Of a stretch of 64,000 nt of DNA, positions 1 through 64,000 are shown piece by piece. A model generated the notes under the pieces. That model saw only the letters and a list, made by a program, of their open reading frames with translations. It had not been told where the DNA came from and made no database searches. The position numbers and the translations under genes are program-made. The first letter of the stretch is position 1; the number at the start of each line of letters is the position of its first letter. The stretch comes from Succinivibrio sp. (GTDB lineage: Bacteria; Pseudomonadota; Gammaproteobacteria; Enterobacterales; Succinivibrionaceae). The stretch spans positions 1 to 64,000 of the forward strand of contig JAILLS010000083.1 of NCBI GenBank assembly GCA_024693025.1, in the 5' to 3' direction.

Positions 1-80
1 AAGATAAAAACTGACGGGTTATCTGCCTGCACGTTTATTCTGAATTGTCTTTATCAACTTTTAGACCTAAGGCCTTATCT

Positions 81-509
81 ATGAATAGTGAACAAATTAT
101 CAGTGAACTTAGCACTGTGCTTGGTATTGATCTTAAATTCAGCGATCAAGGTACCTGCGGTGTGTTCTTTGGAGATGACGAGATCCTCTTTGAAAAGCAT
201 GACGAGCAGCTCTATCTCATAGCGGAACTGGCACCTGCTGTAGACCAGGAATTTGTCTTACAGCGGCTGATGAACGCTAATTATCTGGGAGGAGAATGCG
301 GTCAGGGCACTATCGGCATTGATCGCAACAAAGATGAGTTTGTGCTGCACCGACTCATTGATGGTCAGATAGACTTTGTGCAGTTTGAAAAAATCCTGTC
401 GCTGTTTGTACAGGCTGTCAGGTACTGGAAAGAGTGGCTTAAGGAGGCTGAGCTGATGCAGACACCAAAGCTCAGCAAACCGGTAACTCTGGGCGGACTG
501 CAGATCTGA
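81..509 (+). CDS. CesT-family type III secretion chaperone-like protein
   Basis: ORF 45..509; likely start is the internal ATG at 81 (MNSEQIISELSTVLGIDLKF). Pattern of acidic small protein: LGIDLKFSDQGTCGVFFGDDEILFEKHDEQLYLIAELA...LMNANYLGG...GTIGIDRNKDEFVLHRLI...FEKILSLFVQAVRYWKEWL matches the CesT/SycE/Tir-chaperone layout. Paralogous to 50389-50814. Confidence 0.7.
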   Translation: MNSEQIISELSTVLGIDLKFSDQGTCGVFFGDDEILFEKHDEQLYLIAELAPAVDQEFVLQRLMNANYLGGECGQGTIGIDRNKDEFVLHRLIDGQIDFVQFEKILSLFVQAVRYWKEWLKEAELMQTPKLSKPVTLGGLQI

Positions 510-1115
510 TTATTACATAATTCAAGCGGTTAACACCAGAGGGATCGCAAGTATTACAGAGTTTAATTCCGGCAACAGAATCAACACGACAAGGCCCAAT
601 TATTACAGCTTCGCGTTCAGAAGCGAGCTAGTCCCCTGCAAACCACAATCCTGTGCTGCAGAATGCCGGATTTTTACCTCAGGTTACAGCACGCAGGACT
701 AGCTCAATAGCCGAATTTTTTCACAGCATAGGCAATTTTTTTGCTAACGTTTTTACTTCCCATCCGCATACCGTGGCAGAGCCCAGTGCGGAGCCTTACT
801 GACAACCCGACCATGCTGCCGCGCGCAGAGCCACATCAGGATCTGAGCAATACTCTGCTTTACGAAAATATGGGTCGGTCATACCACCTGAGTAGCTTAT
901 TCAGAATCTCCTGTTTCACCTGAGCTGCAGCAGGGACTTGCTTTCGTTACCGCTCCGGGCTTCTCTTTATGGCGCGGTATCTGCAAAGCCTGCCCGTATT
1001 TTATGCTTTAATTTAGTGCAATTTTACAGATCTGCTAGACAGCGAAGCGCCTTTTAATTACATTCTTAGTCTAACTAAAGCAACAGGCCCTTTTAAATGG
1101 CAAAAGGATGAAAAG

Positions 1116-2102
1116 ATGAAAACAAGAGTTGGAATTTACGGTTATGGCAATTTAGGTAAAGGTATTGAGCTTGCCCTGCGCAGTGCTGAAGATCTCGAGC
1201 TTGTCGCGGTATTTACCCGGCGTGATCCTGCCAAGGTCAAACTCGTCGATCCTAAGGTACCGGTCTGCAGCGTCAAGACTATCTCAGACTATCAGGATAA
1301 GATTGATGTCATGATCCTGTGCGGCGGCTCAGCTACCGATTTACCGCAGCAGACCCCTGAACTGGTAAAGCTCTTCAATGTCATCGACAGCTTTGATACT
1401 CACGCCAGAATTCCTGAGCATTTTGCCCATGTGAACAGCGAGGCGCTCGCGCATCAGCATATTGCCCTGATCTCCGCAGGCTGGGATCCCGGCATGTTTT
1501 CCTTAAACCGCCTCTATGCCAATGCTATTCTGCCTCAGGGTAAAGATTACACCTTCTGGGGCAAGGGTGTCAGCCAGGGACATTCAGATGCGCTGCGCCG
1601 CATTGAGGGAGTTGCGGATGCCAGACAGTATACCATTCCGGTAGAAGAGGCCCTGCAGGCAGTCAGATCCGGCTCAAACCCTGAGCTCAGCACCCGTCAG
1701 AAGCACACCAGACTCTGCTACGTCGTGCTCAAGGACGGCGCGGATCCTAAACAGGTGACCTCCGAGATCGTCAACATGCCTAACTATTTTGCTGACTATG
1801 ACACCACGGTAAACTTTATTTCACAGGAAGAGCTCCTGCGCGATCATCAGGGCCTGCCTCACGGCGGCTTCGTGTTCAGAAGCGGCTCCACCGGCGAGCA
1901 TCAGGAGCATAAGCATGTGATTGAATATTCGCTCAAGCTTGACTCCAATCCTGAATTTACCGCTCAGGTCATTGTCGCTTATACAAGAGCTATCGCCAGA
2001 TTGCATCAGGAAGGCGTTAACGGCTGCAAGACCGTGTTTGATATTGCGCCAGCCTATTTAAGCCCTCTCTCAGGAGAGCAGCTGCGCGCCACCTTCCTCT
2101 AG
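1116..2102 (+). CDS. ddh: meso-diaminopimelate D-dehydrogenase
   Basis: N-terminal Rossmann VGIYGYGNLGKGIE; SAGWDPGMFSLNRLYANAILPQGKDYTFWGKGVSQGHSDALRRIEGV is characteristic of Ddh. Confidence 0.9.
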   Translation: MKTRVGIYGYGNLGKGIELALRSAEDLELVAVFTRRDPAKVKLVDPKVPVCSVKTISDYQDKIDVMILCGGSATDLPQQTPELVKLFNVIDSFDTHARIPEHFAHVNSEALAHQHIALISAGWDPGMFSLNRLYANAILPQGKDYTFWGKGVSQGHSDALRRIEGVADARQYTIPVEEALQAVRSGSNPELSTRQKHTRLCYVVLKDGADPKQVTSEIVNMPNYFADYDTTVNFISQEELLRDHQGLPHGGFVFRSGSTGEHQEHKHVIEYSLKLDSNPEFTAQVIVAYTRAIARLHQEGVNGCKTVFDIAPAYLSPLSGEQLRATFL

Positions 2103-2123
2103 GTAAAGACCTGACAGATCAGG

Positions 2124-2152
2124 GCCTCCTGCCAAAGGCAGGAGGCTTTTTT
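2124..2152 (+). terminator. Rho-independent terminator of ddh
   Basis: GCCTCCTGCC-AAA-GGCAGGAGGC-TTTTTT, perfect 10-bp stem. A second hairpin (ggaggagcatcaagctcctcc, about 2186-2210) likely serves the convergent topA. Confidence 0.9.
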
Positions 2153-2227
2153 GTGGGCTTAAAGACCACAGACAGCAAAAACAACAGGAGGAGCATCAAG
2201 CTCCTCCTGTCTGTACAGCCTAGGGCC

Positions 2228-4906
2228 TCAGGCCTTGACCGCCTTTTTGCTGCTGCCTTTCTTTCTGCTGCTGGCGCGGGTCTTCCCCTTGGCAGCTGAG
2301 GCTTTGGCAGCAGACTGAGAGGCTTTCTCCTGTACCGCCCAGTGCCCGTCCTTATAAAAAGCCATCCAGCCGGTCATCTTGTCATCCTTAACCGAGATCA
2401 GATACTGCTGCTTAAACTTGCGGGAGAAGCGCACCTCGGTAGGATTGCCCTCATTATCAGTCTCAGGACCATCCGCCAGATAATAGAACTTAGGCGAGAT
2501 GCGATCTCTGAAGCGTTTGAGCTCGGCCACCTTAGGCGGTCTGGTCTCGCGCACCTTAGGGAAATTATGGGCAGCGAGGAAAATGCCCGCCGCACCATCA
2601 CGCAGGACATAGTGAGCCCCTGCCGTCTTGCAGGGCAGCTCCGGCAGATCCACCGCATCCTCACGCGGCGGCGCCACCTGACCGTTCTTGAGGATCTTGC
2701 GGGTATTGCCGCAGGCAGAATTGGTACAGGCCATATACTTGCCGAAGCGCCCTTCCTTGAGCACCATCATGGAGCCGCATTTTTCACATTCAATCTGCGG
2801 TCCGGTCTCGATCTCTGAGCTGAAATCTCCGGCCTCCAGAGTATAGCCATGACAGCCCGGAGTTGAACACAGATGCAGTTTGTTCTTCTCATCAATAAGA
2901 TAGGAATCCATCACCGCACCGCATTTAGGACAGCGCGGACGCTGTCTTAACTGCTCGGCCTCCTCCTCTTCGGTCAGCTCCTGCTTGCTCTCTCTCACCT
3001 GCGCAGCCGGCTTGAGGTTCAGGGTCTTGCGGCAGCGCTCTTCAGCCGGCACCGCTTTGTCAAAATAGCCCTGACAGGCCAGGAAGATCCCGGTCTTGCC
3101 GATATGCACGGCCATGTGATACTTGCCGCACTGCGGACAGAGCATGGAGAGCTCTACCGGCTTGTTATCCGGCATGCCGCCCTTCTCTGAGGCAAGATTG
3201 GCCTGCGTGACCTTCAGATCAAAATCCTTATAGAAGCCGTCGAGGCTGTCCAGCCAGTCCTTCTGACCTGCGGCAATTTCGTCAAGCTCCGACTCAAGAC
3301 CTGCGGTAAAGTGCGGATCCATGAGGTCCTTAAAGGAATATCTGAGCCTGTCGGTGACAATCTCGCCCATCATCTCGGCATAGAAGCGGCCATGCTCCAC
3401 CTTGACATAGCCTCTGTCCTGAATGGTGGAGATAATCGTGGCATAGGTTGAAGGGCGTCCGATGCCCTCCTTCTCCAGCTCCTTGACGAGGGTGGCCTCT
3501 GAATAGCGGGCCGGCGGTGAGGTAAAGTGCTGACGCGGATCAAGCTCACTGAGCGTCAGGATCTCGCCTTCATGCACTGCAGGCAGCAGCTGCTCGTCAT
3601 TTTTGCTCGCCCCGTAAATCTTTCTGAAGCCGTCAAACAGAATATGCTTGCCGGTGGCCTTGAGCTCAAAGCGTCCCGCGCTGACGGTGAGCGTGCTTGA
3701 CTCATAGCGCTGATCGGCCATCTGACAGGCCAGATAGCGGTTATAGATAAGCTCGAACAGGCGCTGTCCGTCGCGATCGATATCCGCCGGCAGCGGATCA
3801 TAAGGATGCGAAGGACGGATGGCCTCATGGGCCTCCTGAGCCGATTCCTTGGACTTGTAGAAATTCGGTTTCTCCGGCAGATAGGCCTGACCGTAATTCT
3901 TTTCAATCAGATCGCGGGCTGCCTGCAGGGCTTCCTGCGAGAGATTGACGCTGTCCGTACGCATGTAGGTGATAAGACCGCGCTCGTACAGATGCTGTGC
4001 CACATTCATGGTGCGGCGCACGGAAAAGCCCAGACGCTGATTGGCAGTCTGCTGCAGCGTGGAGGTGGTAAAAGGAGGCGCAGGATGCTGTGAGCCCTGT
4101 CTCGTCTCCACCCTGCTGACCTTAAAGTCTGCGCTCTTAAGCTCAGACACAATCTGCTGAGCGAGCTCGCCATTGGGGATCACCGCCTTCTTGCCGTCAA
4201 TCTGCGAAAGCGCCAGGTTTAGCTCCTCACCTGACTGGGTCCTGGTGAGCGCATCACAGGTCCAGTACTCCTGCGGCACAAAGGCCTTGATCTCGCGCTC
4301 CTTGTCCACAATCAGCTCGACCGCCACTGACTGCACGCGTCCGGCTGACAGTCCCCTGGCCACCTTCTTCCAGAGGATCGGGGAGACCATAAAGCCTACC
4401 ACGCGGTCTAAAAAGCGGCGGGTCTGCTGCGCATTGACCAGAGCCATGTTCACCTTGCTCGGATTTTCAAAGGCCTTGGAGATCGCCGCCTTGGTGATCT
4501 CAGGATATTTGACGCGCAGATATTTGTCATCCGAGCCGCCTAAAACTTCCTTTAAATGCCAGGCAATGGCTTCTCCCTCGCGGTCAAGGTCGGTAGCAAG
4601 ATAGATTTTGTCCGCATCCTTGGCCAGCTTTTTAAGCTCCGAGACAATCTTCTCCTTGCCGGGCATAATCTGATAATCAGCCTTCCAGCCATGCTTGGGA
4701 TCAATGCCCATGCGGGCTGCCAGTGCGGCATCCTTATCCTTACTCGCCCCCTTGGTCTTTCTGCCTTTTTCAGCACTGCCCGTGCCGCCTGTCGGCAGGT
4801 CACGAATATGACCCACGCTGGCTTTGACCACATAGTCGCTGCCGAGGTAACGATTGATGATCGTTGCCTTAGATGGAGACTCCACAATTACCAGGGATTT
4901 TGCCAT
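2228..4906 (-). CDS. topA: DNA topoisomerase I
   Basis: MAKSLVIVESPSKATIINRYLG...; YMRTDSVNLS active site; three C-terminal Cys4 zinc ribbons; Lys/Ala/Ser-rich tail. Confidence 0.97.
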   Translation of the reverse strand: MAKSLVIVESPSKATIINRYLGSDYVVKASVGHIRDLPTGGTGSAEKGRKTKGASKDKDAALAARMGIDPKHGWKADYQIMPGKEKIVSELKKLAKDADKIYLATDLDREGEAIAWHLKEVLGGSDDKYLRVKYPEITKAAISKAFENPSKVNMALVNAQQTRRFLDRVVGFMVSPILWKKVARGLSAGRVQSVAVELIVDKEREIKAFVPQEYWTCDALTRTQSGEELNLALSQIDGKKAVIPNGELAQQIVSELKSADFKVSRVETRQGSQHPAPPFTTSTLQQTANQRLGFSVRRTMNVAQHLYERGLITYMRTDSVNLSQEALQAARDLIEKNYGQAYLPEKPNFYKSKESAQEAHEAIRPSHPYDPLPADIDRDGQRLFELIYNRYLACQMADQRYESSTLTVSAGRFELKATGKHILFDGFRKIYGASKNDEQLLPAVHEGEILTLSELDPRQHFTSPPARYSEATLVKELEKEGIGRPSTYATIISTIQDRGYVKVEHGRFYAEMMGEIVTDRLRYSFKDLMDPHFTAGLESELDEIAAGQKDWLDSLDGFYKDFDLKVTQANLASEKGGMPDNKPVELSMLCPQCGKYHMAVHIGKTGIFLACQGYFDKAVPAEERCRKTLNLKPAAQVRESKQELTEEEEAEQLRQRPRCPKCGAVMDSYLIDEKNKLHLCSTPGCHGYTLEAGDFSSEIETGPQIECEKCGSMMVLKEGRFGKYMACTNSACGNTRKILKNGQVAPPREDAVDLPELPCKTAGAHYVLRDGAAGIFLAAHNFPKVRETRPPKVAELKRFRDRISPKFYYLADGPETDNEGNPTEVRFSRKFKQQYLISVKDDKMTGWMAFYKDGHWAVQEKASQSAAKASAAKGKTRASSRKKGSSKKAVKA

Positions 4907-4920
4907 ACCTTATGTCTCTC

Positions 4921-6036
4921 TTATCTGATTCTGAGCTGATCAGCTGCGGCCTCTTCGACCACCGCCTTTTTTATTGTTTTAACCCAAGTTTTGGCTTTTA
5001 GCAATTTTTTTATTTTGGCAATGATAGATTTATCCTCTTTACGCTGCCATTTTAACTGTAGCGCACAATTATGCGTCTGTTTAATTCTGCGCATCAGATA
5101 GCTGCTCGAAGTCTCAATTTCATCCACCAGACCCCGCTCCTTAGCATCGGTAGCCAGCCAGACTTCACCGGTGGCAAAGGCCTCAATGTCAAGCTGCGGT
5201 CTGAAGCTCTTCACCTCTTCCTTAAAGCGGCGATGAATCAGCTCAAGCTCAGACTTGAGCTTCTGACGCTGCTCCTCGGTGTTCTCCCCGAACATGGTCA
5301 GCGTACGCTTGTATTTGCCGGCAGTGATCTGCTCATAATCGATCTTCTTGTCATCCATCAGGCGATGGAAGTTAGGGATCTGCGCCAGCACACCGATGGA
5401 GCCGATATAGGCAAAGGGTGCCGCGATGATCTTTTCCGCCACGCAGGCCATCATATAGCCACCTGAGGCGGCGACAGAGTCCACGCATACTGTCAGATGC
5501 ACATGATGCCAGCGGATGCGCATCAGCTGAGCTGCCGCCAGGCCATAGCTGTTCACCATGCCCCCCGGGGAGGTCAGTCTGACGACCACCTCATCCTGCT
5601 CCGTGGCATGCTCAAGCAGCGCATCTATCTCACGGGAGAGCTCCGTGACCGTGCTGGCGCTGGTATCACCTTTAAAGTCAAGCACATAGAGATTCTCCGG
5701 ACAGAAATTGCCCTGCTCCTCTTCCTTTTTTATCTCTGCCATACGCTCTTCATAGCGCTGTCTGGCGGCCTGCTTCTCTTCTTTCTTGGACTTTTTGTCC
5801 TTCTCCTGCCTGACCTTAGGATCGGCGGCATGCTCGTGCATGAAGTCCAAAAGCTCCTTCTGACACTCTTCGCTCTGCTCGCGCAGATCGGTGATTTTGA
5901 GCTTTTCCTCATCCAAACTGAGATCCTTGAGGGATTTTAAAATGGCGACCACCACCAGCACCAGGATCCCCAGTGCCCCTATCACAACCAGAAGCTTTAA
6001 CGCAAAACCTAAAAGGTCAATTAACATCTCTTCCAT
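4921..6036 (-). CDS. sohB: SohB-type inner-membrane S49 peptidase
   Basis: N-terminal TM; YVLDFKGDTSASTVTELSREIDALL...VVVRLTSPGGMVNSYGLAAAQL...SVAASGGYMMACVA...YIGSIGV. Confidence 0.93.
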   Translation of the reverse strand: MEEMLIDLLGFALKLLVVIGALGILVLVVVAILKSLKDLSLDEEKLKITDLREQSEECQKELLDFMHEHAADPKVRQEKDKKSKKEEKQAARQRYEERMAEIKKEEEQGNFCPENLYVLDFKGDTSASTVTELSREIDALLEHATEQDEVVVRLTSPGGMVNSYGLAAAQLMRIRWHHVHLTVCVDSVAASGGYMMACVAEKIIAAPFAYIGSIGVLAQIPNFHRLMDDKKIDYEQITAGKYKRTLTMFGENTEEQRQKLKSELELIHRRFKEEVKSFRPQLDIEAFATGEVWLATDAKERGLVDEIETSSSYLMRRIKQTHNCALQLKWQRKEDKSIIAKIKKLLKAKTWVKTIKKAVVEEAAADQLRIR

Positions 6037-6038
6037 GA

Positions 6039-6917
6039 TTATTCCTGATGCTTTGCCAAAAACTGTTCCCGCCCCGCTGCGGTAAGCATAATGCCCGCAT
6101 CCTCGATTAGAATCAGATGCTCCTTGTACAGATGTCCGATGGCTTTTTTAAAGCGCCCCTTGGACATGTGCAGATATTCTTCAATTTCCTCAGGCGCAGA
6201 CTTGTCCGAAAAGTTCAGCTTCCCGTCCGAATAGTACAGAGCCTTGAGGATATCCTGTGCCGCATGCGCGATGCCGTCAAGGCCCGGCTCCTGCATGGTG
6301 ACATCCAGCTTGCCGTCGGCGCGCACATTGGCAATATAGCCGTTATAGCGCTTGCCCAGCTTGAGCTCACCCTGCTTTTCAGAAAGATAGATAAGCCCGT
6401 AAACCCTGTCATCCACCACCACCTTATAGCCAAGCGGCGTGTGCGCAATCGGCACCACTACCGCACGCTGTCCGCGCCTGTAGGACTTGGGATCGCAGGT
6501 ATCGGCGATAAAGCGGTTGTAGCGCTGCGTGCCAAAGAGGCGATAGCGGTCATCGAGGGTGATGTAGACAATGACCTCACGTCCTGCCTCCATGGGAAAC
6601 TTCTGCTCTGACTTAGGTACCACCAGCTCCTTGGGGATCCCCAGATCAAGATAGGCGGTGCCGTTCTCTACCGTGGTCACCCGCAGCAGGCCGAGCATGC
6701 CGCATTCCAGATAGGGATGCCGTGCGGTGGCGAGCACGCGGCCGCCGTCCTGATACAGAAACACCCTGAGCTTAGAGCCTGTCTTAAGATCGTCAGGCAG
6801 CTGGCTGCGCGGCACAAACAGTGCTCCATACTGCCCGGCATCCACGAAGGCCCCCTGCTCGGTGATCTCTGTCACCTCACGGGCGATCATCCGTCCTATG
6901 AGCACCTGATCTTCCAT
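6039..6917 (-). CDS. CvfB/YitL-like S1 RNA-binding protein
   Basis: Tandem S1-like domains (LIGRMIAREVTEITEQGAFVDAG; GYKVVVDDRVYGLIYLSE; YNGYIANVRADGKLDVTMQEPG) plus C-terminal winged helix (YLHMSKGRFKKAIGHLYKE). Start placed at the internal MEDQVLIG. Confidence 0.85.
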   Translation of the reverse strand: MEDQVLIGRMIAREVTEITEQGAFVDAGQYGALFVPRSQLPDDLKTGSKLRVFLYQDGGRVLATARHPYLECGMLGLLRVTTVENGTAYLDLGIPKELVVPKSEQKFPMEAGREVIVYITLDDRYRLFGTQRYNRFIADTCDPKSYRRGQRAVVVPIAHTPLGYKVVVDDRVYGLIYLSEKQGELKLGKRYNGYIANVRADGKLDVTMQEPGLDGIAHAAQDILKALYYSDGKLNFSDKSAPEEIEEYLHMSKGRFKKAIGHLYKEHLILIEDAGIMLTAAGREQFLAKHQE

Positions 6918-6949
6918 ACGCACCTCACTGCCGCATCTAAACAAAAAAG

Positions 6950-6982
6950 CCGTTCATCTTGCAATGGACGGCCTCTTCAAAT
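6950..6982 (-). terminator. Terminator of rplY
   Basis: Minus strand GCCGTCCATtgcaagATGAACGGCTTTTTT; one mismatch in the stem. Confidence 0.7.
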
Positions 6983-6990
6983 CCTAAAGC

Positions 6991-7278
6991 TTAAACACGC
7001 TGGAAATCAACGTGCAGAATACGCTCTGATACAGGATGACGCTGAATATCGATTACCTTGGTCGCAATCTTCTGACCGTTTAAGGTAAGCTCAACATTTT
7101 CCTTATAGAATTCATCCTTTAAGGCGGCAAGAATCAGCTTCTGCTCACTTAAGGTAACGGATAGGGTTTCCTGACCGTTGCCCACAATAATTGCCGGGAT
7201 CTTGGCATCGCGACGTAGGCGGCGGCTCGCACCTCTCCCCAGGTCCTTGCGATCTTCTGCTTCTAATACAATTGACAT
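6991..7278 (-). CDS. rplY: 50S ribosomal protein L25 (short form)
   Basis: 95 aa; LGRGASRRLRRDAKIPAIIVGNGQ... IDIQRHPVSERILHVDFQRV. Confidence 0.93.
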   Translation of the reverse strand: MSIVLEAEDRKDLGRGASRRLRRDAKIPAIIVGNGQETLSVTLSEQKLILAALKDEFYKENVELTLNGQKIATKVIDIQRHPVSERILHVDFQRV

Positions 7279-7384
7279 AATATATTCCTTGAAAATATTT
7301 AAATTTAATTAACTATTTAACTGCGACCAGAAAAATAGCGAGTTGGATTATACCAAAATAATTATCAGGATGCGACAGATTTTT

Positions 7385-7987
7385 TCAGAGGAAGGAAAGT
7401 TCCACGGCATCCCTGTCCCGTTCGAGCTTTCTAATCGGCCGGCACGGATTGCCAAAGCACAGAGTATGTGCCGGCATATCATGCGTGACCACCGAACCTG
7501 CGCCGATGACACAGCCCTCATGCAGGGTCACGCCCGCCAGAACCGTGGCCTTGGCCCCGATCCAGACATTATCCTCAATATAAATGGCGCTGGCCTTGAT
7601 CTTGATGAGATTGCCAAGATCATGATCGATGGTGATCAGATCCACATGCGGCCCCACCATCACGCCGCTGCCGATAAAGATCCCGCCCATCGACATCAGA
7701 TTGACCCCGAGGTTGAAGAACACATTGCTGCCGATTTCAACACAGCGTCCCACATCCACCTGCAGCGGAGCTCTGACCATGACACGCTGCCCGACTCTGG
7801 CAAAGAGCTGTCTTATTTTCTCATCGATTCCTGCCTGATCGGTGGGCCGCAGCTGATTAAGCTCATAGCAGAGATTAAAGCTGCGCTCAAATTCTGCCTG
7901 AGCCAAAGCCTGATAGTCAGGGTCGCGGATATCCACTGTAAGTCCCTGCCGCATTTTTACAAAGAGATCTTCAGTCTGCTCACTCAT
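7385..7987 (-). CDS. Maltose/galactoside O-acetyltransferase family (left-handed beta-helix)
   Basis: GSNVFFNLGVNLMSMGGIFIGSGVMVGPHVDLITIDHDL...DNVWIGAKATVLAGVTLHEGCVIGAGSVVTHDMPAHTLCFGNPCRPIRKL hexapeptide repeats. Confidence 0.88.
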   Translation of the reverse strand: MSEQTEDLFVKMRQGLTVDIRDPDYQALAQAEFERSFNLCYELNQLRPTDQAGIDEKIRQLFARVGQRVMVRAPLQVDVGRCVEIGSNVFFNLGVNLMSMGGIFIGSGVMVGPHVDLITIDHDLGNLIKIKASAIYIEDNVWIGAKATVLAGVTLHEGCVIGAGSVVTHDMPAHTLCFGNPCRPIRKLERDRDAVELSFL

Positions 7988-8076
7988 AATGCCCTCCATC
8001 CTTTGAGCCTAAATCCGATAAGATTATGATACTATACTAGGCACCTTAAACTTATACACCATAACCGAATCTAAAC

Positions 8077-8595
8077 ATGACAGCACAAAATTCCTATCAG
8101 AGACCCACCAAGGATGAATCCTTTCTGCAGGTGGCGCAGGCCGTGTCCATGCGCTCGACCTGCCTGCGCCGCCGCTATGGAGCGGTAATCGTATCGAGGG
8201 ACGGGCGTATCATCTCCACCGGCTACAACGGCGCTCCGCGCCATCGTGCCAACTGCATTGAGCTGGGAGTCTGCCTAAGACAGCAGCTGCAGATCAAACC
8301 CGGCACCCACTATGAGCTGTGCCGCTCGGTCCATGCCGAGGCCAATGCCATCATCAACGGCGATCCCCTGGAAATCGTCGGCGGTACGCTGTATCTGGTG
8401 GGTACCGAGGCGGCAGACAATCAGCCGACCTCGCAGATCGGCCCCTGCGCCATGTGCCAGAGACTGATCCTCAATGCGCAGATCGCGCGCGTCGTGATGC
8501 GTACTCCCGACGGACAGATTGTCTCCATTGATCCGACCAAGTGGGAGGATGATCTGCCGGAGAATATCAAACAGAAACTGGGCATTCCCGACTAA
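8077..8595 (+). CDS. dCMP deaminase family protein (ComEB-like)
   Basis: CLRRRYGAVIVSRDGRIISTGYNGAPR...SVHAEANAI...GPCAMCQRLILNAQI: HAE and PCxxC zinc motifs. Confidence 0.92.
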   Translation: MTAQNSYQRPTKDESFLQVAQAVSMRSTCLRRRYGAVIVSRDGRIISTGYNGAPRHRANCIELGVCLRQQLQIKPGTHYELCRSVHAEANAIINGDPLEIVGGTLYLVGTEAADNQPTSQIGPCAMCQRLILNAQIARVVMRTPDGQIVSIDPTKWEDDLPENIKQKLGIPD

Positions 8596-8613
8596 AGACT
8601 ACAAGGAACCACC

Positions 8614-9234
8614 ATGCTTGAGCGTGAACACGTACTCGATAATTTCAAAGCCGCCATCTTTGATATGGACGGAACTTTAATTGACAGCGAGCCCCAGCAT
8701 CTGCTGGCCTGGCAGGAGGTCAACCGCAAATACGGCATGCCCCTGTTCACCTGGGACTATATCATGTCGGTCGGCGGGATCTCCACGGTTAAAATCTGCG
8801 AGCAGTACTGCCGTCTGCATCATCTGGACCTTGATCCGCAGCAGGTGGCAGCTGATAAGAAAAAAGCCTATAAAACCAAATACATGCAGGAGGTGCCGGT
8901 CTTTGAGAGTATGGCTGCTCTCCTCAGGCAGGCGCATGAGCGCGGGCTGAAAACCGCGGTGGCCACAGGCTCGGAGCTGCCTGAAACCCAGTTTCTCCTC
9001 AATAAGCATGGACTGCTCGATTTTATCGATACCATCGTGTCAGTCGATCAGGTGCCTAACTGCAAGCCGGCTCCCGATACCTATCTGATTGCGGCACAGC
9101 GCCTTAAAGTTGCACCTGAGCAGTGCGTGGTGTTTGAAGATACCGTGGTGGGACTTGAGGGCATCAGGGCTGCCGGCATGACTGCCGTGCAGGTTGCGCA
9201 CGGCGAGTTTATCTCCGATTATCTCAGACCTTAA
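8614..9234 (+). CDS. HAD-superfamily hydrolase, beta-phosphoglucomutase/YqaB-like
   Basis: AAIFDMDGTLIDSEP; CKPAPDTYLIAAQRL; VFEDTVVGLEGIRAAGM. Confidence 0.9.
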   Translation: MLEREHVLDNFKAAIFDMDGTLIDSEPQHLLAWQEVNRKYGMPLFTWDYIMSVGGISTVKICEQYCRLHHLDLDPQQVAADKKKAYKTKYMQEVPVFESMAALLRQAHERGLKTAVATGSELPETQFLLNKHGLLDFIDTIVSVDQVPNCKPAPDTYLIAAQRLKVAPEQCVVFEDTVVGLEGIRAAGMTAVQVAHGEFISDYLRP

Positions 9235-10104
9235 CTAAGGCTCGTCGACAATCTTAGGCTCCAGATAGGACGGCCGCTCATTGATCTTATCAGGACTGTA
9301 GTTGCGGCGGTCGTTGATATTCATATCGCTGATGGTCGACATATCGCCTGGCGAGAGCTCAAAATCAAAGAGTTTGGAATTACTGATGATCCTCTCCGGT
9401 CTCACCGACTTGGGGATCGCCACCAGCCCACGCTGCAGCGCCCAGCGCAGAATAATCTGAGCGGCATCCTTATGATAGAAATCCCGCATCCCGATAAAGC
9501 GCGGATCATCTATCAGGGTGCGCCCATGTCCGCCCAGCGGAGAATAGGCCTCCACCACAATGCCGCGCGCCTGACAGTAGCCGCACAGCTCCTCCTCCGT
9601 ATTGACCGGATGAATCTCCGTCTGATTGACCTGCGGAGCTCTCAGAATACCTGAGGCAAACAGATCCTCAAGATGATGCTCTCTGAAATTCGAGACGCCG
9701 ATGCAGCGGCACAGGCCTTCATCCTGCAGATGCTCTAAATCCTTATAGGCCTTGACATAATCGCCAAACGGCCAGTGCAAAAGAAGCAGATCCACATATT
9801 TGAGCTGCAGGCGCTCCAGCGAACGCAGCAGGCCTTCACGGGGATTGGCATAGTCAGTCTTCCACAGCTTGGTGGTCACAAAGATCTCCTCGCGCTTCAC
9901 TCCGGAATCAAGAATGCCCCGGCCCACACTGCGCTCATTGCAGTACACGCGTGCCGTGTCGATAAGCCGATATCCAAATTCCAGCGCCGTACGCACGGCC
10001 GAGCGGGTCTCCTCGCCCTGTGCGGCATTGAAGACGCCCAGCCCCAGACGCGGCATTTTGACCCCATTGTTCAGAGTCAGAGTTGATTCAAGGTGCAGAT
10101 CCAT
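9235..10104 (-). CDS. Aldo/keto reductase (AKR5-like)
   Basis: LIDTARVYCNERSVGRGI...LLLHWPFGDY...GVSNF...AIPKSVRPERI. Confidence 0.92.
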   Translation of the reverse strand: MDLHLESTLTLNNGVKMPRLGLGVFNAAQGEETRSAVRTALEFGYRLIDTARVYCNERSVGRGILDSGVKREEIFVTTKLWKTDYANPREGLLRSLERLQLKYVDLLLLHWPFGDYVKAYKDLEHLQDEGLCRCIGVSNFREHHLEDLFASGILRAPQVNQTEIHPVNTEEELCGYCQARGIVVEAYSPLGGHGRTLIDDPRFIGMRDFYHKDAAQIILRWALQRGLVAIPKSVRPERIISNSKLFDFELSPGDMSTISDMNINDRRNYSPDKINERPSYLEPKIVDEP

Positions 10105-10113
10105 GCGTTCCCC

Positions 10114-11100
10114 CTAGGTATTCTTTACAAACTGATAAGCCTGCTCCAGTACCTCTACGCCGGCGCCAGGTCTGGTCATATGTTCTGACAGATAGCGCCT
10201 GTAGCGGCGTGAGCCCGGGCAGGAATTGAACAGATTCAGAGCATGAATGGCCAGATGCTGCAGCTGATGACCTTCACTTAAAAACTGCTCGGCCAGATCC
10301 TCAATCCTTGCAAACACCTCCTCCCGGCTAGGCGGAGGAGCAGGATCATCAAAGAGCATGCTGTCCACCGAGGCGAGCAGATAAGGATTATCAATGATGG
10401 CCCGTCCGAGCATCACGCCATCGACATTGTTCAGATGCTCAAAGCAGCTCTCCAGCGAAATAATGCCCCCGTTGATGGTGAAATAGAGATCGGTAAATTC
10501 CTGCTTGAGCCGATACACGCGCCGATAATCCAAAGGCGGCACGCTGCGGTTCTCCTTAGGCGAGAGCCCCTTAAGCCAGCAGTGGCGGGCATGCAGCACG
10601 ACATGGCGGCAGCCTGAGAAACTGATATTGGCAATGAGCTCGCGGGTAAAATCCTCACTGGCAAATTCATCCACGCCCAGGCGGGTTTTCACCGACACCG
10701 GGATGGTGACCGCCTCCTGCATGGCATACAGACATTCTGAGAGCAGCTGCGGATCTTTCATCATCACCGCACCGAACTGACCTGACTGCACCTTGTCGGA
10801 AGGACAGCCGGCATTGAGATTGATGGCAGAAAAGCCCATACTCTCGCCAATCGCTGCGGCAACAGCCAGTTTTTTGGGATCATTGCCGCCCAGCTGCAGC
10901 GTGCAGGGCAGCTCGTCCTCATGATGCGCGAGCAGCTCAAGCTTTTCATGCACCAGAGCCTCGGCCGCAATCATTTCGGTATAGAGCATGGCCTGTCTGG
11001 TCATCACGCGCGCCAGCCTGCGAAAGGCTGACGTGGTCACATCAACCATCGGTGCGATGGAGAAGAGATCTGCCACACCAAATGGTTCGCCTAACAGCAT
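10114..11100 (-). CDS. dusA: tRNA-dihydrouridine synthase A
   Basis: SIAPMVDVTTSAFRRLAR; NLNAGCPSDKVQSGQFGAVMM; HARHCWLKGLSPKENRSVPPLDY; INGGI. Confidence 0.94.
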   Translation of the reverse strand: MLLGEPFGVADLFSIAPMVDVTTSAFRRLARVMTRQAMLYTEMIAAEALVHEKLELLAHHEDELPCTLQLGGNDPKKLAVAAAIGESMGFSAINLNAGCPSDKVQSGQFGAVMMKDPQLLSECLYAMQEAVTIPVSVKTRLGVDEFASEDFTRELIANISFSGCRHVVLHARHCWLKGLSPKENRSVPPLDYRRVYRLKQEFTDLYFTINGGIISLESCFEHLNNVDGVMLGRAIIDNPYLLASVDSMLFDDPAPPPSREEVFARIEDLAEQFLSEGHQLQHLAIHALNLFNSCPGSRRYRRYLSEHMTRPGAGVEVLEQAYQFVKNT

Positions 11101-11109
11101 CGGCAGATC

Positions 11110-12399
11110 CTAACTGTTAATCCAGCGGAAGGCTTCGGTATCACAGACAGACTTTACCGCATCATCCACCCACGCGGTAGAGAAAATCGGCAGATCACAT
11201 GTGATTTTACCGATCAGCTCCTGCAGAGCCGCCGTACGCTGTTCATCCGGATTCACCAGCATCTGCGCAATCGCCTCGCCAAGCCTGGACATCGCGATCG
11301 CGGAGACGCCCCGGGTCGTTGCCGGCAGCGTGGAGAAGCGGATGGAATCAAACTTGATGCGCGCATCCGAGGTCAGAAGATCCGTGGTCCTCACCTTGAT
11401 GCCGTTCTGGAACAGAAGCTCCTGCGCGCCACGCGCACTCAGAGCCGTGCTCTTGCTGTCCACCATCACAAGATGCGTCTGCGTGCCGCTGGCTAAAACC
11501 TTGACACCGCCGCGGGTCAGGCCTTCGGCAAAAGCCTCGGCATTCTCGACCACCGCTCTGGCATAGGCCCTGTGATTTTCGGACTTGAGCTCAATCATGC
11601 GGCAGGCAAGCGCTGCCAGCGACGGGGTCAGCAGCCCCTTGTGTCCTGCCGTGGTCACGGTCCGGTCAATGAGATTGCCAAGATCCGAACTGCACAGGAT
11701 CACCGCAGACTGCGGTCCCTGCAGAGAGCCAAAGGTCCTGAAGGTTACCACATCCGCATAAGGTACAGGTGAGCTCAAAACGCCTGCGGCGATGAGACCG
11801 GCATTCTGTGAGATATCACACCACAGATAGGCCCCTGCCGCCTTGGCAATGGCACTGAGCCTGGCATAATCGATGGATAAAGGATAGTTGATCGGGGAGA
11901 CGATGATGAGATGCGGATGACAGTTTAAGGCTTTTTTCTCAATTTCATCGTAGTTTAACAGCTGAGTCTTAGGATCCACGCCGAAGTTTTCAAAGCGATA
12001 GACAAAATTCTCGTTGTTGCAGTGCTCCTTTTTGCGCAGATCAAGCGACATCACGATATCGCCGCGCTGCGTTAAGGCCTGAAACACCACGCGGGAGGCA
12101 CCTTCAATGGTAATAGCCCTGAGATTGGCATGATCGGCCCCGAAAATCTCGCAGATGCGCTTGCAGGTCAGGCCTTCAAGGCCCATGGTGCGGTTAAACT
12201 CGTCCTTGGTGACTGAATTGTTGATGAGCACATTGCCTAAAATGGCCGCACACAGTGGTGAAGTGCTGTTTTCATCAGGAATAAAAGACAGAGATTTATG
12301 TTGATAATCCAGCTTTTTTTCAAAGAAATTAAATAATTCAGGATCTGCCTGTTTTAAGAGATTAAATGGATTCATCCTCACACCCCCTGCCACCCTCAA
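11110..12399 (-). CDS. Serine hydroxymethyltransferase-like protein, predicted PLP-lysine-deficient
   Basis: SHMT-like blocks: FIPDENSTSP, ENFGVDPKTQLLNYDEIEKKALNCHPHLIIVSPINYPLSIDYARLSAIAKAAGAYLWCDISQNAGLIAAGVLSSPVPYADVVTFRTFGSLQGPQSAVIL. At the canonical TTTTHKTLxGPRGG site it reads TFRTFGSLQGPQSA. Confidence 0.75.
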   Translation of the reverse strand: MRVAGGVRMNPFNLLKQADPELFNFFEKKLDYQHKSLSFIPDENSTSPLCAAILGNVLINNSVTKDEFNRTMGLEGLTCKRICEIFGADHANLRAITIEGASRVVFQALTQRGDIVMSLDLRKKEHCNNENFVYRFENFGVDPKTQLLNYDEIEKKALNCHPHLIIVSPINYPLSIDYARLSAIAKAAGAYLWCDISQNAGLIAAGVLSSPVPYADVVTFRTFGSLQGPQSAVILCSSDLGNLIDRTVTTAGHKGLLTPSLAALACRMIELKSENHRAYARAVVENAEAFAEGLTRGGVKVLASGTQTHLVMVDSKSTALSARGAQELLFQNGIKVRTTDLLTSDARIKFDSIRFSTLPATTRGVSAIAMSRLGEAIAQMLVNPDEQRTAALQELIGKITCDLPIFSTAWVDDAVKSVCDTEAFRWINS

Positions 12400-12549
12400 G
12401 CGAATACTTAAGCTCAGCCCTTCAGTTACTTTTATCTTACTAAGATTTTTCAGCTTTTTTCAAAAAAAGACTACAAATTGCAAGATAGCTCTAAAAAAAC
12501 TAGAGCTTAGCATCTGCCAGAGCTTAAGCACGGTCATGGGGAAAAAGCC

Positions 12550-12583
12550 CGAGATCTGCATCCATATGCCGGATGCAGATCCC
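12550..12583 (-). terminator. Terminator-like hairpin downstream of 12588-13481
   Basis: GATCTGCATCC-N7-GGATGCAGATC perfect 11-bp stem; minus-strand T-run beyond (cgggctttttc). Confidence 0.75.
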
Positions 12584-12587
12584 AGGT

Positions 12588-13481
12588 TTAGGCAGGAGTC
12601 TTGGCTTGATCAAGATCTTTTGGTGCCAGTGCAGTCTCATCAGGACTGCTCTTAGAGCTTGCCTTCGGCATCAGACCGAGCCTTGTTCTGGTACGCCTGA
12701 TGCGCTGCAGGATCTCCTGATAGGTCTTAAGCGTGCCGTCTACCGAAAACAGCTGCTGTTTAAGCGCATAGTTCTCTGTCTCGCTCACGCCTCTCTCGCT
12801 CTGGCGCAAAGCCTCCTCTGACTTGTTCTGCAGCAGGCCGTCATGCTTTGGCGCACAGTCTTTATCACTCAGGCCAGAGAGCCTGGCACGCTCGGCCTGA
12901 CGTATTTCCTGCTGATGCACGCGCTCTTCCTCACGGGTCGGCAGATCCTGATACTCTCTGCTCTGAGTGAATTTTGCGGTTGACTTTTCAACCTGCTCTG
13001 TGCGGCGCTGCTGCATCGAGCAGAACTTTAGCCTGTCCTCCTCTTGAATATGCGGATTACTGCTGATGTTCTTTACATTCACATAGGCGGTGGTCAGCCG
13101 GCCTAATTTTAAGGCTGCCACCTCCTCACGGTTCCTGCAGCGCTGCAGAGCGCGCTCATACTGCTTCTGCTCGCATTCTGAGGCAAGCAGATCATTATAG
13201 GTCAGAGGATCGGCCACCCTAAGATACTGCTTTTCAAAAAAAGACAGTTTCCGGCCGCTCTCAAGCTTGGCTTTAATCTCAGTGAGCCGGCGCTCATCCT
13301 GAGGTTTGTCTTCTTTTGCCCTGGCAAGACTGTCCCTGATTTTGGACAAAAGACTGTCAGAGCTTTCCTCACTGACAGCCTGTGCAGATAAAGGCTCAGC
13401 AGAGGCTGCTTTAGCTCTGCATTGCTGCTTCTGCAGCGATACAGTGCCCGCCGTAAAAGCTCGGGTAAGCAAATTCACCAT
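12588..13481 (-). CDS. Hypothetical charged, coiled-coil-rich protein
   Basis: 297-aa ORF with its own downstream hairpin; E/K/R/Q-rich; no signal peptide seen; central LTEIKAKLESGRKLSFFEKQYLRVADPLTYNDLLASECEQKQYERALQRCRNREEVAALK. Confidence 0.7.
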   Translation of the reverse strand: MVNLLTRAFTAGTVSLQKQQCRAKAASAEPLSAQAVSEESSDSLLSKIRDSLARAKEDKPQDERRLTEIKAKLESGRKLSFFEKQYLRVADPLTYNDLLASECEQKQYERALQRCRNREEVAALKLGRLTTAYVNVKNISSNPHIQEEDRLKFCSMQQRRTEQVEKSTAKFTQSREYQDLPTREEERVHQQEIRQAERARLSGLSDKDCAPKHDGLLQNKSEEALRQSERGVSETENYALKQQLFSVDGTLKTYQEILQRIRRTRTRLGLMPKASSKSSPDETALAPKDLDQAKTPA

Positions 13482-13760
13482 ATTCTCTCCTTGAGGTCTT
13501 TTTATCGTCTGTCTAAAGCAGACTCCGACTCTTCTACTTAAATATCGGCAAAGAATTCAAATTATTAAGTACTTTATAACCGCTAAACAGGCTAGATCAG
13601 TCGACCCCAATTCAGTTATGCATTTTTGTTAATGATAAGTATAGAAAATAGGTATTGGCATAATGAGGCCTAACTTATCTATAATGAGGCAGAACCTGCT
13701 TAATGCCGGGCTTTTACTTTAAACTGCCTGCAGCCAGCCTAAAAGGATCAGGAGCCTCTA

Positions 13761-14726
13761 ATGAAATTCCTAAGACTCAGTTTATTGCTCTTAACCACTC
13801 TGTGTTTAAGCATCGCCTCTGCCATCCCTCCTGACGGCGAGAGCGCCGAGGTACAGAATTATATAAAGGCTTATATGCAGGCTTATTTTAATCCCGTCAA
13901 AGGTCAGGTTCGTCCCGTTTATAAAGCCTTAAATGGCTGGCTGCATGAAAGCTACAGCGCAGCTGCAGTACCGGTTGAAAAATTCACCAATACCGCCATA
14001 GATTCAGACCGGGTGGTACTGCAGTGCCATGGCGGAGGCTATGTGCTGGGTCTGAATCAGGGATACCGTTTTTTTGCGCAGAGACAGGCGCAGGCACTGC
14101 AGGCCAGAACCATTTATACCTTTGATTACCGTCATGCTCCCAAGCATACTCATCCTGCAGCCTTAGAGGATGCCGTGACAGTCTACAGACAACTGCTCTC
14201 GGAAGGATGTGATCCGCATAAACTGCTGGTCATCGGTGATTCGGCAGGCGGCAATCTGGCTCTGAGCCTCTGCCTCAAGCTCAGAGAACTTAAGCTGCCT
14301 CAGCCGCAGGGGCTAATTCTGATCTCACCGTGGACCGCGCTCAATGAGCTGCCTTCCAGAACTGCCTATTTTAAACGGGACAAGGTGCTTGGCGAACACA
14401 CGCCTCTCAATCAGGCTGTCGCCTCACCTGCCTATGCTGAAGGCTATGCCCTCAGCAGTCCGGAGCTGTCACCTGTATATGCCGATTTAAGCGGTCTGCC
14501 GCCTCTGCTCATTCAGGCTGGCGGTTATGAAATTCTGCGCTCTGACAGTGAAATGCTCAAAGAGGCAGCTGACCGCTATGGGCTTGAGGCAAGGCTCAGC
14601 ATCTATCCGGGTATGCCTCACGATTTTCCTTTGGTCATGCCTGATCTCCCGCAGTCCCAAAGCGCATTTGAGGAAATGGGAGCCTTTGCTCAGCAGCTGT
14701 GCGATGACAGCCAAAGTCCAGAGTGA
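13761..14726 (+). CDS. Secreted alpha/beta hydrolase (HSL/acetyl-hydrolase family)
   Basis: Signal peptide MKFLRLSLLLLTTLCLSIASA; oxyanion HGGGYVLG; nucleophile VIGDSAGGNLAL; GMPHDF His. Confidence 0.9.
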   Translation: MKFLRLSLLLLTTLCLSIASAIPPDGESAEVQNYIKAYMQAYFNPVKGQVRPVYKALNGWLHESYSAAAVPVEKFTNTAIDSDRVVLQCHGGGYVLGLNQGYRFFAQRQAQALQARTIYTFDYRHAPKHTHPAALEDAVTVYRQLLSEGCDPHKLLVIGDSAGGNLALSLCLKLRELKLPQPQGLILISPWTALNELPSRTAYFKRDKVLGEHTPLNQAVASPAYAEGYALSSPELSPVYADLSGLPPLLIQAGGYEILRSDSEMLKEAADRYGLEARLSIYPGMPHDFPLVMPDLPQSQSAFEEMGAFAQQLCDDSQSPE

Positions 14727-14790
14727 ACCTTGGAATACAGCAGATATTTAACATTATAGTCATTGCACAGAGCAAGACATACCAAGTCTG

Positions 14791-14895
14791 ATGAGACTGT
14801 ATCAGTGCCGAGACTGCCGACAGCATAAGACTAATCCAGATAGCCATGGGCAATGCAGGTGGCCGAAATGCTCTAAAGTCAAACAATCAGTATAA
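14791..14895 (+). CDS. Possible 34-aa Cys-rich (zinc-ribbon-like) micro-ORF
   Basis: ATG...TAA: MRLYQCRDCRQHKTNPDSHGQCRWPKCSKVKQSV, CxxC...CxxxxC. Not in the supplied ORF track (too short); no strong RBS seen. Confidence 0.25.
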   Translation: MRLYQCRDCRQHKTNPDSHGQCRWPKCSKVKQSV

Positions 14896-15052
14896 ACCTT
14901 TTAACTCATTAAAATAAAAGACTAAAACCTTATTCTTAAAATTAATTATTAATACGTATTGTTAGTTGTTTAAGCTGGATTTATAATATAAAAAATCTAG
15001 TGAACGTAATGCTCCCCCCCCATAATTATTTATTCTGATAGGTTTGTTTTAT

Positions 15053-16723
15053 ATGGATAATCAGGTCATTGCTGGATTAAGCACCATAGATTATGTAATT
15101 TTTGCTGTTTACGCTCTGCTTGTTGTTGCTATCGGTCTTAATGCCTCCAGAAAGAATACCCATTCTGCAGAAGGTTACTTCTTAGCAGGCAAATCAATTC
15201 CCTGGTGGGCTGTGGGAGCATCTCTGATTGCGGCAAACATTTCTGCTGAACAGTTCATCGGCATGTCTGGTTCAGGTTTTGTCATAGGTTTTGGTATAGC
15301 CTCCTATGAGTTCATTGCTGCTGTCACTTTGATTCTGGTTGGTAAATATTTCCTGCCGATTTTCATTGAGCAAGGGATTTATACCATTCCTGAATTCGTG
15401 GAAAAACGTTTCAACCGAACCTTAAAGACCATTCTGGCGGTGTTCTGGCTCTGTCTGTACATCTTCGTTAACCTGACTTCTGTTCTTTACCTGGGCGGTA
15501 CTGCACTTGAGACTATTTTAGGTATTCCTATGATGTATGCAATTATAGGTCTGGCTGCATTTGCTCTCATCTATTCTGTATATGGCGGTCTGTCTGCGGT
15601 GGTATGGACTGACGTTATTCAGGTTGCCGTTCTGGTGGTCGGTGGTTTTGCAACGTCATATCTTTCCTTAAAGTGGATTGGTGGTGACGACGGTGTCCTG
15701 CACGGTTTATCAACCTTAGTCAAAGAAATTCCTGATCACTTCACCATGATTCTTGATCGGAACGATCCTGAATTCTCCAACCTGCCTGGTATTGCTGTGC
15801 TGATTGGAGGTATGTGGGTAGCTCACCTCTATTACTGGGGTTTCAACCAGTACATCATTCAGCGTACTTTTGCCGCTAAATCTATCGATGAGGCTCAGAA
15901 AGGTCTTGTATTCGCCGCTTTCTTAAAGTGCATCACTCCTATTATTGTGGTAATTCCTGGTATTGCAGCCTACTACATTACTGTGCATAATCCCGCACTT
16001 TTGGAAAATCTGAAAGCACTTTATGGTGACATAGTTGCCAATTCTGTCCCTACTGCTGAGCGTGCTGATAAAGCTTATCCATGGGTTGCTCAGCTGCTTC
16101 CAGTCGGTATCAAGGGCTTAGTATTTGCTGCTCTGGCGGCCGCTATTGTATCTTCACTAGCGTCAATGCTGAACTCTACCGCAACCATCTTCACTATGGA
16201 TATTTTCAAAGAGTACATCAAGCCACAGGCATCAGATCTGACTTTAGTCAGTATGGGGCGGATCACTGCTGTGGTGGCTCTGGTTATTGCTATCATTCTC
16301 GCCCCGATGTTAAGTACTTTAGGTCAGGCCTTCCAGTACATTCAGGAATACACCGGCGTGGTTTCGCCTGGTATTCTTGCCGTGTTCCTATGCGGTCTGT
16401 TCTACAAGAAGACTACATCTAAAGCTGCAATTATCGGGGTATTAGCCTCAATTGTAATTGCCTTAGTTTTAAAATTTCTACCAATCAGCATGCCATTCAT
16501 TGATCAGATGTTCTATACCCTGTTCTTAACTGTTGCTATAATCGTATTTGTATCTTTGTCAACCAATCCTAACTATGATGATGAGAAGGCCATCGAGACT
16601 ACAGCTCAGACCTTCAAGACTTCCAGCGGTTTTGCTGTCGCCTCATATGCTGTACTCCTCATTGTTACCGTAATTTACCTAGCCTTCTGGGATCCGGTAA
16701 TAGGCTTTGCTTTTACAGACTAA
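15053..16723 (+). CDS. Sodium:solute symporter (SSS/SGLT family)
   Basis: IGLNASRKNTHSAEGYFLAGKSIPWWAVGASLIAANISAEQFIGMSGSGF...; multiple TMs. ORF 15044 begins with TTG; ATG at 15053 preferred. Confidence 0.93.
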   Translation: MDNQVIAGLSTIDYVIFAVYALLVVAIGLNASRKNTHSAEGYFLAGKSIPWWAVGASLIAANISAEQFIGMSGSGFVIGFGIASYEFIAAVTLILVGKYFLPIFIEQGIYTIPEFVEKRFNRTLKTILAVFWLCLYIFVNLTSVLYLGGTALETILGIPMMYAIIGLAAFALIYSVYGGLSAVVWTDVIQVAVLVVGGFATSYLSLKWIGGDDGVLHGLSTLVKEIPDHFTMILDRNDPEFSNLPGIAVLIGGMWVAHLYYWGFNQYIIQRTFAAKSIDEAQKGLVFAAFLKCITPIIVVIPGIAAYYITVHNPALLENLKALYGDIVANSVPTAERADKAYPWVAQLLPVGIKGLVFAALAAAIVSSLASMLNSTATIFTMDIFKEYIKPQASDLTLVSMGRITAVVALVIAIILAPMLSTLGQAFQYIQEYTGVVSPGILAVFLCGLFYKKTTSKAAIIGVLASIVIALVLKFLPISMPFIDQMFYTLFLTVAIIVFVSLSTNPNYDDEKAIETTAQTFKTSSGFAVASYAVLLIVTVIYLAFWDPVIGFAFTD

Positions 16724-16772
16724 GCACTAACCTATTAGCTAGACAAAAGATTCGAAAACCGCTTTAATTTTC

Positions 16773-16806
16773 AAAAGGAATGCATACTAAAATACATTCC
16801 TTTTTT
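16773..16806 (+). terminator. Terminator of the SSS symporter gene
   Basis: AAAGGAATG...CATTCCTTTTTT hairpin with T-run. Confidence 0.85.
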
Positions 16807-17245
16807 ACGGCTGCGTATACTTACTTGAATAATTCTTATAGAAAGCTAAAAGAGTAACCATAAACGGTTGCAGATCTGCCTCTATCTTCTAGCTGTTTTA
16901 GATCTGATTTTGTGGAATTTAGAGGAGACCACGGATTGCTCACTAAAATTTCAAAATAATAGTTTTACTATCTTATTTCAATAAGTTAAAACGATTTGTC
17001 CTGCTAATAGATCAGATTGTTTAACTTAGAAAACGCTGATTTAATCCAAAGGCCACACATTTGCTCTAAAAGCATTGAAAATTAAATATATAATTTTAAA
17101 ATCTGACTCCTTCAGTCGTGAGCCTAAATCAATTACAGCTTCAGTCTTATTCAAAAATTTTAATGAGCAAGGTTTGATGGCAGCAGACCAAGAAGTCTTA
17201 GTGAACCGGAAAAGATGCACAGAAAAGCTCGCAGCACCAGATCTA

Positions 17246-17284
17246 AAGAAAAAGACTCATTATTTCCTTAGAAATAATGAGTCT
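17246..17284 (-). terminator. Terminator of the SLC13-type transporter gene
   Basis: GACTCATTATTTC-CTTA-GAAATAATGAGTC perfect 13-bp stem; minus-strand reading gives a T-rich tail. Confidence 0.85.
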
Positions 17285-17324
17285 TTATATGCGCTTAAGC
17301 CTGCCTTTGGCAGAAGCCAACAGA

Positions 17325-18584
17325 CTAATTAAAAGGCCAGGCGATCGGCACAATCAGCACACAGAGAATGAAGCTGATGATGCATAAAGGCAGACCGATC
17401 TTCACATAGTCCATAAATCTGAAACCGCCCGGAGTTAAAATCAGAGTGTTAGGCGGAGTTGCTACCGGAGTAGCAAAGGAGCAGGAAGCAGCGATGGTAA
17501 TACCCATGATCACAGCATAAGGAGAAGCGTGAATCTGCTCGGAAATAGACAGACCGATTGGCATCAGCAGAGCTGCAGTAGCGGTATTAGGCATGAACTG
17601 GGTCAGACCGCAGGAGAGCATGAATAAAACAGCCATAATGGTCATGCCGGATGGATTATCACCCATAAAGCCGCACACGAATTCAGCAATCATACGGCCG
17701 GCGCCTGATTTATCCAGAGCGGTAGCAATCGGGAGCATACCGGCAAAGAGGAAGATGGTCACCCAGTCAATGCCGCGATAGGCCTGCTTTTCAGTAATAC
17801 AGCCGGTCAGCACGCAGAGCAGACCGCCGATCACGGCCACCATGCTGGAGCTGACTCCAGGGATGCCGACGATAAGACCGCTGATCACTAAGGCCAGAAT
17901 AATCAGAGCTTCCCAGCGCTGCTTGTTGGTGCCCACAATCTCACCTTCACCGTCGTCGCCGCCGATTTTGGCAATGTGATGAGGCAGAACCTTAGGACCC
18001 ACAAAAATTGTAAAGAGCAGAGCGCAGATGGTAATCGGACCGCCGATAATCGCAAACTCGAAGAAGCCGAAAGGCTCGATTCCAGCCTGCTCTAAGGCGG
18101 CATTGGCCAGCATATTTGGAGGTGTACCGATCATGGTCAGCTGACAGCCAGCATTTGCTGCAATCGCCAGACCCATCAGCAGGGTCGAGCATGGGATCTT
18201 GGCGGACACGCACAGACCAATCACCATTGGCATTAAACAGGCGACCGTTCCGGTATTGTTGGCAAAAGCCGACATGAACACGGTTAACAGCATCATCGCA
18301 AGCAGCAACGGACGCTCGTTGGTACCCACTTTCTTAATAATAAAATTGCCTACCGACTGTGCCAGGCCCGAATCGAGCATGGCTGTACCTACCACGAACA
18401 TACCAGCAAACAGCACCACGGTGTTGTTGGAAAAACCGGCATAAGCTTCCTTGGTGGTTAACACGCCTGTCAAGGCAAGGACCACTGTAGCGCTTAAGGC
18501 AGTGATAGCAATCGGCAATAACTCGGTAACGAATAAAAAGGCGACAACGCCTAATACTACCAAAGTAATAATTGCTGGATCCAT
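17325..18584 (-). CDS. SLC13/DASS (CitT/ArsB-like) anion transporter
   Basis: FAGMFVVGTAMLDSGLAQSVG...; SAFANNTGTVACLMPMVIGLC; GTPPNMLANAAL; QFMPNTATAALLMPIGLSI; ATPVATPPNTLILTPGGFRFMDYVKIGLPL. Confidence 0.92.
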   Translation of the reverse strand: MDPAIITLVVLGVVAFLFVTELLPIAITALSATVVLALTGVLTTKEAYAGFSNNTVVLFAGMFVVGTAMLDSGLAQSVGNFIIKKVGTNERPLLLAMMLLTVFMSAFANNTGTVACLMPMVIGLCVSAKIPCSTLLMGLAIAANAGCQLTMIGTPPNMLANAALEQAGIEPFGFFEFAIIGGPITICALLFTIFVGPKVLPHHIAKIGGDDGEGEIVGTNKQRWEALIILALVISGLIVGIPGVSSSMVAVIGGLLCVLTGCITEKQAYRGIDWVTIFLFAGMLPIATALDKSGAGRMIAEFVCGFMGDNPSGMTIMAVLFMLSCGLTQFMPNTATAALLMPIGLSISEQIHASPYAVIMGITIAASCSFATPVATPPNTLILTPGGFRFMDYVKIGLPLCIISFILCVLIVPIAWPFN

Positions 18585-18795
18585 AAAATTTTCCTAAATT
18601 AAACAAGTCATTGCACCAGGCAAAGGCTCAATTTTTCTCATATGGCATATTGAATATATATACAAATAAATATATATAATTCTTATACCCATAAATACAA
18701 CGGCGCTTATTTTACATCCCAAACGCTGAAGCATGCAAAGACTGCAAACGGATTTAATCCGAAAACCCTAGAATTTACGTAAAATAAACCCAAAA

Positions 18796-18811
18796 TGTGA
18801 TCTTGATCAAA
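18796..18811. promoter_or_regulatory. Candidate CRP-like site in a divergent intergenic region
   Basis: TGTGATCTTGATCAAA resembles TGTGA-N6-TCACA with one mismatch; lies between 18584(-) and 18885(+). Confidence 0.35.
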
Positions 18812-18884
18812 TTTTATTCGATGTTAAACTTTACTTTTCTTAGCCTAAAGATTTCACTATAGCGAATTTGCACAGGATAGCTTT

Positions 18885-19163
18885 ATGATGTTTTTCGACC
18901 AGTTTACCTTTCATGTCACCGTGCCGCGAGTGCTCGTCTGTTTTGCCTTTGCCTTTCTGACCACTTTTATTGTGCGCTTTGCACTAGGTCAGTATCGCGA
19001 TCTGTGGTTTCGCCGCTCTCCCCGCAAAAGCTTTGTGACCATCCGCTCCGATCTCTCCATGCATATGGCCTTAGGCTACCCGATCTGTCTGCAGGGCTAT
19101 ATCGTGACTGCCCTTTTGCTGCTGGCTATTTTCATTGAATGCTTCATTATTCTGATTGCCTAG
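18885..19163 (+). CDS. Small hypothetical membrane protein (2 TM)
   Basis: 92 aa; VLVCFAFAFLTTFIVRFAL and GYIVTALLLLAIFIECFIILIA hydrophobic segments. Confidence 0.6.
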   Translation: MMFFDQFTFHVTVPRVLVCFAFAFLTTFIVRFALGQYRDLWFRRSPRKSFVTIRSDLSMHMALGYPICLQGYIVTALLLLAIFIECFIILIA

Positions 19164-19300
19164 GCATTCAGCCAGAGTTATGAGATTCACTGCTCTGGCT
19201 GAATAACTACCTGCCCGCCTCAGAATTTACCCAAGTTTTTTTCAGAAATACGCTTGAGTTCTCTGCTAAGGCAGAAGTGCTTTATGGTAGAATTAGCGCC

Positions 19301-21238
19301 ATGTTGAATATTCAAGTGAGCAGACGGAAAAATACCGAGGATTTTGTGGCAGTTGAAACCCTGCCCAACAATCTTCCCTTTACCATGCGCCAGTTTCTGG
19401 TCATCATCTCCGTTACTGTCTTCTCACTGATTTTTGCTCTGCCTATCTTCTCCCCCCTCTCCAATCAGGAAAATGAAGAGGAAGAGGAGCAGGCCACTTC
19501 CCTATACGCACTGCTAGGTACCCCTCAGGTCAGACCAGCGGCCATAAATGAAAAACAGATGGGTGAACAGTATCTAGCAGCCAAAGAGCCTGAAGTTGTC
19601 ACCACGCAGGAGATCACTGAAGAAAACTTTGATGACAACATCGCCCTGCCGCGCGACTTTTTCATCGTACAGAATGCTCCGGGCAAACTGCCTGAGAGTA
19701 CCGTGCCGGATCAAGAGGTCCCGGTGCTGTTAAAGGACAAGGATGCCGAACTTGAAATCAGCCTGACAGAAGCCCCGGGGCTCACCAAGGAACAGCTGCA
19801 GGAAACCGCGATAAGTCAGGTGCATGAACTTACGGAGCTGGCAAGCAGGCTAGAACCTAAGACTAAAGCTCCGGTAAGTCAGCTCCTGCCGAAATTTGAA
19901 GCTGACTCTAAGACACAGGAAGCAGAATCTCTGCGCACTCCTGAGCCTCAGATCACCGAGACAGCCGCCGCGGCAGAGAAGATCAAGCCGCAGCTGCCTA
20001 TCATCCCGCGTCCTAAGGGGACCTGGTATGCACTTGAAGTCAAGAAAGGCCAGTCTCTTTCTGAGATCTTCAATGAACTGAGTCTGCCGCCTGCCACCTT
20101 AAGACGACTCAAGAAGGTGGCCAAGGGTCGTGAGCTTGCCTTAAAGCAGGGTGATGAGCTGCATCTGCTTGTAGATGAGCACAACATACTCATGGAGCTG
20201 GTCAAGCCGCAGCCGCAGGACAAGCAGGTCCGCTTTACCCGCATGTCAGGCAAAAATGACTTTACCGTGGTGCATGAGAAGCTCAATGCCCATGTTGCGG
20301 ATCCTCAGGAGATCTCAGGCTTTCTCAATGCCTATAACATGCCTTCAGCGCTTAAGGCTGCGCAGAGAAGTGCCAAGGAAGAGGCACTTAAGGCTTCACA
20401 GCCGACTCAGTCATCACAGCAGGATCGCGAGGAAGCTTTCAATCTGGCCTATATCAACCGTCCTCAGCTGCTCATCGGCACCATTGAACAGGGCGAGAAT
20501 TTCAAAAAAGCGGCCAAACGGCTGGGACTGGATGACATCGCCATCACAGAGATTCAGCATGCGGTGCTCACCAAGGTCAATCTCTCGAGGCTGCGTGCCC
20601 ATGATACGCTGCGCGTGCTGTTCTCAGGCCGCGGTGCCACCTCTCATGTGGAGGCGCTGGAGATTGACTCGCAGATCTACGGCAAGGTTACCGTCTACAA
20701 GCATCCGCAGAATAACAATTTCTATGCCGAGAATGAGTTCCATCCGACCAGCGGAGTGTTCAGACGCTTCCCGATCACAGGCCAGATCAAGATCAGCTCC
20801 CCGTTCAATCCGCGCCGCGTACACCCTATTCTGCATCAGGTCGCACCGCATAACGGCGTCGACTTCAAGGTACCTATCGGCACCCCGATCTACTCTCCTG
20901 CCGACGGAGTCGTAACCTTTGCCGGTTACGTCAGAGGCGGCGGCTATACCGTGATCATCAAGCATTTTAATGATTACGCTACCGTCTATATGCATCTGTC
21001 TAAATTTGACGTGAAGAACGGACAGAAGATCAAGGCCGGTCAGATCATTGCCAAGTCCGGCAACACAGGACGCTCTACAGGACCGCATCTGCATTACGAA
21101 ATTCGCATCAATGATCATCCTGTTGATCCGCTCAAGGTCGATCTGCCCAACAATCGGACGCCGAAGCTGGCACAGGCTGAAAAGATTGCCTTTGACAACA
21201 ATGTACGCAGCTTAAAAGCCCAGTTATACAAGAAATAG
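19301..21238 (+). CDS. mepM: M23 family murein endopeptidase, MepM-like
   Basis: N-terminal TM; OapA/LysM-like WYALEVKKGQSLSEIFNELSLPPATLRRL; HNGVDFKVPIGTPIYSPADGVVTFAGYVRGGGYTVIIKH...TGPHLHYEIR. Confidence 0.92.
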   Translation: MLNIQVSRRKNTEDFVAVETLPNNLPFTMRQFLVIISVTVFSLIFALPIFSPLSNQENEEEEEQATSLYALLGTPQVRPAAINEKQMGEQYLAAKEPEVVTTQEITEENFDDNIALPRDFFIVQNAPGKLPESTVPDQEVPVLLKDKDAELEISLTEAPGLTKEQLQETAISQVHELTELASRLEPKTKAPVSQLLPKFEADSKTQEAESLRTPEPQITETAAAAEKIKPQLPIIPRPKGTWYALEVKKGQSLSEIFNELSLPPATLRRLKKVAKGRELALKQGDELHLLVDEHNILMELVKPQPQDKQVRFTRMSGKNDFTVVHEKLNAHVADPQEISGFLNAYNMPSALKAAQRSAKEEALKASQPTQSSQQDREEAFNLAYINRPQLLIGTIEQGENFKKAAKRLGLDDIAITEIQHAVLTKVNLSRLRAHDTLRVLFSGRGATSHVEALEIDSQIYGKVTVYKHPQNNNFYAENEFHPTSGVFRRFPITGQIKISSPFNPRRVHPILHQVAPHNGVDFKVPIGTPIYSPADGVVTFAGYVRGGGYTVIIKHFNDYATVYMHLSKFDVKNGQKIKAGQIIAKSGNTGRSTGPHLHYEIRINDHPVDPLKVDLPNNRTPKLAQAEKIAFDNNVRSLKAQLYKK

Positions 21239-21260
21239 ATCTGAGAGAAGGACACAAGCC

Positions 21261-23135
21261 TTGGAACTTACCTCCTTTAAAAACGAATCGATTACTCTGA
21301 CCAAATGGCTTATCGCCATTCCCAGCGTCACAGACAGCAGCGGCGAGAACATTATTATCAACGCGGTACATGACGGCATCAAGGAATTCAACTATTTTCG
21401 CCGCAAACCCCATGATCTGCGCTTTATCGAGCACAAGGACGGCAAGAATCACTCCATCCTGGCTTTGGTGCGCACGCCTAAGCCTAAGGTCAAGGACACG
21501 CTCATCCTGCTGTGCAATACCGACACCTCCAATAATGATACCTACGGGATGTTAAAGTCGCTGGCCTTCAAAAGCGATGAGCTCAAGGAAAAACTCAAGG
21601 TCACCATCACCGAGCGCAATGCCCGTAATGATCTTTTTGATGAGGAAACCCTCTATGGGCTCGGCTCCTATGAATGCAAGTTTGCCACCGGTGCTCTGAT
21701 CGTCTTTTTAAAGGATATGTCAGACAAGCTTGAAAATCTGCCGATTAATCTGCTCTTTGTCTGTACCTCCAATACCATAGGACGCCATCAGGGGATCAGG
21801 GAGTGCCTGGAGCCGATGCATGATCTGTTAAGACAGAATGATCTCGAGTACCGTCTGGCGGTCAACTTTGCACCCAAGCCCTATGGCTATAACCTCGATA
21901 ACCTGCCGCTCTATTCAGCAAACTTTGGCGTAACCGAGGTGTGCTTTTATATCCTCGGTCAGGGCTCGGATAATCAGACCCCTTTTGCCGGCTTCTCCCC
22001 AACGCTCATCGCCGCCAAGCTGATTCAGAAGCTCGAATTAAACCCGAACTTTACCAAAACACTCTCCAAAAAGCCTTTGATCCCCATGGTGCAGTATCTG
22101 AACTGCTACGGCAACCGCTCGCGCAATTCTCCTGATGCCGTGCAGATCGGGATCTCCATGCCTTTTGTCAACCTGAATTTCTCCGACCTGCTCGAGGAGC
22201 TCAAGCAGGCTGCGGTCAAGGCGCTGGAGGAGGCTTCCATCAATACCGATGATCGTTATTCCACCTTCAAACAGCTGCTTGAAGAGCATTATGATCCTAC
22301 CTATCAGGACGCTGAAGTGCTCTCCTATTCTGACCTGTTCTACCGGGCCAGACGTCATTACCGCGGCAATCTCGAGTCCGCCATAGAGGGACTTTTGCAG
22401 AAATGTCACAAGGACGGCTATGATCAGATTAAAACCGCCAAGATTGTCATCGAGCGCCTCAACGATCTGTCGCATCTGCCCAGACCTTCTATTGTGGTCT
22501 ACTTCAGCAACAACTTTATTCCGCAGCAGCGTCTGACGCAGGCCAACAGCTATGACCGGGAGCTGTTCATCAAGCTCGACAAGGCGCTGACTTTCTATAA
22601 TAACCGCCATGACAAGAAAATCTGCATGGCCGATGAATACGGGCCGTCCGACTGCTGCTTTATCCGCCCGATCGGCATTGATCAGGCTGTCAAGGTGCTC
22701 GATCAGGAGTCACCGCTGCCTTTGAACACCTTCTACAACCTCAATGCTCCGGCCATCACGCTCTGCCTTGACGGCAAGGATCTCTACAAGACCACCGAGC
22801 ACATTCCGCTGAGCAATTTTGAGGTTATTCCAAGCTTTATGCAGGCGCTGTTTAAAATGTTCGGCACTGAGGATGAAGAGCTGCAGAAGGAGATCAGTGA
22901 GCAGGAAGCTGAATATCAGGCCGTCACTGATGACAACAGTGCCTCTGAAAAGGAAGCTCCGCTGACCAGCATGCCTTCAGGCGCGCAGGCCACCCTGCTG
23001 CCTGGCACTGAAGATGCGTCTGAGACTCCCTCAGGATCAGCTCTGTCCAAGACAGAATCTGACAGGCAGCCTGACACTCAGGAGAGCATAGGCGCTAAGA
23101 GCGAAGAGCTGCACGATAAGCCCAAGGAGCAGTAA
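21261..23135 (+). CDS. RocB/M20-like protein, predicted metal-site-deficient
   Basis: TTG start after an AGAAGGA-like RBS. IPSVTDSSGENI, DTLILLCNTDTSNNDTYGMLKSLAFKSDELKEKL, LYGLGSYECKFATGALIVFLKDM, LPINLLFVCTSNTIGRHQGIRECL align by eye with RocB blocks, but the metal-ligand positions are substituted; unstructured acidic C-terminal tail. Confidence 0.7.
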   Translation: MELTSFKNESITLTKWLIAIPSVTDSSGENIIINAVHDGIKEFNYFRRKPHDLRFIEHKDGKNHSILALVRTPKPKVKDTLILLCNTDTSNNDTYGMLKSLAFKSDELKEKLKVTITERNARNDLFDEETLYGLGSYECKFATGALIVFLKDMSDKLENLPINLLFVCTSNTIGRHQGIRECLEPMHDLLRQNDLEYRLAVNFAPKPYGYNLDNLPLYSANFGVTEVCFYILGQGSDNQTPFAGFSPTLIAAKLIQKLELNPNFTKTLSKKPLIPMVQYLNCYGNRSRNSPDAVQIGISMPFVNLNFSDLLEELKQAAVKALEEASINTDDRYSTFKQLLEEHYDPTYQDAEVLSYSDLFYRARRHYRGNLESAIEGLLQKCHKDGYDQIKTAKIVIERLNDLSHLPRPSIVVYFSNNFIPQQRLTQANSYDRELFIKLDKALTFYNNRHDKKICMADEYGPSDCCFIRPIGIDQAVKVLDQESPLPLNTFYNLNAPAITLCLDGKDLYKTTEHIPLSNFEVIPSFMQALFKMFGTEDEELQKEISEQEAEYQAVTDDNSASEKEAPLTSMPSGAQATLLPGTEDASETPSGSALSKTESDRQPDTQESIGAKSEELHDKPKEQ

Positions 23136-23140
23136 TCAGA

Positions 23141-23179
23141 CAAAAAAAATCTCAAACCCGCGGTTTGAGATTTTTTTTA
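23141..23179. terminator. Bidirectional terminator
   Basis: AAAAAAAATCTCAAACCCGCGGTTTGAGATTTTTTTT. Confidence 0.92.
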
Positions 23180-23190
23180 CAGGCTAAGCC

Positions 23191-23514
23191 TTAAGCCTTC
23201 TTGTACTGTGAGAGTACCTTGCCTAAAACTTCATAAAGCTGAGCAGCGCTCTTGACCGACATAGCCAGTCTTGCCTGAGGCTGAACATTGATCAGCGCAC
23301 CCTTGCCGTCAGCAGCCGGCTGACTGATGCAGGCAGTGATGAAAAGCTCATCCGCGGTGTTCTGAGTATAGAAGGCATTGGCATATACGACAGCGATATT
23401 CTGAGCCGACTGCATGACCAGACGGGTCTGTTGCTCAGTAGTAGTTGCGGCAGCGGCAGTAGCCTTGGTTTTGTCAGTTGCTTTAGCAGTAGTGCTTTTC
23501 TTCTTTTCAGCCAT
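23191..23514 (-). CDS. DUF3467-like small protein with a K/T/A-rich N-terminus
   Basis: Start placed at the internal MAEKKKSTTAK; core NIAVVYANAFYTQNTADELFITACISQ...INVQPQARLAMSVKSAAQLYEVLGKVLSQYKK resembles DUF3467. Confidence 0.6.
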   Translation of the reverse strand: MAEKKKSTTAKATDKTKATAAAATTTEQQTRLVMQSAQNIAVVYANAFYTQNTADELFITACISQPAADGKGALINVQPQARLAMSVKSAAQLYEVLGKVLSQYKKA

Positions 23515-23656
23515 TTTTATCCTCTTGCAATGTAACAGGTAATCATACTTAAAGAGCTCTAAAGTTATCCTGACGTAAAGCTCACTGCTCTGCGTCACCG
23601 AGACTCACAGCTATTGTACGCTAAAATGGTGCAGAGGGCAAAACAGTTCAGGATTT

Positions 23657-24850
23657 TTAAGCCGACTGCAGCTTAGCCACCAGAATCATCGACAGAATCA
23701 CCTCACAGGCGGTACGATCAAGCTTCATATAGGAGCCTATCAGCGTATCATCCTTAAGCTGCATCAGGTTGAGCAGCCTGCTGATATCCCGCCCGTCTCC
23801 CTTAAAATCTTCATAGCAGCAGGGCAGGTTTAAAGACCTGAACATATCGCGCAGCCGTCTGATCCCCTCGCGCGCCGTCTGTTCAGGGGCAGCATAGTTA
23901 AAAGGAACAAAGAAGGTGCGGGCGGCAAACTGAGCTACGCGCATCACATTCTTGTTTAAAGCATACTCAAGCCACACCGGCAGCACCAGCGCCAGGCCCT
24001 GAGCATGCGTGCAGCCATAGAGGGACTGCAGCGCATCGGTAAAGCGCTCCAGAGCCAGATCCACCTGACGGTCCTGACTGATCTCACCATGCGCCAGCAC
24101 TCCTGCCCACATCAGATTGGACAGCGATTCATAATTCAAGGGATCCTCCTGAAGCCTTTTCTGCACGGAGTGGACGGTCACCAGAATGCCCTCACACACG
24201 CGATCGGTCAGCTCTACGCCATGGGTATTGGTAAAGTAGGACTCCACCACGCTGCCGATGATATTGGCACAGACCTCACCCAGTCTCTCCGGAAACTCCA
24301 GAATCAGCTCGGGATTTAAAATGGCAAAGCGCGGACTTAAACAGTCGCTCTGCATATGATAGACCGTATAGGTGCCGTCGGCCTGCTGCTCGACTACGCT
24401 CATGCTGCTGGACTGCTCGTAGCCGCTGCCAGGCACGGTGGAGATCACGCCTAGAGGCAGCGCATTCTGAGGGACAACCTGCTCGCGAAAGAGCTGAAAG
24501 ACATCGCCTAAAAAGCGTGCTCCTGACGCGACCGCCTTGGCAAAATTCACCACATGCTCATCGCCTATGGCCAGCACAAAATCAATGTCCCTATCTTCAC
24601 AGATCCGCTCGACCTTGGCGATTTTGTCCAGAAACGGCAGGCTGTGCTCCAGCTCGATTTCATAAAAATCCAGCGACTCATGACCAAGCGAGCGTCTGAC
24701 CGTATCGATAAGTCCGCTCTGCACACACTCACGCGTGTAGAAGACCAGCACCTTAAGCCCGCCGACCGCTTTAATCTGCGCGCCGACGTGCGTCTCCTGA
24801 TCAAGACCAAAATAAAAAGCCGTACCCCGACGGGTGAAAAAATTATCCAT
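23657..24850 (-). CDS. Iron-containing alcohol dehydrogenase-like protein, predicted metal-site-deficient
   Basis: Start placed at MDNFFTRRGTAFYFG. Overall YqhD/BDH-like layout (ESYFTNTHGVELTDRVCEGILVTVHSVQKRLQEDPLNYESLSNLMWAGVLAHG...LYGCTHAQGLALVLPVWLEYAL), but degenerate GGGS and metal motifs. Confidence 0.75.
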   Translation of the reverse strand: MDNFFTRRGTAFYFGLDQETHVGAQIKAVGGLKVLVFYTRECVQSGLIDTVRRSLGHESLDFYEIELEHSLPFLDKIAKVERICEDRDIDFVLAIGDEHVVNFAKAVASGARFLGDVFQLFREQVVPQNALPLGVISTVPGSGYEQSSSMSVVEQQADGTYTVYHMQSDCLSPRFAILNPELILEFPERLGEVCANIIGSVVESYFTNTHGVELTDRVCEGILVTVHSVQKRLQEDPLNYESLSNLMWAGVLAHGEISQDRQVDLALERFTDALQSLYGCTHAQGLALVLPVWLEYALNKNVMRVAQFAARTFFVPFNYAAPEQTAREGIRRLRDMFRSLNLPCCYEDFKGDGRDISRLLNLMQLKDDTLIGSYMKLDRTACEVILSMILVAKLQSA

Positions 24851-25033
24851 AAAAACCTCAGGTTGTATGGATATTTTAGCTGAAAGAGCGCAATAAACCA
24901 AACGTCAGATCAGGTGCTGAGCACTTAAACTCTAAAAATTTATGTTAGCTAACCATCATTTCCTGTGCCTGCCGCAATCAATTGAGCACATACCCACCTA
25001 TAATGCAAGAAGACAAACACACAAGGAGACATC

Positions 25034-25882
25034 ATGGCCAAAAAAACTGTACTCATTACCGGAGCAACCTCAGGCATCGGAGAAGCCTGCGCCTTTAAAT
25101 TCGCCGCCGGCGGCTATCAGGTGATTGTCACCGGCCGCAGCAGCGAGAAGCTCAGCTTTTTAAAGGAGACTCTGCAGACTAACTACCAGGCTACTGTCGA
25201 AATTCTCGAGTTTGATGTACGTGACCGTGAAGCCTGCCGCAATGCCCTGCTGTCTCTGCCTAAGAAGATGCAGAAGATCGATGTGCTGATCAACAATGCA
25301 GGTCTTGCCCTGGGGCTTGAGCCGGAATATGAAGGCAATGTCATCGACTGGGATGTGATGATTGACACCAATATCAAGGGGCTGCTCAATCTGACCCGCA
25401 TGGTGGTGCCGGATATGGTCAGCCGCAATGAGGGACATATCATCAATATCGGCTCTGTCGCAGGCGATGCCGCCTATGCAGGAGGCAATGTCTACTGTGC
25501 GACCAAGGCAGCTGTCAAGGCGCTCAGCGACGGTCTGAGAATCGATCTGGCCGCCACTCAGGTGAGAGTCACGAATCTTAAGCCGGGCCTGGTCGAAACC
25601 AATTTCTCCAACACCCGCTTCCATGGTGATACCAAACGGGCTGATGCGGTCTATCAGGGCATCAAGCCTCTGACCGGCGAGGATATTGCGGATGTCGCAT
25701 TCTATGCAGCCTCAGCTCCTGCGCATGTGCAGATTGCCGAGGTCCTGATCCTGGCCACCCATCAGGCTACGGGCTCCGTGGTCCATCGCGACACGGGCAA
25801 GCAGGCAGATGCTAAGAAGGTCAAGAGCAAGAGCGCCAAAGCGAGCAAAGAGACCAAGAAAAAAAGCAAAAAAGCCAAATAA
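25034..25882 (+). CDS. Short-chain dehydrogenase/reductase (YdfG-like) with a Lys-rich C-terminal extension
   Basis: VLITGATSGIGEACAFKFA; INNAGLALG; NIGSVAGDAAYAGGNVYCATKAAV; tail KQADAKKVKSKSAKASKETKKKSKKAK. Confidence 0.93.
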   Translation: MAKKTVLITGATSGIGEACAFKFAAGGYQVIVTGRSSEKLSFLKETLQTNYQATVEILEFDVRDREACRNALLSLPKKMQKIDVLINNAGLALGLEPEYEGNVIDWDVMIDTNIKGLLNLTRMVVPDMVSRNEGHIINIGSVAGDAAYAGGNVYCATKAAVKALSDGLRIDLAATQVRVTNLKPGLVETNFSNTRFHGDTKRADAVYQGIKPLTGEDIADVAFYAASAPAHVQIAEVLILATHQATGSVVHRDTGKQADAKKVKSKSAKASKETKKKSKKAK

Positions 25883-26083
25883 AGCAACAGGATCTGCAGC
25901 AGAGACTGCAGATCTTCTGCCTGTCCGTTGCCGCCCTCTACCTTCAGGAAAAACCTCACAATTTATTTTTACAAAATCCCTAAACAAAACGAGTATTTTT
26001 GTGTATCATGCGTCGCAATATTTCAACTAATCACTCGTCGATTGCTAGCTTGCTTCAAGCTACTGTTTAGGAGATAGTAAAGC

Positions 26084-27274
26084 GTGACCGAGAATACCGA
26101 GAATACCAAGCAGCCCCTGCCGCAGAAGCAGCAGCACCGTCCTGGTGAGCTGCCGGGCTGGAAAGCTTCCCCTGTATCCCAGAATAAAAAACCGATTCTG
26201 CAGATAAAAGGTTTAACCAAGCAGTTTGGAAATTTCAATGCCGTAGATAAGGTGGATCTGACTGTCTATGAAGGTGAGATTTTCGCGCTGCTCGGTTCTT
26301 CAGGCTGCGGCAAATCCACCCTGCTGCGTATGCTGGCAGGCTTTGAGCAGCCTACCTACGGCAAGATTATTCTCGATGGTGAGGACATCGTCGATGATCC
26401 TCCCTACAGACGCAACATCAATATGATGTTCCAGTCCTATGCGCTGTTCCCATATATGACCGTCAAGCAGAATATCGCCTTTGGTCTGAAGCAGGAGCAT
26501 ATGCCTAAGGCTCAGATCGAAGAGCGCGTGCAGAAAATGCTCAAGCTCGTGCATATGGAAAACTATGTGGATCGCAAGCCGCATCAGCTCTCAGGCGGTC
26601 AGCGTCAGCGCGTGGCTCTGGCCCGCTCTCTGGCCAAGGAACCGCGCCTGCTGCTGCTCGACGAGCCGATGGGTGCCCTCGATAAGAAGCTGCGCGAGCA
26701 GATGCGCCTGGAGCTTGTCGATATCATCAACTCCGTAGGTGTGACCTGTCTGATGGTGACCCATGATCAGGAAGAGGCCATGACCATGGCCGATCGCATC
26801 GCCATTATGGATCGCGGCGAGTTTGTGCAGGTCGGCGGTCCGCGCGAGATCTACGAAAACCCGAACTGCCGCTTCTCGGCAGAGTTTATCGGCTCAGTCA
26901 ATCTGTTTGACTGCACCCTGGTCTCCTCCAACACCACGCAGTCCATCATCAAGGCCAGCGACTTCCATCATCCTATCGAGCTCTCGCACGATCTGGATCT
27001 TGCTGACGGCATGCCGCTCTCCATTGCGATAAGACCTGAGAAGATCTATATCTCCAAGGAGCGTCCTGCTGAGGAAACCAACTGGTGCGAAGGTGATGTG
27101 GAGAATATCGCCTATCTCGGAGATATTTCCATCTACTACGTCAAGCTTACCGATGGACGCATCGTGTCATCGACCCTGCCGAATGTCGACCGTTTCAAAA
27201 CCGGTCTGCCGACCTGGGAAGATCACGTGTATTTAAGCTGGGATCCAGAATCCTGCATTGCCCTAACCATTTAA
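26084..27274 (+). CDS. potG: Putrescine/spermidine ABC transporter ATP-binding protein (PotG/PotA type)
   Basis: GTG start; LLGSSGCGKSTLLRMLAGFEQP; LSGGQRQRVALARSLAKEPRLLLLDEPMGALDKKLREQM; C-terminal TOBE. Confidence 0.9.
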   Translation: MTENTENTKQPLPQKQQHRPGELPGWKASPVSQNKKPILQIKGLTKQFGNFNAVDKVDLTVYEGEIFALLGSSGCGKSTLLRMLAGFEQPTYGKIILDGEDIVDDPPYRRNINMMFQSYALFPYMTVKQNIAFGLKQEHMPKAQIEERVQKMLKLVHMENYVDRKPHQLSGGQRQRVALARSLAKEPRLLLLDEPMGALDKKLREQMRLELVDIINSVGVTCLMVTHDQEEAMTMADRIAIMDRGEFVQVGGPREIYENPNCRFSAEFIGSVNLFDCTLVSSNTTQSIIKASDFHHPIELSHDLDLADGMPLSIAIRPEKIYISKERPAEETNWCEGDVENIAYLGDISIYYVKLTDGRIVSSTLPNVDRFKTGLPTWEDHVYLSWDPESCIALTI

Positions 27275-27287
27275 TGCCGGAGTTCAT

Positions 27288-28274
27288 ATGCCTACAGGTA
27301 TAAGCGGGATCACTCCCACCCTGATCCGTCAGAAGATTAAGCAGCGCCGCCGCCGTAAAGCGGAGATCAGAAATATGGTCCATCAGGAAAACGGGATCCG
27401 CCAGTATGCGGTCATTTTCCTGCCTTATCTGTGGATGCTGCTGTTCTTCCTTCTGCCGTTCCTGATTATCTTCAAGATATCTTTTTCGGTCACCGAGATT
27501 GCCATCCCTCCCTATTCGCCGCTGGTATCCTTCGTCGATGGAGCGATGCAGATCCTCCTGCACCTTGAGAACTATACCAATATCTTTACCGATGAGGACG
27601 GCACCTATCTGCGCTCCTACTTAAAATCCGTGCAGGTAGCCTCCTTCTCCACGCTGTTCTGCCTGATCATCGGCTATCCCATCGCCTGGGCGCTGGCCAC
27701 CTGCAAGAACACCACCCGCAACGTCATGTTCATGCTGATCATCATGCCGAGCTGGACCTCCTTTGTGGTCAGAATCTATGCCTGGATGACCATCATGAAA
27801 AAGGACGGTCTGATCAACGACATCCTCATGGCCCTGGGGATTATTGACGAACCGCTGCATATGCTGCAGACCGATTTTGCCGTCTATGTCGGCATCGTCT
27901 ACTGCTATCTGCCCTATATGGTGCTGCCGCTGTTTGCCGCCCTGATGAAGGTTGACTATACCCTGATTGAAGCGGCCTATGATCTGGGCTGCCGTCCGAT
28001 CAAGACCTTCTTCAACTCGCTCATCCCGCAGACCAAGAGCGGTATTGTGGCCGGCTCCATGCTGGTCTTTATCCCGGCTCTGGGTGAGTACGTGATCCCG
28101 GAACTGCTCGGCGGTAAGGATTCAATCCTGATCGGCCGTATTCTGTGGCAGGAGTTCTTCAACAACCGCGACTGGCCTTTAGCCTCAGCCGTAGCCATCA
28201 CCATGCTGGCTATTCTGGCCATCCCAATCGTCTGGTTCTTCAACGCACAGCGTAAAAGCAGGGAGCGTGTCTAA
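27288..28274 (+). CDS. potH: Polyamine ABC transporter permease (PotH/PotB type)
   Basis: Follows the ATPase; binding-protein-dependent permease EAAYDLGCRPIKTFFNSLIPQTKSGIVAGSMLVFIPALGEYVIPELLGG. Confidence 0.9.
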   Translation: MPTGISGITPTLIRQKIKQRRRRKAEIRNMVHQENGIRQYAVIFLPYLWMLLFFLLPFLIIFKISFSVTEIAIPPYSPLVSFVDGAMQILLHLENYTNIFTDEDGTYLRSYLKSVQVASFSTLFCLIIGYPIAWALATCKNTTRNVMFMLIIMPSWTSFVVRIYAWMTIMKKDGLINDILMALGIIDEPLHMLQTDFAVYVGIVYCYLPYMVLPLFAALMKVDYTLIEAAYDLGCRPIKTFFNSLIPQTKSGIVAGSMLVFIPALGEYVIPELLGGKDSILIGRILWQEFFNNRDWPLASAVAITMLAILAIPIVWFFNAQRKSRERV

Positions 28275-29158
28275 TGGTTAATTTAACTAAGGAACAGAAA
28301 AGCGGCATTGCCAAATTCGTAATCCTCACGGCCGCCCTGATCTTTCTCTATCTGCCGATAGCCACTCTGATCGTCTACTCCTTCAATGAGTCGAAGATGG
28401 TGACCGTCTGGACGGAGTTTTCCTTCAAATGGTATAACGCTCTGTTCCACAATACGGCCATTATCAAGGCAGTTCTGCTCTCCCTGTCCATTGCCGTGTG
28501 TTCAGCGGCTGCCTCCGTGGTTATCGGCACGCTGGCTGCCCTGGTGATGGTGAGAATTCACTATTTTAAGGGTGAATCTGCCTTTGTGCTGTTTATGACC
28601 GCTCCAATGGTGCTGCCTGAGGTGATCACAGGTCTGGCGCTCCTGCTGCTGTTCGTCACCCTGGGAGATTTTATTCCCTGGTTTGCAGACCGCGGCATGT
28701 TCGCCATCTGGGTCGCGCATGTCACCTTCTGCTCCGCCTATGCCACCGTGGTGGTGCGCTCCAGACTCGTCGAGCTGGATATCTCGGTAGAAGAGGCGGC
28801 CAAAGATCTCGGCGCCACCCCGTTCAAGGTTTTCTTTGCCGTGGTGCTGCCTTCGATTATGCCGGCGGAGGTTTCAGCCTTCCTGCTCTCCTTCACCATG
28901 TCCATGGACGATCTCGTGATCACCAGCTTTGTCGCTGGCCCTGAAAGCACCACGCTGCCGATGATCATCTTCTCAAGCGTGCGCCGTGGTCTGAGTCCGG
29001 AAATCAACGCGCTGGCGACCATCATTATCCTGGTTGCCGCCACCTGTACCTTCTTTGCGTGGCTGCAGGTGGTACAGAAGCAGAAACGCCTGGCTCAGGA
29101 CGCTGCTGCCGCAGCTCAGGCAGCCAAGGAAGAGCGTCAGGCGCTGCTGCAGCGTTAA
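28274..29158 (+). CDS. potI: Polyamine ABC transporter permease (PotI/PotC type)
   Basis: Overlaps the potH stop; EEAAKDLGATPFKVFFAVVLPSIMPAEVSAFLLSFTMSMDDLVITSFVAGPESTTLPM. Confidence 0.9.
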   Translation: MVNLTKEQKSGIAKFVILTAALIFLYLPIATLIVYSFNESKMVTVWTEFSFKWYNALFHNTAIIKAVLLSLSIAVCSAAASVVIGTLAALVMVRIHYFKGESAFVLFMTAPMVLPEVITGLALLLLFVTLGDFIPWFADRGMFAIWVAHVTFCSAYATVVVRSRLVELDISVEEAAKDLGATPFKVFFAVVLPSIMPAEVSAFLLSFTMSMDDLVITSFVAGPESTTLPMIIFSSVRRGLSPEINALATIIILVAATCTFFAWLQVVQKQKRLAQDAAAAAQAAKEERQALLQR

Positions 29159-29168
29159 GCCTCATCAC

Positions 29169-29208
29169 CAAAAAATCCCGTTAAGCTTAAGCCTGACGGG
29201 ATTTTTTT
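29169..29208 (+). terminator. Terminator of the pot-type operon
   Basis: AAAAAATCCCGTtaagcttaagcctgACGGGATTTTTTT. Confidence 0.88.
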
Positions 29209-29322
29209 AACTTATTCTCAAGATTCCACAGCTTTGAGCTCAGGCCCGACCTTAGGCATAAGGCAGGACCTTGGGTGAACTGTCTGGGCAGACACAAGGC
29301 GCTAAAGAACCATTAATTTAGT

Positions 29323-30390
29323 CTATTGATTAGGTGTATTTTTTTGAGGAGTCTTATAGATATAATAAGGCAGCTGAATATCATTATCGCGGACCACCGC
29401 TCGATTCTCATCAATAAACCTGTTCAGATCACGCTGTCCCTGAGCGAGACTCACGCAAACCCTGGCAATGGTTTCCGCATCCTGTACGACCGTATTTTCC
29501 ATATAGCCTTCAGCAATCTGAATTTTGGCATCGGACAGACCGTCCACGCCAAAGATGACCGGCCAGCCCTTTTGACGCGGATTCAGATCTCCATAGTCGA
29601 CCAGCACTGAGATGGCCGCCAGCGCCATATCGTCATTCTCTGCAACTATTGCCTCGATATCCGAAAGGATCCCGGTATCAAAGATAGCCGCCAGCTGATC
29701 CATCGTATATTCATAGTTGAAATTACCCTTAACCTCTCTGATCACCTTATAGTTGATATTGCGGTTTTTAAGCATATTGAATAAGCCGGTGGTACGGTTT
29801 CTGGTATCACGATGCCCCTCCACGCCGGTGATCAGCAGCAGATCCAGAACTCCATTGCGGTTCTGATCCCAGTCAGGATAAGAGCGGCGCACATACTGAT
29901 ACACGCTCTCGCCTAACATCAGACCGCCTTCAATACTGTTGCTGCGTACAAACCAGCAGTCAGAATACAGATTGATCTTGTCAGAGGTTGGCTTGCGCAT
30001 GACGAAAATCAGCGGCAGATTCAGGCTGATAAGTTCGCTGGCAAATAAATCATCATGTTCGCGATCGGAGACATGGATGATAATCGGTACATTAGGCCTG
30101 GCATTCTCTTTAATGATTTTAAGCTGTTTTTCAAGAGAGCCCGCGAGCTCGTAATTTTCCACCTGCATCCCTGCTTCTTTGGCCTGCCTGATGATCTGTG
30201 TTCTGACATTGTTGATGATCGTCATGGGGGTCTTGCCGAAATACACCTGCACGGACTTGGTTTTATGATAGACAGGATCGTCATCCTCGCTCAGTGCAGC
30301 CTGCAGCGGCAACAGCCAGAGCGCGGCAGACAGCAGCACCAAGCACTTATGTAACAGCGACATCCCCAATTCAAGGCTCTCCTGTGTCAA
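29323..30390 (-). CDS. MglB-like periplasmic sugar-binding protein
   Basis: Signal-peptide-like N-terminus; YPDWDQNRNGVLDLLLITGVEGHRDTRNRTTGLFNMLKNRNINYKV, EAIVAENDDMALAAISVL, IFGVDGLSDAKIQIAEGYMENTVVQDAE. Confidence 0.85.
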   Translation of the reverse strand: MTQESLELGMSLLHKCLVLLSAALWLLPLQAALSEDDDPVYHKTKSVQVYFGKTPMTIINNVRTQIIRQAKEAGMQVENYELAGSLEKQLKIIKENARPNVPIIIHVSDREHDDLFASELISLNLPLIFVMRKPTSDKINLYSDCWFVRSNSIEGGLMLGESVYQYVRRSYPDWDQNRNGVLDLLLITGVEGHRDTRNRTTGLFNMLKNRNINYKVIREVKGNFNYEYTMDQLAAIFDTGILSDIEAIVAENDDMALAAISVLVDYGDLNPRQKGWPVIFGVDGLSDAKIQIAEGYMENTVVQDAETIARVCVSLAQGQRDLNRFIDENRAVVRDNDIQLPYYIYKTPQKNTPNQ

Positions 30391-30409
30391 CTACCAGTCT
30401 TTGCCAACC

Positions 30410-31612
30410 TTAAGCTTCACTATCCTGCGGCAGCAGCAGATTAAGCAGCACTGCAACCATCGACGCAAGGCCGATGCCGGTAAACATAAAGTCTCCATAT
30501 CCGATGGCCGCACCGCCTATGCCCATGGTCAGGGTGACTGAAACAATGATAAGATTGCGCGTCTTGTGCAGATCCACCTCATGCTGGATCATGCTCTGAA
30601 TACCCACCGCAGCAATACTGCCAAAGAGCAGCAGCATAATGCCGCCTAACACTGCCGACGGGATGCTCTGCAGCACCGCACTGAGCTTACCTAAAACCGA
30701 AAATACCAGCGCTGTTACTGCGGCAATCCGGATCACCTGAGGATTGCTGACCCTCGTGATCTGGATGGCACCGGTCACCTCACTATAGGTAGTAACCGGA
30801 GGCCCGCCCAGCAGAGAGGCCACGAGACAGGCCAGCCCGTCACCGAACATGGTGCGGTGCAGACCAGGGTCGGTCACAAAATCACGCTTGGCCACCGCAC
30901 TGATCACGTACACGTCACCAATATGCTCAATGACCGGAGCAATTGCCACAGGAATCATAAAGACAAACGGTTCCCAGGAAAAATCCGGCAGATGAAAATC
31001 TGAAATTGAATGAGGCAGAGAGAACCAGGCCGCCGCCCTGATCGGTTCAAAATCCACCACTCCCATATAGATAGCCGCCAGGTAACCTGTAGTGATCCCG
31101 CAGATCACCGGTACTAACTGCAGCAGTCCCCTGCAGAAGGTGAGCACAATGATGGCGGTCGCAAGTGCAATCAGAGCCAGAGGCCAGTTCGTTTTGGCCA
31201 TGTCCACCCCAGCCCCGCTCAGTGACAGACCGATCAGGATAATGATCGGTCCTATCACCACCGGCGGGAAGAAGCGGTTAAGAATACGCCGTCCCTGCCA
31301 CAGGATCAGACCTGACATGAGGAAGTAAACCAGAGCAACCCCCGCAATGCCGGCTAAAGTGGCTGACATACCCCACTGCTTGTTGGCAGCAATGATTGGT
31401 GCAATAAAGGCAAAGCTTGAGCCCAAAAAAATTGGTACTTTCCCTCCTGTGACAAAATGGAAGAGTAAAGTACCAAGTCCTGCGGTAAAAAGTGCTGTTG
31501 CCGGATCAAGTCCCACAAGCAGAGGGACTAATACCGTCGAGCCGAAGGCTACAAACAGAAACTGCACACCGATAATGGTTTTTCGCGAAGCGGTAAGTTG
31601 ATTTGGATCCAT
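30410..31612 (-). CDS. uraA: Uracil/xanthine permease family (NCS2, UraA-like)
   Basis: GVQFLFVAFGSTVLVPLLVGLDPATALFTAGLGTLLFHFVTGGKVPIFLGSSFAFIAPI; GGPPVTTYSEVTGAIQITRVSNP. Confidence 0.93.
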   Translation of the reverse strand: MDPNQLTASRKTIIGVQFLFVAFGSTVLVPLLVGLDPATALFTAGLGTLLFHFVTGGKVPIFLGSSFAFIAPIIAANKQWGMSATLAGIAGVALVYFLMSGLILWQGRRILNRFFPPVVIGPIIILIGLSLSGAGVDMAKTNWPLALIALATAIIVLTFCRGLLQLVPVICGITTGYLAAIYMGVVDFEPIRAAAWFSLPHSISDFHLPDFSWEPFVFMIPVAIAPVIEHIGDVYVISAVAKRDFVTDPGLHRTMFGDGLACLVASLLGGPPVTTYSEVTGAIQITRVSNPQVIRIAAVTALVFSVLGKLSAVLQSIPSAVLGGIMLLLFGSIAAVGIQSMIQHEVDLHKTRNLIIVSVTLTMGIGGAAIGYGDFMFTGIGLASMVAVLLNLLLPQDSEA

Positions 31613-31714
31613 AACTAGAAGCTCTCAAAACTGCATACATACAGGATCTATTTTACTCTGATCTGACTAAAACCTCTATCTAATTTAAAGTCAGAAGGTT
31701 CAGACCGCGTCTTT

Positions 31715-32239
31715 TCAGTGCGCCTGAGCTCTGAACAGAGTCCTTAATTCCTCATATAGCTCTCTGTTGCTGATATTGGCGGTGAGCTGACAGTCATACT
31801 CGTCAATACGCAGGACAAGTTGACTCTCATCAGGCATAGCAGCAAAAACATTACCTAAAAGGCTCTTCGGCTCTTCATTATCATTAAAGCCGGTAATCTT
31901 ATTTGCCTTAGCAAATTTTAGGATTTCGTTACAAAAATCGCTTTTAAAATCATCTAAATCAGTGACAGACAACTTTAGAAAACTTAACTGAAGAACTGGA
32001 TATTGATCCTGCTCCCATCTGTCATAAATCCATGTTCCTTTGACATAAGGATCAACTCCTTGGCCACAAAGAGTACCTATAGTCTTCAGAGTAAGCGATT
32101 TTCCAAAGCGACGCGGACGTGAAAAGCAAAGCCTTTTATAATTTTTGGTAAGATTGTAAATATATTATGTCTTATCGACATAACTAAAATTACTCTCTAA
32201 AAAATCTTCAATATTTTCTGACTGGACAATTAGTTTCAT
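31715..32239 (-). pseudogene. Truncated AAA-ATPase-like gene (AAA-ATPase_like/DUF1703-type) with an in-frame stop
   Basis: Manual minus-strand translation from ATG at 32239: MKLIVQSENIEDFLESNFSYVDKT*YIYNLTKNYKRLCFSRPRRFGKSLTLKTIGTLCGQG..., continuing into ORF 31715-31972 (...VLRIDEYDCQLTANISNRELYEELRTLFRAQAH*). Stop TAA at 32165-32167; C-terminal region missing. Confidence 0.85.
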
Positions 32240-32662
32240 AATCACGTCCGACGACCTAATTCTTGAGAAAAATCATAGCATTGCAGCTTATGTCATCAGA
32301 TTGGTTATAGTGATTTTTAGGATTTTATGACCCAGCGCAAAGCCTGAAACATTCAAACCTGAATCTGCCTGTCAGGGCGCTCGTATTAGAGCTGACGGAC
32401 TTTTGGAGTTTGCCTGCTTTTAACGCTGCGGTCAGCTGCATTTCAGACCGGATTTATAGAGATCCCGACACTAGGACCTAAGTTCTGCAAATAAATAGTC
32501 TATGCCACCTATCCTAAGCGAATAAACACACTGTAGAGCAGGCAGAGCTCTTCAATGCAAGAATAGACTTACAGCTTAAGCTCCTGCTGAAGCTTTTGTA
32601 CGGCCAGCAGATCTGCAGGCCTTTGCACACACGCGGAGGCTTGATAGCAGCAGCCAGCAGGA

Positions 32663-32692
32663 CAAAAAAAAGGCTACTTAAATCAGTAGCCA
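32663..32692 (-). terminator. Terminator of the IHF-alpha-like gene
   Basis: Minus-strand GGCTACTgatttAAGTAGCC followed by TTTTTTT. Confidence 0.85.
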
Positions 32693-32716
32693 CAAGACAG
32701 AAATGCAAGCTGTGCT

Positions 32717-33019
32717 TTAACGCTGCTTAGGCGTAGGATTGATTCTAGCGCGCAGCTTTTTGCCGGTTTTAAAGGTGGTAACCCGACGCGCTGAAATCTC
32801 GACATCTACCCCGGTTTTAGGGTTTCGTCCAGGGCGGGAGTTTTTATTTTTCAATTCAAAATTACCAAAACCGGTAATCTTGACTTCTTCTCCTCGCTCT
32901 AACACCTGCACAATCGTCTCAAAGAAACTATCAACAAACTCTTTAGTCAACTCATGAGTCAGCTTGAGATTATTTTTAAGCTCTATACGATGATAAATAT
33001 CTTCACGGGTTAAAGACAT
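32717..33019 (-). CDS. IHF alpha-subunit-like DNA-bending protein (copy 1)
   Basis: MSLTREDIYHRIE...[49 protein letters not shown]. Confidence 0.9.
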   Translation of the reverse strand: MSLTREDIYHRIELKNNLKLTHELTKEFVDSFFETIVQVLERGEEVKITGFGNFELKNKNSRPGRNPKTGVDVEISARRVTTFKTGKKLRARINPTPKQR

Positions 33020-33478
33020 AAACACTATTCCTTAAGATCCTTAATAATATTCTTAACTTTTAATAAAGATGGTTTTAACATCTTTGTTAAGTTACAAAAT
33101 GTGCGTTTTAGAAAAATTCACATGAAAAACTAAGGATGTGATAGTTATTATAATTAAATTTTTTGTATTTTGATCTAATTTTTTTTATATTTTAGTGCTA
33201 GGTTCAAAAAACGAGCCGACTAAATTTGTCGACTAACAATCTGATCTTTAAGACTGTTTTGAACCAATCCCTTGTGCTTAATATCTAAGTTCAGATATAA
33301 AAAGTCACATTTATCAAAATGATATTTAGATAAACACAAAAAAACTTTTTTCATGACTTAAGTAGAATTTTTTTGGTTAAAAAGTTAAAATTTTAGACTG
33401 ATAACAAGCTTTTTGGGCTTGGCTGTTTCAACCTGATAAGGAGATTGTGAGTCTGACTGGACCCACAATGCATATTTA

Positions 33479-34417
33479 ATGAAACTATTTTGTGGTAATG
33501 CCATTCCTGAATTGGCGCAACGCATAGCAGAGCATCTGTATATTCATCTCGGTGACGCTACAGTAGATACCTTCAGTGACGGAGAAATTCATGTGCAGCT
33601 CAATGAGTTTGTCCGCGGCTGCGATACCTTTATCATTCAGTCTACCTGTGCTCCGACCAACGATAATCTGATGGAGCTCATTGTCATGATCGATGCCATG
33701 CGCAGAGCCTCAGCCGGGCGTATTACCGCGGTAGTCCCCTATTTTGGCTACGCAAGACAGGATCGGCGTCTGCGCTCAGCCCGTGTGCCAATCAGTGCCA
33801 AAGTGGTAGCTGATATGCTCTCTACCGTGGGTGTGGACCGCGTGCTGACCGTAGATCTGCATGCCGAACAGATTCAGGGCTTCTTCGATGTGCCGGTGGA
33901 CAACTGCTTCTCAAGCAATATCTTTGTCGAGGATATGCACAAACATGACCTCAACAACCCCTGCATCGTTTCTCCTGATATGGGTGGTGTGGTCAGAGCC
34001 AGAGCCTTTGCCAAGCTTCTTGACAATACCGATATTGCCATCATCGATAAGCGCCGTCCGCGTCCGAATGTCTCAGAGGTCATGCACCTCATCGGTGATG
34101 TCAAGGACAGAGACTGCATTATTGTCGACGATATCATTGATACGGGCGGGACACTCTGCAAGGCAGCAGCAGCGCTGAAGGAGCGCGGAGCCAAGCGCGT
34201 TTATGCCTATGGCACCCATGCGGTGTTATCCGGTTCTGCCTACGAGAATATCGCTAATTCAGAGATCGATGAACTGGTTGTCTCCGATTCAATTCCTGCT
34301 TCAGAAAAATTCCTCAAGCTCGACAAATTCAGAGTGCTCTCCTTAGCTCCGATGCTGGCTGAAGCCATTCGCCGCATCAGCAATGAAGAGTCGATTTCCT
34401 CAATGTTTATCGAGTAG
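33479..34417 (+). CDS. prs: Ribose-phosphate pyrophosphokinase
   Basis: [93 protein letters not shown]. Confidence 0.97.
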
Positions 34418-34455
34418 AGCTGAACTTTTCAGGGCCCTGCCTGCAGGTGGGAGCA

Positions 34456-35325
34456 TCAGAGATAATACAGCACGACCGCTGTAAACATTCCCAGCGTGAT
34501 GAGCATCTTCTTTTTGAAGGTGCTCTCATCTTTTATGTACCGGCGATAAAACACATAAGCTATGATCACGCCGATGACACTGCGCAGAGTCTGAATGATA
34601 TTGCCTTCCACCACGCCATTGACATGAAAGGTCACCACAAAGGCCAGCGTACAGACCAGCCAGGTGATGCCGACCCATTTGGCATGATAGGCACCCATCA
34701 GCGGCACTTTGCACAGCGGCATCAGCGGCAGAGCAATCAGACCGCAGACCACATATTCACAGACTGAGCAGATAGCCACCACGGTCAGAGTCTCACCTGG
34801 CACCGCATAGGTCAGCGCGGTCATGGACAAATCAGAGATACTGAAGCAGACACAGACTAATGCCAGCACCAGCAGAATAGTCGGCTTGACGCGTCCTGAG
34901 AGCGAAGAGAAATAAAATCCCAGCGCAATAATCGCGAAAATAGCCGTATACTGCAGAGGCGTAAACTCCTTATCGAAAAACAGAAAGGCAATCAGCGCCA
35001 GGATCGGAGTTTTAATGGTCATCAGCGGTGAGACAATGGAGGCATCCTGCCGGTCAAACACCAAAATCATGATGTACTGAGCCACCAGATAAGAGCTGAC
35101 ATTGCACAACAAAAGAAGCGCTGTGTGCAGATTGAGATACTGCCAGGGCTGATAGTACAGAAAAGGTCCGATGCACAGCACGAACATGCAGATATGCACT
35201 GCAACAAGCTCTCTAATCCCATGCAGATTGTATTTTTCCTGACAGTCCTTAGAGAAGGTATAGTTCAGGGCCTGGCAGAAAGCCGCAAAAAAGCCGCAGC
35301 ACAGCCCAAAGGTCTCAAGCGACAT
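34456..35325 (-). CDS. EamA/DMT-family transporter
   Basis: Roughly ten hydrophobic segments; ASIVSPLMTIKTPILALIAFLFFDKEFTPLQYTAIFAIIALGFY. Start placed at the internal MSLETFG. Confidence 0.75.
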   Translation of the reverse strand: MSLETFGLCCGFFAAFCQALNYTFSKDCQEKYNLHGIRELVAVHICMFVLCIGPFLYYQPWQYLNLHTALLLLCNVSSYLVAQYIMILVFDRQDASIVSPLMTIKTPILALIAFLFFDKEFTPLQYTAIFAIIALGFYFSSLSGRVKPTILLVLALVCVCFSISDLSMTALTYAVPGETLTVVAICSVCEYVVCGLIALPLMPLCKVPLMGAYHAKWVGITWLVCTLAFVVTFHVNGVVEGNIIQTLRSVIGVIIAYVFYRRYIKDESTFKKKMLITLGMFTAVVLYYL

Positions 35326-35459
35326 AGACACCTCAGAATTCCATCGCTGCCTGATTGTACTCTTTTTCAAAGATTTTGCCTGAAAACTTGTGAGATAAAA
35401 GGTTTTATTCCTGCCTGAAGTCATTTATGATAGAAGAAATTTTTATCTCGGAGACAAGT

Positions 35460-36335
35460 ATGGAAAATCAAGAATTTACCTCCCCTTCAAGCACCCTGTC
35501 CCTGGTCAATGGCAAAGCCATCCCGGTCCTTGGCTTCGGCACCTGGCAGACTCCGGACGGAGACACGGCGATCTCCGCGGTACTGCAGGCCTTTAAATGC
35601 GGCTATCGCCATATCGATACGGCAGCCATCTATGGCAACGAATCCAGCATAGGCGTGGCGCTGCAGCGCGGCATGAACGAGCTTGGTCTCAAACGTGAGG
35701 AGCTGTTCGTCACCAGCAAGCTGTGGAACGCCATGCGCGGCTATGAAAAGACCAAGCAGGCCTTCTTCAAAACCCTGCAGGACTTAAAGCTTGACTATCT
35801 TGATCTCTATCTCATCCACTGGCCGGCTAACAGCAGGCAGTATCCAAATTTTGCCGAGATAAACCTGAGCACCTGGAAAGCCTTTGAAGAGCTCTACAAG
35901 GACGGCTATATCAAGGCCATAGGCGTCTCGAATTTCCTTGAAAAACATCTCTCTGCCCTCGTTGAAAGCGAGATCCCGCCGATGGTCAATCAGATTGAAT
36001 TTCATCCTGGCTTCAGACAGGAGCAGGTGTGCTCATACTGCCGTAAGCATCAGATTCTAATCGAAGCCTGGGGCCCGTTAGGCACGGGCAGAATGCTGGA
36101 CAATCCAAACCTTAAAGCCATTGCGGCCAATTATCAGAAATCTGTGGCACAGCTGTGTATCAGATGGTGTCTGCAGAATGGTACCGTGCCGCTGCCTAAA
36201 TCCGTGAACGCAGAGCGCATCAGGGCCAATACCGAGATCTTTGATTTCACCATCAGTGCTCAGGATATGCAGACCATCAACGAGATGGCCTACTGCGGCG
36301 GCTCAGGTCATGATCCTGATCAGGTAGGCTTCTAG
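35460..36335 (+). CDS. Aldo/keto reductase (AKR5-like)
   Basis: PVLGFGTWQTPDGDTAISAVLQAFKCGYRHIDTAAIYGNE; LIHWPAN; GVSNFLEKHL; PLPKSVNAERI. Confidence 0.94.
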   Translation: MENQEFTSPSSTLSLVNGKAIPVLGFGTWQTPDGDTAISAVLQAFKCGYRHIDTAAIYGNESSIGVALQRGMNELGLKREELFVTSKLWNAMRGYEKTKQAFFKTLQDLKLDYLDLYLIHWPANSRQYPNFAEINLSTWKAFEELYKDGYIKAIGVSNFLEKHLSALVESEIPPMVNQIEFHPGFRQEQVCSYCRKHQILIEAWGPLGTGRMLDNPNLKAIAANYQKSVAQLCIRWCLQNGTVPLPKSVNAERIRANTEIFDFTISAQDMQTINEMAYCGGSGHDPDQVGF

Positions 36336-36342
36336 TTCTGCT

Positions 36343-36396
36343 CAGGCAGGAGCAGCCCAGACTCTGCTCCTGCCTGTGCTGCTAAGTTTTTTTTAT
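36343..36396 (+). terminator. Terminator-like hairpin after the AKR gene
   Basis: CAGGCAGGAGCAG-N8-CTGCTCCTGCCTG, perfect 13-bp stem; T-run 10 nt beyond. Confidence 0.65.
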
Positions 36397-36539
36397 TTGC
36401 GCCGTTAACTCTGCTGCAGGCGCTGTACCTGCAGTTTAATTTTCCAACACTCCTCAAGAGTGCAGATCACAAAATTTTTTCTAAAGTTCTCTCAAGTTTT
36501 TTCCGATAAACAAGTTAAGAGCTAGAGGAGTAACTGTAT

Positions 36540-37415
36540 ATGTTGGAAATTAACAGTGGTTTTAACGTTCAGACCCAGACTGAGGTGCGCAATCAGGAGC
36601 TGCATAATCAGCAGGTTTCAGAAGTCGGCAAGCTTGAAAACGATCCTCTGCGCAAGGATAACGAGACTCAGGTAGCGATCACCGGCACTGAAAAAAGTGA
36701 GACTGACGGTACAGAAAACCTTTATTCCCATCAGCGGCATCAGGCGCTGGCAGCCCTGCATGATCTGGCAGGCAAGCCGCAGGCCTCTGAAGATACCAAG
36801 CCTCAGGATCCGTCAGCTCAGAAGTCAGACAGCAGTGCAGAGGAGCAGAATCTGAGTGCTGCCAAGAAGGCTGAAGAAGAGGACACCACCAAGGATACCG
36901 GTGAGGAGAACGACAAGAAAGAAAACGGCGAGGTCATGACCGATGAGGAGCAGACCAAGGTCGATGAGCTCAAGGACCGCGACAAGGAGGTCAAAACTCA
37001 TGAAGAGGCCCATATGACTGCTGCCGGAGGTCTGGCGACCGGTCCTTACTATGATTACGAAAAAGGGCCTGACGGCAAGAATTATGCGGTAGGAGGTCAT
37101 GTCAACATCGATACCTCCGAAGAGGACAGCCCTGAGAAAACCATCCAGAAAATGGAAAAGGTCATCTCCTCAGCTAATGCTCCTGCTGAGCCCTCTTCAC
37201 AGGATCGCAAGGTAGCGGCACAGGCCCGTCAGACCATCATGGAAGCCAGGCAGAAGATGGCTGAGGAGAAGAACTCAGAGACTGAAGACAAGACCGGTGA
37301 TACAGAGTCTGGAACCGTGCAGGGTGCCGCTTCAGAGGATAAGTCCAAGCAGGACGATGCACCTAAAGTCGATAAACCTGATGCAGGCAGCAATTCTGCA
37401 AGTTTAAGTGAATAA
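36540..37415 (+). CDS. SprA-related family putative metalloprotease (HExxH)
   Basis: MTDEEQTKVDELKDRDKEVKTHEEAHMTAAGGLATGPYYDYEKGPDGKNYAVGGHVNIDTSEEDSPEKTIQKMEKVISSANAPAEPSSQDRKVAAQARQ; HEEAH. Confidence 0.85.
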   Translation: MLEINSGFNVQTQTEVRNQELHNQQVSEVGKLENDPLRKDNETQVAITGTEKSETDGTENLYSHQRHQALAALHDLAGKPQASEDTKPQDPSAQKSDSSAEEQNLSAAKKAEEEDTTKDTGEENDKKENGEVMTDEEQTKVDELKDRDKEVKTHEEAHMTAAGGLATGPYYDYEKGPDGKNYAVGGHVNIDTSEEDSPEKTIQKMEKVISSANAPAEPSSQDRKVAAQARQTIMEARQKMAEEKNSETEDKTGDTESGTVQGAASEDKSKQDDAPKVDKPDAGSNSASLSE

Positions 37416-37429
37416 TTAAAGCGCCTCGT

Positions 37430-37462
37430 AAAGCCTAAAGCCAACGCTTTAGGCTTTTTTTT
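37430..37462 (+). terminator. Terminator of the SprA-like gene
   Basis: AAAGCCTAAAGC-CAAC-GCTTTAGGCTTTTTTTT. Confidence 0.92.
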
Positions 37463-37567
37463 GACAGACAGTCAATTTAGGTGCAGGCAATGGAGTCTGC
37501 ATCCTCTATCTACTGGTTGTGATAGAATAGCGCTGTTTTATCGTTACCTGATCCTAAGGAGCTATTC

Positions 37568-39130
37568 ATGGAACCATATGCAGCAGGAGCACTTTCCATT
37601 GTGCCGCCAGTTATTGCCGTAACCTTAGCGCTGCTGACCAAAGAAGTTTTCTCATCCCTGCTCGTCGGTATCCTGTCAGGTACCTGTATTTACTGTCTCG
37701 GTTCAGGTTATGCAGGCAATATCCTGGTCGGTACCGCAGAAGTAGCCTTCAAGGAGATGGTGGTCAAATTTGATCTGAACATTGTGATGTTCTGCTCCCT
37801 GTTAGGTTCCCTTGTCTATGTAATCTCAATGGCAGGCGGCGCCAAGGCGTACGGACAGTGGGCCACCCACCGGATTAAAAGCCGCAGATCCGCCATGCTG
37901 TCAACCTCTTTTCTGGGCGCCTTTATCTTCATTGACGACTACTTCAACTGTCTGACGGTCGGTACCGTGATGCGTCCGATCACTGACACCTACAAGATTT
38001 CACGTGAAAAGCTGGCCTATATTATCGATGCGACCGCAGCTCCGATCTGCATTATTGCGCCAATTTCCTCCTGGGCGGCAGCTGTTGGCTCCAACCTCAA
38101 GGAAACCAAAGCCTTTGACAATGAAATGAGCGCCTTTATTGCCACGGTACCGTGGAATTTCTATGCCCTGCTCTCCATCACTCTGGTAGTGCTGCTCTCC
38201 CTGCTGCGCTTTGATTTCGGACCGATGTACAAGGCCGAACAGAAAGCTCTGCAGAGCGAAGCTGCTCCTGAGATAAGTCCTAAGACTGAGGATCAGCTCG
38301 AAGGCTCAGCCGACGGCACCATGTGGGATATGATCGTGCCGATCCTCGCCCTGATTGTGTTCTGCACGCTTTCCCTGCTCTATGTAGGCGGTTATTTCGG
38401 CCCTGATGAAGCCTATCACAGTATCGGAGCCGCTTTTGGCAATACTGACGCAGGTCCTGCCCTGGTGCTGGGCTCCTTCGGGGGACTGGTGGTGGCCTTT
38501 GTCCTGTTTGTCTCAAGAAAGCTGCTGAGCATCAAAGCCTTTATGGAAGGGGTTCTGCGCGGCATTCAGGCTATGGTGCCGGCCTGCCTCATCCTCACTC
38601 TGGCATGGACCATCTCAGGCGTGTGCCGCGATCTGCTGCAGACCCCTGAATTTATTTCCACGCTCGTCGGTGAAGACGGCGACAGCGCTCAGTCGATTCT
38701 GCCGGCCCTGATCTTTGCTGTAGCCGGTTTTCTCTCCTTCTCCACCGGAACTGCCTGGGGCACCTTCGGCATTCTGATCCCGATTGTGGTGACAGTAGCT
38801 CAGGCCATTGATCCGTTCTCGCAGGAACTGATTGTGATCTCCCTGTCCGCTACCCTGGCAGGCTCAGTCTTCGGTGATCACTGCTCACCGATCTCGGATA
38901 CCACGATTCTTTCAGCTGCTGGCTCAGGCTGCGCCCACATTGAACATGTCTACACGCAGCTGCCTTACGCGATGCTGGTCGCTACCTGCACCTTCTTCGG
39001 CTATGTGGTCGCAGGCATCACCTATAATCTGTTCTTCAGTCTGGGTACTGCCCTACTGCTCCTGATAGGCTCCATAATCTTCCTCAATCTGAAGCGCAAG
39101 CATGCCGAACAGCTGGCTGAAGAAGACTGA
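37568..39130 (+). CDS. NhaC-family Na+/H+ antiporter
   Basis: IDDYFNCLTVGTVMRPITDTYKISREKLAYIIDATAAPICIIAPISSWAA; TGTAWGTFGILIPIV; GSVFGDHCSPISDTTILSAAGSGCAHIEHVYTQLPYA. Confidence 0.93.
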   Translation: MEPYAAGALSIVPPVIAVTLALLTKEVFSSLLVGILSGTCIYCLGSGYAGNILVGTAEVAFKEMVVKFDLNIVMFCSLLGSLVYVISMAGGAKAYGQWATHRIKSRRSAMLSTSFLGAFIFIDDYFNCLTVGTVMRPITDTYKISREKLAYIIDATAAPICIIAPISSWAAAVGSNLKETKAFDNEMSAFIATVPWNFYALLSITLVVLLSLLRFDFGPMYKAEQKALQSEAAPEISPKTEDQLEGSADGTMWDMIVPILALIVFCTLSLLYVGGYFGPDEAYHSIGAAFGNTDAGPALVLGSFGGLVVAFVLFVSRKLLSIKAFMEGVLRGIQAMVPACLILTLAWTISGVCRDLLQTPEFISTLVGEDGDSAQSILPALIFAVAGFLSFSTGTAWGTFGILIPIVVTVAQAIDPFSQELIVISLSATLAGSVFGDHCSPISDTTILSAAGSGCAHIEHVYTQLPYAMLVATCTFFGYVVAGITYNLFFSLGTALLLLIGSIIFLNLKRKHAEQLAEED

Positions 39131-39147
39131 CGCTGAACTTTTATCAA

Positions 39148-39190
39148 TAAAAACAGCGCAGAGTTCTGTTAAAACTCTGCGCTGTTTTAT
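39148..39190 (+). terminator. Terminator of the nhaC-like gene
   Basis: AAAACAGCGCAGAGTTctgttaAAACTCTGCGCTGTTTT. Confidence 0.88.
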
Positions 39191-39507
39191 TAAGGTAACG
39201 GCTTACCACTCAGAAACTGTGCCAGATCAGCCTTATTCAGACAAGCCTGCTGACCGGCTCTGGGAATTTAACCTGCTTTTTAGTCAGAGGATTGGTGGTA
39301 AGCGGCTGCGGATCATCTAATGGCATAGCAATCTACAATGAACTGCACTGATCTTGCAGAATTCAGTCAGATCTGTCAGCACAAAGCGCCTGATATAAAG
39401 GCATGCAGCTTTTCCGACCATGTTTGCCGCAGAGCTAAACTTTAAAGGCAACAGTATAAAAAAACTCTGCCGGACTGTGCTGACAGAGCTTTTTGGCGGT
39501 AAACCCT

Positions 39508-40530
39508 TTAATAGGTACCGGTTTCAGTTAAACCCACCGGCTGAATATTGAAAAAGCTCAGCCAGTTTTCAAAGCGGACACGCATATGCCATTCAAGATA
39601 TTTAGGATTTGGCCAGAAGCTCTTGTCTTCAGGCAGGCGCAGAGGCTTGCCGTCAAAGTTAAGATAGTAATCATCGCCCTGCTCTTTAAGACAGGAGGAA
39701 ACCTTGATCACCACCTGCTTAGGGGTCTTGTAGTAGGCGGTAATATATCCTCTGGAGAACAGGCTGTGCAGATCAGAGCGCATCACAATCCCATTGTCGC
39801 TGGTATGAAAGTTTTCATCGAAGAAGGTTTTGATATGTGCCACCTCTAGCGCAGCATTCACCTTACAGCCTGAAATGGCACAGGTAAAGTCATAGGCCTT
39901 GAGGAGCCTGGCGTTAAAATTGGCAACCAGGCGCGCATTGTTGCGCTGCGCTGCCATCACATAGATGCCCGGCCAGTCATTTTCCGATCTGCCGTTCTGC
40001 AGCTGCGGGAAACGCCGCTCCTGAGCAATCTTGCACAGATACATGCCGATAGGATTATCAGTGTTCAGCTCTCCGCACAGCTTGGACTTAAAGCCTGCGG
40101 CAAATTCAGAAGGAATGAGCAGACAGTCTGCGCGTGAATAGATAAAGCAGCTGCTCACCACCACGGATGGGATGTTATCGGTCTTAATGTCCTGAGCCTT
40201 GAGGAATTCACTGAACTCATCAAGCGTACGCGCTCCGTTCTTCACGCCGTACAGCTGCCAGGCCTCTTTCTGCGTCAGCACCTGTCTGTCGAGCAGATAG
40301 CCGCCTCCGACCACATACATGTCACCGGAAATAGCCTGCAGCGTAAACAGCACAAGCTCACCCGGCTTGACCTTCTTGCTGATCTTCTCAAATTCAGCGG
40401 CCTGAGAATAGTTATACCAGATATTCAGGCGTGAAGAGCCTGTTGCAATATAGCTAGCCTTAACCATCTGATACCATTGATTGGTAACCCGAATAAACAT
40501 CACATTCTGCGGTGAAAACTTGAGGGCCAT
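39508..40530 (-). CDS. HNH endonuclease with an additional N-terminal domain
   Basis: HNH: YDFTCAISGCKVNAALEVAHIKTFFDENFHTSDNGIVMRSDLHSLFSRGYITA. N-terminal PGELVLFTLQAISGDMYVVGGGYLLDRQVLTQKEAWQLYGVKNGARTLDEFSEFL. Start placed at the internal MALKFS. Confidence 0.85.
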   Translation of the reverse strand: MALKFSPQNVMFIRVTNQWYQMVKASYIATGSSRLNIWYNYSQAAEFEKISKKVKPGELVLFTLQAISGDMYVVGGGYLLDRQVLTQKEAWQLYGVKNGARTLDEFSEFLKAQDIKTDNIPSVVVSSCFIYSRADCLLIPSEFAAGFKSKLCGELNTDNPIGMYLCKIAQERRFPQLQNGRSENDWPGIYVMAAQRNNARLVANFNARLLKAYDFTCAISGCKVNAALEVAHIKTFFDENFHTSDNGIVMRSDLHSLFSRGYITAYYKTPKQVVIKVSSCLKEQGDDYYLNFDGKPLRLPEDKSFWPNPKYLEWHMRVRFENWLSFFNIQPVGLTETGTY

Positions 40531-40866
40531 AGCTCTTCTCCGTACCAAATATCTATCTAATTCTAAATTTTAACACACAAGCCTCATGCAAACTTTAGCT
40601 CCACTTCACAGGCCTGGTAAATTTAAGACAATTTTGCCGCAAAAGAGGTCATAGGTTCAGAAGCTGCGCCAAATCCTTCAGATCAGAGTATAATTTTCTC
40701 AGTTAAATCAGATCCGCTGCTTCAGGCTGCAGCAAAAAAAGTAAAGTTTGAGAGCTTGCTCAAGCTAACTTTTAGTACAGATTTAAAAATAGTGCCAAGA
40801 GATCAAAGAAATTTTCTCAGAAAAAATTATAATAACAGAATATAAGCCTGCAACCTCGAGAGACCC

Positions 40867-42495
40867 ATGTACGAAAAGAAACTCAAATTCTGCATTGAAT
40901 ATGAAGATGACAGCCTAGTTAAAGCGCTAGAGCAGATCCCTCCGCTGCCAGAATTCAGCCATGAATTCAGAATCGGTCTCCTGCGGGCAGAGCTTGGCAC
41001 AGCTGCTTTTGACGTCTATCTTATCGATCTGCACAATACTGAGCTTATCGAAGCTTTTAAAACCCATTCCAAGGCGCCTGCCAAGGTCATTCTGCTCTCA
41101 GACTCTGCGTCAGAAGTACCTGAAGAGTACTGGGAATTTGTTGATGATGTCTGGGTGGTAACCCCCAAACTTTATGAGGTAAGGCGCAAATTTGCCGCGC
41201 TGCAGCAGAACTATGCCGTACAGCGTCAGCGCGATCTCAATGCCAATATGATGCTCAGTGTCATCGATGCCTCCTCGGCCATGATCTGGTTTAAGGATGC
41301 CCGCGGGGCCCATATTGAAATCAACAAGAAGTTCTGTGATACCGTGGGCAAGCCACGTGATGTCATTCGCGGCAAGGGTCACTATTTTATCTGGGATATC
41401 TCTCCTGAAGATTACAGCAAGGGCGAATTCGTCTGCCAGGAAACCGATGTTGAGGTGATGGATAAAGGCGTCGCCGGAGTCTTTGACGAAAACGTACTGA
41501 TCAAAGGCGGCATGCGCAAATTCAAAACCATCAAGGCGCCGCTGTTTGACGATGAACACAAGATCATGGGTACCGTCGGCATTGCCAGCGATATCACCGA
41601 TGTGCTGAACCTGTCCATCGAGCTGCGCGCCATGCTCGATCGCTTCCCTTTCGGCGTAGTGCTCATCGATACCGATCAGGTCATCCGCAATGTCAATGAC
41701 AAGCTCTGCAAGCTGCTCAACATCGATCGTGCCGATGCCATCGGACAGCAGGAAACCTTTATTAAGGCCCTGTTCTTCAACAAGGGCTGGCGCTTCCAGA
41801 ACAGTACGCTCGATCTCAGCGCCCTCGAGGATCAGTCCGACGAATGGTACTATGAGAAAAACGGACAGAAGCAATGGATCACGGTAACCAATGAGGAGAT
41901 GCTCGACGTCTTCTCCAAAAAGATCGGCAATATCATTCTGCTTGAAGATGTCACCAAGGAGCATCTGAATGCCGAGGCGCTCTTCCAGCAGGCCTCCACC
42001 GATCTGCTCACGGGGCTCTACAACCGCCGTTACTTCTATAAGAACGTCCCGATTCTGCGCCAGAAGAGCATGTCCGACAGCATTATCTTTATCGACTTAA
42101 ACCGCTTTAAGATGCTCAATGACGAATATGGTCATGAGGCCGGCGATGCCGCCCTCAAAACCGTGGCTGAACTGATGCATGAGGAGTTTGCCGATCATAA
42201 CGCCATCTCCATCCGTCAGGGCGGCGATGAGTTTGTGGTCTATCTGAGCGATCTGTCACTCGCAAAGCTTACCGAGCGGGCAGAACACTTCCAGCAGGCC
42301 ATCAAGGATGAATTTGATGAATCGGAGCAGATGCGCACTCTGCAGGCCTCAGTAGGTGTAGCCTATACCGAAAACCACCTCATCAGTCTCGATGAGCTCG
42401 TCTCGGCGGCAGACAAGTCGATGTATGAATCCAAGCGCTCCGGCGGGAATATTGTCAAGGTTACAGTGCTGAAGAAATCCCGCAAGAATGCCTGA
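40867..42495 (+). CDS. PAS-GGDEF diguanylate cyclase
   Basis: PAS-like (MLSVIDASSAMIWFKDARGAHIEINKKFCDTVGKP; DRFPFGVVLIDTDQVIRNVNDKLCKLL), then GGDEF: TDLLTGLYNRRYFYKNV...IFIDLNRFKMLNDEYGHEAGDAALK...RQGGDEFVVYL. Confidence 0.93.
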   Translation: MYEKKLKFCIEYEDDSLVKALEQIPPLPEFSHEFRIGLLRAELGTAAFDVYLIDLHNTELIEAFKTHSKAPAKVILLSDSASEVPEEYWEFVDDVWVVTPKLYEVRRKFAALQQNYAVQRQRDLNANMMLSVIDASSAMIWFKDARGAHIEINKKFCDTVGKPRDVIRGKGHYFIWDISPEDYSKGEFVCQETDVEVMDKGVAGVFDENVLIKGGMRKFKTIKAPLFDDEHKIMGTVGIASDITDVLNLSIELRAMLDRFPFGVVLIDTDQVIRNVNDKLCKLLNIDRADAIGQQETFIKALFFNKGWRFQNSTLDLSALEDQSDEWYYEKNGQKQWITVTNEEMLDVFSKKIGNIILLEDVTKEHLNAEALFQQASTDLLTGLYNRRYFYKNVPILRQKSMSDSIIFIDLNRFKMLNDEYGHEAGDAALKTVAELMHEEFADHNAISIRQGGDEFVVYLSDLSLAKLTERAEHFQQAIKDEFDESEQMRTLQASVGVAYTENHLISLDELVSAADKSMYESKRSGGNIVKVTVLKKSRKNA

Positions 42496-42497
42496 GC

Positions 42498-43622
42498 CTA
42501 GTCAAGATTCTGAGTTAGAGCCTTCCGCCAGCCCTGTCTGAGTCTGGCGCTGTCCAGCCCATAGGCCTCACAGAACAGATAGTCAGCAAGCAGCCTTTTC
42601 TGGGTTAGAAGTTCTGGGGAGATCCGCGCCTGCTGCGCAGCCAGCGTGAGCTTATGCTTAAGAGAGCGCAGCCGCTCCTGATAAGCTGAAGCATTCAGAA
42701 AGTAAGCGAGCGGTTTTCTGAGACTCTCATCTGCAGGCAGTCTGGCTGCCTCCTCCACCCACCGCAGCACCTCGCTGCCATGCTCCCGGATAGCCCCCCA
42801 TTTCATATTGCAGCTGCCTAAAGCCTTAGGGGTACGCGGCGAGAATTCAGCGATCTTGGCCAGAGCGCAGCCGGTGATCACCCGGTTGACCGCCTCATCT
42901 ATCTCACGCGCATACTCAAGGCGCTTTTTCACGATAAACTGCAGTCTAGTTAAGGCCGCCGCATTGAGTCTCGCGGTCTTGTCGACATAGAGATAGGCCT
43001 CGTCAGGCTCTAAGATGGTAAAGGCCTGCAGCTGCAGCTCTAAGGTCTCGGCCAGGGCAAACTGCAGCTGCTCAGGCGCACAGAGGCTTAAAAGCTTGTC
43101 ATACAGCGGTTTCAGATATTTGACATCCAGTGCGGCATATTCAAGCTGTGCCGCGCTGAGCGGGCGCTCTGCCCAGTCCGAGCAGGTTTCGGTCTTGAGC
43201 AGCTCCAGCCCTAAAAAATGGCCCACTGCCTTAGAGAGTCCCATGCGATAGCCCAGATTGAGCATGGAGATCAGCACCTGCAGATCAAGACAGCGCGCCT
43301 TCAGCTGCTCGGTAAGACCAAGGCTGCGGGCCACATGCACGATGGTCTCAAAATCCTCAGAGCCTGAGTAGACCAGAAGCAGCGCCATGGTGTCATTGAG
43401 CGCCTGCAGAAGCTCAGTCAGATTCACCTGCAGGGGATCGACAAGATAAGAGCACTCTGCCACTTCAAGCTGCAGCAGACAGAGCTTTGGATAATAGGAC
43501 ACATCCCGGATAAACTCTGTATCAATGCCGATACAGGAGTCAGGAGTCAGAGCTCTTATCTGCACACACAGCTCTGCAAGCTGCTCCTGCCTGTCCACAT
43601 AGGTAAAGGTACTCTGCTGCAT
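42498..43622 (-). CDS. rnd: Ribonuclease D
   Basis: IGIDTEFIRDVSYYPKLCLLQLEV; QVLISMLNLGYRMGLSKAVGHFLGLELLKTETCSDWAERPLSAAQLEYAALDVKYL; HRDC-like C-terminus. Confidence 0.95.
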   Translation of the reverse strand: MQQSTFTYVDRQEQLAELCVQIRALTPDSCIGIDTEFIRDVSYYPKLCLLQLEVAECSYLVDPLQVNLTELLQALNDTMALLLVYSGSEDFETIVHVARSLGLTEQLKARCLDLQVLISMLNLGYRMGLSKAVGHFLGLELLKTETCSDWAERPLSAAQLEYAALDVKYLKPLYDKLLSLCAPEQLQFALAETLELQLQAFTILEPDEAYLYVDKTARLNAAALTRLQFIVKKRLEYAREIDEAVNRVITGCALAKIAEFSPRTPKALGSCNMKWGAIREHGSEVLRWVEEAARLPADESLRKPLAYFLNASAYQERLRSLKHKLTLAAQQARISPELLTQKRLLADYLFCEAYGLDSARLRQGWRKALTQNLD

Positions 43623-45308
43623 TTAATCAGTTAACCGATGCTGTTTGAGATAGCGGCGCATCACCTTGCCTACCGGTGATTTAGGCAGACGCGGCACAAA
43701 CTCAATAATCTTAGGGCGCTTGTAGCCGGTCAGATACTGCTTGCAGAAATCCAGGACATCCTGCTCAGTAAGCTGAGGATCCTTTTTGACGATAAAGAGC
43801 TTGATGGCTTCACCGGTCTGCTCTGAGCTGACACCGATGCAGGCACATTCCAGGATCTTGTTATTCTGCGAGACCACATCTTCAATTTCTGACGGATAGA
43901 CATTAAAGCCTGAGACAATGATCATGTCCTTAATCCGGTCGATGATCTTCAGATATCCGCCCTCGCACCAGACGGCCACATCTCCGGTACGCAGCCACTT
44001 GCCGTCCATGACCTGCGAGCTTTCCTGATCTTTATTAAAATAGCCGAGCATGACCTGCGGCCCCTGAAATTCAAGCTCACCTGGGGTATTGAGATCCCAA
44101 ATCTCCTGTCCCTGATTGTCGACAATGCGCGCCAGAGTATTAGGCAGCGGAATGCCTATCGAGCCGTTATAGACATGCGAGGTATGCGGATTCACGCAGG
44201 TGACCGGTGAACATTCGGTAAGACCGTAGCCCTCCAGAATATGTTTGCCGGTGGCCTGATAAAAACGTTCAGCAACTCCCGACTGAATCGCCGCTCCACC
44301 TCCGATGGCAAGCTTAAGCTGAGGCAGCGACTTAGGCGTGAGCAGACCATGGTTGAGCATGGTGTTGTACAGCGTATTCACGCCGGTCATCAGGGTAATG
44401 TCAGGATGTCTGCGGATAATCTTTGCGAGCATCTTCATTCTGCGCGGATCGAGCACCAGGATATTGGTGACCGCCAGACTGAAGGCCAGCATCAGATTCA
44501 CGGTCATGGAAAAGACATGATAGATAGGCAGCGGCGTAAGGATCACCTCCCTGCCGTTCTGCAGCACCATGCCGTACATATGCGTCAGCTGCGCGACATT
44601 GGCAATGATATTGCCATGAGTCAGCATGGCCCCCTTAGGCTTGCCGGTGGTACCGCCTGTATACTGCAGAAAAGCCACATCATCGCTGTGCATCACCGGG
44701 GTATCGCAGGGCAGTTCCCGTCCTTCACGCAAAGCCTGCTTAAAGGGGATCACCCGGCTGTGGTCATAGGCACCGACCATCCGTTTGATGCTGCGCATGA
44801 AAAAGTTGATAAAGCTGCCCTTCAGCAGCCCCAGCATATCGCCAAGTCCGGTCACGATCAGGTGGTCAACCTCTGTATCACTCAGGATTTCCTGCAGATT
44901 GCGCGCGCACATTTCAAAGGCGATCACGGCCTTGGCGCCGCAGTCCTTAAGTACGCTCTGCATTTCACAGGCCGTATAGAGAGGATTGATATTGACTACG
45001 ATGAGCCCGATTTTCAGGGCGGCAAACACGGCCACCGGATACTGCAGGATATTAGGCAGAATGATCGCCAGCTTATCCCCGCGCTTGAGCTTGCAGCGCT
45101 GCTGCAGAAAGGCCGCCAGATTGCCGACCTCAAAGGACAGCTGCTGATAGGTCAGCTTATGCTCAAAGCTGATGAACGCTGTCCGTCTCCGATGACTCTT
45201 ACAGACACTGACAAACAGATGATTGATGCTGCGGAACGGCGCCACATCCACGAGCGGCTGCACATCCTCAGGATAACTCTGATACCACGGGGTCTGCGTG
45301 TTTGACAT
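43623..45308 (-). CDS. fadD: Long-chain-fatty-acid-CoA ligase (AMP-dependent synthetase)
   Basis: LQYTGGTTGKPKGAMLTHGN; GYGLTECSPV; LRTGDVAVWCEGGYLKIIDRIKDMIIVSGFNVYPSEIEDV; KSPVGKVMRRYL. Confidence 0.93.
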   Translation of the reverse strand: MSNTQTPWYQSYPEDVQPLVDVAPFRSINHLFVSVCKSHRRRTAFISFEHKLTYQQLSFEVGNLAAFLQQRCKLKRGDKLAIILPNILQYPVAVFAALKIGLIVVNINPLYTACEMQSVLKDCGAKAVIAFEMCARNLQEILSDTEVDHLIVTGLGDMLGLLKGSFINFFMRSIKRMVGAYDHSRVIPFKQALREGRELPCDTPVMHSDDVAFLQYTGGTTGKPKGAMLTHGNIIANVAQLTHMYGMVLQNGREVILTPLPIYHVFSMTVNLMLAFSLAVTNILVLDPRRMKMLAKIIRRHPDITLMTGVNTLYNTMLNHGLLTPKSLPQLKLAIGGGAAIQSGVAERFYQATGKHILEGYGLTECSPVTCVNPHTSHVYNGSIGIPLPNTLARIVDNQGQEIWDLNTPGELEFQGPQVMLGYFNKDQESSQVMDGKWLRTGDVAVWCEGGYLKIIDRIKDMIIVSGFNVYPSEIEDVVSQNNKILECACIGVSSEQTGEAIKLFIVKKDPQLTEQDVLDFCKQYLTGYKRPKIIEFVPRLPKSPVGKVMRRYLKQHRLTD

Positions 45309-45317
45309 AGTTTTTCC

Positions 45318-46412
45318 TTAGCCGTTGGCCTTGGCAAAATCCTGCATAAAATCAACCAGCGCCTGCACGCCTTCAAGCGGCATGGCATTGTAGATGGAAG
45401 CCCGCATGCCGCCTAAGACCTTATGCCCTTTAAGTCCAATCAGACCATGCTCTTTGGCCTCAGAGAGGAACTTGTTGTTGAGCACGTCATTCTTAAGGGT
45501 GAAGACCACATTGACGCGGGAGCGATCCTTAGGATCGATGACCGAATTGTAGAAGCTGGTGCTGTCCAGATATTCATACAGCAGTCTGGCCTTCTGGATA
45601 TTGCGTTTTTCAAGCGCTTCTACTCCGCCCAGATTCTTGATCCACTTGAACACCAGATAGGCCATATACCAGGAGAAGGTGCACGGGGTATTGAACAGCG
45701 AGTCATACTGATTCATCACCGTCCAGTCGAGGATGGATGGACAGTACTTGCGGCTGTGCCCGAGCAGATCCTCTCTGACAATGGCGATCACCAGGCCAGC
45801 CGGCGCCACGTTCTTCTGCACGCCGAAGACTATCGCGCCAAAGCGGGACACATCAATGCTGCGGGTCAGAATGTTGGAGGACATATCAGCCACCAGAGGA
45901 ACCGAGCCTAAATCAGGCAGCTCAAAGAGCTCCAGGCCATTGACGGTTTCATTGAAGCAGACATAGGCATATTCAGACTGCGGGCTCAGGCGCATCTGCG
46001 CATAGTCCACACTGTAGATGCCGCGGGAGTTGCGCTGGGCACATTCATGCAGCACCGCATTGCCAAAGCGCTCGTGGCACTCCTTATAGGCCTGCCTCGA
46101 CCAGTGACCGGTGACGAAATAGTCGCAGACTCCGTTCTCCGAGAGCAGATTAAGCGGCACGGCCGCAAACTGTCCCCTTCCGCCTGACTGCATAAAGAGC
46201 ACCCGATAGTTATCCGGGATCTTCAAAAGTTCCCGCAGCAGCTGCTCTGAATTTTTGGCAATCTCATCAAATTCCTTGCTGCGATGCGAGGACTCGATAA
46301 TGCCGATGCCGGTACCTGCATAATCACAGAACTCGGCCTGCGCCTGCTGCATTACCTCTGGAGGCAGCATGCAGGGGCCTGCCGTAAAATTCCAAACCTT
46401 ACCCATAACACA
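45318..46412 (-). CDS. serC: Phosphoserine aminotransferase
   Basis: MGKVWNFTAGPCMLPPEV; VADMSSNILTRSIDVSRFGAIVFGVQKNVAPAGLVIAIVREDLLG; LKGHKVLGGMRASIYNAMPLEGVQALVDFM. Confidence 0.95.
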   Translation of the reverse strand, partial: CVMGKVWNFTAGPCMLPPEVMQQAQAEFCDYAGTGIGIIESSHRSKEFDEIAKNSEQLLRELLKIPDNYRVLFMQSGGRGQFAAVPLNLLSENGVCDYFVTGHWSRQAYKECHERFGNAVLHECAQRNSRGIYSVDYAQMRLSPQSEYAYVCFNETVNGLELFELPDLGSVPLVADMSSNILTRSIDVSRFGAIVFGVQKNVAPAGLVIAIVREDLLGHSRKYCPSILDWTVMNQYDSLFNTPCTFSWYMAYLVFKWIKNLGGVEALEKRNIQKARLLYEYLDSTSFYNSVIDPKDRSRVNVVFTLKNDVLNNKFLSEAKEHGLIGLKGHKVLGGMRASIYNAMPLEGVQALVDFMQDFAKANG

Positions 46413-46449
46413 TCTCCTAACGGGCGCTACCTGCGCCCCAGCCAAAAAA

Positions 46450-49362
46450 TTAGTGCGTATCTCCGTTGCTATCTTCCGTGCTGCTCACAGCCTCATCAGT
46501 CCCGCTGCTCTCTGCAGCTGCGGACTCTTCTGCTGCTGCGGCGGCATTACTGATGAACTCATTCTGCTGTCTGAGCTCCTCCTGCAGCGCCTGCTTTTCA
46601 GCAGCTCTGGCCTCGGCTGTCTTGCGGGAGTTAGCCACCACATCCTCGGAGATGGCCTGCACGCCAATCACGCTCTCATCCTCGTTAAGCCGCATCAGGA
46701 TATTGCCTGTAGCGTTGCGGCTGTAGACTCCCACGGCATTGACCGGAGAGCGGATCAGGGTTCCCTTGTCGGTGATCAGCATATATTCTGAATTGTCATC
46801 CACTCTCACCGCGCCGACAATCTGTCCGCGCTTGTCGCTCTCCTTGAGCGCATAGATGCCGCTGGTAGCACGGTTGTGCATGGAAATCTCAAACAGATCC
46901 ATGCGCTTGCCAAAGCCCTTATCGGTAACCAGCAGACACTGATGATTAGGATCGGTAGGAGCAATCACCAGCAGTGACACCACGGTGGCCCCGTCTCTGA
47001 GCCTGATGCCCTTGATGGTGCCTGAGCCGCGTCCGCTCGGTCTTACTCCGGAGCCGCTGTGACGTGAAATCCCCACATCCTCGCTGCTCTCATCCTCGCT
47101 CTCGACGCTTTCGGCACTCTCCAGCTCATTCTCGGCTGCGTCCTTGTCGCGGCCTGAATAGTATTCACAGAAGCGCAGGCAGCGGCCGTTGGAGCTGAAC
47201 AGGAAGACATCATCATCGCCGCCTGAAATCTCCACGCCGATGAGTTCATCGCCTTCCTGCAGGTTCAGGACCTTCAGCGCGTTATTGTTGTTGCGGGCCA
47301 CGAAGCTGTTGAGATCAGAGCATCTGATCTTCTTGACCCGTCCCTGCTTGGTAGCCATAAAGATATAGGTTTCATCATCAAATTCAGGGATCGGCAGCAG
47401 CGTCGTGATCCGCTCGTTCTCCTCGATCTTGAAGAGATTGTTGATGGAGCGGCCGCGCCAGGTGCGGTTATCGGAGGTCGGCAGATCATAGACAATGGTG
47501 ACAAAGACCCGTCCCTGCGAGGTAAAGCACAGCAGACGGTCATGGGTATTGGTCACCACCACATTGGTGATGTAATCCTCATCCTTAAGCTTGGCTGCCG
47601 CCCTGCCATGTCCGCCGCGATGCTGACTCTCATAGGTGGCGATATCCTGATACTTCACATAACCCTGCGAGGACATGGTCACAATCACATCCTGTCTGGC
47701 AATCAGCTCCGCCTTGTCAAACTTGCCTAAATCCACGGTAAAGTCGGTACGGCGCTTATCGTTGTACTCGTTGCGCACCGCCAGCATTTCCTCGCGGATC
47801 ACCTGCCGCATCCGCTCAGGCTTGTTGAGAATCTCCAGATAATTTCTGATATGCTCAAGCAGCTCCTTATAGTCATTGCGGATTTCATCCTGCGCCAGGT
47901 GAGTCAGGCGGGAGAGCTGCAGCGCCAGAATAGCGCGGGCCTGTTCTTCCGACAGGAAATACTGTCCGTCGTGAATACCGCGATCCTCAGGAATGCCCTG
48001 CGGCAGAGAAATATTAATGCCTTCCTCGGTGCGCTCAATAAGCGGCTCGATTTCGGCAGAGTCCCAGGGCTCGGCCATCAGCTTCTGTCTGGCATCCTCC
48101 TGATTCTGCGAGGAGGTGATGAGATCAATCACCCGCTGAATATTGGCCTTAGCGACCATCAGACCTTCATCAATATGAGCCTTGCGGCGATCCTGACGCA
48201 AAAGGAACACGGTTCTGCGGGTCACCACCTCACGGCGGAACTTCACGAATTCGACAAGAATATCCTTAAGCGGCAGCAGGCGCGGATGGTTATGCACCAG
48301 GGCGACCATATTGATGGCAAAGGAGGACTGCAGCAAGGTGCTCTGGAACAGATTATTGAGCACCGCCTCCGGATAGGCGTCCCGCTTGAGATCGATGGCG
48401 ATGCGCACCGGATTGTCCTTATCGGAGAGATCATTGACCTCGGCAATGCCTTCAATCTTCTTTTCCCGTACTAGGGAGGCGATCTGCTTGACGATATCTA
48501 TCTTGTGTACCACATACGGAATTTCATCCACATAGATGGTCTGACGTCCGGACTTATCCGTCTCGATATGGGTGCGTGAGCGGATCACGCAGCGTCCCTT
48601 GCCGGTGGCATAGGCCTGCCTGATGCCGTCATTGCCGACGATGATGCCGCCCGTAGGAAAATCAGGTCCCGGGATATACTTCATCAGCTCGTCAAGCTCA
48701 ATCTGCGGATTATCGAGTACGGCCAGGGCTCCGTCGATCACCTCCATCAGATTATGCGGAGGAATGTTGGTCGCCATACCCACTGCGATGCCTGAGGAGC
48801 CGTTGACCAGAAGATTAGGGAAACGGGTCGGCAGCACTTCCGGGATCTGCTCGTTGCCGTCATAGTTTGGATAGGTATTGACCGTGTCCTTGTCGATATC
48901 CTCGAGCATGAGCTCGGCGATCTTGTTCATCTTGACTTCGGTATAACGCATGGCGGCTGCGCCGTCACCGTCAATATCACCGAAGTTGCCCTGACCGAAA
49001 ATCAGCGGCTCGCGCATGGAGAACCACTGCGTCATGCGCACAATGGTATCGTAAACCGCCACATCGCCGTGCGGATGGAATCGGCCGATCACATCGCCCA
49101 CAATACGGGCTGACTTCTTGGTCTGCCCGGTATGCCAGACCTTCAAATCATACATGTCAAACAGTACGCGGCGGTGTACTGGCTTCAAACCGTCGCGCAC
49201 ATCCGGCAGCGCACGGTCCACAATGACACTCATGGCATAGTCAATAAAGGACTGTTTTAACTCCTCTTCCAAATTGACTAGTTTGACATTGTCATTCAGC
49301 CCTCTGGCACTCAGGCCTGCGGCATTCTGATCCTGATTCTGATCTTGATTCTGGTCGGTCAT
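46450..49362 (-). CDS. gyrA: DNA gyrase subunit A
   Basis: [54 protein letters not shown] (catalytic Tyr); GyrA box-like QHRGGHG; acidic C-terminus. Confidence 0.97.
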
Positions 49363-49618
49363 TAAAAATACCTTGCTAATTCAATTTATTCATCGCAAAA
49401 AAAACAGATATATCTTACCATTTAGCTGATTATTTTTCAATAAAATACCGCGGGATTAAGCTCTTTTTAGCTGAATTGTCGATACTTGAACAAAATGAAC
49501 CTGCCTCATAGGATGAAGACATAAATTTCTGAAGACAAGCTTTAAGCATCAGGAGCATAAATGAGCAAGAGTATGGGAACTCCCTGGTGTAGCAGGAGAA
49601 AAGGGCTGCTGACTGATA

Positions 49619-49643
49619 CAAAAAATGCTCCCTAAAGAGCATC
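49619..49643 (-). terminator. Terminator of the second IHF-alpha-like gene
   Basis: Minus-strand ATGCTCtttaggGAGCATTTTTT. Confidence 0.8.
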
Positions 49644-49679
49644 CGTAGACAAGTTTACACTAGCATTGGCCGCAGGCTG

Positions 49680-49964
49680 CTATCTGCCGCAGACCCTTTT
49701 TTTCATTTTAGCCCCGATTTTGAAGGTGGTCACCCTCCTTGCAGTTACTTCAACCTCTTCGCCTGTTTTAGGATTACGCCCGGGACGGGCATTCTTCTCA
49801 CGCAGGATAAAATTGCCAAAACCGGTTAGCTTCACTGGTTCACCCAGTTCCAGACTGTGTGCAATACTTTCAAAAAAAGCATCCACAAAATGCCCTGCCA
49901 GTTCTTTGGGAATGGCATTGCTCTGTACGATACGTTCCGCTATATCTGCCCTTGTTAAGGTCAT
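49680..49964 (-). CDS. IHF alpha-subunit-like DNA-bending protein (copy 2)
   Basis: [89 protein letters not shown]. Start placed at the internal ATG. Confidence 0.9.
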
Positions 49965-50238
49965 AAAAACTCCTTTGCCCGAGATTGAAGGGTAAGATCG
50001 CACTAATTGTAGCAGAAAAGAATGAGTTATTAGTGAGTTCGACCAATATTTTTAATATTTTTTAAAAAAAAAGTCTATGATCTCTTTGCCTTTTTTCTTG
50101 CAATAGTGAGGCTTTTTGCTGATAAAAATAACGCGTATAAACCTTTTTTTACTTTTAAAAACACTGACTCATGCTAAAATCAGAAGGTGAATTTTTTAAC
50201 ATAAATCAAGGAAATTGTAATCATTAAGCGCACATAAA

Positions 50239-50255
50239 GTGAAAAAAATTTTCAC
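50239..50255. repeat. Operator-like inverted repeat upstream of IHF-like copy 2
   Basis: GTGAAAA-AAA-TTTTCAC perfect 7-bp half-sites. Confidence 0.35.
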
Positions 50256-50388
50256 CTAGCCCAGAACTTTACAGATCTTGCTCAAACTGACAGGGCTCGC
50301 CAGCCCAAAACAGGGATTTTATTAAATAACAAAAAGATATGCAGTCCATACTCTTAGGCTGCAGGGACGTGAAGAGGACCTTGGTCTT

Positions 50389-50814
50389 TTAGCTTAGGTT
50401 AACGAGATCTGCCGGGGAGAAGGATTTAGGCTGCTGCAGTCCGCCCTGCTGCAGAAAGACCTTCCAGAACCGCACAGCCGCGATAAAGAGGCTTAACTGA
50501 TCCTCAAACTTCTGATAGGCAAGATCATCTGCCAGCACCCGCGTCAGAGTCAGAAGCCCCTTGCGCTTGTCAAAGCCCAGCGAGCCGAAGGCGCTACCGC
50601 GGCCTAAGTGATTGGCCTGCATCAGATAGCGCAGATTATCCATATCAAGCGGCAGCTCTCCAATCTCGGCGATGATAAACAGCCTCCTCTCATGATGTTC
50701 AAAGAACAGCACATCATCATCAAACTCGGCCGCGCAGGTATGCTCTTTAGACAGAGCAAGACCAGGGGCGCCGAGTCTTTGTCCTAAGGTACTGATAAGT
50801 TCTTCAGCCAGCAT
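50389..50814 (-). CDS. CesT-family type III secretion chaperone-like protein (paralogue of 81-509)
   Basis: LGQRLGAPGLALSKEHTCAAEFDDDVLFFEHHERRLFIIAEIGELPLDMDNLRYLMQANHLGRGSAFGSLGFDKRKGLLTLTRVL...FEDQLSLFIAAVRFWKVFL. Confidence 0.75.
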   Translation of the reverse strand: MLAEELISTLGQRLGAPGLALSKEHTCAAEFDDDVLFFEHHERRLFIIAEIGELPLDMDNLRYLMQANHLGRGSAFGSLGFDKRKGLLTLTRVLADDLAYQKFEDQLSLFIAAVRFWKVFLQQGGLQQPKSFSPADLVNLS

Positions 50815-51036
50815 GCTTCACCCCTTGTTCTTCTCACGGTGTACTGATCTTTATTCTACTGTTAATTGCACCTCTGAACTAAGATTAAATCGCAATTTTG
50901 CTCAGTACCGCAAAGTGTTAGGGCGTGCTTTGCGCAGATCGTCCTCTTCTTTGCGCGGCATGCTACGACTTTTCGCGACGGTTTTGCTATCATGGAGAGC
51001 AATCTTATGTGAAGGCTTAACCAAGGATGAATGACG

Positions 51037-51954
51037 ATGTGGTTTAAAAACGCCCGCCTCTATAACGTTGATTTAACTGAACTTAAATCAGTCTTTGACG
51101 ATGAACAGCAACTCAATGACGCCCTGAGCAGCACCTCCTTTACTCCCTGCACGGCCCAGGAGGTTGCCACCAGCGGCTTTATCCCGCTGTTTGGTCCTGA
51201 CACACCCTACTGCTATCGGCAGGGACAGCACTATTTCTGTCAGCTGCAGGAAGAAAACAAGCTGCTGCCGGCCTCGGTGGTCAAAAATGAGCTGGAGAAC
51301 CAGATCAGAATCAAGGAACAGGAGCTCAACCGCAAGGTCAATCATGACGAGCGCAACGCGATGAAGACCGCGGTGCAGAACCAGCTGCTCTCCCGCGCCT
51401 TTACTACAAGACGCACCTATCTCATCTGGATTAATCCCGAGTCGAAGCTGGTCGCCATCGGGGCATCCTCAGCCAAACGAGCCGAAGGCGTGCTGGCCAT
51501 GTTAAGACAGGCTCTGGGCAGCTTCCCGGCTAAGATTCTGCAGCCGCGCTGCGTGGTAGAGGACAGAATGACCGCCTGGCTCTCAGATCCTGCTGAGCTG
51601 CCTGAGCAGTTTGCCTTAGGCACCGACACCGTACTCAAAAGCCCTGCCGAGGAAGGCGGCGTGATCCGAGCCTCCCGCGAGGATCTGACCTCTGAGGAGA
51701 TTGCGGTGCATATCAATTCAGGCAAGGTTTCCACTGAAGTACAGGTAATCTTCAGGGAAGCCGTCTCGCTGGTGCTGACCTCAGATTTAAGCTTAAAGCG
51801 CCTCAAGCTTCTCGATCTCTATCTTGAGCGGATGCTGCCTGAGCAGACGGATGATGAGATTGCCAATCTGCAGGGACAGCTGATCATTCAGGCCGACCTT
51901 TTAAATGAACTCGGCCTTGCCATCATGGAGATCTTTGACTGTGACCATCAGTAG
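51037..51954 (+). CDS. rdgC: Recombination-associated protein RdgC
   Basis: MWFKNARLYNVD...LSSTSFTPCTAQEVATSGFIPLFG; VVKNELENQIRIKEQELNRKVNHDERNAMKTAVQNQLLSRAFTTR. Confidence 0.93.
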   Translation: MWFKNARLYNVDLTELKSVFDDEQQLNDALSSTSFTPCTAQEVATSGFIPLFGPDTPYCYRQGQHYFCQLQEENKLLPASVVKNELENQIRIKEQELNRKVNHDERNAMKTAVQNQLLSRAFTTRRTYLIWINPESKLVAIGASSAKRAEGVLAMLRQALGSFPAKILQPRCVVEDRMTAWLSDPAELPEQFALGTDTVLKSPAEEGGVIRASREDLTSEEIAVHINSGKVSTEVQVIFREAVSLVLTSDLSLKRLKLLDLYLERMLPEQTDDEIANLQGQLIIQADLLNELGLAIMEIFDCDHQ

Positions 51955-53197
51955 GAAACCAGAGCTTTTAGCTCCCGCAGGCAGCCTTGAGCATGTCAGA
52001 ATGGCTCTCTCCTATGGAGCTGATGCCGTCTATGCCGGAGTACCGCGCTGGAGTCTGAGAGTGCGCGGCAACGGTTTTTCCCTCGAAGACTTTGCCGAGG
52101 GCATTGCGCTCTCACATCAGCTTGGCAAACGCTTTCATGCCGTGCTCAATGCCATTCCTCACGCCAGACGCACCCAGAGCTTTCTGCCCGCTCTCGATGA
52201 GATCGCCGCCTTAAAGCCGGATGCCTTTATTATGGCCGATCCGGGGCTTATCTCCATAGTGCGCGAGCGCTACCCGGAGATCCCCATTCACCTGTCAGTA
52301 CAGGCCAATACCGTCAATGCCTGGTCAGTCAAATTCTGGCAGAAGATTGGCGTGACCCGCTGTATCCTGGCCCGGGAACTGACCCTGTCTGAGATTGCCA
52401 TGATCCGCGCTGACTGTCCGGATATGGAGCTGGAGGTCTTTGCCCATGGCGCATTATGCATTGCCGTCTCGGGACGCTGTCTCATCTCGGGGCTTTTAGC
52501 CAGGCGCGATGCCAATGTGGGAGCCTGCAACAATGCCTGCCGCTGGGCCTTTAATACCAGAAACATCCGCGTCATGACCGCCGAGCTTGAGGATCAGTTC
52601 AATCATCCCGGTGAATGGATGGAGCTTGAAGAGGATGCCCACGGCTCCTATCTGATGAACTCCAAGGATCTCTGCACGCTGCCTCTTTTGGACAAGCTCA
52701 TGGAGATCGGAGTGGATTCCCTGAAAATCGAAGGGCGCTCCCGCTCTCCTTTTTACAGTGCCATTGTCTCACGCGCCTATCGTCTGGGCATCGATGCTGT
52801 GGCTGAAGGCAGAGACGTGCCTGAGGAAGCGCAGTATCTCGTTAACAGCATCATGTCGCGCAAATACACGACTGCCCTGCTCGTCCCGCATCGTCCCGAT
52901 GAAACGCAGGATTATGAAACCAATACGCCTACCCGCGGCAGACTGGAGATCGTAGGCTCGCTCACCGCTCAGGACACAGACGGCACCCTGACCATCGAGG
53001 TTAAGAACCATTTTGAAAACACCAGCAGGCTGCTCATCAGCACGCCGGAGGGTCTCATTCCTCTGGATGCCTCAGCGCTGTGCGATCTGAAAGGAGAGCC
53101 TCTGAGTGTCGCTAAAGGCTCAGGCTGGACAGTGAAGCTGCCGTGCGACAGACAACTTGATCTGAGCACGGCCGTGCTGCTGTGTGAACAGGACTAG
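51941..53197 (+). CDS. trhP: Peptidase U32-family tRNA hydroxylation protein (TrhP/YegQ-like)
   Basis: RKPELLAPAGSLEHVRMALSYGADAVYAGVPRWSLRVRGNGFSLEDFAEGI; MELEVFAHGALCIAVSGRCLISGLLARRDANVGACNNACRWAF; SLKIEGRSRSPFY. GTG start proposed, overlapping rdgC; start uncertain. Confidence 0.9.
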   Translation: MTISRKPELLAPAGSLEHVRMALSYGADAVYAGVPRWSLRVRGNGFSLEDFAEGIALSHQLGKRFHAVLNAIPHARRTQSFLPALDEIAALKPDAFIMADPGLISIVRERYPEIPIHLSVQANTVNAWSVKFWQKIGVTRCILARELTLSEIAMIRADCPDMELEVFAHGALCIAVSGRCLISGLLARRDANVGACNNACRWAFNTRNIRVMTAELEDQFNHPGEWMELEEDAHGSYLMNSKDLCTLPLLDKLMEIGVDSLKIEGRSRSPFYSAIVSRAYRLGIDAVAEGRDVPEEAQYLVNSIMSRKYTTALLVPHRPDETQDYETNTPTRGRLEIVGSLTAQDTDGTLTIEVKNHFENTSRLLISTPEGLIPLDASALCDLKGEPLSVAKGSGWTVKLPCDRQLDLSTAVLLCEQD

Positions 53198-54358
53198 TCA
53201 GCCTGCAGGCTGACTGTAGTAGCGCTGCTTGTTGCGATACATGTACTCATCAGCTGCGGTAATAAAGCTCTTCACATCCTTGAATTCAGGACGGTAGAAC
53301 ACATAGCCTACCGAAATGGAGAGCTTATAAGGCAGCTTGGACGCATGCGCAATCTTCTGCATCAGCTGCTCGAGCTCCTGCTGATTGCGCTTCATCTCTT
53401 CGCCCTGCGCATTCTGGAATACCAGCACAAACTCATCTCCGCCATAGCGGCCGGCAAAGCATTCATGATTTTCACAGAAATCCCGGATCCCTCCGGCAAT
53501 ATAGATTAAGGCGCGATCTCCCTCGGCATGCCCGTAGGTATCATTGATCTGCTTGAAGCCGTTGATATCGATAAACATCAGGCACAGCTTCTGCCGCTTG
53601 CTCTGATTGTGAGAGCTAAAGAACCGGTTAAGATACAGGTTCAGCTCACCGCGGTTGTTGAGCTTGGTCAGCCCGTCCAGGGAGATCCCGCGATGCTGCA
53701 TGGTAATGAAGATATAGAACAGTGTCAGGGTATACACGGGTACCGCCACGGGATATTCCACCTGAAACTCCCAGTACATGCCGAGCATCGGGACGGTCCC
53801 CAGCCCCAGGATATAGTAAAGATGCACCGGCACCTGCCCCTGGACACGGGTGGCGTCAATGGTGGTCAGAGGATCGATGAGCGATAGCACCTGATAGACG
53901 ATGTATACGACCAGCACTGTCCAGAAGGACTCCCCCAGATAAATGCGGTTCTCCACGCCGATATAGACAATGCGCCCGTGAGAGAAGGAGGTGAAAATCA
54001 TGCAGGTGATAAACCAGAAAGGCAGCGAAAACATCAGGAAGGACAGGATATTCGGGATGCGCTGCGGGAAGAAAATAATGCATTCATCCAGAAACAGACT
54101 GTAGCCCATATAGACCACCCAGAACAGGAACAGCGTCACCACCAGCAGAGTCACATAGGGGCTGACCTCATTATATGTGGCATAGATGCGCAGGGCTCTT
54201 GAGAGCAGATCAAGGATCACAAGCACCGCTACTCTCATGGTGATTCTGAAGAACAGATAGATATTAGATTCGTAGTTAGAGCGGCTCGTATAGAACAGAC
54301 AGCCTAAACAGCATAAGCAGAAAATATCCACTTCAAGACACAGCAAGAGATTGTTCAT
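53198..54358 (-). CDS. Membrane-anchored GGDEF diguanylate cyclase (tandem copy B)
   Basis: Multiple N-terminal TMs; LDGLTKLNNRGELNLYLNRFF...MFIDINGFKQINDTYGHAEGDRALI...GRYGGDEFVLVF...SISVGY. Confidence 0.93.
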   Translation of the reverse strand: MNNLLLCLEVDIFCLCCLGCLFYTSRSNYESNIYLFFRITMRVAVLVILDLLSRALRIYATYNEVSPYVTLLVVTLFLFWVVYMGYSLFLDECIIFFPQRIPNILSFLMFSLPFWFITCMIFTSFSHGRIVYIGVENRIYLGESFWTVLVVYIVYQVLSLIDPLTTIDATRVQGQVPVHLYYILGLGTVPMLGMYWEFQVEYPVAVPVYTLTLFYIFITMQHRGISLDGLTKLNNRGELNLYLNRFFSSHNQSKRQKLCLMFIDINGFKQINDTYGHAEGDRALIYIAGGIRDFCENHECFAGRYGGDEFVLVFQNAQGEEMKRNQQELEQLMQKIAHASKLPYKLSISVGYVFYRPEFKDVKSFITAADEYMYRNKQRYYSQPAG

Positions 54359-55476
54359 AGCAGACTTGCTCCATACTGCTTTTCGGAATACATTTCACCC
54401 TCAGCCTGAGAGAGCGCCTCATCAAAATTGCGCCCGTGATCATCAAGTCTGGCCACCCCGATGCTGATGCTGATCTTGAAGGGCAGATCCTCCTGCTCTG
54501 AACGCAGATTGATGAGCTCCCTGGTCGTCAGAATAAAATCCTTGACCTCAAGATCATCCTGCACAAACAGAATCGCGACAAACTCATCTCCGCCCATGCG
54601 GCACACAAAATGTCTGGTGTGCTCAAGCTTCTGCATCAGAACCTCAGCGATGAGCTTCAAGGCCAGATCTCCGGCCACATGCCCGTAATTATCATTGATC
54701 TTCTTAAAGCGGTTGACGTCAAAATACAGCACATATGGCTGCAGGTTTTTGGCGCGGCTGCGGTAGTTGTACTTGAGAAAAGAGCTCAGACAGCTGCGAT
54801 TGTTCAGCTTGGTGAGCGGATCCTTGGAGATCCAGGTATTCTGCAGGCTGATAAAATAAATCAGCATGCCTAAGGTCACAGACGGGGCCACCACCGGCAG
54901 GAAGGTTGAATACTGCACAATGCCAGAAACCATGCCCAAAAGGGTCAAAAAGATAATGCCGAGGCTGGCGGATACCGTTAATCTGCGCCGCGCATAATGC
55001 AGATCCCTTATGCACATATAGATGGACAGTACCCCGCACATCCAGGGGATAGCGACCACCGTCCACATATATCCGCCGCGGATCTCCACGCCCTCTTCAC
55101 TGACAACAAAGAGCAGATTATGCCAGGGCGAGGTAAAGGAAAACAGACTGTAGAGCACAATCACTACCCTGAAGAAGCGATCAAAGGGTACTTCGCGCAG
55201 CTTGCGGCGCGGCCGCAGCACACTGAAGACATAGACATACCAGTCATAGGCAAGAGCGCAGAATAATGGCATCAGACAGGCTAAGGAAAAATTAACCAGG
55301 TAGGAGATCTGATGCTTTAAGGAAATGGTCTGGACTATTTCAAAGATGCAGATTAACAGCAGCTGCACACAGATCCAGAAGATCAGGCGGGCCTTGACAT
55401 CCTGCCTTTTATAGGACTGCAACATGATGCCGCATAAAATGCAGCAGCAGATTAAATTAACTTCACACTCTAGCAT
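54355..55476 (-). CDS. Membrane-anchored GGDEF diguanylate cyclase (tandem copy A)
   Basis: Multiple N-terminal TMs; KDPLTKLNNRSCLSSFLKYNY...YFDVNRFKKINDNYGHVAGDLALKLIAEVL...CRMGGDEFVAI; 4-nt overlap with the downstream gene. Confidence 0.93.
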   Translation of the reverse strand: MLECEVNLICCCILCGIMLQSYKRQDVKARLIFWICVQLLLICIFEIVQTISLKHQISYLVNFSLACLMPLFCALAYDWYVYVFSVLRPRRKLREVPFDRFFRVVIVLYSLFSFTSPWHNLLFVVSEEGVEIRGGYMWTVVAIPWMCGVLSIYMCIRDLHYARRRLTVSASLGIIFLTLLGMVSGIVQYSTFLPVVAPSVTLGMLIYFISLQNTWISKDPLTKLNNRSCLSSFLKYNYRSRAKNLQPYVLYFDVNRFKKINDNYGHVAGDLALKLIAEVLMQKLEHTRHFVCRMGGDEFVAILFVQDDLEVKDFILTTRELINLRSEQEDLPFKISISIGVARLDDHGRNFDEALSQAEGEMYSEKQYGASLL

Positions 55477-55551
55477 CTTTCAGAATTAAACCTGCCAGGC
55501 TTAAGCCTGTCCTGACTGCCCGCGGTTAACCAGACTGACTCTCAGCCTTAC

Positions 55552-56172
55552 CTAGTAACTGTCAGTATCGCGCAGCTGTCTTAAAATTTCCTGCTTGGTC
55601 TCTTCACGCGCCTTGCGTCTGGCTTCCTGAATATCACCGCCTGAAGCCCAGCCTGAAATAGACTTGCGGCTCTCCTGCTCTCTGCGGATGCGTGCCAGCT
55701 GCTGTGCCGACATCGGCTTGGCCTCACCGTCGCCCTTAGCCCAGGCTCCTAAGCCTCTGAGTTTTTCGGCATCGAGGTGGATTCTGCCATCCCGCAGCGC
55801 CTCACGATCGGCAATCACCGAATCACCACGCTCACTGGCGCTCTCCTCATAGAGCTTCTGCCGTGCTTCCTTCTCTTCTTCGGTTTCAGGCGCCTTGCTC
55901 TTGGCAATAGCCTGGCGCTGCACGGAAGTGGCACGATCATTGAGCAGCTCCTGACGCAGAGCCTTACGCTGTCTGTCAAGTTCTGCCTGATTGATATTTT
56001 TCTCTTTAGGTGCCGCAGGAGCACTCTTCGCCTTATCAGCAGGAGCAACCTCTGAGACCGGGGTCTGCTCGAGCTCGAGATCGAGATCATCTGCAGCATA
56101 GCCTAGCTGAATAGGCATCAGCATAGCCATCAGCCAGAGAAGGGCTCCCGGTCGACGATTCTGTCTATTCAT
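55552..56172 (-). CDS. Hypothetical periplasmic protein (paralogue of 56343-56738)
   Basis: Start at the internal MNRQNRRPGALLWLMAMLMPIQLGYAA (signal-peptide-like); shared block RQRKALRQELLNDRATSVQRQAIAKSKAPETEEEKEARQKLYEESASERGDSVIADREALRDGRIHLDAEKLRGL. Confidence 0.75.
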   Translation of the reverse strand: MNRQNRRPGALLWLMAMLMPIQLGYAADDLDLELEQTPVSEVAPADKAKSAPAAPKEKNINQAELDRQRKALRQELLNDRATSVQRQAIAKSKAPETEEEKEARQKLYEESASERGDSVIADREALRDGRIHLDAEKLRGLGAWAKGDGEAKPMSAQQLARIRREQESRKSISGWASGGDIQEARRKAREETKQEILRQLRDTDSY

Positions 56173-56302
56173 GCTTCCCACCTTTATAAAACTTTCTTCT
56201 AACTTAATTATAAAAAAATTCTTGATAAAATCCACAATTAAAAACAAATTATTCAGTTAATCAGTTTAATTTTCTGCGTAACTAAAAACTTTTAGGGGAG
56301 AC

Positions 56303-56331
56303 AAAAAAGTCTTCTCTTGAGGAGAAGACTG
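56303..56331 (-). terminator. Terminator of 56343-56744
   Basis: Minus-strand AGTCTTCTCctcaaGAGAAGACTTTTTT. Confidence 0.85.
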
Positions 56332-56342
56332 AAGGCTTATGG

Positions 56343-56744
56343 TTACTTAGAGAACGAGGAGGCAAGACCGCGCAGTTTATCCGCATCAATCTTGATGCGG
56401 TGATCCCGTAAGGCTTTGCGTTCGGCGATAACCGACTCACCCCGCTGCATCACACTTTCTTCATAAAGCTTCTGTCTTTTTTCCCTATCCTCTGCACTCT
56501 CCTCCTGACGGCTCTTGGCGATGGCTTGCCGCTGCGTGGAGACTGCCTTGTCGTTCAACAATTCCTGTCTTAAGGATTTGCGCTGAGTATCAAGCTGTTC
56601 TAGGCTCTGCCCTGAATATACATTATTTGAGGCATATGGATCCTGCCACAGACCGTCTCTACCTGATGCCTGCCCTATATGAATAGGCATCAGACAAGCA
56701 CTGCCGGTAAGAAGCACGCCTAGAGTGCTAAAAAGTCTATTCAT
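56343..56744 (-). CDS. Hypothetical periplasmic protein (paralogue of 55552-56172)
   Basis: Start at the internal MNRLFSTLGVLLTGSACLMPIHIGQA; shared block TQRKSLRQELLNDKAVSTQRQAIAKSRQEESAEDREKRQKLYEESVMQRGESVIAERKALRDHRIKIDADKLRGL. Confidence 0.75.
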   Translation of the reverse strand: MNRLFSTLGVLLTGSACLMPIHIGQASGRDGLWQDPYASNNVYSGQSLEQLDTQRKSLRQELLNDKAVSTQRQAIAKSRQEESAEDREKRQKLYEESVMQRGESVIAERKALRDHRIKIDADKLRGLASSFSK

Positions 56745-56981
56745 AACTAACCCCAAAAAAAACCAAGTTACTTTTATTATAAAGGAAATTTTGGCAAAAT
56801 TTTAGGATTAATTCTAAAAGAATCCTGAGCATTTAACCTGATTATCTGCAATCAAAAAGATCTTGGTCAAGCCTAAAAAAAACTCGCCTTTTCCAGAAAC
56901 TGCAGGCAAATCTGTCATCCTTTAACTAATTAACGGCAGCAGACGGCAAAACTGAAGGAGGCTTATGCACTAAGGATCTGC

Positions 56982-57836
56982 TCAGACCACATCAAGCGGC
57001 GTTTTCCTGTCAGGAGCAGGAAAGCTTCTGTCCAGCAACGCAAGCTCTGCCTCAGAGAGCCTCAGCTCAGCTGCGGCAAGATTCTCCTGAAGGTGCCTGA
57101 GGCTGCCGCTCTTAGGGATGGCCACCATCTCCTGACGGGCAAGGACAAAGGCCAGCAGCACCTGAGCGGCGCTCACGTTATGCGCTCTTGCCACTGTAAG
57201 AACCTCACTGCAGCTGTACAGCTCCTGACACAGCCCTCCGCCCTGCGCAAGCGGACAGTAGGCCATCGGGATCACCTGCTTTTCCTGCATATAGGGCAGC
57301 AGTGAATATTCAATGCCGCGGGAGCCCAAATGATAGAGCACCTGATTTATCACACAGGAGGTGCCCTGACAGTCCTCGATCAGCTCCTTTAAATCTGCCG
57401 TATCGAAGTTGGAGACGCCCCAGCTGCGGATAAGTCCTGCCTGCACCAGACTCTCCATCCCTGCAATGACCTCCTCAAACGGCGTAGCACCAATCCAGTG
57501 ATAGAGATAGCAGTCAAGATAATCAGTTCCAAGCCGCCTGAGACTGCCCTCGCAGGCCTGTCTCAGCGCGCCCCTGCCCGCATGGGAAGGTAAGACCTTG
57601 GAGATCACAAACAGCGAGCTGCGCTCATAGTCCTTAAGAATTGCGCCTAAAAAACTCTCCGAACGCCCCATGCCGTACATCTCTGCCGTATCAAACAGCT
57701 GCACGCCGTGCTCCAGTGCATAGCGAATGCTATCTGCCTCCTGTTCAGCACGCGCCCGGGACTCTCCGATATCCCAGAGACCCAGGCCGAATTTAGGCAG
57801 GTTGAGTGAATTTTTAAGCTTGACATAAGCTGACAT
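56982..57836 (-). CDS. Aldo/keto reductase
   Basis: LPKFGLGLWDIGESRARAEQEADSIRYALEHGVQLFDTAEMYGMGRSESFLG; YLYHWIG; WGVSNFDTADLKEL; AIPKSGSLRHLQENLAA. Confidence 0.92.
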   Translation of the reverse strand: MSAYVKLKNSLNLPKFGLGLWDIGESRARAEQEADSIRYALEHGVQLFDTAEMYGMGRSESFLGAILKDYERSSLFVISKVLPSHAGRGALRQACEGSLRRLGTDYLDCYLYHWIGATPFEEVIAGMESLVQAGLIRSWGVSNFDTADLKELIEDCQGTSCVINQVLYHLGSRGIEYSLLPYMQEKQVIPMAYCPLAQGGGLCQELYSCSEVLTVARAHNVSAAQVLLAFVLARQEMVAIPKSGSLRHLQENLAAAELRLSEAELALLDRSFPAPDRKTPLDVV

Positions 57837-57912
57837 ACAGGCCTCCTTTATGCTCTCTTCTGCCGGCAGAATGGTTGTGGTCAGACTGAAGGGATTAAGC
57901 CCGCTTAGGGCC

Positions 57913-57945
57913 TAATGCATGACTGCAGAGATAAGCTGCAGTCAT
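57913..57945 (-). terminator. Hairpin downstream of the isomerase-like gene
   Basis: CATGACTGCAG-agataag-CTGCAGTCATG perfect 11-bp stem; no strong T-run, so terminator role uncertain. Confidence 0.5.
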
Positions 57946-57956
57946 GATCTTAGGGT

Positions 57957-59474
57957 CTATCTGAAAGGATTTTCCTGAGGATAGAGGACGTCCTTAGGCT
58001 GATTGTAGGCGATATCGCTTACGCCTAAGAGCTTGAACACCTCAAAGAGCGCCTTGCCGACATGGCCAAAGGCAACAGCTCCATGATGTGGATAGCGCTT
58101 GCCAATCAGCACATGGCGGTAGAAACGCCCCATCTCTCTGATGGCAAAAATACCGATGCCGCCAAAGGAGCGCGTGCCCACCGGCAGCACCTCGCCTTCG
58201 GCCACATAGGCCTGCAGTCTGGTATCAGGAGTAGTCTGCAGTCTGAAGAAGGTAATCGGACCTGCCTGCAGATCGCCTTCGAGCGTGCCGCGGGTGAAGT
58301 TAGGCTCGGAGCCCTCCGGCTCAAGCAGGCGGTGCTGAATAATCTGATAGTTGATCTTGCCCAGCTTCAGATTGCACTCCGTGCTCTTAGTCAGCTTGCA
58401 CAAAGGAGTATTGCCGCAGTGAAAGCCCATGAAGGTATCGCTCTGCTGATACTGCGGATAGCGCGGAGCGATGTTTTCCAGGAAGAGATCGGCTGGCACG
58501 GAATTGTTGATATCCAGAAGCGTGACCGCATCTTCGGTGACACAGGCGCCGATATACTCAGAGAGCGCGCCGAAAATATCCACCTCGCAGGCAACCGGTA
58601 TGCCGCGGGAAGCCAGGCGCGAATTGACATAGCAGGGCTCAAAGCCGAATTCCTCCGGGAAAGCCGGCCAGCATTTGTCGGCAAAGCATACATACTGACG
58701 GGCCCCGCGATGCTCTTCAGCCCAGTCAAGCAGCGTCAGCTCAAACTGTGCCATGCGCTCGAGCAGATCTGGATAGGTATTGCCATCCCCCAGCTCCTGC
58801 CGCATATCCTCAACAACTCCCGGGATGCGCTGATCCTGAGCATGCCTGCGATAGGCCACCAGCAGATCAAGCTCGCTGTTCTCCTCAATCTCCACCCCAA
58901 GATCATACAGCCCCTTGATCGGAGCATTGCAGGCAAAGAAATCCTGCGGACGCGGACCAAAGGAGATGATCTTAAGCTGCGCAAGTCCCAGCAGGACGCG
59001 CGCTATCGGGCAGAACTCCAAAATCATGCCGGCAATGTCAGAGGCGGTGCCGACCGGATATTCCGGAATAAAGGCCTTAAGCCTGCGCAGCCCCAGATTA
59101 TAGGAGCAGTTGAGCATACCGCAGTAGGCATCACCGCGTCCATCCACGAGATCCTGTCCGCTCTCCTCAGCCGCCGCCACATACATGCAGGGGCCGGCAA
59201 ACTGCTGACAGATGAGAGTTTCAGGGGTCTCAGGACCGAAATTGCCAAGGAAGACCACCAGAGCATTGCAGCCTGCCTCCCTCGCCTGGGCTACCGCCTT
59301 CTGAGCATCCCGCTCATTCTCCACCGTCACCTTGATTTCACAAAGATCTAGGGAGCGCTCAGCTGCCGCGGCCACGATGGCAGCGCGTCTGCGCTCTGAG
59401 AGCGAGCGGATAAAACAGTCACGGGAAACGGCGATAAGACCGAGTTTCAGTTTAGGAATATTATACGATTGCAT
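57957..59474 (-). CDS. L-fucose/L-arabinose isomerase-family protein
   Basis: LGLIAVSRDCFIRSLSERRR; ALVVFLGNFGPETPETLICQQFAGPCMYVAAAEE; VACEVDIFGALSEYIGACVTEDAVTLLDINN; MGFHCGNTPLCKL; HHGAVAFGHVGKALFEVFKLLGV. Confidence 0.82.
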   Translation of the reverse strand: MQSYNIPKLKLGLIAVSRDCFIRSLSERRRAAIVAAAAERSLDLCEIKVTVENERDAQKAVAQAREAGCNALVVFLGNFGPETPETLICQQFAGPCMYVAAAEESGQDLVDGRGDAYCGMLNCSYNLGLRRLKAFIPEYPVGTASDIAGMILEFCPIARVLLGLAQLKIISFGPRPQDFFACNAPIKGLYDLGVEIEENSELDLLVAYRRHAQDQRIPGVVEDMRQELGDGNTYPDLLERMAQFELTLLDWAEEHRGARQYVCFADKCWPAFPEEFGFEPCYVNSRLASRGIPVACEVDIFGALSEYIGACVTEDAVTLLDINNSVPADLFLENIAPRYPQYQQSDTFMGFHCGNTPLCKLTKSTECNLKLGKINYQIIQHRLLEPEGSEPNFTRGTLEGDLQAGPITFFRLQTTPDTRLQAYVAEGEVLPVGTRSFGGIGIFAIREMGRFYRHVLIGKRYPHHGAVAFGHVGKALFEVFKLLGVSDIAYNQPKDVLYPQENPFR

Positions 59475-59510
59475 GCTGTTGCTCCTATGTTGGTAAAAGT
59501 CTGTCTAAGC

Positions 59511-61055
59511 TTAACATTCAAGCTCTGCTCTGAGCGTGTCAAGCTTAGCAAAAGCTGGTTTTAGAGCAGGATAAAGCTGCTCATAGAGCTCAAAAATAGC
59601 CTCATAGCGCTGCTGTGCCTGAGGATCAGGACGACATTCCTCATCTTTCAGCCTGACACACTGTGCCACCCCTTCCTCCACTGAACTGTAGGCTCCGGCG
59701 GCACAGCCGGCTAAAATGGCAGCCCCCAGAGCCGGACCTTCCCTGGAGGTCACGGTTTTAATGACTTTGCTGAGGCTGTCACAGAGGATCTGTCTGAACA
59801 GCGCCGAGCTGGCCCCGCCTCCGCAGGCTCTGAGCTCCTCAGGCACCACTTTGAGTTCTTCTAAAACCTTTAGATTATGCTTCTGCGAGAGGCAGACTCC
59901 TTCGAGGATGGCCCTGGTCAGATGCGCTCTTGAGTGCAGAGCCGACAGACCGAAGAACACACCGCGCGCCTTGGCATCAAGCAGCGGCGAGCGCTCTCCC
60001 ATCAGATAAGGCAGATAGATAAGACCCTCAGCACCGACCGGGATCCCTGAGGCCTCGTCGGTCATGTAGTCATAGATCTCCTCACCGCGCTGCGCGCACT
60101 CCTCATGTTCCCTGGCATACATCACATCGCGGCCAAAGCGCAGAGACTGTCCGCAGCTGAGCGTACAGGAGAGCAGCGCATAGGCCCCTGGCACTGCAGC
60201 GCAGAAGGTGTGCACGCGCCCCTGTTTATCGTAGACAGGTCTTCTGGTATGCGCAAAAATCACGCCTGAGGTACCCAGGGTGACAAAGGCGCTGCCCTCC
60301 TGACATACTCCGGTGCCCAAAGCGGCAGCGGCATTATCCGCAGCCCCGGCCGCAACCAGAGTACCTGACAGAAGCCCGGTGGCCTCTGCCGCCTCCTTAG
60401 TAAGAGTTCCAGCTGCCTCGCAGGACTGACACAGCATGGGCAGCAGCTCTGCCTTAAGACCTAAGGACTCCAGCAGCTCTGAAGACCAGACGCGCCGCTT
60501 AAGATCAAGAAGATTGGTGCCCGAGGCATCGGAGATTTCAGCTTTAAGCACACCGGTTAAACGATAGCGGACATAATCCTTAGGCAGCAGGATGGTGCGG
60601 CAGTGCGCAAACACTTCAGGCTCCTGCTCCTGCACCCACAGAATCTTAGGTGCGGTAAAGCCCGGCAGCGCCGGATTGCCGTTAAGCTCCATCAGGCGCT
60701 CTGAGCCTACGCGCTGCGTAAATTCCTGACACTGCCGCTCACATCTTGCATCACACCAGAGGATGGCCGGTCTTAGCACCTCCTGATGCTCATCGAGCAT
60801 CACAAGTCCATGCATCTGACCTGCGATAGAGAGCCCTAACACGTCAGAGGGCTTTACGCCGCTCCGCTGCATGACCTCATGCAGCGAGCTTAAGGCCGCC
60901 TGATACCACAGCTCAGGCTGCTGTTCTGCCCAGCCGTTTTTAGGCTGCAGCAGAGGATAGGAAACCGTCTGTGAGGCAAGAGCCTGACCCTTTAAGTCAA
61001 ACAGCACCGTTTTGCAGCCTGAGGTTCCTAAGTCCACCCCTAACAGATAATGCAT
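59511..61055 (-). CDS. xylB: Xylulokinase (FGGY family)
   Basis: LLGVDLGTSGCKTVLFDLKGQALASQTVSYPLLQPKNGWAEQQPELWYQA; IAGQMHGLVMLDE; GAADNAAAALGTGV; LRACGGGASSALFRQILCDSL. Confidence 0.93.
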   Translation of the reverse strand: MHYLLGVDLGTSGCKTVLFDLKGQALASQTVSYPLLQPKNGWAEQQPELWYQAALSSLHEVMQRSGVKPSDVLGLSIAGQMHGLVMLDEHQEVLRPAILWCDARCERQCQEFTQRVGSERLMELNGNPALPGFTAPKILWVQEQEPEVFAHCRTILLPKDYVRYRLTGVLKAEISDASGTNLLDLKRRVWSSELLESLGLKAELLPMLCQSCEAAGTLTKEAAEATGLLSGTLVAAGAADNAAAALGTGVCQEGSAFVTLGTSGVIFAHTRRPVYDKQGRVHTFCAAVPGAYALLSCTLSCGQSLRFGRDVMYAREHEECAQRGEEIYDYMTDEASGIPVGAEGLIYLPYLMGERSPLLDAKARGVFFGLSALHSRAHLTRAILEGVCLSQKHNLKVLEELKVVPEELRACGGGASSALFRQILCDSLSKVIKTVTSREGPALGAAILAGCAAGAYSSVEEGVAQCVRLKDEECRPDPQAQQRYEAIFELYEQLYPALKPAFAKLDTLRAELEC

Positions 61056-61081
61056 CGCCCCGCTCCTTAAAGGACCTGTCC

Positions 61082-61720
61082 TTAATCCATGAACGGACTC
61101 GGATCGCCAAGACCTACACGTCTTACCACCGGGCCTTCTTCCTCAAAACGGATCACCGTAGTCGGCTGAGGCGCCACCACGCCTCCATCCACGATCACAT
61201 CCACAAGCTTTGAGAGCTTGGAGTTAATCTCCACCGGATCCGACTCCGGATCCTCCTGTTCAGGCAGAAGCAGCGTACAGCTCATCAGAGGCTCGTTGAG
61301 CTCGGTGATCAGCGCATCGATAATCGCATGCTTCGGCACTCTGATCCCGATGGTTTTGCGCTTTTCATTCATCAGACGTCTGGGCACCTCTTTGGTGGCC
61401 GGCAGAATGAAGGTATAGGCACCCGGCGTATTGTTCTTGATCAGCCTGAACACGCTGTTGTCCACCTTGGCATAGGTGGAGAGCTCTGACAGATCGCGGC
61501 AGAGCAGCGTGAAATTATGGGTCTTGCTCACCTGCCTGATTCTGGTGATGCGCTCCATGGCATTCTTGTTTTCGAGCATACAGCACAGGGCATAGGCTGA
61601 ATCCGTGGGGATTACCCCGACGCCGCCTCTGCGCAGGATCTCACAGATCTGATGGATATTGCGTTTCTGCGGATTATCTGGATGCACCGTAATATATTCT
61701 GCTTGCATAATTGACCTCAT
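61082..61720 (-). CDS. Sua5/YciO/YrdC-family protein (threonylcarbamoyl-AMP synthase-like)
   Basis: ICEILRRGGVGVIPTDSAYALCCMLENKNAMERITRIRQVSKTHNFTLLCRDLSELSTYAKVDNSVFRLIKNNTPGAYTFILPATKEVPRRLMNEKRKTIGIRVP. Confidence 0.92.
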   Translation of the reverse strand: MRSIMQAEYITVHPDNPQKRNIHQICEILRRGGVGVIPTDSAYALCCMLENKNAMERITRIRQVSKTHNFTLLCRDLSELSTYAKVDNSVFRLIKNNTPGAYTFILPATKEVPRRLMNEKRKTIGIRVPKHAIIDALITELNEPLMSCTLLLPEQEDPESDPVEINSKLSKLVDVIVDGGVVAPQPTTVIRFEEEGPVVRRVGLGDPSPFMD

Positions 61721-61723
61721 GTC

Positions 61724-62593
61724 CTACTGTTCTAATGACTCTTCCGTCATAAACTGATATTCTGCAGCCTCAGGGCACTGCCACACCGGAACTACCGTCG
61801 CGGGCAGATCAAGATTATAGCCCAGTTCCCGCCACTGCTGCGGGGTATGAAAATCAGAGCCGACCGAGGCTTTAAGCTCATACTGCACCGCAAGCCGTGA
61901 GAGATACTCCCGATCGCAGGGGCGCTGCTGGCAGGAGGCGACCTCCAGGGCCCGGCCTCCGGCACTCTTAAAATCCTGCACCAGGCGGCGCAGCTTGGAA
62001 TTGGTCAGATCATAGCGCAAAGGATGAGCCAGCACCGGCACTCCGCCGCTGTGCAGAATCACCTCGACCACGCTGCCAAGCTCCGGCCACTGGGTGCGCA
62101 CATAAGCCTTCCTGCCTTTTTTAAGATAGGTGTTAAAGGCCTCATCGACCGTCACCGCCTTGCCCTGTGCGACAATAAATCTGGCATAGTTGCCGCGGGT
62201 CACCACGGTATCGCTGCCGGAAAGACTGAGCGTACGCGCATAGGCATCGGCAAAGCCCAGTTTCTCAAGCCGGCTCCCGATCTCCTCGGCCCGCTGTATT
62301 CTAAGCTTCAGCTGTCCCTCAAGAAAGGTCTTAAGCTCAGGGTGTTCAAGGCCTATAAACAGACCGACCACATGGATCTGATTACCCTCCCACAGTGCCG
62401 AGAGCTCGGCCCCCGGGATCACCTGCAGCCGTGAGGCTGCCGCCTCCCTAGCTTCCGCAAAGCCTGCCACGCAGTCATGATCGGTCAGCGCCAGATGGGT
62501 AAGTCCCAGCTCTACCGCCCGCTCGACGAGCTCCCGCGGTTTAAGCGTGCCATCCGATGCGGTGGAATGGCAGTGCAGATCAATTTTGCTCAT
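61724..62593 (-). CDS. rnm: PHP-domain 5'-3' exonuclease (RNase AM/YciV-like)
   Basis: MSKIDLHCHSTASDGTLKPRELVERAVELGLTHLALTDHD; VIPGAELSALWEGNQIHVVGLF; PVLAHPLRY; VGSDFHTP. Confidence 0.92.
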   Translation of the reverse strand: MSKIDLHCHSTASDGTLKPRELVERAVELGLTHLALTDHDCVAGFAEAREAAASRLQVIPGAELSALWEGNQIHVVGLFIGLEHPELKTFLEGQLKLRIQRAEEIGSRLEKLGFADAYARTLSLSGSDTVVTRGNYARFIVAQGKAVTVDEAFNTYLKKGRKAYVRTQWPELGSVVEVILHSGGVPVLAHPLRYDLTNSKLRRLVQDFKSAGGRALEVASCQQRPCDREYLSRLAVQYELKASVGSDFHTPQQWRELGYNLDLPATVVPVWQCPEAAEYQFMTEESLEQ

Positions 62594-64000
62594 AGCGCTT
62601 TTTTGCCTCTTCAAGCTCTTCCCAGCGTGCATAGCGCGCCTCGAGCGTCTGTTCCAGCTCTGCCTTGCATGAGAGTAACTCCCTGACCTTGTCCCCCTGC
62701 TCCTTATACAGCTGCGGATCGCCTAGCTGTTCATCGAGGGAGGACAGCTTGGTCTCAAGCTGCTCAATCTCCTCAGGCAGATGCGTCAATTCATAGTTTT
62801 CCTTAAAGGAGAGCGCGGTCTTTTTGCGTACCGTGTGCGGACGTTTGCTGCTCTGTTCCTCCTGAGTCCTGTCGTTCACTGCCTTGCGGTTATAGTAGGC
62901 CTGCACATCCGCCCAGCCGCCGACCACGCTTTCAATGCCGCCCTGTCCGTCAAAGACCCAGGTCTCGGTCACCACCTTGTCGATAAAGCGGCGATCATGG
63001 CTGATGACCAGCACGGTGCCCGGATAGGAGGCGATCAGATCCTCGAGCAGATCTAAAGTCTCCAGATCAAGATCGTTGGTCGGCTCATCGAGCACCAGCA
63101 CGTTTGAGGGTCTGGCAAAGAGCTTGGCCAGAAGCAGCCGGTTCTTCTCGCCGCCTGAGAGCACGGAGACCGGACTGCGGGTGCGTCTTGCGGTAAAGAG
63201 GAAATTGGCAAGATAGGAGATCACGCTCGTGCTCCTGCCGTTGATGATCACCTCGGAATGTCCGTCCGCTACGTTCTCCGCCACGGTCTTATCTTCCCTA
63301 AGCTGCTCATGATACTGATCAAAATACTGCGCCTGTACGTTCATGCCCACTCTGACATAGCCGTGGGAAGGCTTGAGTTTGCCCAGAATAATGCTCACCA
63401 GCGTGGTTTTGCCCGCACCGTTAGGTCCGACTATGCCGATCCGGTCCTTGCGCATCACAGTAGCCGAAAAAGGCCTGATCAGCTCCCGCCCCTCATAGTC
63501 AAGCGAGACATCGCGCACCTCAAACACCAGATTGCCTGAGCGCTCTGCCTCATTGACCTTCAGCACCACGTTGCCGAGGCGGTCACGTCTTAGACTGCGC
63601 TGTCTGCGCATCTCCATCAGATCGCGCACCCGTCCCTCATTGCGGGCCAGTCTCGCTTTGACTCCGCGTCTGATCCAGGCCTCTTCCTCAGCCAGGATGC
63701 GGTCAAACTCCTGATTGGCCAGAGTCTCCATGCGCAGTCTTTCCGCCTTCAGCTCAAGGTATCTGTTAAAGGAGCCCGGATAGGAATACAGCTTGCCGCG
63801 GTCAAGCTCGACGATACGGGTGGCCAGATTATCCGCAAAGGCCCGATCGTGCGTGACAAAGAGCACCGTGCCCTTGAAGTCTCTGATGCACTGTTCAAAC
63901 CAGGCAATGGTCTCTATATCCAGATGATTGGTCGGCTCATCGAGCATCAGAAGCTGCGGCTCACAGGCCAGCACTGCCGCCAGAGCCGCCTTGCGTCTGA
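62580..64000 (-). CDS. uup: ABC-F ATPase Uup (5' end outside window)
   Basis: LLMLDEPTNHLDIETIAWFEQCIRDFKGTVLFVTHDRAFADNLATRIVELDRGKLYSYPGSFNRYL; GPNGAGKTTLVSIILG; LSGGEKNRLLLAKLFARPSNVLVLDEPTNDLDLETLDLLEDL; coiled-coil C-terminus. Frame stays open to position 64000. Confidence 0.93.
   Translation of the reverse strand, partial: RRKAALAAVLACEPQLLMLDEPTNHLDIETIAWFEQCIRDFKGTVLFVTHDRAFADNLATRIVELDRGKLYSYPGSFNRYLELKAERLRMETLANQEFDRILAEEEAWIRRGVKARLARNEGRVRDLMEMRRQRSLRRDRLGNVVLKVNEAERSGNLVFEVRDVSLDYEGRELIRPFSATVMRKDRIGIVGPNGAGKTTLVSIILGKLKPSHGYVRVGMNVQAQYFDQYHEQLREDKTVAENVADGHSEVIINGRSTSVISYLANFLFTARRTRSPVSVLSGGEKNRLLLAKLFARPSNVLVLDEPTNDLDLETLDLLEDLIASYPGTVLVISHDRRFIDKVVTETWVFDGQGGIESVVGGWADVQAYYNRKAVNDRTQEEQSSKRPHTVRKKTALSFKENYELTHLPEEIEQLETKLSSLDEQLGDPQLYKEQGDKVRELLSCKAELEQTLEARYARWEELEEAKKRYEQN

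What the first reader, a model, noticed from the sequence alone, without database searches (positions are those of the whole stretch)
11110..12399. SHMT-fold protein that has lost the PLP-binding lysine
Seen in sequence: where SHMT reads VVTTTTHKTLxGPRGG, this protein reads VVTFRTFGSLQGPQSA, so the catalytic Lys is Gly (codon GGC, plus-strand 11728-11730) and the preceding His is Phe. The SHMT signature SENYTSP is DENSTSP (active-site Tyr replaced), and the cofactor-stacking His in DMAHVAGL appears as Gln (DISQNAGL). Flanking blocks (AGLIAAGVLSSPVPYADVV; IRFSTLPATTRG) are kept and the frame is intact over 429 codons, which argues against simple decay. Known: that Lys forms the internal aldimine needed for canonical SHMT chemistry. 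Inference: a repurposed SHMT paralogue (regulatory, scaffold or ligand-binding).
Basis: partly seen in the sequence, partly recalled or inferred. Interest (0 to 1): 0.72.

Follow-up and report, generated by a model that had tools for sequence, protein, structure and literature searches.

The report
Conserved SHMT paralogue lacking PLP lysine
A group of gut and rumen bacteria (Succinivibrionaceae) carries, beside its normal serine hydroxymethyltransferase, a second copy whose vitamin-B6-binding site has been rebuilt and then strictly preserved, so it should be unable to do the usual chemistry yet is clearly under selection for some other, still unproven job.

Summary
The gene is on the minus strand (ATG 12375 to stop 11110, 421 aa). 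It is a full-length SHMT-family protein (PF00464, 181 bits; predicted fold closest to SHMT, TM about 0.81) in which the PLP lysine is Gly216. The genome also encodes a canonical GlyA. The true catalytic loop (Tyr51/Glu53/Tyr60/61) is missing and the phosphate cup Gly-Ser is Ile-Glu/Asp.

Orthologues occur in 38 of 58 family genomes (8 of 14 genera) and in no other genome of two broad samples. All 26 aligned share Gly216, Gln190, Asp34, Ile90 and an acidic residue 91. dN/dS is 0.02-0.09, the pocket is far more conserved than the core (p = 5e-5), and dusA follows in 33 of 33 assessable loci. This is a clade-specific repurposed SHMT paralogue, probably PLP-free, with a pocket for something else; whether it regulates or catalyses is open. 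Inactive SHMT paralogues are known (Plasmodium PfSHMTm, Arabidopsis SHM7), so this is a new bacterial variant of a known kind.

The parts
11110..12375 (-). pseudo-SHMT coding sequence, 421 aa plus stop (upstream in-frame TTG at 12399 less likely to be the start)
   Evidence: ORF and orthologue-supported ATG
11728..11730 (-). Gly216 codon (GGC) in place of the PLP-binding lysine (E. coli K229, Bacillus/Thermus K226)
   Evidence: Gly in 26 of 26 family members
11806..11808 (-). Gln190 codon in place of the His near PLP O3' (E. coli H203); Asp187, which meets the pyridine N in SHMT, is retained three codons upstream
12022..12033 (-). K115-K-E-H118, part of the family motif R-K-x-E-H-C-N: stacking His118 retained, Gly-Gly-His-Leu of SHMT changed to Lys/Arg-Glu-His-Cys; K115 is the only invariant lysine
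12103..12111 (-). Thr89-Ile90-Glu91, equivalent to the Ser-Gly-Ser/Ala PLP phosphate cup of SHMT (Glu91 codon 12103-12105)
10114..11100 (-). dusA, tRNA dihydrouridine synthase, 9 bp downstream on the same strand
   Evidence: NF008774, 406.6 bits, over cut-off; same-strand downstream gene in 33 of 33 assessable loci
9235..10104 (-). aldo/keto reductase (DkgA-like, below the equivalog cut-off), third gene of the conserved run
   Evidence: 30 loci
12434..12463 (-). promoter-like site TTGAAA-18-TAAGAT upstream of the pseudo-SHMT gene
   Evidence: consensus match only
12548..12586 (-). 17-bp terminator-like hairpin after the upstream gene, separating it from the pseudo-SHMT transcription unit
   Evidence: consensus match only

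Best explanation
Shown: a clade-specific, strongly conserved SHMT-fold paralogue coexists with a normal GlyA. It has lost the Schiff-base lysine, the catalytic Tyr/Glu loop and a PLP-compatible phosphate cup, and has fixed a new set of pocket residues. Inferred: it does not form an internal aldimine and probably does not hold PLP at all. The former cofactor/substrate cavity, still carrying the carboxylate-binding Arg (R346), Asp187, His118 and His301 plus new invariant or near-invariant E91, R95, K115, E117, C119, N163, Q190 and Q219, binds a different small ligand, probably one with a carboxylate. The protein works as a PLP-free ligand-binding pseudoenzyme (sensor or regulator), most plausibly tied to one-carbon/serine metabolism or to the tRNA-modification gene dusA with which it is co-oriented.
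For: Full-length SHMT profile match. AlphaFold model with pLDDT 88.7 and pTM 0.90, nearest to SHMT structures. Canonical GlyA in the same genome. Invariant altered pocket residues in 26 of 26 sequences. Pocket entropy 0.45 against 1.19 bits for the core, p = 5e-5. dN/dS 0.018-0.09 in close pairs, no weaker constraint than on the neighbouring dusA. Present in 38 of 58 family genomes, 8 of 14 genera, with the three misses in positive genera at contig ends or lacking dusA too. Conserved gene order. The phosphate-cup Ser becomes Glu/Asp and the flanking Gly becomes Ile, at positions shown crystallographically to hold the PLP phosphate (PMC10397204). No convincing glycine cleavage P-protein or formate-THF ligase in 23 family genomes, which makes GlyA the likely main 5,10-CH2-THF source and so a plausible regulatory target.
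Against: No biochemical evidence. Lysine-free Bacillus SHMT mutants (K226M, K226Q) were crystallised in complex with serine or glycine (titles), so loss of Lys alone does not rule out PLP binding. Absence of glycine cleavage and formate-THF ligase is common to family members with and without the gene, so it does not single out one-carbon metabolism. Linkage to dusA may be plain synteny: the gap runs from overlap to about 2.4 kb.
Confidence: 0.45

Rival explanations
1. Neofunctionalised enzyme: the rebuilt pocket (R-K-x-E-H-C-N motif, D187, Q190, R346, invariant Cys119) catalyses a new reaction, PLP-independent or using PLP/PMP non-covalently.
For: The pocket is far more conserved than the rest of the protein. 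Potentially catalytic Lys, Glu, His and Cys are invariant within 5 residues. The gene sits in a gene run with an aldo/keto reductase.
Against: No known lysine-free SHMT-family enzyme was found in the literature searched here. No substrate or pathway is indicated. The phosphate cup is acidic, which argues against a phosphate-bearing cofactor.
Confidence: 0.33
2. Dead subunit that forms a hetero-oligomer with the genome's GlyA and tunes it, as proposed for Plasmodium PfSHMTm with PfSHMTc.
For: SHMT active sites are shared across the dimer. A canonical GlyA is present. PfSHMTm precedent. GlyA of the gene-positive genera forms its own well-supported clade with 14 diagnostic substitutions.
Against: Only about 30% identity to GlyA. 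A pure partner need not keep its pocket invariant. The GlyA substitutions may simply reflect lineage divergence. No interface test was run.
Confidence: 0.15
3. A PLP-binding protein after all, with K115 as a migrated Schiff-base lysine, or PLP held non-covalently as a reservoir or sensor.
For: K115 is the only invariant lysine and lies three residues before the stacking His118. Asp187 and His118, which contact the PLP ring in SHMT, are kept.
Against: The phosphate cup is Ile-Glu/Asp instead of Gly-Ser; Tyr51 and the Asn98/His125 network around the Asp are gone. Several gene-positive genomes lack PdxJ, so there is no link to de novo PLP synthesis.
Confidence: 0.06
4. Decaying pseudogene or sequencing artefact.
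For: Loss of catalytic residues; the window lies in a fragmented, 88% complete assembly.
Against: Open frame and the same replacements in isolates such as Succinivibrio dextrinosolvens DSM 3072 and Succinatimonas hippei YIT 12066. dN/dS below 0.1.
Confidence: 0.01

Closest known systems
Canonical serine hydroxymethyltransferase (GlyA, EC 2.1.2.1, PF00464)
   Same: Fold, length, about 30% identity, retained Arg363, Asp200, His126 and Tyr177 equivalents (E. coli numbering)
   Different: No PLP lysine, no Tyr51/Glu53/Tyr61 loop, altered phosphate cup, Ser35 to Asp, His203 to Gln, changed folate loop
Plasmodium falciparum PfSHMTm (PF14_0534)
   Same: SHMT paralogue beside an active SHMT, lacking most active-site residues, recombinant protein inactive (PMC3014972)
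   Different: Eukaryotic, mitochondrial targeting, 18% identity to its active paralogue; the bacterial family keeps a conserved rebuilt pocket
Arabidopsis SHM7/MSA1
   Same: SHMT-family member reported without SHMT-type activity and with a regulatory role (PMC10243980)
   Different: Nuclear plant protein; not compared residue by residue here beyond the fold match to 7qx8
Fluorothreonine transaldolase (TIGR04506)
   Same: SHMT-like domain with a different reaction
   Different: 73 bits against a 650-bit cut-off; to my knowledge it is still PLP-dependent

Membership tests
SHMT family by sequence (PF00464) | Full-length profile match above the curated cut-off | tested here: met
   181 bits against 27, profile positions 1-398 of 399
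SHMT subfamily PRK00011 (NF000586) | Score above 335 bits | tested here: not met
   222.7 bits
SHMT fold | Predicted fold matches solved SHMTs | tested here: met
   TM about 0.81, all of the 50 listed hits are SHMTs
Functional SHMT (EC 2.1.2.1) | PLP Schiff-base lysine | tested here: not met
   Gly216, Gly in 26 of 26 orthologues
Functional SHMT (EC 2.1.2.1) | Catalytic Glu53 and Tyr51/Tyr60/Tyr61 loop | tested here: not met
   YAEGYPGKRYYGG replaced by a shorter variable segment, no invariant residue between 53 and 72; roles from PMC10397204
Functional SHMT (EC 2.1.2.1) | Substrate-carboxylate Arg (R363/R358) | tested here: met
   R346 invariant
Functional SHMT (EC 2.1.2.1) | SHMT activity | not testable with these tools
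   needs an assay
[quoted passage not shown]
   Ile90 in 26 of 26, Glu91 in 25 of 26 with Asp in the other
[quoted passage not shown]
   D187 invariant, but its Asn98/His125 support is lost
SHMT pseudoenzyme (PfSHMTm-like) | Inactive paralogue coexisting with an active one | tested here: inconclusive
   Coexistence with a canonical GlyA shown; inactivity inferred, not assayed

The most novel reading that the evidence does not exclude
A previously undescribed PLP-independent enzyme or metabolite sensor built on the SHMT scaffold, fixed in the Succinivibrio/Succinatimonas/Anaerobiospirillum lineage and transcribed with dusA: a bacterial fold type I protein that abandoned its cofactor while keeping an invariant, rebuilt active site.
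Probability: 0.4. Interest if true: 0.7.

Novelty: new variant of a known kind. Interest (0 to 1): 0.5.

Why it matters
GlyA supplies most one-carbon units in bacteria, and this family appears to lack both the glycine cleavage system and formate-THF ligase. A conserved, cofactor-less sister of GlyA in abundant rumen and gut succinate producers is therefore either a regulator of that bottleneck or a new activity on a very old fold. It is also an annotation trap: it passes the Pfam SHMT cut-off and could be named glycine hydroxymethyltransferase although it cannot do that chemistry by the known mechanism.

Tried and rejected
Decay or artefact: rejected on orthologues and dN/dS. A second lysine at the PLP position: none near it in the alignment; only K115 is invariant. 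Origin by recent duplication of the family's own GlyA: the tree puts all pseudo-SHMTs in one 100/100 clade on a very long stem outside the family GlyA clade, but root and donor are unresolved. Functional link through dusA: gene-negative genera also have dusA, elsewhere in the genome and without the same neighbours, so the protein is not required for DusA. Link to glycine cleavage, PdxJ or formate-THF ligase by presence/absence: no correlation with the gene. Relatives in other taxa: none at family level in samples of 274 Gammaproteobacteria or 399 Pseudomonadota genomes. Phage and plasmid records: the matches listed are only 28-34% identical, and those with annotation are glyA. A viral-contig scan gave no answer. 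Literature searches found no description of this family, within an open-access library only.

Full report
WHAT IS THERE. The finding lies on the minus strand. The frame 12399-11110 is open. The ORF listing start is a TTG at 12399 (429 aa), but the ATG at 12375 gives a 421-aa protein whose N-terminus matches the orthologues. Pfam assigns only PF00464 (SHMT), full length, 181 bits. NCBIfam's SHMT subfamily model scores 222.7 bits against a cut-off of 335, so the protein falls outside the curated GlyA group. The quoted motifs and the GGC codon at 11730-11728 are correct. The genome (2.13 Mb, 129 contigs, 88% complete) also encodes a canonical GlyA (558 bits).

THE ACTIVE SITE. Residue roles are taken from the neutron/X-ray study of Thermus SHMT (PMC10397204); the mapping is by multiple alignment. 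Lost: the Schiff-base Lys (to Gly216); Ser31, which contacts the anion in the substrate site (to Asp34); Gly94-Ser95 of the phosphate cup (to Ile90-Glu/Asp91); Tyr51, Glu53 and Tyr60/61 (loop replaced and shortened); Asn98 (to Ser94) and His125 (in a six-residue deletion), which support the pyridine-N Asp; His200, in the network at O3' (to Gln190). Kept: the pyridine-N Asp (D187), the ring-stacking His (H118), the carboxylate-binding Arg (R346) and the His312 equivalent (H301). The larger losses, the Tyr/Glu loop and the phosphate cup, were not noticed.

CONSERVATION. Searching 60 relatives gave 25 further full or partial orthologues at 49-65% identity, next to GlyA hits near 30%. In the 26-sequence alignment (A1) the replacements listed above are invariant or nearly so. 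Pocket positions have a mean entropy of 0.45 bits against 1.19 for the core; 20,000 random draws gave p = 5e-5 (canonical SHMT pockets are conserved too, but here the altered residues themselves are fixed). Pairwise dN/dS for close pairs is 0.018-0.092 for the pseudo-SHMT, 0.03-0.14 for dusA and 0.01-0.11 for the reductase. The gene is under strong purifying selection.

DISTRIBUTION AND ORIGIN. A scan of named genomes returned 35 loci, all from Succinivibrionaceae or MAGs labelled Aeromonadales, including the isolates Succinivibrio dextrinosolvens DSM 3072, Succinivibrio faecicola AGMB01872, Succinatimonas hippei YIT 12066 and Anaerobiospirillum succiniciproducens DSM 6400. Among 58 genomes of the family, 38 have it, in 8 of 14 genera. 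In the three negatives that belong to positive genera, dusA lies at a contig end (G342, G005) or is also missing (G002), so these are probably assembly gaps. Outside the family, a sample of 274 gammaproteobacterial genomes gave nothing above 245 bits against 686 for the window gene, and a sample of 399 Pseudomonadota genomes gave no hit below 1e-78 other than the window gene. The tree places all pseudo-SHMTs in one clade (100/100) on a long stem, outside the family GlyA clade. Ancient duplication and acquisition from an unsampled lineage cannot be told apart.

CONTEXT. A 17-bp terminator-like hairpin (12586-12548) closes the upstream gene and a promoter-like site lies at 12463-12434, so the pseudo-SHMT is probably the first gene of a unit with dusA (9 bp downstream) and an aldo/keto reductase. 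dusA follows on the same strand in 33 of 36 loci, the other three being short or broken contigs, and the reductase in 30; the gap to dusA runs from overlap to about 2.4 kb. In gene-negative genera dusA sits elsewhere, without these neighbours. Glycine cleavage P-protein and formate-THF ligase gave no convincing hit in 23 family genomes, with or without the gene; the few GDC-P hits are short and near threshold. PdxJ is missing from some gene-positive genomes.

STRUCTURE. AlphaFold2 with A1 gives pLDDT 88.7 and pTM 0.90; the weakest internal region is residues 51-60, where the catalytic loop would be. The 50 best PDB matches listed are all SHMTs.

MECHANISM. Shown: conserved loss of most SHMT catalytic and cofactor groups, with the carboxylate Arg, pyridine-N Asp, stacking His and His301 kept, and fixation of a new polar pocket. 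Inferred: no internal aldimine; PLP probably not bound, because the phosphate cup is acidic; the pocket holds another ligand. Regulator or sensor (about 0.45) and new enzyme (about 0.33) cannot be separated by sequence. A GlyA hetero-oligomer is a weaker option (about 0.15).

KNOWN RELATIVES. Inactive SHMT paralogues are described: PfSHMTm lacks 16 of 21 conserved active-site residues and is inactive as recombinant protein (PMC3014972), and plant SHM7 is reported without SHMT-type activity and with a regulatory role (PMC10243980). I found no description of a bacterial family of this kind in the open-access library, which does not cover most subscription journals. Verdict: real, conserved, a new bacterial variant of a known kind of pseudoenzyme; function unproven.

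Noticed in passing
window 12588-13481 (-): Upstream 297-aa charged protein with no NCBIfam match, followed by a strong terminator-like hairpin.
   Followed up: no
23 Succinivibrionaceae genomes: No convincing glycine cleavage P-protein and no formate-THF ligase in the family sample, suggesting GlyA is the main or only source of 5,10-methylene-THF.
   Followed up: partly
genomes G006, G010, G014, G015, G025, G028, G344: PdxJ not detected, so these members may use another PLP route or salvage.
   Followed up: no
L001, L117, L118, L119, L130 (GlyA of gene-positive genera): 14 GlyA substitutions are fixed in gene-positive genera and absent from the other GlyAs compared; they could reflect interface co-evolution or only lineage divergence.
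   Followed up: partly
window 8077-8595 (+): Small deaminase matching weakly both ComEB and the anti-phage dCTP deaminase model (both far below cut-off).
   Followed up: no
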